The notes under the pieces were generated by a model. It did no database searches. It had not been told where the DNA came from and worked only from the letters and a program-made list of their open reading frames with translations. From a virus, in the IMG/VR virus record IMGVR_UViG_3300030060_006913, positions 1 through 21,697 of that record: 21,697 bases of DNA; one strand, written 5' to 3'. This document shows, in pieces, positions 1 through 21,697 of this stretch. Each line of letters begins with the position of its first letter. Within the stretch, counting starts at the first letter, position 1. The translations under genes were made by a program, and so were the position numbers.

Positions 1-2180
1 GTTGTTCCAACAGTGCTACCACCATCGAGTAAGTTAAATTCTGTTGCTGTAGCCGTTAAATCTGTTCCTGCAATCTGTAAACTTGTTGCATTTACTTTCC
101 CGCCTGAACTGTAGATAACACCCTTGCTATTTACAATCGTACCTGCACTCGCACCATCTAGCACATTAAGTTCTGCACCAGTCGCTGTAAGTCCAGTTAC
201 ATTATTAGCTTGTCCTGCTGTTGTCTCTACAAAGGCTTTTACAGATTGTTGTGTAGGCACTAGTGTAGCACTATTCGATGTCATATCGTCTTCATCGACA
301 AATGCAGTTATTGTTATACTTCCATCAGACAAACTACCAAACGTCATTGTGCCTGTTGTTGTGATTGCACTTGAGCCGTTATCTATTGCTCCAAACCCAC
401 TTGTAATACTGCCAGAGTTAAGTGCTCCTACAGAAGTTACATTACCTAAAACATAAGTGCTTACAGCAGTAGCTGCTACTTGTTTCATTGTGCCATCATC
501 ATTGATAACAAATCTATCAGCGTCAGCTATTGTTATAGCAGAAGCTGAAGTACCCCCGTCAAGTATATTAAGTTCAGCAGGTGTGGCAGTAATAGCTGTA
601 TCGCTATCTGCTGCCAATACTGGTAACGTACCTGACTGATTAGGTAGTTTAATTGTTCTGTCTGCCGTTGGGTCTGTAATTGTTAAGGTTGTTTCGTGTG
701 CGTCTGCTGTAGATCCTTCAAATACAAAAGCGTTTGTAGCATTTATAGTTGTTGAGTCTACTATGGTTTGTGTTCCACTTACTGTCAGATTGCCTGAAAC
801 AGTTAAATTATCAGCTACAGTAACTTCAGAAGTGCTATGTCCAATGGTAATAGCTGTACCAGATATACCAGTACCTATTGATATAGATTCACTGCTGTTG
901 CCAGTATCAACTATCAAGTACGCATCAGAACCCTGTTTGATTGTAAACGCTGTTCCTGAATTATCTGAGATAGATACATTAATATCTGTTCCATCTGCAC
1001 TAATTGAGTCAAGAGCAATATCACCCACGTTAGTAATGTCATTATCACCAAAAGATGTTGCAGCTAACGTAGATGAACCAGTTACTCCCAACGTCCCACC
1101 CACAGTAAAATTTCCAGAAAGCTCAGCCGCCCCATTCATGTCTATTGTTGTTGCATTAATTTCTATTTCAGTATCAGAAACAAGGTCTAATACACCATCT
1201 GCCGATTGATGAATGTATGTTCCACTGTCTCCAAACTGTAATTGCCTTGTACTGTTAAGTAAAATACCTGTATCTGCAACATGTGTTAATGTTGTATCTT
1301 GGTCATCACCTAAATTTATAATACCACCATCCGCTATAAATAAATCACTGAACTGCAAAGATGAAGTACCTAGTGCTGCACCATCAGATGCATCAGGAAC
1401 AAAAGCTGTAGTAGCAGTTATAGTTGTACCTTGTACTGTGCTTGAACCAGTTAAAGCTCCTGTAACTCCCAAAGTTCCCGCTACAGTAGCATTTGCATCT
1501 ACGTCAAGCGTGTCTATATGAGCAGTTCCATCAAGAAATAGGTCTTTAAATTCTAAAGATGATGTACCTAAATCAACATCATTGTCTGTAACTGGAGCAA
1601 TAACACCATCAGCCATAGTAAACTGAGATGTTCCTCCTGCTGTAAATGCTAAAGTGTCTGCTGCACTAAAAAATAAGCCACAGTCAGTATCCCCTGTATT
1701 AGTAATTGATGGAGCAGAAGCAGATCCATCTGATATTGACAGTATATCTGCTAATGTTACTGCACCAGTTACCCCTAATGTACCTGCTACTGTTGCGTTT
1801 TCATCTATATCCAAAGTATCTATGTGAGCAATTCCGTCTAAATATAAATCTTTAAACTCTAATGAAGCTGTTCCTAAATCAATATCATTATCGGTTGTTG
1901 GTCTAATTGATCCGTCAACAATCGTAACTTGCTCCGTGCCACCAATATCAATGCGAAGAATATCTTCATCAGCCGATTCTTCTAATTGTATTTTAGTATC
2001 GCCATCTGCATCCGATAATATTGATATTAACGCACCTTCTGTCGAGCTGCCATCATGATTATGTCCGCCACTTACTGCAAAAGCCGTCTGAAGAGCGTTT
2101 AACTCTGCATTTATTGGTGCAGATTTAACAATAGCATTAGCTGTTATATCTGCGGAATTAGTTCTTGAATATCCTGCCAT
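1..2180 (-). CDS. Repeat-rich tail fibre/tail appendage protein (partial, C-terminus beyond left edge)
   Basis: The frame is open from the ATG at 2180 to the window edge: 726 codons with no stop, so the C-terminus is missing. It starts directly after the nozzle stop codon (TAA then ATG, no gap). The N-terminus contains 'GGHNHDGSS' (residues about 38-46), a motif common near the start of phage tail fibres. After it come low-complexity, beta-prone, T/S/G/D-rich repeats: two near-identical units with 'DLGTxSLEFKDL', 'AHIDTLD' and 'NATVAGTLGVTG' (about residues 97-141 and 198-242), a third degenerate 'LGTSSLQFSDLF', and, nearer the edge, three 'NILDG/NVLDG/NLLDG' units. This design is typical of marine phage tail fibres and predicts a trimeric beta-structured shaft. 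The receptor-binding tip and any chaperone domain would lie past position 1. The forward-strand ORFs in this stretch are its antisense shadows. Confidence 0.86.
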   Translation of the reverse strand, partial: MAGYSRTNSADITANAIVKSAPINAELNALQTAFAVSGGHNHDGSSTEGALISILSDADGDTKIQLEESADEDILRIDIGGTEQVTIVDGSIRPTTDNDIDLGTASLEFKDLYLDGIAHIDTLDIDENATVAGTLGVTGAVTLADILSISDGSASAPSITNTGDTDCGLFFSAADTLAFTAGGTSQFTMADGVIAPVTDNDVDLGTSSLEFKDLFLDGTAHIDTLDVDANATVAGTLGVTGALTGSSTVQGTTITATTAFVPDASDGAALGTSSLQFSDLFIADGGIINLGDDQDTTLTHVADTGILLNSTRQLQFGDSGTYIHQSADGVLDLVSDTEIEINATTIDMNGAAELSGNFTVGGTLGVTGSSTLAATSFGDNDITNVGDIALDSISADGTDINVSISDNSGTAFTIKQGSDAYLIVDTGNSSESISIGTGISGTAITIGHSTSEVTVADNLTVSGNLTVSGTQTIVDSTTINATNAFVFEGSTADAHETTLTITDPTADRTIKLPNQSGTLPVLAADSDTAITATPAELNILDGGTSASAITIADADRFVINDDGTMKQVAATAVSTYVLGNVTSVGALNSGSITSGFGAIDNGSSAITTTGTMTFGSLSDGSITITAFVDEDDMTSNSATLVPTQQSVKAFVETTAGQANNVTGLTATGAELNVLDGASAGTIVNSKGVIYSSGGKVNATSLQIAGTDLTATATEFNLLDGGSTVGT

Positions 2181-3965
2181 TTATCTTAAATCTCCTGTGC
2201 TGTATGTTACAGTAAAGCCTTGAACACTATGACTTGGATTAGTATCATCTGTTACATATCTAAAAGAAACAGATTTACCAGATCCAGAAAAGGTTTGAGA
2301 CTCTACTGGTGACGGATTACCATCAAAAATATCAGTTGTATCAAATATTGCCACATTGCTACCCGAATCAAAAAAAGCAGCGGGACTTTCATTCTTTAAT
2401 TGAACATTTTCTGGAGTTTTAGTATCTGGACTTTCATAATCAAAGTTTACCCCTAAACTAATCGTATGCACACCCTCTGAACTTAAATATGTAGAGACGC
2501 TATAAAAGTTTTTTCTCTGTTCAGGGTTCTCCATGTAAACAAAAGGTGTTTTAAATATGCTTATAATGTTGCTTGTATCAAAAGCATTACCTGATTCTTG
2601 TTGAAAGACTTTACCACTTGATGAGCCATGAAGTACAAACTCATCTGTGTCTAGGTAACCACTGTCCACACAAGTGCAAGTTAAACCTGATATTTGACCA
2701 AATTCAAAAGAAAAACCACCTTGACTTTCCCTCAAAGCTCCAATTAAACCTGTTGAAGTAGAACTGCTAAATAAATATCTAAATTGAGACTTTGTTCTAA
2801 TTAATACTGAAGAAAGATCTGTTAAAGTTTCTTGTTGAATTATATTGTTTATAGTTTTTTGAATATTTTTAGACACTGTTTCTAGATTTACATCACCAAT
2901 TTTATTTGTACCTCCAATAGGTCGAATACCATCAGGTGCTAAAAAAATAAGATCACCTCCAAGTTCTAAAACACTATCAGTAGATAAACAACCTAAATTG
3001 GAAGTTACAGTTTCTAAAGTAAAATTCGCTGAGTTTTCCCCAACTAGTCTTTTAATTGTATTATTACCAAATATATATAGCACATTACGAAACTTTTTAA
3101 TTGATACAATTTTAAAACCTACGTTAATTACACCCGCTCCATTTGCTGGTGTAAAATCAGTTTCGGCTGTAGGAGCACTAAAAAACAAGTTACTAACTTG
3201 TGCAGGGTCGCCCGCTAAAAACAAATGATTTTGAAACTCCTCAGCTAAAGTAGGGTCAGTAGGAGCATTTGAATCTGTTATTTGAGTATAAGTGCTACCA
3301 TCATAAGTTGCAGCAGGATTTATACCATCAGTTAAAACGACTTTTGGAGTTCCAAAGTTTATTTTTGTAAATCTTACTTTTGATACATTAGTCATTGTTG
3401 GAGAACCACTAGTGCTTACAGCTGTCCATCCAATCACAGTTGGTGCAGAACTTAGCGTTGTGCTAGTCGAAAAACTATCGTCAGAAATGGCACTACCATT
3501 GGTAAATACCGAAGTAGGTATCCTTCCAAAGTTAACAACTATCGTATTTGAGCTTTTCGAGATCAAGACTCCAGTTACAGAGGTGGCAGTGCTAGAGTCT
3601 CCTGCAGACGTTCTCTCTGTTAATGTCTCTCCAACAGTTAAATTAGCATCTGATGCGACATTGAATTGAAAGTAAAAATTCCAATGATGTAAATAGTTGT
3701 TTCCTGAAGAGGGAGTTCGACAAGCTAAAATTCCTTGATTAATCCCATCCGCTACTGCAACACCAAGAACAGAGCCAGTTCCTGGAACAGTCCCAAAGTT
3801 ATGAGCAAATCCATTTATTTTTCTATAACCACCCTCAAGATTTGGTTCATAATTAACGAGCTGTGTAGCTGATCCAGAAGCAAATTCACCTAAAGATAAT
3901 ACATCTGTCCCAGTATTTAAACCGCCTCTACACACAGCTTTAAATGTCGATACTTGATCCGCCAT
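2181..3965 (-). CDS. Tail nozzle / stabilisation protein (P22 gp10-like)
   Basis: 594 aa. Its N-terminus ('CRGGLNTGTDVLSLGEFA', then 'ATQLVNYEPNLEGGYRKI', residues about 13-50) is the pattern I associate with the P22 gp10 stabilisation/nozzle family. In that family the protein forms a hexameric beta-propeller under the adaptor ring and closes the short tail. The rest is rich in beta-strand-like T/S/V segments with 'FLAGDPAQVSNLFFSAP' and 'LGGDLIFLAPDGIRPI', consistent with propeller blades. It starts 1 nt after the adaptor stop and is followed without gap by the tail fibre, the expected P22/T7-type order. The assignment rests on the N-terminal pattern and gene order, not on an alignment. A T7 gp12-like (tail tubular B) label would describe the same role. 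Confidence 0.8.
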   Translation of the reverse strand: MADQVSTFKAVCRGGLNTGTDVLSLGEFASGSATQLVNYEPNLEGGYRKINGFAHNFGTVPGTGSVLGVAVADGINQGILACRTPSSGNNYLHHWNFYFQFNVASDANLTVGETLTERTSAGDSSTATSVTGVLISKSSNTIVVNFGRIPTSVFTNGSAISDDSFSTSTTLSSAPTVIGWTAVSTSGSPTMTNVSKVRFTKINFGTPKVVLTDGINPAATYDGSTYTQITDSNAPTDPTLAEEFQNHLFLAGDPAQVSNLFFSAPTAETDFTPANGAGVINVGFKIVSIKKFRNVLYIFGNNTIKRLVGENSANFTLETVTSNLGCLSTDSVLELGGDLIFLAPDGIRPIGGTNKIGDVNLETVSKNIQKTINNIIQQETLTDLSSVLIRTKSQFRYLFSSSTSTGLIGALRESQGGFSFEFGQISGLTCTCVDSGYLDTDEFVLHGSSSGKVFQQESGNAFDTSNIISIFKTPFVYMENPEQRKNFYSVSTYLSSEGVHTISLGVNFDYESPDTKTPENVQLKNESPAAFFDSGSNVAIFDTTDIFDGNPSPVESQTFSGSGKSVSFRYVTDDTNPSHSVQGFTVTYSTGDLR

Positions 3966-3966
3966 T

Positions 3967-4698
3967 TTATGACCCTAAACTTAATACCCGACTAGATGTT
4001 CGTGGTCGATTAATCATAGTAGACCTCATTACGATTGGGTCATCTAATAACAATCTTCTCATAACTTTAATACCATCTCTAAATTTTTGTTGATGAATAA
4101 CTGCACTTTGTTCATTTGAACGAAATCTCATCATATACATCATAGCACCATCTATAACAATATATTTAAATCTATCTGGGATAATCATTGTATCTGTTGT
4201 AGCCGAAAGATCATCAGGAAATTTATAATAAACATATTCAATTACATACGCATCATCAGGTATTGGGGTTACTCCAAACTTTTCTTCTAATGTTTGATAA
4301 ATAATGTCAGGAGCCGTTCTTCCTCCAGTACCAGAGGCATCTTCTATACCTCGATAGTTTTGGATATAATCATCAAAAGATATTGTAGGCAAAGACATTG
4401 CGACATTATTTTTATCTGTTAGTTGTTGTATATAAAATGTATCCCAATCAACACTAGCTAAATCAGAAGGAAAATCATATGTTCCTGTTCCCGCTGTAAG
4501 CGTTTGTGTTGTAGTGGTTTTTAGAAAAGGAAACTGATGCCCATCTTGGAGGATTTCTCGAATCGCATTATTTATGGAATCTTTAGCTATTGCTTGAATA
4601 TTTTTGGCAGTATCAAAGCCATCTCCAGATGAATCAAAAGTAACTTCATTTAATCTTCTTAATAAATCATTAACTAAAGTTAAATACGTTGTTGCCAT
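3967..4698 (-). CDS. Head-to-tail adaptor (P22 gp4 / T7 gp11-like)
   Basis: 243 aa. The N-terminal helix-rich part ('LVNDLLRRLNEVTF', 'IQAIAKDSINNAIREILQ', residues about 8-50), then 'FPFL', a beta segment ('GTYDFPSDL') and C-terminal helices ('MIIPDRFKYIVIDGAMMYMM'), match the usual architecture of podoviral adaptor proteins. These form a dodecameric ring on the portal and hold the nozzle. Its place just before the nozzle gene and after coat genes supports this. The ATG at 4698 has AAAGGATGACAA upstream, a usable ribosome-binding site. The hairpin at 4719-4742 lies in the 53-nt gap before it, so its expression may be lower than that of the coat genes. Confidence 0.8.
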   Translation of the reverse strand: MATTYLTLVNDLLRRLNEVTFDSSGDGFDTAKNIQAIAKDSINNAIREILQDGHQFPFLKTTTTQTLTAGTGTYDFPSDLASVDWDTFYIQQLTDKNNVAMSLPTISFDDYIQNYRGIEDASGTGGRTAPDIIYQTLEEKFGVTPIPDDAYVIEYVYYKFPDDLSATTDTMIIPDRFKYIVIDGAMMYMMRFRSNEQSAVIHQQKFRDGIKVMRRLLLDDPIVMRSTMINRPRTSSRVLSLGS

Positions 4699-4718
4699 TT
4701 GTCATCCTTTTATAGAAA

Positions 4719-4742
4719 GTAAGGGGCTAGTATGCCCCTTAC
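4719..4742 (-). terminator. Attenuator-like hairpin between decoration and adaptor genes
   Basis: A perfect 9-bp stem (GTAAGGGGC / GCCCCTTAC) with a 6-nt loop lies in the gap between two co-directional genes. On the leftward transcript it is followed by TTTCTATAAAA, a broken U-run, so it should terminate only partly or protect mRNA ends. Coat and decoration mRNA made from the promoter at 6570-6597 would then exceed adaptor and tail mRNA. The fold is read directly; its effect is inferred. Confidence 0.6.
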
Positions 4743-4751
4743 CATAATAAA

Positions 4752-5282
4752 TTAAGCTAACAAGTCTCTATCAACTTCGGTAGCTTTATCTACTGCACCA
4801 TGATCATTACAATCAATTACAGTAGCATAGACTCTGAGCCTACCAGTAGCTGGATCCGCTCCCGCTAACTTTACATCTATTGTATCTGTAGTAGATATAA
4901 ATTGTGTATAAGTTGATGCGGCACTGCCAACTACAGTATTGGTCTGTCCGTTAGAGCCTGCCGCACAGAAGCCAGTTGACGTTACATCTGCTCCATCGAC
5001 AATGTCGTCACCTGCTGCAAAGTCAATATCAGCGGTTACACTAGCGGTAAATGCTGACATAACTTCAGCACCTGCATTAAGGACTAAAGTACCAGCAGGG
5101 ATTTCTAATAACTGAAAGATGTCTCCATCAGCTAACGTGTTTCCTGCTGCTATTAAAGCATCAACATCTAGGTAAGCCTGAACTGTTTTTACTACATGTG
5201 TTCCCATATCTGATGGAAAAGCTGCAATAGAATCAGCACCAACTCCTGTGGTGGATTTAGCTGTTAAATCAAAAGTTGCCAT
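4752..5282 (-). CDS. Putative capsid decoration/head structural protein
   Basis: 176 aa, acidic, Ala/Thr/Asp-rich and beta-prone, without catalytic motifs or membrane segments. Segments such as 'FQLLEIPAGTLVLNAGAEVM' followed by 'GRLRVYATVIDC' suggest a compact beta-sandwich or jelly-roll. It starts 14 nt downstream of the coat stop, with GGGGGAG as ribosome-binding site, and lies upstream of the hairpin at 4719-4742. It therefore shares the presumed high expression of the coat gene. A small beta-rich protein encoded directly after a coat protein is commonly a head decoration protein or head fibre. The family itself I do not recognise, so the function is inferred from position and composition. 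Confidence 0.62.
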   Translation of the reverse strand: MATFDLTAKSTTGVGADSIAAFPSDMGTHVVKTVQAYLDVDALIAAGNTLADGDIFQLLEIPAGTLVLNAGAEVMSAFTASVTADIDFAAGDDIVDGADVTSTGFCAAGSNGQTNTVVGSAASTYTQFISTTDTIDVKLAGADPATGRLRVYATVIDCNDHGAVDKATEVDRDLLA

Positions 5283-5296
5283 TTTAAATCTCCCCC

Positions 5297-6367
5297 TTAC
5301 GCTGCGTTATACTTAGCAGTAACGATAGCTTCTGGACGAAGTATCTTTCTGCCATACAAATGCATACCACGAACAATGTCAGCAAAGCTGTCTGGGTCAC
5401 GATATGTTTCTGTTTTACTTAACTGCTCAGCAGTAGCAACAGCAGAACCATGACCAGCTACAATCACACCAAAGTTTGAGTTTTGATTTGATGAACCAGA
5501 GGTTCCTGGACCTGTTCCGACAGCAGGTAAGTTACTGGATACATAGACTCTAAAACCCGCAAGGTTGTTGAGAACAAGACCATTTTTCAATGAAGCTTCT
5601 CCAAAGTCAGCGTTAACTAACTTAGAGTTTTCATCTGAAAGTAATTCCATAAATACTGGATCTATTACTAACCATCTGTCTTGAGAATCAACTTGCTGTT
5701 GATTTAATAGTCTAGTCATCCTATTTACAATCTGCATTGGAGAAGCAGTACCCGTAGGAACAGAAGTCGCTCCATTTGGGACATTAGCTACAGGTATTGA
5801 GTGATCTCCCGCAGACCCTGTAGTGATGTTACCAAATGAATCTTTTCTTAACTTCATTGAAGTAAGAAGTTCATCTGAACCCGCAGTGCTAACTGCCTTA
5901 GTTCCATTCACTGTTGTATTAGCAGCACTAGCTACAGCATTTAATGAGGCTTGTTTAAAACCACTTAAATAACCTAGAACTTCTTGATCATATTGATCTG
6001 ATAGTCTATATGCAGCTCTGTCGGTAGCAAGTTGCATAAAATTTATATGACTATGAGCTTCCTCAATATCGTCCATTTTAAAAGCGTAGTAGTTTGCTTT
6101 ATCGACAACAAGTTGAAAATCTTCATCATCTAAATCCTGTGCTGTTACTTGAGTACCTCTTGCATACTCTTTTACTGAAATTTCTGGTTCTTTGATAATC
6201 CTAACAGTATCGCCTTGATTAGCAATCTCTCCGAAATAGTCAGAGTTTGTAATGTCTCCAACAACAGTAGACTTACGAAACGCAAGCTGTACTTGTTTGG
6301 AGTAGATTATTGGAGAAAAATTACCATTAGGTAAATTCCCATAACCCGCTACAGTTTGAAAAGCCAT
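5297..6367 (-). CDS. Major capsid protein (HK97-fold type)
   Basis: 356 aa, a normal length for an HK97-fold coat protein. The N-terminal third has an arm, then 'GDTVRIIKEPEISVKEYARG' (about residues 53-72) and 'VDKANYYAFKMDDIEEAHSH' (about 89-108). This E-loop/P-domain-like pattern ('vdk..yyaf.iddie.aq') is seen in many podoviral coat proteins. The C-terminal part ('DRWLVIDPVFMELL', 'LAGFRVYVSSNLP', 'FADIVRGMHLYGRKILRPEA') also fits that group. The scaffold gene lies upstream. The start has a complete AAGGAGG ribosome-binding site 8 nt before the ATG, the strongest in the window, and a consensus-like promoter 200 nt upstream. Both fit the most abundant virion protein. Confidence 0.88.
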   Translation of the reverse strand: MAFQTVAGYGNLPNGNFSPIIYSKQVQLAFRKSTVVGDITNSDYFGEIANQGDTVRIIKEPEISVKEYARGTQVTAQDLDDEDFQLVVDKANYYAFKMDDIEEAHSHINFMQLATDRAAYRLSDQYDQEVLGYLSGFKQASLNAVASAANTTVNGTKAVSTAGSDELLTSMKLRKDSFGNITTGSAGDHSIPVANVPNGATSVPTGTASPMQIVNRMTRLLNQQQVDSQDRWLVIDPVFMELLSDENSKLVNADFGEASLKNGLVLNNLAGFRVYVSSNLPAVGTGPGTSGSSNQNSNFGVIVAGHGSAVATAEQLSKTETYRDPDSFADIVRGMHLYGRKILRPEAIVTAKYNAA

Positions 6368-6376
6368 AATAAGTCC

Positions 6377-6383
6377 TCCTTAT
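6377..6383 (-). promoter_or_regulatory. Full Shine-Dalgarno of the coat gene
   Basis: On the leftward strand AAGGAGG precedes the coat ATG at 6367 by about 8 nt. It is the only complete AAGGAGG I found at a gene start here and fixes that start. Confidence 0.8.
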
Positions 6384-6569
6384 AAATATATATTGGCTAT
6401 ATTAATTAGCAAACATAAGTTCTAAGCGAGGCTGTATTTAATATAAGGTGCATAATGTTTTGTAATTGTACAGTTTACATAACAAGTGGGCTTATATATA
6501 CAGGTGTCTTTTTAGTTACCATGTTCCACGTTCACAAGCACAATTAATTGAAAACTGTGCATATTTCTA

Positions 6570-6597
6570 GTTATATGAAAAAAATTAAACTTGTCAA
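6570..6597 (-). promoter_or_regulatory. Sigma70-like promoter upstream of the coat gene
   Basis: On the leftward strand TTGACA (6592-6597) is separated by 16 nt from TATAAC (6570-6575), with transcription expected to start near 6563. It overlaps nothing but the last few bases after the scaffold stop. It opens a 236-nt non-coding gap, the largest between any two structural genes here, giving a leader of about 195 nt. It implies host RNA polymerase use and extra transcription of coat and tail genes. I saw no coding ORF above 15 codons in the gap. Confidence 0.65.
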
Positions 6598-6603
6598 CTT
6601 TTT

Positions 6604-7545
6604 TTAACGAGCACCTCCCGATACATCATAAATAATTTTTTTCTCTCTTGTTGCTTGTAAAATTGCTTCTTGATTAGCCTCATATTCTTTATCTGACATT
6701 TTTTGTATTTGAGATTCTCTAAAATAAGATTCAGATTCATCCTTCTGAGGAACACTTCGATTGCTTTTTACCGATTTAGCTGCATCTTTAATCGCACTGT
6801 TTGCTTTTGATGTGTTTGAAATACCTTTTTCAGTTTTATATAAATTTATTACTTTAGCAACCGCCTTTGCATCACTAGCGTTTTCATACAATATATCTTG
6901 TATAAGCTTTGGCTGAGCTTCTGCCCAATCGTGAAAAGAATCATCTTCTCTAATCTCAGTGAAATCAGGATGTAACTTTAGTAATTCTGCTTCTGCTTTT
7001 TCAGTAGCGGCTTCTTCTCGTAACTTCTCTATCTCAGATAACCTTTTATCTAACTCCTCTGATCTATTTTTAGATATTTTATCTGCCATTGTGTGCATTG
7101 TTGCAGCAACATCAGGATATTTTGTTATCCAAGCATCCATCTCTTCTTCACTTTTAGGTAGGATTAATTCATTATTAGTTGCCTTTTTAAGCTGCGACTC
7201 TAACTCTTCAAACCTTTTGTTCCACTCTTTTTCTTTAGCAGCAAAGGCTTTTCTAAGATCTGCATGCCTTTTCTTAAAAGTAGTTTCCTCTCTAGATAAA
7301 GGTTGTTCCTCAGTATCTTTTGTTTTTTCCTCACCATCTTTTTGAGTATCTTCAGACACAGAAGAGGAAGCTTGTTGATCTTCTTTTTTAGCTTGTTCTA
7401 CCTCTTTCTCTCTTTGTGCAAGCAATTCAGCTAACTCTTTTTCATCTTGATTTATTCTTTCTTGATTAGCCTTATTACCTTTGTTTCTTTCTCTAGATAC
7501 AAATCCAGCAACTTTTGGCTTTTCTACATTTTCTAATTCTGGCAT
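6604..7545 (-). CDS. Putative scaffolding protein
   Basis: 313 aa, very rich in Glu and Lys, with long predicted coiled-coil stretches: 'ELAELLAQREKEVEQAKK' (about residues 37-54) and 'LRKAFAAKEKEWNKRFEELE' (about 96-115). A second helical run covers residues 150-195. It has no enzymatic motif. A charged, elongated, helical protein encoded immediately before the coat gene is the usual form of a podoviral scaffold (P22 gp8 is about 300 aa and fills the same slot). The basic C-terminal portion resembles the coat-binding helix-turn-helix end of such scaffolds, though this is only suggestive. AAAGGAG lies 8 nt before the ATG. The family itself was not recognised. Confidence 0.75.
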   Translation of the reverse strand: MPELENVEKPKVAGFVSRERNKGNKANQERINQDEKELAELLAQREKEVEQAKKEDQQASSSVSEDTQKDGEEKTKDTEEQPLSREETTFKKRHADLRKAFAAKEKEWNKRFEELESQLKKATNNELILPKSEEEMDAWITKYPDVAATMHTMADKISKNRSEELDKRLSEIEKLREEAATEKAEAELLKLHPDFTEIREDDSFHDWAEAQPKLIQDILYENASDAKAVAKVINLYKTEKGISNTSKANSAIKDAAKSVKSNRSVPQKDESESYFRESQIQKMSDKEYEANQEAILQATREKKIIYDVSGGAR

Positions 7546-7565
7546 AATTTTCTCCTTTGATTAAT

Positions 7566-9161
7566 TTACTTACGTTTCTTCTTAGACATTAAACCGCCTT
7601 TTACAAAAGAGATAGGAGCTTTTGATCTTGCCTCTTCTGCATAAACTTTAATATTTTTTTTCTCTTCATCATATTTTTTAGAATCAATATTTAATCTCTT
7701 CATATCTCTTTTTTTTGATTTCTTTTTTTTGGAAACTTCCTTTGCTACATTTGAAACAACATTTGTAGCTTTATCTAAGGCTTGAATTTCAAAACTTCGA
7801 GCAGGAGTATACCCCTCTTCTCCAGCCAACGCTTGATTATACGTTGTTTTTTGTTCTTCGGTTAAGCTTTTATCGTCTTTTAACCTATTCTTAATACTTG
7901 CTAAAACATTTTTGTGTTGTTGAGCCAAAGCAATAGTAGCTATATTTTTTACTACAGGTATTTTAGTAAAAAAATCATCAACACCTATATTATATTTAGT
8001 AAATCCTTTTAGTTGTTTCAAGTATGTATCTATCTCAGCTGTTGTGAAGTCTCGCTGTTCTCGCTTCTCCCCTTTTTCATCTAGAGCTTTTCCTTTACTA
8101 ATACGACTTACAATATCTTTACCAGCAGCACTAAGATCTGCTAAAAACCCATCTTCAGTTTTAAGTTTATTTGCCTCTTTAATAACTTCAGCTCTTGTTG
8201 TTCCACGCACTTCTGCAATTTTGTCAAACGCATCTTTATATTTCTTTTTTTTCTTAACAGTTGTTTCTGGTTCGTCTTCATCTGTATCTTCTTCTTCTAT
8301 TTCAGGCACATAAGGTACAAAGTTAGCTAAAGAAGCTGCCGAATGCGAAACAGGCTTATCATCTAAAAAAAACACATCAATAATTGAAGATTCGTTTATT
8401 CCATCCCAATACTTTATATTACCTGATTTTTTCTCAGAGGAGTCTACATCACCTCCCTCATCAAAAGATTGCATAGGTTCATCTTTAGGCTCGTCCATAA
8501 CAACTTCTTCAGTCTGTAATTCTTCAATCGGAAAAGGTAAAACATTAGACTCTGCTTGTGGTGTCTCATCAGTTTCCCCACCTATTCTTCCAGTCGCTTC
8601 CATTCTGGCAAGACCCATTTTTGCTTGTGCTCTTAAATCCTCAAAAAACTTTAAACCATAAAACCTTAATACATCAGCAGGAACTACATACTCACCTTCA
8701 CTAAGCATAGCAGGGATGTCATCACGAACTTCTTCTGCTAAAGAACCACTAGGTATGTCATTACCACTAACAGGGTCTTTATTTAAACCATCATCTATAA
8801 ACGCCATTTCCATTTGCTCATCCATGATTTGTCCTCCTTTGTTTTTTGTTAAGGGAGTATTAGATGCTCCACCTTTTTTACTTCTTTTTTCTGCTGCTTT
8901 TACAGCAGTCTCAATAGAATTATATCTTTTAAATCTTTTTCCTGTTCTTTCTTCATATTTTTTTGCTTCTTTTTCTGCCTTCTCTCTTGAGAAAAAACTT
9001 GGTTGTTTTGTTTTCTCATCAAACCAAATTAATGGGTAATTTATAAACTTATCAGAATTATCAAAAGCGGGTTCAGAAACTGTCATCTCAGTAGCGTATT
9101 CTTGTCCCATTAACTGAATAGGATCATGCTTTGTAGGATTAAAAGGTTCATAATTAACCAA
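7566..9161 (-). CDS. Conserved phage structural protein with 'SEGEYVVPADV' domain (TTG start)
   Basis: 531 aa from a TTG at 9161, which has GAGG at a suitable distance and overlaps the previous stop by 8 nt. The next in-frame ATG (9110) has no ribosome-binding site. Residues about 38-97 form a small module ('KYEERTGKRF', 'NSIETAVKAAEKRS') like those at the start of several phage structural proteins. Residues about 107-195 carry 'NKGGQIMDEQMEMAF', 'DPVSGNDIPSGSLAEEV', 'DDIPAMLSEGEYVVPADVLR' and 'FEDLRAQAKMGLARME', a combination I know from many marine podoviruses. The middle is acidic and the C-terminal 200 residues are Lys-rich and helical, ending 'VKGGLMSKKKRK'. Its place between portal and scaffold suggests an internal head or ejected protein. 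The biochemical role is unknown. Confidence 0.7.
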   Translation of the reverse strand: MVNYEPFNPTKHDPIQLMGQEYATEMTVSEPAFDNSDKFINYPLIWFDEKTKQPSFFSREKAEKEAKKYEERTGKRFKRYNSIETAVKAAEKRSKKGGASNTPLTKNKGGQIMDEQMEMAFIDDGLNKDPVSGNDIPSGSLAEEVRDDIPAMLSEGEYVVPADVLRFYGLKFFEDLRAQAKMGLARMEATGRIGGETDETPQAESNVLPFPIEELQTEEVVMDEPKDEPMQSFDEGGDVDSSEKKSGNIKYWDGINESSIIDVFFLDDKPVSHSAASLANFVPYVPEIEEEDTDEDEPETTVKKKKKYKDAFDKIAEVRGTTRAEVIKEANKLKTEDGFLADLSAAGKDIVSRISKGKALDEKGEKREQRDFTTAEIDTYLKQLKGFTKYNIGVDDFFTKIPVVKNIATIALAQQHKNVLASIKNRLKDDKSLTEEQKTTYNQALAGEEGYTPARSFEIQALDKATNVVSNVAKEVSKKKKSKKRDMKRLNIDSKKYDEEKKNIKVYAEEARSKAPISFVKGGLMSKKKRK

Positions 9162-9351
9162 GGGTATTTACCTCATCTTTTAACTTTTTTAACTTTCTTA
9201 ATATATGTATAGATCCTTGTTTTCTCCACACACTTTGATTATCAGACGCTTGTTCCATCACTCTCTGCTCTTGAGTAATTAAATGCTCTATATAATTACT
9301 GTAATCCTCCCAAAGGTCTTTGTTGTTCACCAGTTTCTTGAGGGGGTTCAT
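9154..9351 (-). CDS. Small helical protein between portal and structural genes
   Basis: 65 aa from the ATG at 9351, which has AAGGA 4 nt upstream. Alternative in-frame ATGs lie at 9366 and 9387 but have worse or no ribosome-binding sites. The gene overlaps the portal 3' end by 56 nt in another frame, and its own end overlaps the next gene by 8 nt. It is mostly charged and helical ('LITQEQRVMEQ', 'LRKLKKLKDEV') without Cys, signal or membrane segment. I do not recognise a family. Its position suggests a small head-assembly or internal protein. Confidence 0.6.
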   Translation of the reverse strand: MNPLKKLVNNKDLWEDYSNYIEHLITQEQRVMEQASDNQSVWRKQGSIHILRKLKKLKDEVNTLG

Positions 9352-11446
9352 TATTTCCTTGTTCATTTCCTGAAAATCCTTGTTCATTAGGTAGAGGAAC
9401 TTGTCCAGTTCCTATGTTTGCTCCCCCTGCACCAGTGGGATCGTTAGGGTTAACTCCTGGAGGAGTCTGCTGACCTTGTTGAGGTTGCATTTGTACATTC
9501 ATTTCTCTTAGTAGTTCAGCTTGCACAGCTGCATCAGCTAAAGAATTAGTTAATTTATCTGGATCTAAATCCATTGATTTAGCTATCTCTCTAACAATAT
9601 AATCCATTTTAGCAAAAGGAGCTAACACAGGATTGCTAACAACTCCTAAAAACTGCATTAATCTTTGACTTCTTACTTCATTCGCCATCAAACTCTCAGT
9701 TCCTTGTGCTTTGACCTCAAGATCACCTCGAATCGCAGGATCAAAATCAAATTGCATATTAAAGCTAAAAAACGCTTTTCCTAAAGGAGCTAATAAGTAG
9801 TCATCTATATTTTTAACGACATTTCTAATTGAACCATTTGCTGCTGACATTAACATAGATATTCCACTTGCTGTTCTTCCAACTCCTTGAATACCTGTTT
9901 GTCCATGTGCATAAGAAGGGAACCCAGTGCTTTCGTCAGCTAAAACTCTAGCTTTATCAAATAGTTGCATGTTTTCTCCTGCCACATTGGGGAACTTTGT
10001 TCCAAATAATGCCTGCCCAGGAGCACCCCCTTGCCTTCTAAATATTTTACCAGGATAAACACTCATATCTTGACCAGGAACTAAATTAGTTTCGTCTACT
10101 TCTATTATAAGATTTCCAGAAAGAGCGGCATTATCAATCGCCATTCTCATAAATCCATTCATTAACGTCTGAGTGTCATCCATATTTTCGGCGATACCAA
10201 CACCAAAAAAACTATAAGGATTTAATTCGTAAGGAACAGCATAGTAAGGAATACGAGTTGGTGTGAAGGGATTTAATACTAAACGAAGAACTTGACTATT
10301 ACAAACCCAGATATTAACATTTATTTGCTCTAGATCTTCCATGTCTTTTGGGATTTCTAAACCATTTTCTTCAAGTATACGGGAATCTACATAACCCCAG
10401 AACTCTAAAACTTCATATCTTTCTGTCTTTCCACTTATGGTTTCATCTTCCATATGTTCTTCCCAGTACTTTCTAGTGTATGCCTCTCCCATATCAATCG
10501 CTATATCAATAGACTCGTCCCTAAAATAAGGTCTTTTCTTTAGTGATCTCAACTGAGAACGAGACATCTTATGTCTCTCCACTACATACTCTACATCATC
10601 CATATTATCTGCATCTGGATCAGGATAAAAATTCCATATAGAAACATGACTAGTTGAGGGAACAGTTTTAATAAGTGGATCATACTCACCTTCTTCATTC
10701 CAGTTCGGATACTCTTTATCGATTGCAAAAGGACCTTTCATTATCCCTGTCCCAAACAAAGCCATCTCAAAAGCGGAAAGTCTTAACTGTTTGTTAGTTC
10801 CTGACTCCTCTAACTGATCATGTATCTTCTTTTCCATCTTTTTTGCAGCAATCATAGAAGGGTGAAAAGTAACTTTGCTTCTTGTAGTGCCTTCACCTTC
10901 TGTTAATTTTTCAGAAATCGGAGACAGATAATCTTTTAAATAACTAAGTCTCCCTTCTAAGTCGGCTTCTGTTGCACCCGCTATGTCTACTGGTTCACCT
11001 TTATCGTTTAATAAAAAAGGTTTTGCACCAGGGGCTTCTCTTTTGTTCATATCTGGTGTAGTATTAGGTGTAATATCAAAATGTGCTGCTTCTGCTACCC
11101 CATCTGGCAATACTGTTGGATCAATCGTTAATGGAAATCTTGAACTGCCAAATAATACATCTACAATTTGTCCATAAGCTGCTAATGTCTTAGTTTTAGT
11201 TACTTTGATGAACACTCTTGATTTTTCAGCTTCTGTAAATTGAACGTCAGAACCATACAAGCCTCGGTAATTTTTATAAGCTTTCAACCACCTTTGCTCG
11301 TCTGTAAAGCGAGCATTATCTGCTTTATTGTATCTTTCTTGAACAAAAGAAACTACTGAAGACTCTGACTGTAATGTTGGGTCATCAGTTTCAACTGCTT
11401 GTACTTCATCTGTATCAAATAATACTTCATCTTGTTTTATAGCCAT
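9296..11446 (-). CDS. Portal protein (P22-like size class)
   Basis: 716 aa from the ATG at 11446. A GTG 39 nt further upstream overlaps terL more and lacks a ribosome-binding site. The length is close to the P22 portal (725 aa). It lies directly after terL, the canonical place. Segments typical of podoviral portals include 'SAFEMALFGTGIMKGPF', 'VSIWNFYPDPDADNMDDVEY', 'PYYAVPYELNPYSFFGVGIA' followed by a 'MDDTQTLMNGFMRMAIDNAA' helix, and 'SGISMLMSAANGSIRNVVKN'. The last about 60 residues are Gln/Gly/Pro/Asn-rich and probably disordered; their coding DNA overlaps the small gene below. The ring would sit at the capsid vertex, dock the terminase and later bind the adaptor. Confidence 0.9.
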   Translation of the reverse strand: MAIKQDEVLFDTDEVQAVETDDPTLQSESSVVSFVQERYNKADNARFTDEQRWLKAYKNYRGLYGSDVQFTEAEKSRVFIKVTKTKTLAAYGQIVDVLFGSSRFPLTIDPTVLPDGVAEAAHFDITPNTTPDMNKREAPGAKPFLLNDKGEPVDIAGATEADLEGRLSYLKDYLSPISEKLTEGEGTTRSKVTFHPSMIAAKKMEKKIHDQLEESGTNKQLRLSAFEMALFGTGIMKGPFAIDKEYPNWNEEGEYDPLIKTVPSTSHVSIWNFYPDPDADNMDDVEYVVERHKMSRSQLRSLKKRPYFRDESIDIAIDMGEAYTRKYWEEHMEDETISGKTERYEVLEFWGYVDSRILEENGLEIPKDMEDLEQINVNIWVCNSQVLRLVLNPFTPTRIPYYAVPYELNPYSFFGVGIAENMDDTQTLMNGFMRMAIDNAALSGNLIIEVDETNLVPGQDMSVYPGKIFRRQGGAPGQALFGTKFPNVAGENMQLFDKARVLADESTGFPSYAHGQTGIQGVGRTASGISMLMSAANGSIRNVVKNIDDYLLAPLGKAFFSFNMQFDFDPAIRGDLEVKAQGTESLMANEVRSQRLMQFLGVVSNPVLAPFAKMDYIVREIAKSMDLDPDKLTNSLADAAVQAELLREMNVQMQPQQGQQTPPGVNPNDPTGAGGANIGTGQVPLPNEQGFSGNEQGNNEPPQETGEQQRPLGGLQ

Positions 11447-11447
11447 A

Positions 11448-12908
11448 TTAATATCCAAAATTAGGGTCTGCTGCTTTAAATCCACCAGTGCTCATAATTG
11501 GATTATAATCAAACAGACTGCTTCGGGGTCTTGACATAATGCCATATCTTAAAGCATCATACAAGTGATCTTCTGAGTTAGTGTTTATATCCTCTGGATT
11601 TCTCTTGTCCAAAGGTAATGCAGGTAACTGCGAAATAATATTAGTGCAATTATTAAAAAATACGAGTCTGGGTTCATTTGTAAACTCATCAACTTGTAAA
11701 CGTCTATGTATTTCATTTTTACCAGATATCCTAGAACCTCTACTTCTATCTGAGGGTCGCCATCTACAACCTTTTTGTATCATTTGTTCTGCAAGTGAAG
11801 GTCCAGTATCTCCACGTTTATGCCAAAGACTGCTGTCTAACACACCATAAGATATTGTTCCATCATCTTTTTCTGCTTCTAATATCATGTCCGCTAAATC
11901 TGTAGCAAGTACTTTTTGAGTGTAAAGCTCTCTATAAACAACAAGTTGTTCATTTGGATTTATAGCAAACCAAACAACACCACTGTAGCTACCATATCCA
12001 TAGTCACAAGCTCTGAACCTTTTCCAGCTTTTTGGGATATTGAAAGGTTCAATAACATGTATTTCTCTGTTCCATTCTGTAAAAGCTGCACCTTCAGCAA
12101 CATCCCAGTCACCCTCTAACAACTGTCTACGTTGTTGTTCGGGTAGAGAAAGTAAGTTCATTTCGTACTCACCCGATTCTACTAAATAAGGATTATCAAA
12201 TAGTTTTGCGGGTATAAATCTCCTTTTAAACAAAGGGATTCCCTCTTTAGTGTGTCCTTTGGGATAAGATAAAACTTTTCCTGTTTCTATATCCGTAGCA
12301 TTAAAAGCTGTATTTTCTGGAGCAGGATCTATAAACATTTTTTTTACCCACTGATGTCCACTACCACCTGGATTAGTTGTGGCTCGCATGTAAATAGGTA
12401 GATCGGTTGCAGCGGTACGCAATCTACTTCTAAGATAATTCCAAGCGAAAGGAGTAGACCATTGTGTTAACTCATCAAATCCAATCCAGTTAAAAGCTAG
12501 TCCTTGATATCTTAAAACATCTTCATCTCTATCTAAATATGAAAACCATAATCTGCCACCTTGAGGACTAACCCATTGCATCTTTCTTTCTGACCATTTA
12601 ATACCTGGAATAGCTTTTGTATAAAGTTCTTGAGATTTCCAAACTAATTCTCTTAATTCTTCAGTAGTATGTCTAATCAATAAACCAGAAAACTGAGGAT
12701 GAGTTATATAACGTAAAGGATCTGCAAGCATAGCAAAGGATTTACCTCCACCCGCACTTCCTCCATATAAAACTTCTCTTTCAGAAGAAGCTAAAAACTG
12801 AGTTTGCGGTCCTTTATTTGGCTCAAATATTACTTCTCTGCCATTGTAAGGAATAGTCTCAGTCTCTATCTCTTTATTTAGTTTCGGCAAAGTCTTCGAT
12901 TTTGTCAT
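11448..12908 (-). CDS. terL: Terminase large subunit (ATPase/nuclease)
   Basis: 486 aa from the ATG at 12908, preceded by GGAG. A longer frame from 13016 would overlap the upstream gene by 143 nt and has no ribosome-binding site. The ATPase has Walker A 'GGSAGGGKS' (residues 49-57), Walker B 'WIGFDE' (141-146) and the coupling motif 'ATTNPGGSGHQW' (176-187). The nuclease has RNase H-like acidic residues: Asp302 in 'CDYGYG', Asp358 in 'GVLDSS' and Asp447 in 'EDHLYDALRYG'. It pumps DNA into the prohead through the portal encoded next and cuts the concatemer. All key residues are present, so it should be active. It overlaps the HTH gene by 35 nt and ends 1 nt before the portal start codon. Confidence 0.95.
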   Translation of the reverse strand: MTKSKTLPKLNKEIETETIPYNGREVIFEPNKGPQTQFLASSEREVLYGGSAGGGKSFAMLADPLRYITHPQFSGLLIRHTTEELRELVWKSQELYTKAIPGIKWSERKMQWVSPQGGRLWFSYLDRDEDVLRYQGLAFNWIGFDELTQWSTPFAWNYLRSRLRTAATDLPIYMRATTNPGGSGHQWVKKMFIDPAPENTAFNATDIETGKVLSYPKGHTKEGIPLFKRRFIPAKLFDNPYLVESGEYEMNLLSLPEQQRRQLLEGDWDVAEGAAFTEWNREIHVIEPFNIPKSWKRFRACDYGYGSYSGVVWFAINPNEQLVVYRELYTQKVLATDLADMILEAEKDDGTISYGVLDSSLWHKRGDTGPSLAEQMIQKGCRWRPSDRSRGSRISGKNEIHRRLQVDEFTNEPRLVFFNNCTNIISQLPALPLDKRNPEDINTNSEDHLYDALRYGIMSRPRSSLFDYNPIMSTGGFKAADPNFGY

Positions 12909-13302
12909 GGGCTCCGATTCTACCTTTTTCGAGCTTTTCGACAGTCTTGAGTGCTTTTTCGTATCTCTCAACCCATTGACGTTTAATCTTAGCTGTTCCT
13001 TTACGTTTTTTTTCATCTCTAATTCTTTTTGTTAATCCTACATGTGAAATATATCTACCAGTTGTTTTTCTTAACCATCTTGCTACCTCTCGATAACTGT
13101 ATTGTTTTAAGTGAATCTTTGCTTTTTCTAATGCATCTAATTCTAAATCTACAGGAAGTAAAAGAGACTTATCTTCTGGACTTATTATATAGCCAAAAGG
13201 TATTGCACTGGTAGATCTAGGTATAGGTAACCACTTTCTTTTATTTTTTTCATCAGGAGGTTGAGGTAAGTCCCAAAATCCTAAACTTTCTCTAAAAGTC
13301 AT
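12874..13302 (-). CDS. Helix-turn-helix protein next to terL (possible terminase-associated DNA-binding subunit)
   Basis: 142 aa. A helix-turn-helix is visible at residues about 68-97 ('YSYREVARWLRKTTGR' then 'ISHVGLTKRIRDEKKRK'), followed by a basic helical tail that could form a coiled coil ('RYEKALKTVEKLEK'). The N-terminus is Pro/Trp-rich. Proteins with this HTH and tail occur directly before terL in marine phages and are sometimes called small terminase. Here a second TerS-like gene lies at 13545-13916, so either could be the site-recognition subunit. It follows the HNH gene with a 2-nt gap and overlaps terL by 35 nt, so the three are surely co-translated. Confidence 0.75.
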   Translation of the reverse strand: MTFRESLGFWDLPQPPDEKNKRKWLPIPRSTSAIPFGYIISPEDKSLLLPVDLELDALEKAKIHLKQYSYREVARWLRKTTGRYISHVGLTKRIRDEKKRKGTAKIKRQWVERYEKALKTVEKLEKGRIGAHDKIEDFAETK

Positions 13303-13304
13303 TT

Positions 13305-13544
13305 TTATTTTCTCTTTGGTTGGCGTCTTCGATTAAAAGATTTAGTAACAATTCTAATGTTCTTAGGACGATTGTCTAAAGGATTCATATTAATGTGATC
13401 CACTTCTTTTTTATCACCTTTATGAACAATTCCTTTTTTTAACAAACGATTCCGTACCGCATTTCTGGCAGCTCTACGTTTTTTTTGAAGAGGCAGAGCT
13501 CCATGAGTGGCATACTCTTTACGATAGTTTCTTGGTTTTTTCAT
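13305..13544 (-). CDS. Small HNH endonuclease
   Basis: 79 aa, strongly basic. The HNH core is at residues 48-71: 'VDHINMNPLDNRPKNIRIVT' contains the first His (His50) with its preceding Asp and the central Asn of 'LDNR', and a further 'SFNRRR' lies near the C-terminus. There are no Cys pairs, so it is the zinc-free kind. It starts immediately after the stop of the TerS-like gene, with no gap. HNH proteins beside terminase genes are known to assist terminase cutting in several phage groups. A free-standing homing role is less likely because it sits inside a tightly packed gene chain and is short. Confidence 0.85.
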   Translation of the reverse strand: MKKPRNYRKEYATHGALPLQKKRRAARNAVRNRLLKKGIVHKGDKKEVDHINMNPLDNRPKNIRIVTKSFNRRRQPKRK

Positions 13545-13916
13545 TTAATTATCTTCATTGTCATTTTTAGGAGGTAAAATAAATACACCATTAGGTAAGT
13601 TTACTTCCATCTTTTCAGTTTTACTATATCCTGTTCTATCTAATAAATCTTTTGCTGCTGTCATTTTATCTCTAATACCTAATTCCGTTGGATCATTTAA
13701 AGCATTAGCCATAGAATAAGCAGCACGGGGAGCTACCCTAGCTAAATACTCTTTAGTAGCTTCAGATATTTCATCTTTTATTGATCGAATGATATCTGAA
13801 GTGTTAGAGCTGTCAGCATAACCTGCTAACTTTTTAGCTAAGATAACATCTCCATTTGCTTTATCAAAAAGAACTTCTAATAGCTTCTGTTGTTTTTCAG
13901 TTAATTGTTTAGTCAT
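13545..13916 (-). CDS. Terminase small subunit-like protein
   Basis: 123 aa. The N-terminal 'LTEKQQKLLEVLFDKANGDV' plus 'AKKLAGYADSSN' (residues 5-38) is the 'ltekq..fl..l..a.gd...A...AGY' pattern of small-terminase DNA-binding domains. The later 'PRAAYSMANALNDP', 'RDKMTAAKDLLDRTGYSKTE' (residues about 63-101) is also typical of the family's oligomerisation part. The C-terminus ends in an acidic tail. In this family the protein forms a ring that recognises the packaging site and hands DNA to TerL. Spacing to the upstream gene is 2 nt and to the HNH gene 0 nt. The HTH gene at 12874-13302 is a competing candidate for the same job. Confidence 0.8.
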   Translation of the reverse strand: MTKQLTEKQQKLLEVLFDKANGDVILAKKLAGYADSSNTSDIIRSIKDEISEATKEYLARVAPRAAYSMANALNDPTELGIRDKMTAAKDLLDRTGYSKTEKMEVNLPNGVFILPPKNDNEDN

Positions 13917-13918
13917 CT

Positions 13919-14170
13919 TTATCTGTACCTTGCTGTTTTTTTAGCAATTCTTTTAGGTTGTTTAGAGAACTGCTTGCCTTGTTGTTTAGCTTTTCTTTTA
14001 GCTCTAGAAGTAGCTGCATACTCAGCAGCAGATAAACCTTTAATAGCCGCACTAGGTAAGTAACGTTCCCCAGTAGCTTTCTTACCTTGCGTAGAAGGTT
14101 TCCCACTTTTTGTTCTCCATTTTTGTTTAGTCCAATCTTTAAGACTTTTCTGTGACTTTTTAAGAGTCAT
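13919..14170 (-). CDS. Small basic 'WTKQKW...GERYLP' protein (DUF5872-like from memory)
   Basis: 83 aa with an extreme basic charge. The pattern 'SLKDWTKQKWRTKSGKPS', then 'GERYLPSAAIKGLSAAEYAA' and 'KRKAKQQGKQFSKQPKRIAK', is one I know as a conserved short phage protein; the DUF5872 label is from memory and unverified. Trp18 and Trp23 and the RYLP turn suggest a small folded domain with a basic tail that could bind DNA or a nucleic-acid-bound protein. The start codon overlaps the previous stop by one base (TAATG). A 65-aa frame at 13909-14106 is a shadow. Confidence 0.72.
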   Translation of the reverse strand: MTLKKSQKSLKDWTKQKWRTKSGKPSTQGKKATGERYLPSAAIKGLSAAEYAATSRAKRKAKQQGKQFSKQPKRIAKKTARYR

Positions 14171-14541
14171 TATCTCTTTTTCATCCTAGTTGAGCCTTTT
14201 TTTGTCATTCCACCATTTCTCATTCTAGTGGCTCCCTTTTTGGTCATTCCACCATTTCTCATTTTAGTAGAGCCTTTCTTGGTCATTCCACCATACCTCA
14301 TTTTAGTAGAACCCTTTTTAGTCATTCCACCATTTCTCATTTTAGTAGAACCTTTCTTGGTCATTCCACCATTCTTCATCTTGGTAGCACCTTTTTTAGT
14401 CATACCACCATTTCTCATTTTAGTAGCACCTTTTTTAGTCATTCCACCTTTTGCCATTTTACCTTTACCATCAACAGCAAAAGCAGGAACCATTTTACCT
14501 GTTTTTTTATCTTTTACCATCGGCATTTTTTGTTTAGTCAT
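14170..14541 (-). CDS. Seven-fold tandem-repeat basic protein (GGMTKKG repeats)
   Basis: 123 aa from the ATG at 14541, chosen because AAAGGAG precedes it by 7 nt and it lies 1 nt after the previous stop; a longer frame from 14664 would run through the upstream gene. Residues 1-31 form a head ('MPMVKDKKTGKMVPAF'). Residues 32-122 are seven consecutive 13-residue units, GGMTKKG-(A/S)-T-(K/R)-M-(R/K)-(N/Y/K), ending in Lys/Arg. Nearly every fourth residue is basic and each unit has two Met. Such a peptide could bind DNA, RNA or an acidic scaffold surface repeatedly, but no function is known to me. It belongs to a set of K/R-rich small proteins in this part of the operon. Confidence 0.8.
   Translation of the reverse strand: MTKQKMPMVKDKKTGKMVPAFAVDGKGKMAKGGMTKKGATKMRNGGMTKKGATKMKNGGMTKKGSTKMRNGGMTKKGSTKMRYGGMTKKGSTKMRNGGMTKKGATRMRNGGMTKKGSTRMKKR
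14176..14448 (-). repeat. 39-bp tandem repeat, 7 units, in frame
   Basis: Seven head-to-tail copies of a 39-bp unit encode the 13-residue repeats. Units differ at few positions, mostly silent or A/S, K/R changes, which points to expansion by slippage or unequal recombination followed by selection on the protein. Copy number is expected to vary between related phages. Confidence 0.88.
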
Positions 14542-14542
14542 T

Positions 14543-15238
14543 TTAGTCTCCTTTGTTTGTATTTTTAGCATATAAATTATTAAATGTTTCTTCTGGGTCA
14601 AGATAACTTTCATGTATCTCAGCAGCGTGAAGAAACTGACTGGGTTTAAAATCTGGAGCACCACTACCAGTCTCCCATAAAGCAGGACTTGTAGCCCTTA
14701 CTCTATTATTGGGAAGAGCAACTATGTTACCCGTCCATTCTCCCGAAAGTAAGTGTAGCACATGACTTTGCTTATGTTGAGCAGCATCATCTGAAATATG
14801 ACTTTCTGTATAATCTACTGTAAATAAATATTTACCTAAAAACCAATCACCACTAATTTTACATTCCCAAGGACTAGAACTTACTCTCGCCATAGTTATT
14901 ACAGCATGATTATGAGAACTACAATCCCAAGGTTGTGCAAGATAAGTTTCCATTTTTTCTGGAAAATCTTCAAATGAATCATAATGAGGCTCATCTGCAA
15001 CTAGAGCAGTAATTGGCATTCTTGCCCACATAGCACCACCATGTACATTCTCGGTTTCATCAAAGTCACTCTCACATCCTGTAAAGACAACTTGAAAACT
15101 TAGACATCGATCTGGTATTGTATTCACTGCTATCGCCTTTGCATGTAAAAATTCACCATGATACTTTTCATGATTATGTGTAAATTCTTTTCTCACCCAA
15201 CAATTAAAATAGGGTATATCACTAATTAAATATGACAT
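14543..15238 (-). CDS. Conserved phage protein of unknown function (231 aa)
   Basis: 231 aa, soluble, with many aromatic and His residues. Recognisable blocks are 'SDIPYFNCWVRKEFTHNH' (6-23), 'GAMWARMPITALV' (about 68-80), 'WDCSSHNHAVITMARV' (about 103-118), 'DYTESHISDDAAQHKQSHVL' (about 142-161) and 'NNRVRATSPALWE' (about 177-189). I know this combination from marine phage genomes, where the protein is encoded among structural and lysis genes without a known function. The conserved Cys/His positions (for example C105, H108, H110) could bind metal; that is a guess. It overlaps the upstream stop by one base. It is the only mid-sized, non-basic protein in this stretch. Confidence 0.75.
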   Translation of the reverse strand: MSYLISDIPYFNCWVRKEFTHNHEKYHGEFLHAKAIAVNTIPDRCLSFQVVFTGCESDFDETENVHGGAMWARMPITALVADEPHYDSFEDFPEKMETYLAQPWDCSSHNHAVITMARVSSSPWECKISGDWFLGKYLFTVDYTESHISDDAAQHKQSHVLHLLSGEWTGNIVALPNNRVRATSPALWETGSGAPDFKPSQFLHAAEIHESYLDPEETFNNLYAKNTNKGD

Positions 15239-15537
15239 TATGATTTCTTCCTCTCGTTTTCTCTTTTCAGTTGTAATTTTGCTTGTTTCGCTAATCGAAC
15301 AATCTCCATCTTGCCCATTACTTTAGCTCTTTGTTCCAAAACAGTTAATATTTGTATTTTTCTTGCATAAGGTTTTTTAATCCTTTTTACTTTAGCTATT
15401 GTTTCTTTTGCATCTTTTACAGTTGCAAATTTAATACTGACTGTATCTTTAGGATTTTCATCCGTATACAGTCTTCTGCCACTTCCTTTAGGTTTTTTAC
15501 CTGTTCCTACTTTTGGATCTGGTTTTTTTCGTGACAT
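15238..15537 (-). CDS. Small basic conserved phage protein ('GSGRRLYTDENPKDTVS')
   Basis: 99 aa, pI clearly basic. Residues about 15-36 ('KPKGSGRRLYTDENPKDTVS') and the helical 'FATVKDAKETIAKVKRIKKP' followed by 'ARKIQILTVLEQRAKVMGK' form a pattern repeatedly seen in marine and freshwater phage genomes. The helical part could form a small alpha bundle. There is no signal or membrane segment. Start and stop overlap neighbours by one base on each side (TAATG), so translation is coupled. The role is unknown; a minor virion protein is plausible. Confidence 0.75.
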   Translation of the reverse strand: MSRKKPDPKVGTGKKPKGSGRRLYTDENPKDTVSIKFATVKDAKETIAKVKRIKKPYARKIQILTVLEQRAKVMGKMEIVRLAKQAKLQLKRENERKKS

Positions 15538-15824
15538 TACCGATAACCACCTCCTTTGGCTTTATATTCTTTAGCTAGCATTTGAGCTTTTCTAGCTGAC
15601 CATTGACCCGCACCTCCTCCTTTTGTTCCAGCTTTAATTTTATTAAATAAATTTTTACGCATAGTTGGTTTTGTATAATTACCTGCTTTATTTACAGTGC
15701 TTCCCCCTTTATTTAACTTTATTGCCGAAAGTTTTTTTGACTGACTTGCATGAGCTTTACTAGCTTTTTTTAATTTCGAAGCTACAGTCTTAATCGTTTT
15801 TTTAACTTGTTGTTTTTTCATCAA
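15537..15824 (-). CDS. Small basic conserved phage protein ('GNYTKPTMRK...GQWSARKAQ')
   Basis: 95 aa. The N-terminal 30 residues are almost only Lys, Ala, Ser and Gln, like histone tails. The C-terminal half ('GNYTKPTMRKNLFNKIKAG', 'GGGAGQWSARKAQMLAKEYK', 'AKGGGYR') is a strongly conserved domain I know from cyanophages and other marine phages. The pattern of conserved Trp, Arg and Gly with helix 'SARKAQMLAKEYKAK' suggests a compact fold, possibly nucleic-acid binding. It overlaps its upstream neighbour by 4 nt (ATGA). Function is unknown; I would expect it in virions rather than as an enzyme. Confidence 0.78.
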   Translation of the reverse strand: MMKKQQVKKTIKTVASKLKKASKAHASQSKKLSAIKLNKGGSTVNKAGNYTKPTMRKNLFNKIKAGTKGGGAGQWSARKAQMLAKEYKAKGGGYR

Positions 15825-16066
15825 AATGCCACCCCAATAACCACACTAGCTATTATAATAATAACTATAACTAAAATTGCTATATTAGTCGTTGTAAATT
15901 TTGAAGTATTTTTTGTAATGTTTGATTTTTCTTTTAACTCGGACTCATACGCTTCGTTAATATTAGGAGTTAAAGGATTATCTGCTTTAAAATGTCCTTT
16001 AGTGTTCCTAGCTCTTTTAGTCGTTGTTTTGTTTTTAGACTTAGTCTTTGTTTTTTTATTTACCAT
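15821..16066 (-). CDS. Small protein with basic N-terminus and C-terminal membrane anchor
   Basis: 81 aa. The first 27 residues are Lys/Arg/Thr-rich ('KTKTKSKNKTTTKRARNTKG'). The middle carries 'HFKADNPLTPNINEAYE', a pattern seen in other marine phage small proteins. Residues about 59-79 form one strong transmembrane helix ('NIAILVIVIIIIASVVIGVA'). Topology would be a cytoplasmic basic head with a C-terminal tail anchor. A membrane protein between lysis and structural genes might assist lysis, or could link DNA or virions to the membrane. It lacks the Cys of a spanin lipobox. The gene overlaps the next by 4 nt. Confidence 0.75.
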   Translation of the reverse strand: MVNKKTKTKSKNKTTTKRARNTKGHFKADNPLTPNINEAYESELKEKSNITKNTSKFTTTNIAILVIVIIIIASVVIGVAF

Positions 16067-16070
16067 AATT

Positions 16071-16370
16071 TCACCATTTCACTTTATGTGCCCAGTATCT
16101 AGCTGAAAATTTATCGGGATTTTTATCTTGTGCGTTATGTCTAGCATAGTAACTTTTTCTCCTCGCTTTGTCTTTTGCAGTTTTTGGATTTTTACCTGCT
16201 CCAGAAACTCCTTGTTGCCCAAATCGAATAACTTTTAATTCATGTGTTTTTGATTTTTCTGCCACAACAATATGAGATTTTGTTTTATGACTAGGTGTCC
16301 TCTTAGCTTGATTTGTTTTTGACAAACCATACTTTTTTAATAAAGCTTTTTTACGATCTGAGTGTGGCAT
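16071..16370 (-). CDS. Small basic conserved phage protein ('RFGQQGVxGAG', DUF6321-like from memory)
   Basis: 99 aa, highly basic. The C-terminal domain, from 'HELKVIRFGQQGVSGAGKNP' through 'KARRKSYYARHNAQDKNPDK' to 'FSARYWAHKVKW', is a pattern I recall from many phages and some viruses (DUF6321-like, from memory, unverified). Conserved aromatic and His residues ('YYARH', 'YWAHKVKW') suggest a small fold. The N-terminus is a Lys-rich tail ('KKALLKKYGL'). No enzymatic function is known to me. It lies 4 nt upstream of the membrane-anchored small gene. Confidence 0.76.
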   Translation of the reverse strand: MPHSDRKKALLKKYGLSKTNQAKRTPSHKTKSHIVVAEKSKTHELKVIRFGQQGVSGAGKNPKTAKDKARRKSYYARHNAQDKNPDKFSARYWAHKVKW

Positions 16371-16425
16371 CTATATATCCCAATAATTCTAAGTTATACT
16401 CAAGTCTTTTTAAATTTCAAGTTTT

Positions 16426-16776
16426 TTATGCAGTCGTTGCTTTTGGAACTTCAATAAAAGAAGCTACGACATGTACTCTGTTTGCTGTTCCTGCTGTAAC
16501 TTTTAAAATATCCGCAGATGTTAAGATTAATTCATTCGTTAATAATTCTAAGGTTCCTTTTGCACTTATTGCTTTGTCCTTGTAAATACTAAACACATCT
16601 GAACCATTTGTTAATGTTAATGTAATAGTATCTGCATTTCCACTATCTTCTGAAACTAATATAGAAGTCACAAACGTATCCATTAAACTAGGACAAGTGT
16701 ATAAAATCGTTGCATCAGTTGTTGTTAAATCTAATTTAGCATTTTTATATCTGGATGTTCTTAGTACATTAGCCAT
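16426..16776 (-). CDS. Small beta-rich structural protein
   Basis: 116 aa, neutral to acidic, with alternating hydrophobic and Thr/Ser residues typical of a beta-sandwich: 'TTDATILYTCPSLMDTFVTS' (about 19-38), 'ADTITLTLTNGSDVFSIY' (about 48-65), 'ELLTNELILTSADILKVT' (about 77-94). This layout resembles small head or tail decoration proteins in phages. The start has GAGG 7-8 nt upstream. It has no signal peptide. It sits between an exported-looking small protein and the basic-protein cluster, away from the coat operon, so a minor virion component such as a decoration or collar protein is the likeliest, unproven, role. Confidence 0.7.
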   Translation of the reverse strand: MANVLRTSRYKNAKLDLTTTDATILYTCPSLMDTFVTSILVSEDSGNADTITLTLTNGSDVFSIYKDKAISAKGTLELLTNELILTSADILKVTAGTANRVHVVASFIEVPKATTA

Positions 16777-16789
16777 AGATTATCCTCTA

Positions 16790-16993
16790 TTAATAAGAAT
16801 TTTCTAAAACACAATCAAATTGCATCGTATAAAATACATTATTTTCATGTCTTTTCCAATTATCTTCGTTTATTAATGCTTGACACTCTTCAAAAGTAAA
16901 AGCGTTTTTCATTACATACTGATTACCCGTATACTCCCAATGAGTTCCATTGTATCCCCAAACACTAATTAATAACAAATAAATTTTCATCAT
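16790..16993 (-). CDS. Small exported-looking protein next to the endolysin
   Basis: 67 aa. The start overlaps the endolysin stop by 4 nt (ATGA). Residues 1-13 are a short hydrophobic run after a Lys ('MMKIYLLLISVWGY'), like a weak signal peptide or anchor. The remainder has 'TFEECQALINEDNW' and a second Cys at 'FDCVLENSY', so a Cys36-Cys61 disulfide outside the cytoplasm is possible. There is no lipobox, so it is not a typical o-spanin. Proteins of this type ('F..EEC...') occur in marine phages without an assigned role. Its location within the lysis genes suggests a role at the envelope, which is inference. Confidence 0.65.
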   Translation of the reverse strand: MMKIYLLLISVWGYNGTHWEYTGNQYVMKNAFTFEECQALINEDNWKRHENNVFYTMQFDCVLENSY

Positions 16994-17442
16994 GACAATT
17001 CAAAATGAGGTCCATCAATAAAAGGTCTTCTTCCTTGACTACGTCTTAGATCAATATATTGATTCATCACCTCATCCATGCTGTGATTTGTATCTGCTAT
17101 ATTATTTACATGCCAAGCTGCACCCCAACGTACACTTACATTCTCAAGCTTTGCAGCTTCCTTCATGGCATCTGCTATATCATCATAGAGATTTAGCTCC
17201 CATGAAGCCCTCCCTCCTACATAAGCCATTAAATCTACAGCTAATCCATCAATATGCTTAGATTTTAATGTTTGCGAAGCTCCTTTTTCAACTAAAGCTT
17301 TCTGTTCAGCTAAAGTTCTCAATCCACAAATTACTCCAAAATCTACTTTTGTTTCTTTTATAGCTCTTTTAACAACTTTAACAAGTTTACTGTTAACACC
17401 TTTTAATCTATCTTGACTTTTTGTTGATAATTTAAATGTCAT
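16990..17442 (-). CDS. Endolysin, peptidase M15-type (L-Ala-D-Glu/D,D-peptidase)
   Basis: 150 aa, single catalytic domain, a usual length for M15 endolysins. Zinc ligands are His63 and Asp70 in 'SKHIDGLAVD' and His146 in 'DGPHFEL'. 'GLRTLAEQ' (40-47) and 'RWGAAW' (105-110) are the other family signatures. It should cut peptide cross-bridges in peptidoglycan. Which bond is cut cannot be read from the sequence. There is no signal peptide, so it needs the holin encoded about 600 nt upstream. Its ATG shares one base with the preceding zinc-ribbon gene stop (TAATG), so it is probably translationally coupled to that gene; no separate ribosome-binding site is obvious. Confidence 0.9.
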   Translation of the reverse strand: MTFKLSTKSQDRLKGVNSKLVKVVKRAIKETKVDFGVICGLRTLAEQKALVEKGASQTLKSKHIDGLAVDLMAYVGGRASWELNLYDDIADAMKEAAKLENVSVRWGAAWHVNNIADTNHSMDEVMNQYIDLRRSQGRRPFIDGPHFELS

Positions 17443-17603
17443 TACTTAATTCCTTTTTCTTTTTTATTTTCTAATCTACGTTGATCTTCTTTTTTCTTGC
17501 AAGGTATACAAACACTGTTTACTTTCCGAAATTTTTTCGTTTTATAAGTATAAACGTCAAATATTTTAATCTCTTGTTTACAAATAGGACATGTAGGAGG
17601 CAT
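17442..17603 (-). CDS. Small zinc-ribbon protein B (53 aa)
   Basis: I translated this frame directly because it is too short for usual ORF cut-offs. It runs from the ATG at 17603 to the TAA that overlaps the endolysin ATG. Two CxxC pairs, 'CPIC' (residues 5-8) and 'CIPC' (32-35), separated by 23 residues, make a four-Cys zinc ribbon. The C-terminus is a very basic helix ('KKKEDQRRLENKKEKGI'). It could bind nucleic acid or serve as a small adaptor; no family is recognised. No clear ribosome-binding site is visible. The overlap with the endolysin and the fact that it fills an otherwise empty gap make it convincing. Confidence 0.78.
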   Translation of the reverse strand: MPPTCPICKQEIKIFDVYTYKTKKFRKVNSVCIPCKKKEDQRRLENKKEKGIK

Positions 17604-17610
17604 TTAACAT

Positions 17611-17916
17611 TTAAGATTTAGATGTTAGTGTCACAAAACGTCCTCTTCTCCCTTTATTTTCTTGTCTTTGACCTTTAAATGACATTCCACCACCATAGAA
17701 CATTCCTGTTTTACGATAATCTTTCATCATTCCACCTTTATTCATTGATAATCCAGTTGTTGGGTTAATTCTTTTGTTTTCACCCATCATCATTCCTCCC
17801 ATGTTTGCTTTCTTTGAAGCTTTTTTTGTTTTTTTAGAAGGTTTTTCCATTATTCCTACAGCAATTACAATCTCTGCTGCTGCTTTTTTTGAGTTAGAAT
17901 CGGATTTACGTTTCAT
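17611..17916 (-). CDS. Basic 'KGGMMKDYRKTGMF' protein
   Basis: 101 aa from the ATG at 17916, which has GGAG about 10 nt upstream and overlaps the zinc-ribbon gene by 11 nt; an earlier in-frame start at 17949 lies inside that gene. It is basic throughout. A short helical segment 'AAAEIVIAVGIMEKP' (about 12-26) precedes a Lys-rich linker, a 'GGMMMGENK' turn, then 'MNKGGMMKDYRKTGMFYGGG' (about 58-77) and a basic tail. The octapeptide DYRKTGMF also ends the protein at 18497-19075 and is encoded by identical bases. KGG and GGM repeats link it in style with the tandem-repeat protein at 14170. Function unknown. Confidence 0.72.
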   Translation of the reverse strand: MKRKSDSNSKKAAAEIVIAVGIMEKPSKKTKKASKKANMGGMMMGENKRINPTTGLSMNKGGMMKDYRKTGMFYGGGMSFKGQRQENKGRRGRFVTLTSKS

Positions 17917-18073
17917 CTTTTGTTTTCTCCTTATTCGGTAAGTATACATCTACATGACAATCACATTTTGGACAACTTAAATTTGTTAATTCAGTGTAAT
18001 AAGTACTTTCTTTTTCATTAATCTTTTTTGTTCCACCCCAAATTAACTCAGTTTTACAATACCAACATCTCAT
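17906..18073 (-). CDS. Small zinc-ribbon protein A (55 aa)
   Basis: Translated directly; too short for routine calling. The ATG at 18073 overlaps the holin stop by 4 nt (ATGA) and AAAAGGG lies upstream. The protein has 'CWYC' (residues 3-6) and 'CPKCDC' (34-39), a four-Cys zinc ribbon with a 27-residue loop between pairs and an additional Cys39/His40. The C-terminus is charged. Phages often encode small zinc-ribbon proteins of unknown role. Its coupling to the holin and the presence of a second, unrelated-looking zinc-ribbon gene two genes on are notable. It starts and stops cleanly within the gene chain, which supports it strongly. Confidence 0.82.
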   Translation of the reverse strand: MRCWYCKTELIWGGTKKINEKESTYYTELTNLSCPKCDCHVDVYLPNKEKTKDET

Positions 18074-18471
18074 TTTGTTAAACCCTTTTGCTTTTCATAT
18101 GTTCTCAATCCACCAATTCCGAGCATCCCTCCTAACACAGGTAAAAGTGTAGACATATCAAACTCAGGTAACGGAGGTATTTCTGCACCACTAATAGCAA
18201 CAGTAAATGTAATTAAAGGTTGTAATATGTAATGGTAAAAAAATGCCAACGCACATGTCCAACCGATTGCGGGCCGCCACGAGGATTTAAAAAAGCTCGT
18301 TGATTGTGCTTCCGCTTTATTTATTTCTAATTGTCCGAGTAAAGCTTGTTGAGCATGTTTATCTGCCATCGTAGCTAATTCATGAGCCATTTTAGCTTTT
18401 TGATCTTTATCTACAATAACTTTATCTAATATTTCTGTAGCTGGGCCTATTAGTTGTCCTAGAATACTCAT
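18070..18471 (-). CDS. Holin, GTA/3TM-type
   Basis: 133 aa. The N-terminal half is an amphipathic helical part ('MAHELATMADKHAQQALLGQ'). 'SFFKSSWRPAIGWTCALAFF' (about residues 59-78) is the signature stretch of the three-TM holin family first named from gene transfer agents. Membrane segments follow at about 70-95 and 108-124, with a charged C-terminus. It would form the membrane lesion that releases the endolysin. It lies three small genes upstream of that endolysin in the same operon. The ribosome-binding site is weak (AAAGATAA), which fits tight control of a toxic protein but proves nothing. Confidence 0.85.
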   Translation of the reverse strand: MSILGQLIGPATEILDKVIVDKDQKAKMAHELATMADKHAQQALLGQLEINKAEAQSTSFFKSSWRPAIGWTCALAFFYHYILQPLITFTVAISGAEIPPLPEFDMSTLLPVLGGMLGIGGLRTYEKQKGLTK

Positions 18472-18496
18472 TTTATTTATCTTTTAAATTATATTG

Positions 18497-19075
18497 TTAT
18501 TTAAACATCCCTGTTTTACGATAATCTTTGTTTTCTATCTTTGGTCTTTTAAGTGGTGGGCGAGCCTTTGGTATTGCTCCTGAGGGTTTTGGTCTTTTAA
18601 GTGGCGGAGAAGCCTTTTCTATTGCTCCTGCTCCTGAGAGTTTGGGTCTTGCAAGAGGTTTCTTTAAATTTTTAAATTTATTTATATCTTTTTTAGAACT
18701 TTTTGAAGCTTCTTTTGCTTCGTTAATCGCTTGCCTTAACAAAGCGTCTATTCGACCTTCTTGTCGACCTTGTAACAAAGCCTCTTCTATTGCTTTTTTA
18801 CTTTCATCTTTGAGAGTCATTTGTTCCAGAAGTTTGTCCCCTGCATATAAAATTCCAGCTCCACCGATAAATTTTCGGGTTCTGCTCCGATTAAACCTCG
18901 TTCCTTTTTGCATTGTTTCAGCCTTTTTTTGTGCAGGAGTTTGTTTGGTTCTTAAATCTTTTAAATGCTTTTTTGCTTCTAAATAAGCGTCTTTACCAAA
19001 CTTCTTTATTATTGCTCGATTTTTTATTCCTGCTTGTATAAGTTTTGCTCCTAATTCAATGACCTTTGGCACCAT
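18497..19075 (-). CDS. Basic protein with Pro/Lys-rich repeats and DYRKTGMF tail
   Basis: 192 aa, very basic. Residues 1-70 are helical and Lys-rich. A short hydrophobic stretch is visible near 71-80 ('GGAGILYAGD'). Residues 83-130 are charged helix. The last 60 residues are Pro/Lys-rich with two related units ('ASPPLKRPKPSGAIP' and 'ARPPLKRPKIEN'), then 'KDYRKTGMFK'. The ribosome-binding site AAAGGA is 10 nt before the ATG. I do not recognise a family. The composition suggests binding to DNA or acidic virion surfaces. The same octapeptide in the protein at 17611 suggests a shared docking motif. Confidence 0.7.
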   Translation of the reverse strand: MVPKVIELGAKLIQAGIKNRAIIKKFGKDAYLEAKKHLKDLRTKQTPAQKKAETMQKGTRFNRSRTRKFIGGAGILYAGDKLLEQMTLKDESKKAIEEALLQGRQEGRIDALLRQAINEAKEASKSSKKDINKFKNLKKPLARPKLSGAGAIEKASPPLKRPKPSGAIPKARPPLKRPKIENKDYRKTGMFK

Positions 19076-19105
19076 TTATAGTTTCCTTTCCATTTGTTTA
19101 AAGAT

Positions 19106-19357
19106 TTAACACATTTCATCTTTATAAGAGGTTTCATTCTTTGTTTGTTTCGGAGATGAAGCTTTACTTCCATTTACATATAAACCAAACCATGCAGCTC
19201 CCGCTCCAACAACAACCGATACAAAACCAGCTTGAGCATTATTTGGTTCTGGCAAATTCATAAACCAATTACATGTTTGATAAAATACAATCATGTAAGC
19301 TAAAATTAATAATCGAGGAATAATTCTCCAAGAATCAAGTCTTTGAGGGGTGATCAT
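19106..19357 (-). CDS. Small two-TM membrane protein (possible holin/antiholin)
   Basis: 83 aa. 'RIIPRLLILAYMIVFYQTCN' (about residues 11-30) and 'AGFVSVVVGAGAAWFGLYVN' (about 43-62) are two clear membrane helices. They are joined by a short loop with 'NLPEPNNAQ', followed by a charged soluble tail. I recall similar proteins ('MITPQRLDSWR..PR') in lysis regions of marine phages. With the three-TM holin two genes on, it could be an accessory holin or regulator, or an unrelated membrane protein. It overlaps the preceding gene by 23 nt. The sequence shows membrane topology only; the lysis role is inferred. Confidence 0.75.
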   Translation of the reverse strand: MITPQRLDSWRIIPRLLILAYMIVFYQTCNWFMNLPEPNNAQAGFVSVVVGAGAAWFGLYVNGSKASSPKQTKNETSYKDEMC

Positions 19358-19622
19358 AACTACAATAACCTCTTCTTCGATGGGGATCTAATACTTCTCT
19401 AGAACTCAAATAACCTTCTAAATACATTGATCGCTCCACATGATCTAATGAATACTGAATACCAGTATGCATCTTAATCGCTTTTTGTACATAAAATACT
19501 TCACTTCGAGGAATATGTATTTTTCTTAATGCTCCCATGTCCTCTTTAGCTAAAGCTTCATAAAATGTTTTTAAAATACGATTACATAAATCTAGTTTTA
19601 TTATCTTATCTTTTACTGTCAA
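19335..19622 (-). CDS. First gene of the late operon, unknown protein (TTG start)
   Basis: 95 aa if started at the TTG at 19622. An internal ATG at 19538 (residue 29, with GAGG just upstream) would give 67 aa. I prefer the long form because residues 1-28 look coding ('LDLCNRILKTFYEALAKED'). The protein is helical and basic, with 'HIPRSEVFYVQKAIKMHTG' in the middle and a His/Arg/Tyr-rich end ('DPHRRRGYCSYDHPS'). No family recognised. It is the promoter-proximal gene, about 105 nt downstream of the putative start site from the promoter at 19737-19764, and both 24-bp repeats lie in its leader. Confidence 0.68.
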   Translation of the reverse strand: MTVKDKIIKLDLCNRILKTFYEALAKEDMGALRKIHIPRSEVFYVQKAIKMHTGIQYSLDHVERSMYLEGYLSSREVLDPHRRRGYCSYDHPSKT

Positions 19623-19640
19623 TAAAATTGTTACCTGCTC

Positions 19641-19664
19641 TTACATTTAATGTAACATTTAATG
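19641..19664. repeat. 24-bp direct repeat, copy 1 (palindromic core TTACATT-T-AATGTAA)
   Basis: Identical at all 24 positions to 19700-19723. It contains the 15-bp dyad TTACATTTAATGTAA and a further half-site ACATTTAATG in tandem at 12-bp spacing. It lies in the leader of the leftward operon. Confidence 0.85.
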
Positions 19665-19699
19665 TTTAGTATTTTATTTATTCTAAAATCTTTTTATAT

Positions 19700-19723
19700 T
19701 TACATTTAATGTAACATTTAATG
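19700..19723. repeat. 24-bp direct repeat, copy 2 (operator-like)
   Basis: Exact copy of 19641-19664, offset by 59 bp. It starts a few bases downstream of the predicted transcription start of the promoter at 19737-19764, a position where a bound repressor would block initiation or early elongation. Repressor identity is unknown. Confidence 0.85.
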
Positions 19724-19736
19724 GTATTAATAAGAA

Positions 19737-19764
19737 GGTATATTTACGAATCAGTATATGTCAA
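19737..19764 (-). promoter_or_regulatory. Sigma70-like promoter for the leftward late operon
   Basis: On the leftward strand, TTGACA (19759-19764), a 16-nt spacer and TATACC (19737-19742). Transcription would start near 19730 and enter the 24-bp repeats and then the first late gene. The same TTGACA-16-TATA(A/C)C form occurs before the coat gene. Confidence 0.55.
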
Positions 19765-19824
19765 TAAATAAATTCTTCAATCCATGTGTTTTATTTTAAT
19801 GTGTTGTACATTTAACTCTATAAT

Positions 19825-19842
19825 TGTGATAACAATGCAACA
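19825..19842 (+). repeat. 18-bp dyad, copy 1 (TGTGATAACAATGCAACA)
   Basis: First of four copies matching TGTGAYA-N3-AT-R-CAACA (13 of 18 positions invariant). Arms are partly complementary (TGT..CAT / ATG..ACA in copy 4), as for a dimer-binding site. The next copy starts 20 bp on. Confidence 0.75.
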
Positions 19843-19844
19843 CT

Positions 19845-19862
19845 TGTGATATACATACAACA
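19845..19862 (+). repeat. 18-bp dyad, copy 2 (TGTGATATACATACAACA)
   Basis: Second copy, 2 bp after copy 1, so centres are 20 bp apart, about two helical turns, on the same DNA face. Followed by another small inverted repeat (CAGTT/AACTG, 19861-19874). Confidence 0.75.
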
Positions 19863-19922
19863 GTTAGCAAACTGGTTAACACCTAAAATACCTCATCTGT
19901 GTATTTATACATGTATATATAA

Positions 19923-19964
19923 CGCTAGGACCCCCTATGGCCCCTGCACGCAGGCGGTTGCTAG
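19923..19964. other. 42-nt GC-rich island with CCTGC-AC-GCAGG palindrome
   Basis: 29 of 42 bases are G or C, within surroundings that are roughly 70% A/T. It contains CCCCC and CCCC runs and the inverted repeat CCTGC/GCAGG at 19943-19954, and is bounded by CTAG on both sides. It ends directly at dyad copy 3. Could be a conserved protein-binding or nicking site or a short structured RNA; no known element was recognised. Confidence 0.6.
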
Positions 19965-19982
19965 TGTGACATTTATGCAACA
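19965..19982 (+). repeat. 18-bp dyad, copy 3 (TGTGACATTTATGCAACA)
   Basis: Third copy, immediately after the GC-rich island. Differs from copy 4 at only two central positions. Confidence 0.75.
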
Positions 19983-20255
19983 TGCTAGGAATATTCAAAG
20001 TATATACAATATATATTTAAATATTTTATAAGAATTGACTGCTTACTGATTAGAAATCAGTTAACGATTGAACGTTATCTAATAGAAATTTTATCATTTA
20101 TCAACGATGGCTTTAAAAAGCATACCTACCTATTTTATTGGGCGTTAAAACTTTAAAAGACATGCATGTATTACAACCCCATTGCTCGGCATTTGTAATG
20201 CCAATGATTATTTAAAATAATTATTAATTACTTGTTTAAATATGCGGCAATTAAC

Positions 20256-20273
20256 TGTGACATATATGCAACA
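20256..20273 (+). repeat. 18-bp dyad, copy 4 (TGTGACATATATGCAACA)
   Basis: Fourth copy, about 290 bp from copy 3 and about 80 bp before the candidate rightward promoter. It is the most symmetric copy: TGTGACAT and ATGCAACA match as inverted arms at 6 of 8 positions. Confidence 0.75.
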
Positions 20274-20303
20274 CCTAGTGCTAACAGCTTTAATTATATT
20301 TGT

Positions 20304-20335
20304 TCGGCTTCAACGCCGATGAAATTATTTTTTTT
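20304..20335 (+). terminator. Weak terminator-like hairpin before the rightward genes
   Basis: TCGGC-(6 nt)-GCCGA stem of 5 bp at 20304-20319, followed after 8 nt by a run of eight T. The distance between stem and T-run is long, so it may equally be a structural part of the origin-like region. Confidence 0.35.
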
Positions 20336-20352
20336 ATTTATAAAATTAATTC

Positions 20353-20379
20353 TTGTATATTATGTTAATCTATTATAAT
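20353..20379 (+). promoter_or_regulatory. Candidate promoter for the rightward genes
   Basis: TTGTAT (20353-20358) and a perfect TATAAT (20374-20379) with a 15-nt spacer, one or two bases short of ideal. In such AT-rich DNA chance matches are frequent, but the place, 65 nt before the first rightward gene, is right. Confidence 0.45.
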
Positions 20380-20389
20380 ATAAATATAT

Positions 20390-20408
20390 TATATTCATAT
20401 TGAATATA
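20390..20408. promoter_or_regulatory. Operator-like palindrome TATATTCA-tat-TGAATATA
   Basis: Perfect 8-bp arms around a 3-nt centre, beginning about 4 nt after the expected transcription start of the TATAAT promoter. A dimeric repressor here would control the 310-aa gene. Base composition makes short palindromes common, but 8-bp arms with TTCA/TGAA are less so. Confidence 0.45.
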
Positions 20409-20443
20409 TTAATTTTAATTTAAAAAAAGAAAGTGATTATAAA

Positions 20444-21376
20444 ATGACAATTATTAATAATATAGACTTAACTGAAATTTTAGATGAAGTAATTGAGAAT
20501 ACTGATGATAAAGATGTGATTTATTTTCAAGACTTAATTGATAAATTAAGAATCAATAGATTACTTTTTAAAGATACTGATTTTTTAAAAGAGAATAGTC
20601 AGAAGGATAAATTTGATATTGAAAAAACTATGTTAGAATCAATTTCTGCAACGTCAATAACTGATGAAGAGAAATTAAAAAACAATGTAAAAGAGATGAT
20701 TATCACTCACTTCGAAAACAATTCTAAAAAAACAGACAATTTGAAAGAATTGTTAAATTTTCAAGAAATATTATTTCAATTTTTAAAAGCAAATCATGAT
20801 GTTATGAGTAAAGATAAAAAGAAAAAAGGCGTATTTATAGATTTTTTTCTTGAGATATTTAAAGAATATAAGGATGTTAAAAGAGAATATGTGGTGAGGA
20901 TGTTTAATTCTATCCAGTATAATTGTAGTAATGAAAATAAAACAATAATTAATATTATCATTAACAACGCTTTAAATAATAATCCAAAAAAGTTTCCTAA
21001 AAGATTTACAAATTTAAATTCATTAAATCATCCTAGAAGTTTAGAAACTTGGATTAAACAAGTAAGAATTATTTTAGGAATTGATGAAACAAGCCCTAGT
21101 AAATCTAGAGATACTAAAAGTGATTACGAAAGAGCCGTTGCAAGTTATGTGAAACATATAGAAAATTTGACAAGCAATGATAAAATTAAAAATATTCAAA
21201 AATTTATTAAAGAGGTAGGTATTTTAGATATGTTATATACTAACCCAAGTTTTATTGATACAGTACAAAAAAAGTTCAGTACTTCTATATCAGTATCGAA
21301 GCAAGTTAAAGTGAAACAAATTAACAAATATAATAAAGAGAATAATAATACAGAATTAGTTAAAACTGATTCTTAA
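20444..21376 (+). CDS. Unrecognised 310-aa Lys/Asn/Ile-rich protein
   Basis: 310 aa, soluble, predicted mostly helical, without Cys clusters, membrane segments, Walker or nuclease motifs. Charged helices dominate ('DVIYFQDLIDKLRINRLLF', 'FIDFFLEIFKEYKDVKREYV'). A loop 'NPKKFPKRFTNLNSLNHPRS' (about residues 183-202) precedes a helix with Trp. A basic segment 'KQVKVKQINKYNKENN' lies near the C-terminus. Codons are almost entirely A/T-ending, far more AT-biased than the late genes. The leader is AT-only apart from few bases, and the ribosome-binding site (AAAGTGA) is weak. It reads away from the late genes and ends at a strong terminator, so it is its own unit. An early or regulatory/replication role is possible from position, but no function can be named. 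Confidence 0.8.
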   Translation: MTIINNIDLTEILDEVIENTDDKDVIYFQDLIDKLRINRLLFKDTDFLKENSQKDKFDIEKTMLESISATSITDEEKLKNNVKEMIITHFENNSKKTDNLKELLNFQEILFQFLKANHDVMSKDKKKKGVFIDFFLEIFKEYKDVKREYVVRMFNSIQYNCSNENKTIINIIINNALNNNPKKFPKRFTNLNSLNHPRSLETWIKQVRIILGIDETSPSKSRDTKSDYERAVASYVKHIENLTSNDKIKNIQKFIKEVGILDMLYTNPSFIDTVQKKFSTSISVSKQVKVKQINKYNKENNNTELVKTDS

Positions 21377-21401
21377 ATTTTACTTAATAAATTAATAATT
21401 A

Positions 21402-21432
21402 AATAGGTGTATTAATTACACCTATTTTTTTT
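21402..21432 (+). terminator. Rho-independent terminator after the 310-aa gene
   Basis: Perfect 10-bp stem AATAGGTGTA / TACACCTATT with a 5-nt loop (TTAAT), running directly into a T-tract at 21425-21432. It lies 25 nt after the stop. Confidence 0.88.
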
Positions 21433-21452
21433 ATATAAAAGGATTTTATAAA

Positions 21453-21569
21453 ATGAATTTTTACGAATTATGGTTTTTTATTTTAAATGTTTTATCTATA
21501 TTATTTATATTCAGTTTAGGTTTAGGCGTCTATCATACGATAGATATTTTAAATATAATTTTAAAATAA
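21453..21569 (+). CDS. 38-aa single-membrane-segment protein
   Basis: Translated directly; too short for routine calling. ATG at 21453 with AAAGGA about 9 nt upstream, stop TAA at 21567-21569. Residues about 7-26 form one hydrophobic helix ('WFFILNVLSILFIFSLGLGV'), preceded by 'MNFYEL' and followed by a short tail with 'YHTIDILNIILK'. It lies between two terminators, so either the first leaks or a promoter lies in the T-rich spacer. Small phage membrane proteins include lysis-control and host-modifying peptides; nothing assigns this one. Confidence 0.6.
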   Translation: MNFYELWFFILNVLSILFIFSLGLGVYHTIDILNIILK

Positions 21570-21591
21570 TATAAATGAAATAAATAAAATT

Positions 21592-21625
21592 AAAGGATAG
21601 CTTTTTTAAGTTATCCTTTTTTTTT
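21592..21625 (+). terminator. Rho-independent terminator after the 38-aa gene
   Basis: 12-bp stem (AAAGGATAGCTT / AAGTTATCCTTT, one G-T pair) with a TTTT loop and a run of T to 21625. A second terminator so close after the first supports a real gene between them. Confidence 0.85.
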
Positions 21626-21697
21626 GTCTATAAGTTTTTTTTATTTCTGGTTTTTTTTTGACATGAAAATTCATCAATAAATTTTTTTTATTATGAT
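21626..21697. other. AT-rich end of the window, no gene seen
   Basis: T-rich sequence with one TTGACA (about 21658) and the small palindrome ATGAA-AA-TTCAT. A rightward promoter could start here, but no matching -10 is visible before the edge. Confidence 0.4.

Follow-up and report, generated by a model that had tools for sequence, protein, structure and literature searches.

The DNA analysed here, a virus record of 21,697 bp with 34% GC (IMGVR_UViG_3300030060_006913; referred to as the window), carries two identical 24-bp repeats directly downstream of a promoter of host type, P1, that precedes the late genes, and relatives have repeated dyads whose distance to this promoter is fixed. We assign a probability of about 0.55 to the reading that the repeats are operators for a putative phage repressor of P1. 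The TerL of the window matches that of HMO-2011 at 77%, which identifies the window as part of the genome of a marine phage of the HMO-2011 type. The minus strand beyond the repeat array encodes terminase, portal, major head protein and further virion genes, in agreement with the earlier sequence-only reading, which had called the genes downstream of the repeats a late operon. The DNA at 19170-19267 shares 84% identity with a gene of Mosig, a phage of SAR11, which hints at a SAR11 host or at gene exchange.

Repeats and promoter in the window and its relatives

The 24-mer TTACATTTAATGTAACATTTAATG occurs in two identical copies with a start-to-start distance of 59 bp, as had been described before (Table 1). 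When up to three mismatches are allowed, exactly these two matches are found in the window and none in 100 dinucleotide shuffles, and there is no third copy. On the minus strand, both copies read CATTAAATGTTACATTAAATGTAA. The 15-bp dyad recognised earlier is present in each of them, alongside approximate copies, and what had been taken for an extra half-site is in fact a second dyad, CATT-A-AATG, so that each copy is composed of two small adjacent dyads 12 bp apart. The sequence-only reading also placed the copies directly downstream of TTGACA-16-TATACC, and this promoter is indeed present on the minus strand. It has 10 of the 12 consensus bases and was missing from the automatic promoter list because its last -10 base is not T. 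Transcription from P1 would start near 19730.

Table 1. Coordinates of P1, the putative operators and neighbouring features in the window
Feature	Position	Strand	Remarks
P1 -35 hexamer TTGACA	19759..19764	-	TTGACA here in 86/91 relatives
P1 -10 hexamer TATACC	19737..19742	-	TATAAT, TAAAAC or TATAAC in most relatives
Operator cluster O1 (putative), two dyads CATTAAATG	19700..19723	-	about +8 to +31 from the predicted start
O1-O2 spacer	19665..19699	-	drifted in relative L004, clusters kept
Operator cluster O2 (putative), identical to O1	19641..19664	-	59 bp further downstream; about +67 to +90 from the predicted start
P2 -35 hexamer TTGACA	19617..19622	-	overlaps TTG start of gene 1
P2 -10 TAAAAC	19595..19600	-	inside gene 1
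Gene 1 of late operon, 95 aa	19335..19622	-	core small protein of the group; TTG start; absent from L004
Conserved non-coding block GTTAACAC-N8/9-CCTNATCTGTGTA	19874..19902	+	upstream of P1; spotted via HMO-2011
First gene of divergent early side, 310 aa	20444..21376	+	no relative detected

A scan of viral contigs with the exact 24-mer returned one relative, L004, that has both copies. They lie 58 bp apart, one of them with a single change, and TTGACA-16-TATACC is kept. The comparison proposed with the sequence-only reading thus shows, in L004, repeats that are retained while the spacer between them drifts, and the repeats are not private to the window.

A larger set of relatives was obtained with the conserved block, which fetched more than 100 further contigs and yielded 91 non-redundant regions. 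The -10 hexamer of P1 is TATAAT, TAAAAC or TATAAC in 88 of these 91, and the full 12/12 sigma70 consensus is found at P1 in 45 of 91 relatives, compared to 1 of 910 shuffles. Judged by its sequence, P1 is a strong promoter of host sigma70 type that is near-consensus across the relatives. Downstream of P1, the 91 relatives have 2.16 dyads of the form CAYT..ARTG per 190 bp, compared to 0.09 upstream of it and 0.12 in shuffled sequence, which makes the downstream density about 17-fold higher than the shuffled rate. With P1 picked by promoter score alone, the first dyad (O1 centre) lies 24 bp past the P1 -10 hexamer with a standard deviation of 7.0 bp (76 relatives), whereas its distance to the conserved block varies with a standard deviation of 25.6 bp, indicating that the array belongs with the promoter. 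Within a cluster the dyad centres are 12-16 bp apart, the larger gaps between sites peak at about 33, 47 and 61 bp, and the internal spacers of the dyads vary between sites, mostly from 1 to 3 bp.

In the records of 20 relatives, 19 of them whole-genome-sized, paired sites are nearly confined to the P1 locus, with a few isolated pairs elsewhere, and a genome-wide search of these records for operator pairs found no second control site; a fixed pair pattern applied over the 20 genomes was too strict to inform. All 46 separate loci fetched by the first early protein contain both the block and P1, and the site counts at these loci are biased upwards because the promoter choice made use of the sites. 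One 80-kb record (L086, IMGVR_UViG_3300046167_000032) contains a second P1 region about 55 kb from the first, along with two terminase genes; its assembly probably ran on beyond one genome length.

Site classes and candidate binding proteins

The sites fall into several motif classes, being alike within a genome and different between genomes. O1 resembles the O2 of the same genome more than the O2 of other genomes (14.02 vs 12.79, sd 0.11; 0 of 5000 permutations), as would be expected if one protein per phage reads the sites. CRP-1, CRP-2, CRP-9 and CRP-13 grow on one host strain, yet their motifs are not the same. The dyads of CRP-1 are of the ACACT type, those of CRP-13 read ATACT-N3-AGTAT, a related motif is found in CRP-9, and CRP-2 carries the palindrome AACATTAATGTT. 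These unlike motifs speak for a phage factor, and the protein that binds the dyads is likely to be phage-encoded. The host sigma70 type of the promoter would suit a host regulator acting at the sites, but such a regulator is highly improbable given these four same-host phages and, conversely, the single motif class shared by HMO-2011 and CRP-1, which have different hosts. Both CRP-9 and CRP-13 keep the virion genes and are without the HMO-2011-type primase, helicase and integrase, a pattern that weakly suggests, from one or two events, a binder encoded in the early or replication module.

Pfam and PHROG screens with one representative each of 108 families showed no common repressor among the best 25 families of each screen, and a CI/Cro-like gene was not found. 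Two neighbouring genes were considered as the source of the binder and rejected. Gene 1 is absent from L004 despite the same operators and is also too conserved, and the first early protein is unrelated in the pairs L058/L130, window/L004 and L048/L154 despite near-identical leaders. By these comparisons, neither is an obligatory partner of the operators. The same two observations count against the operator reading as a whole, as do the 1-3 bp variation in dyad spacers, which is loose for one protein family, and the 10/12 match of P1 to the consensus in the window.

The first early gene occupies the same place in most relatives and is fast-diverging, with many copies not recognisably related. 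The larger family of its protein has a predicted all-helical fold with no clear structural match, and a search for relatives of the window's own early protein found none. Two terminator-like sites, each a hairpin with a T-run, lie past this gene in the window (21401-21427 and 21592-21619). A further candidate is a small protein (CRP345 / L164:2260-2595 and relatives) with a predicted helix-turn-helix followed by a long C-terminal helix, whose best structural matches are transcription regulators, none of them significant. It is found only in some of the genomes with TAAAAC at P1, with one further match where P1 is not resolved; limited in this way, it would be at best a partial answer to the question of a general binder.

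The upstream block and alternative explanations

The block upstream of P1 is strongly conserved in more than 100 contigs, and DNA similarity between otherwise close phages ends about 50-70 bp past its start; the block is possibly a genome end, an origin or a recombination point. It is flanked by four copies of an 18-bp repeat, TGTGAYANNNATRCAACA (19825-19842, 19845-19862, 19965-19982 and 20256-20273). Similar copies are present in L004, and 25 of 91 relatives carry the repeat with at most two changes, compared to none in shuffles.

The dyads could be sites for the terminase small subunit in a packaging signal of the cosB or pac kind, with the block as the cut site and the proximity of the dyads to P1 incidental. 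The order of block, repeats and late operon would then parallel that in lambda, where cosN and cosB are followed by the terminase genes, and the loss of similarity beyond the block is what might occur at a genome end. This explanation is unlikely, however, considering that the repeats hold their distance to P1 and not to the block, and that CRP-13 has a recognisable HMO-2011-type TerS (family 13, present in 19/19 complete genomes) but a different motif. Alternatively, the repeats could be iterons of a replication origin for which the P1 transcript serves as primer, as the AT-rich intergenic region (25.6% GC) with its several repeat types and strongly conserved block, and the direct repeats 12-14 bp apart, might suggest. 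Dyad symmetry and strict spacing to P1 are not in line with iterons, and no initiator protein was identified, so that we regard an origin as quite improbable.

A tyrosine recombinase of the phage might use the repeats as arm-type sites of an attP. Among complete genomes, all 17 that have replication genes of the HMO-2011 type also carry the integrase family, as do 11/11 long loci, and CRP-9 and CRP-13, which have a different motif, lack it. Across the complete genomes, however, primase and helicase are present or absent together with the integrase. In addition, the integrase gene of HMO-2011 is located about 7 kb from the sites, and the spacing of the sites is fixed to the promoter, all of which makes attachment sites very unlikely. 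There is very little to recommend an element that acts as RNA, with the leader folding through pairing between repeat 1 and repeat 2. The predicted leader fold does pair the two copies, with z-scores of -1.4 in the window and -2.3 in L004, but the fold is weak, one copy on its own shows no stronger folding than shuffled sequence, and two copies of a DNA palindrome are bound to pair with one another anyway.

Proposed control at P1 and comparison with known systems

If the repeats are operators, we propose that a phage DNA-binding protein, probably from the early or replication half of the genome, binds the paired small dyads, which would begin about 10 bp past the P1 transcription start and recur about 60 bp further on. 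Activators rarely act from sites downstream of a transcription start, and we infer repression from this location. The bound protein would most likely block initiation or early elongation at P1, and the long-leader transcript, comprising gene 1 and the genes behind it, would be held back until the protein is lost or titrated. The second cluster would contribute cooperative binding, allow a short loop or act as a second block.

Downstream of the array lies a second promoter-like element, P2, which in the window is TTGACA-16-TAAAAC and has the general form TTGACA-16-TAAAACTA. The TTGACA of P2 is located at the start codon of gene 1 or just before it in 78 loci, and GTAAAACTA, which spans consecutive codons for Val, Lys and Leu, is unchanged in 77 of these 78, even though all three codons could vary silently. 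In complete genomes, TTGACA-N15-17-TAAAACTA hardly occurs outside P1 and P2; P2 is absent from L004. These observations are good evidence that P2 is an element at the DNA level, most simply a promoter, although sequence by itself is not proof of activity. An active P2 would feed the late genes, with the exception of gene 1, without passing P1. Since P2 lies beyond the operators, not all late genes would be switched off by repression of P1, a further point against the operator reading. Several relatives have additional 12/12 consensus promoters on the late strand. Thus, the core of the sequence-only reading, in which an operator-like array is linked to a promoter of host type before the late genes, stands and extends to conservation of the array, whereas the evidence does not support a single point of control for all late genes.

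The accessible genome papers on the group make no mention of promoters or repressors, and a combined literature search found none; subscription papers, e.g. the original HMO-2011 report, were outside the scope of this search. Within the accessible literature, P2, the element, its spread and the P1-locked pairing appear undescribed. This layout, in which the site sequences change, is found across a very abundant group of ocean phages and looks like an undescribed repressor switch, and the conserved promoter with its paired putative operators offers a concrete, testable control point of the infection programme. Some members of the group carry integrases and CRP-3 integrates (PMC6918029), so the control point perhaps serves the choice between lysis and lysogeny, and superinfection immunity. 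Only tentatively would we extend this to HMO-2011-type phages in general, which might share a lineage-wide paired-dyad repressor-operator system downstream of one late promoter, with a specificity that diversifies like that of an immunity system and a binder from a class of proteins that has so far not been recognised among phage repressors.

As a kind, operators close to phage promoters are already known. The OL and OR operators of lambda are small tandem dyads at a strong sigma70 promoter that are alike within the phage, and the arrangement described here resembles them in these respects; the lambda operators, however, overlap the promoter, whereas the sites here would begin past the transcription start, and a search for a CI/Cro-like gene found none. 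The R sites of lambda cosB are repeats as well, with a conserved non-coding site on one side and the late operon on the other, a likeness to the window that does not include the spacing, which is fixed here to the promoter and not to the conserved site. According to PMC9283540, stoperators of the mycobacteriophage L5 type are sites for the immunity repressor in a transcribed region that are able to stop elongation, and the putative repressor sites downstream of P1 would likewise lie in a transcribed region. L5-type stoperators are asymmetric and dispersed in large numbers over the genome; the sites described here are dyads, paired beside P1 at a single locus, with a few isolated pairs elsewhere.
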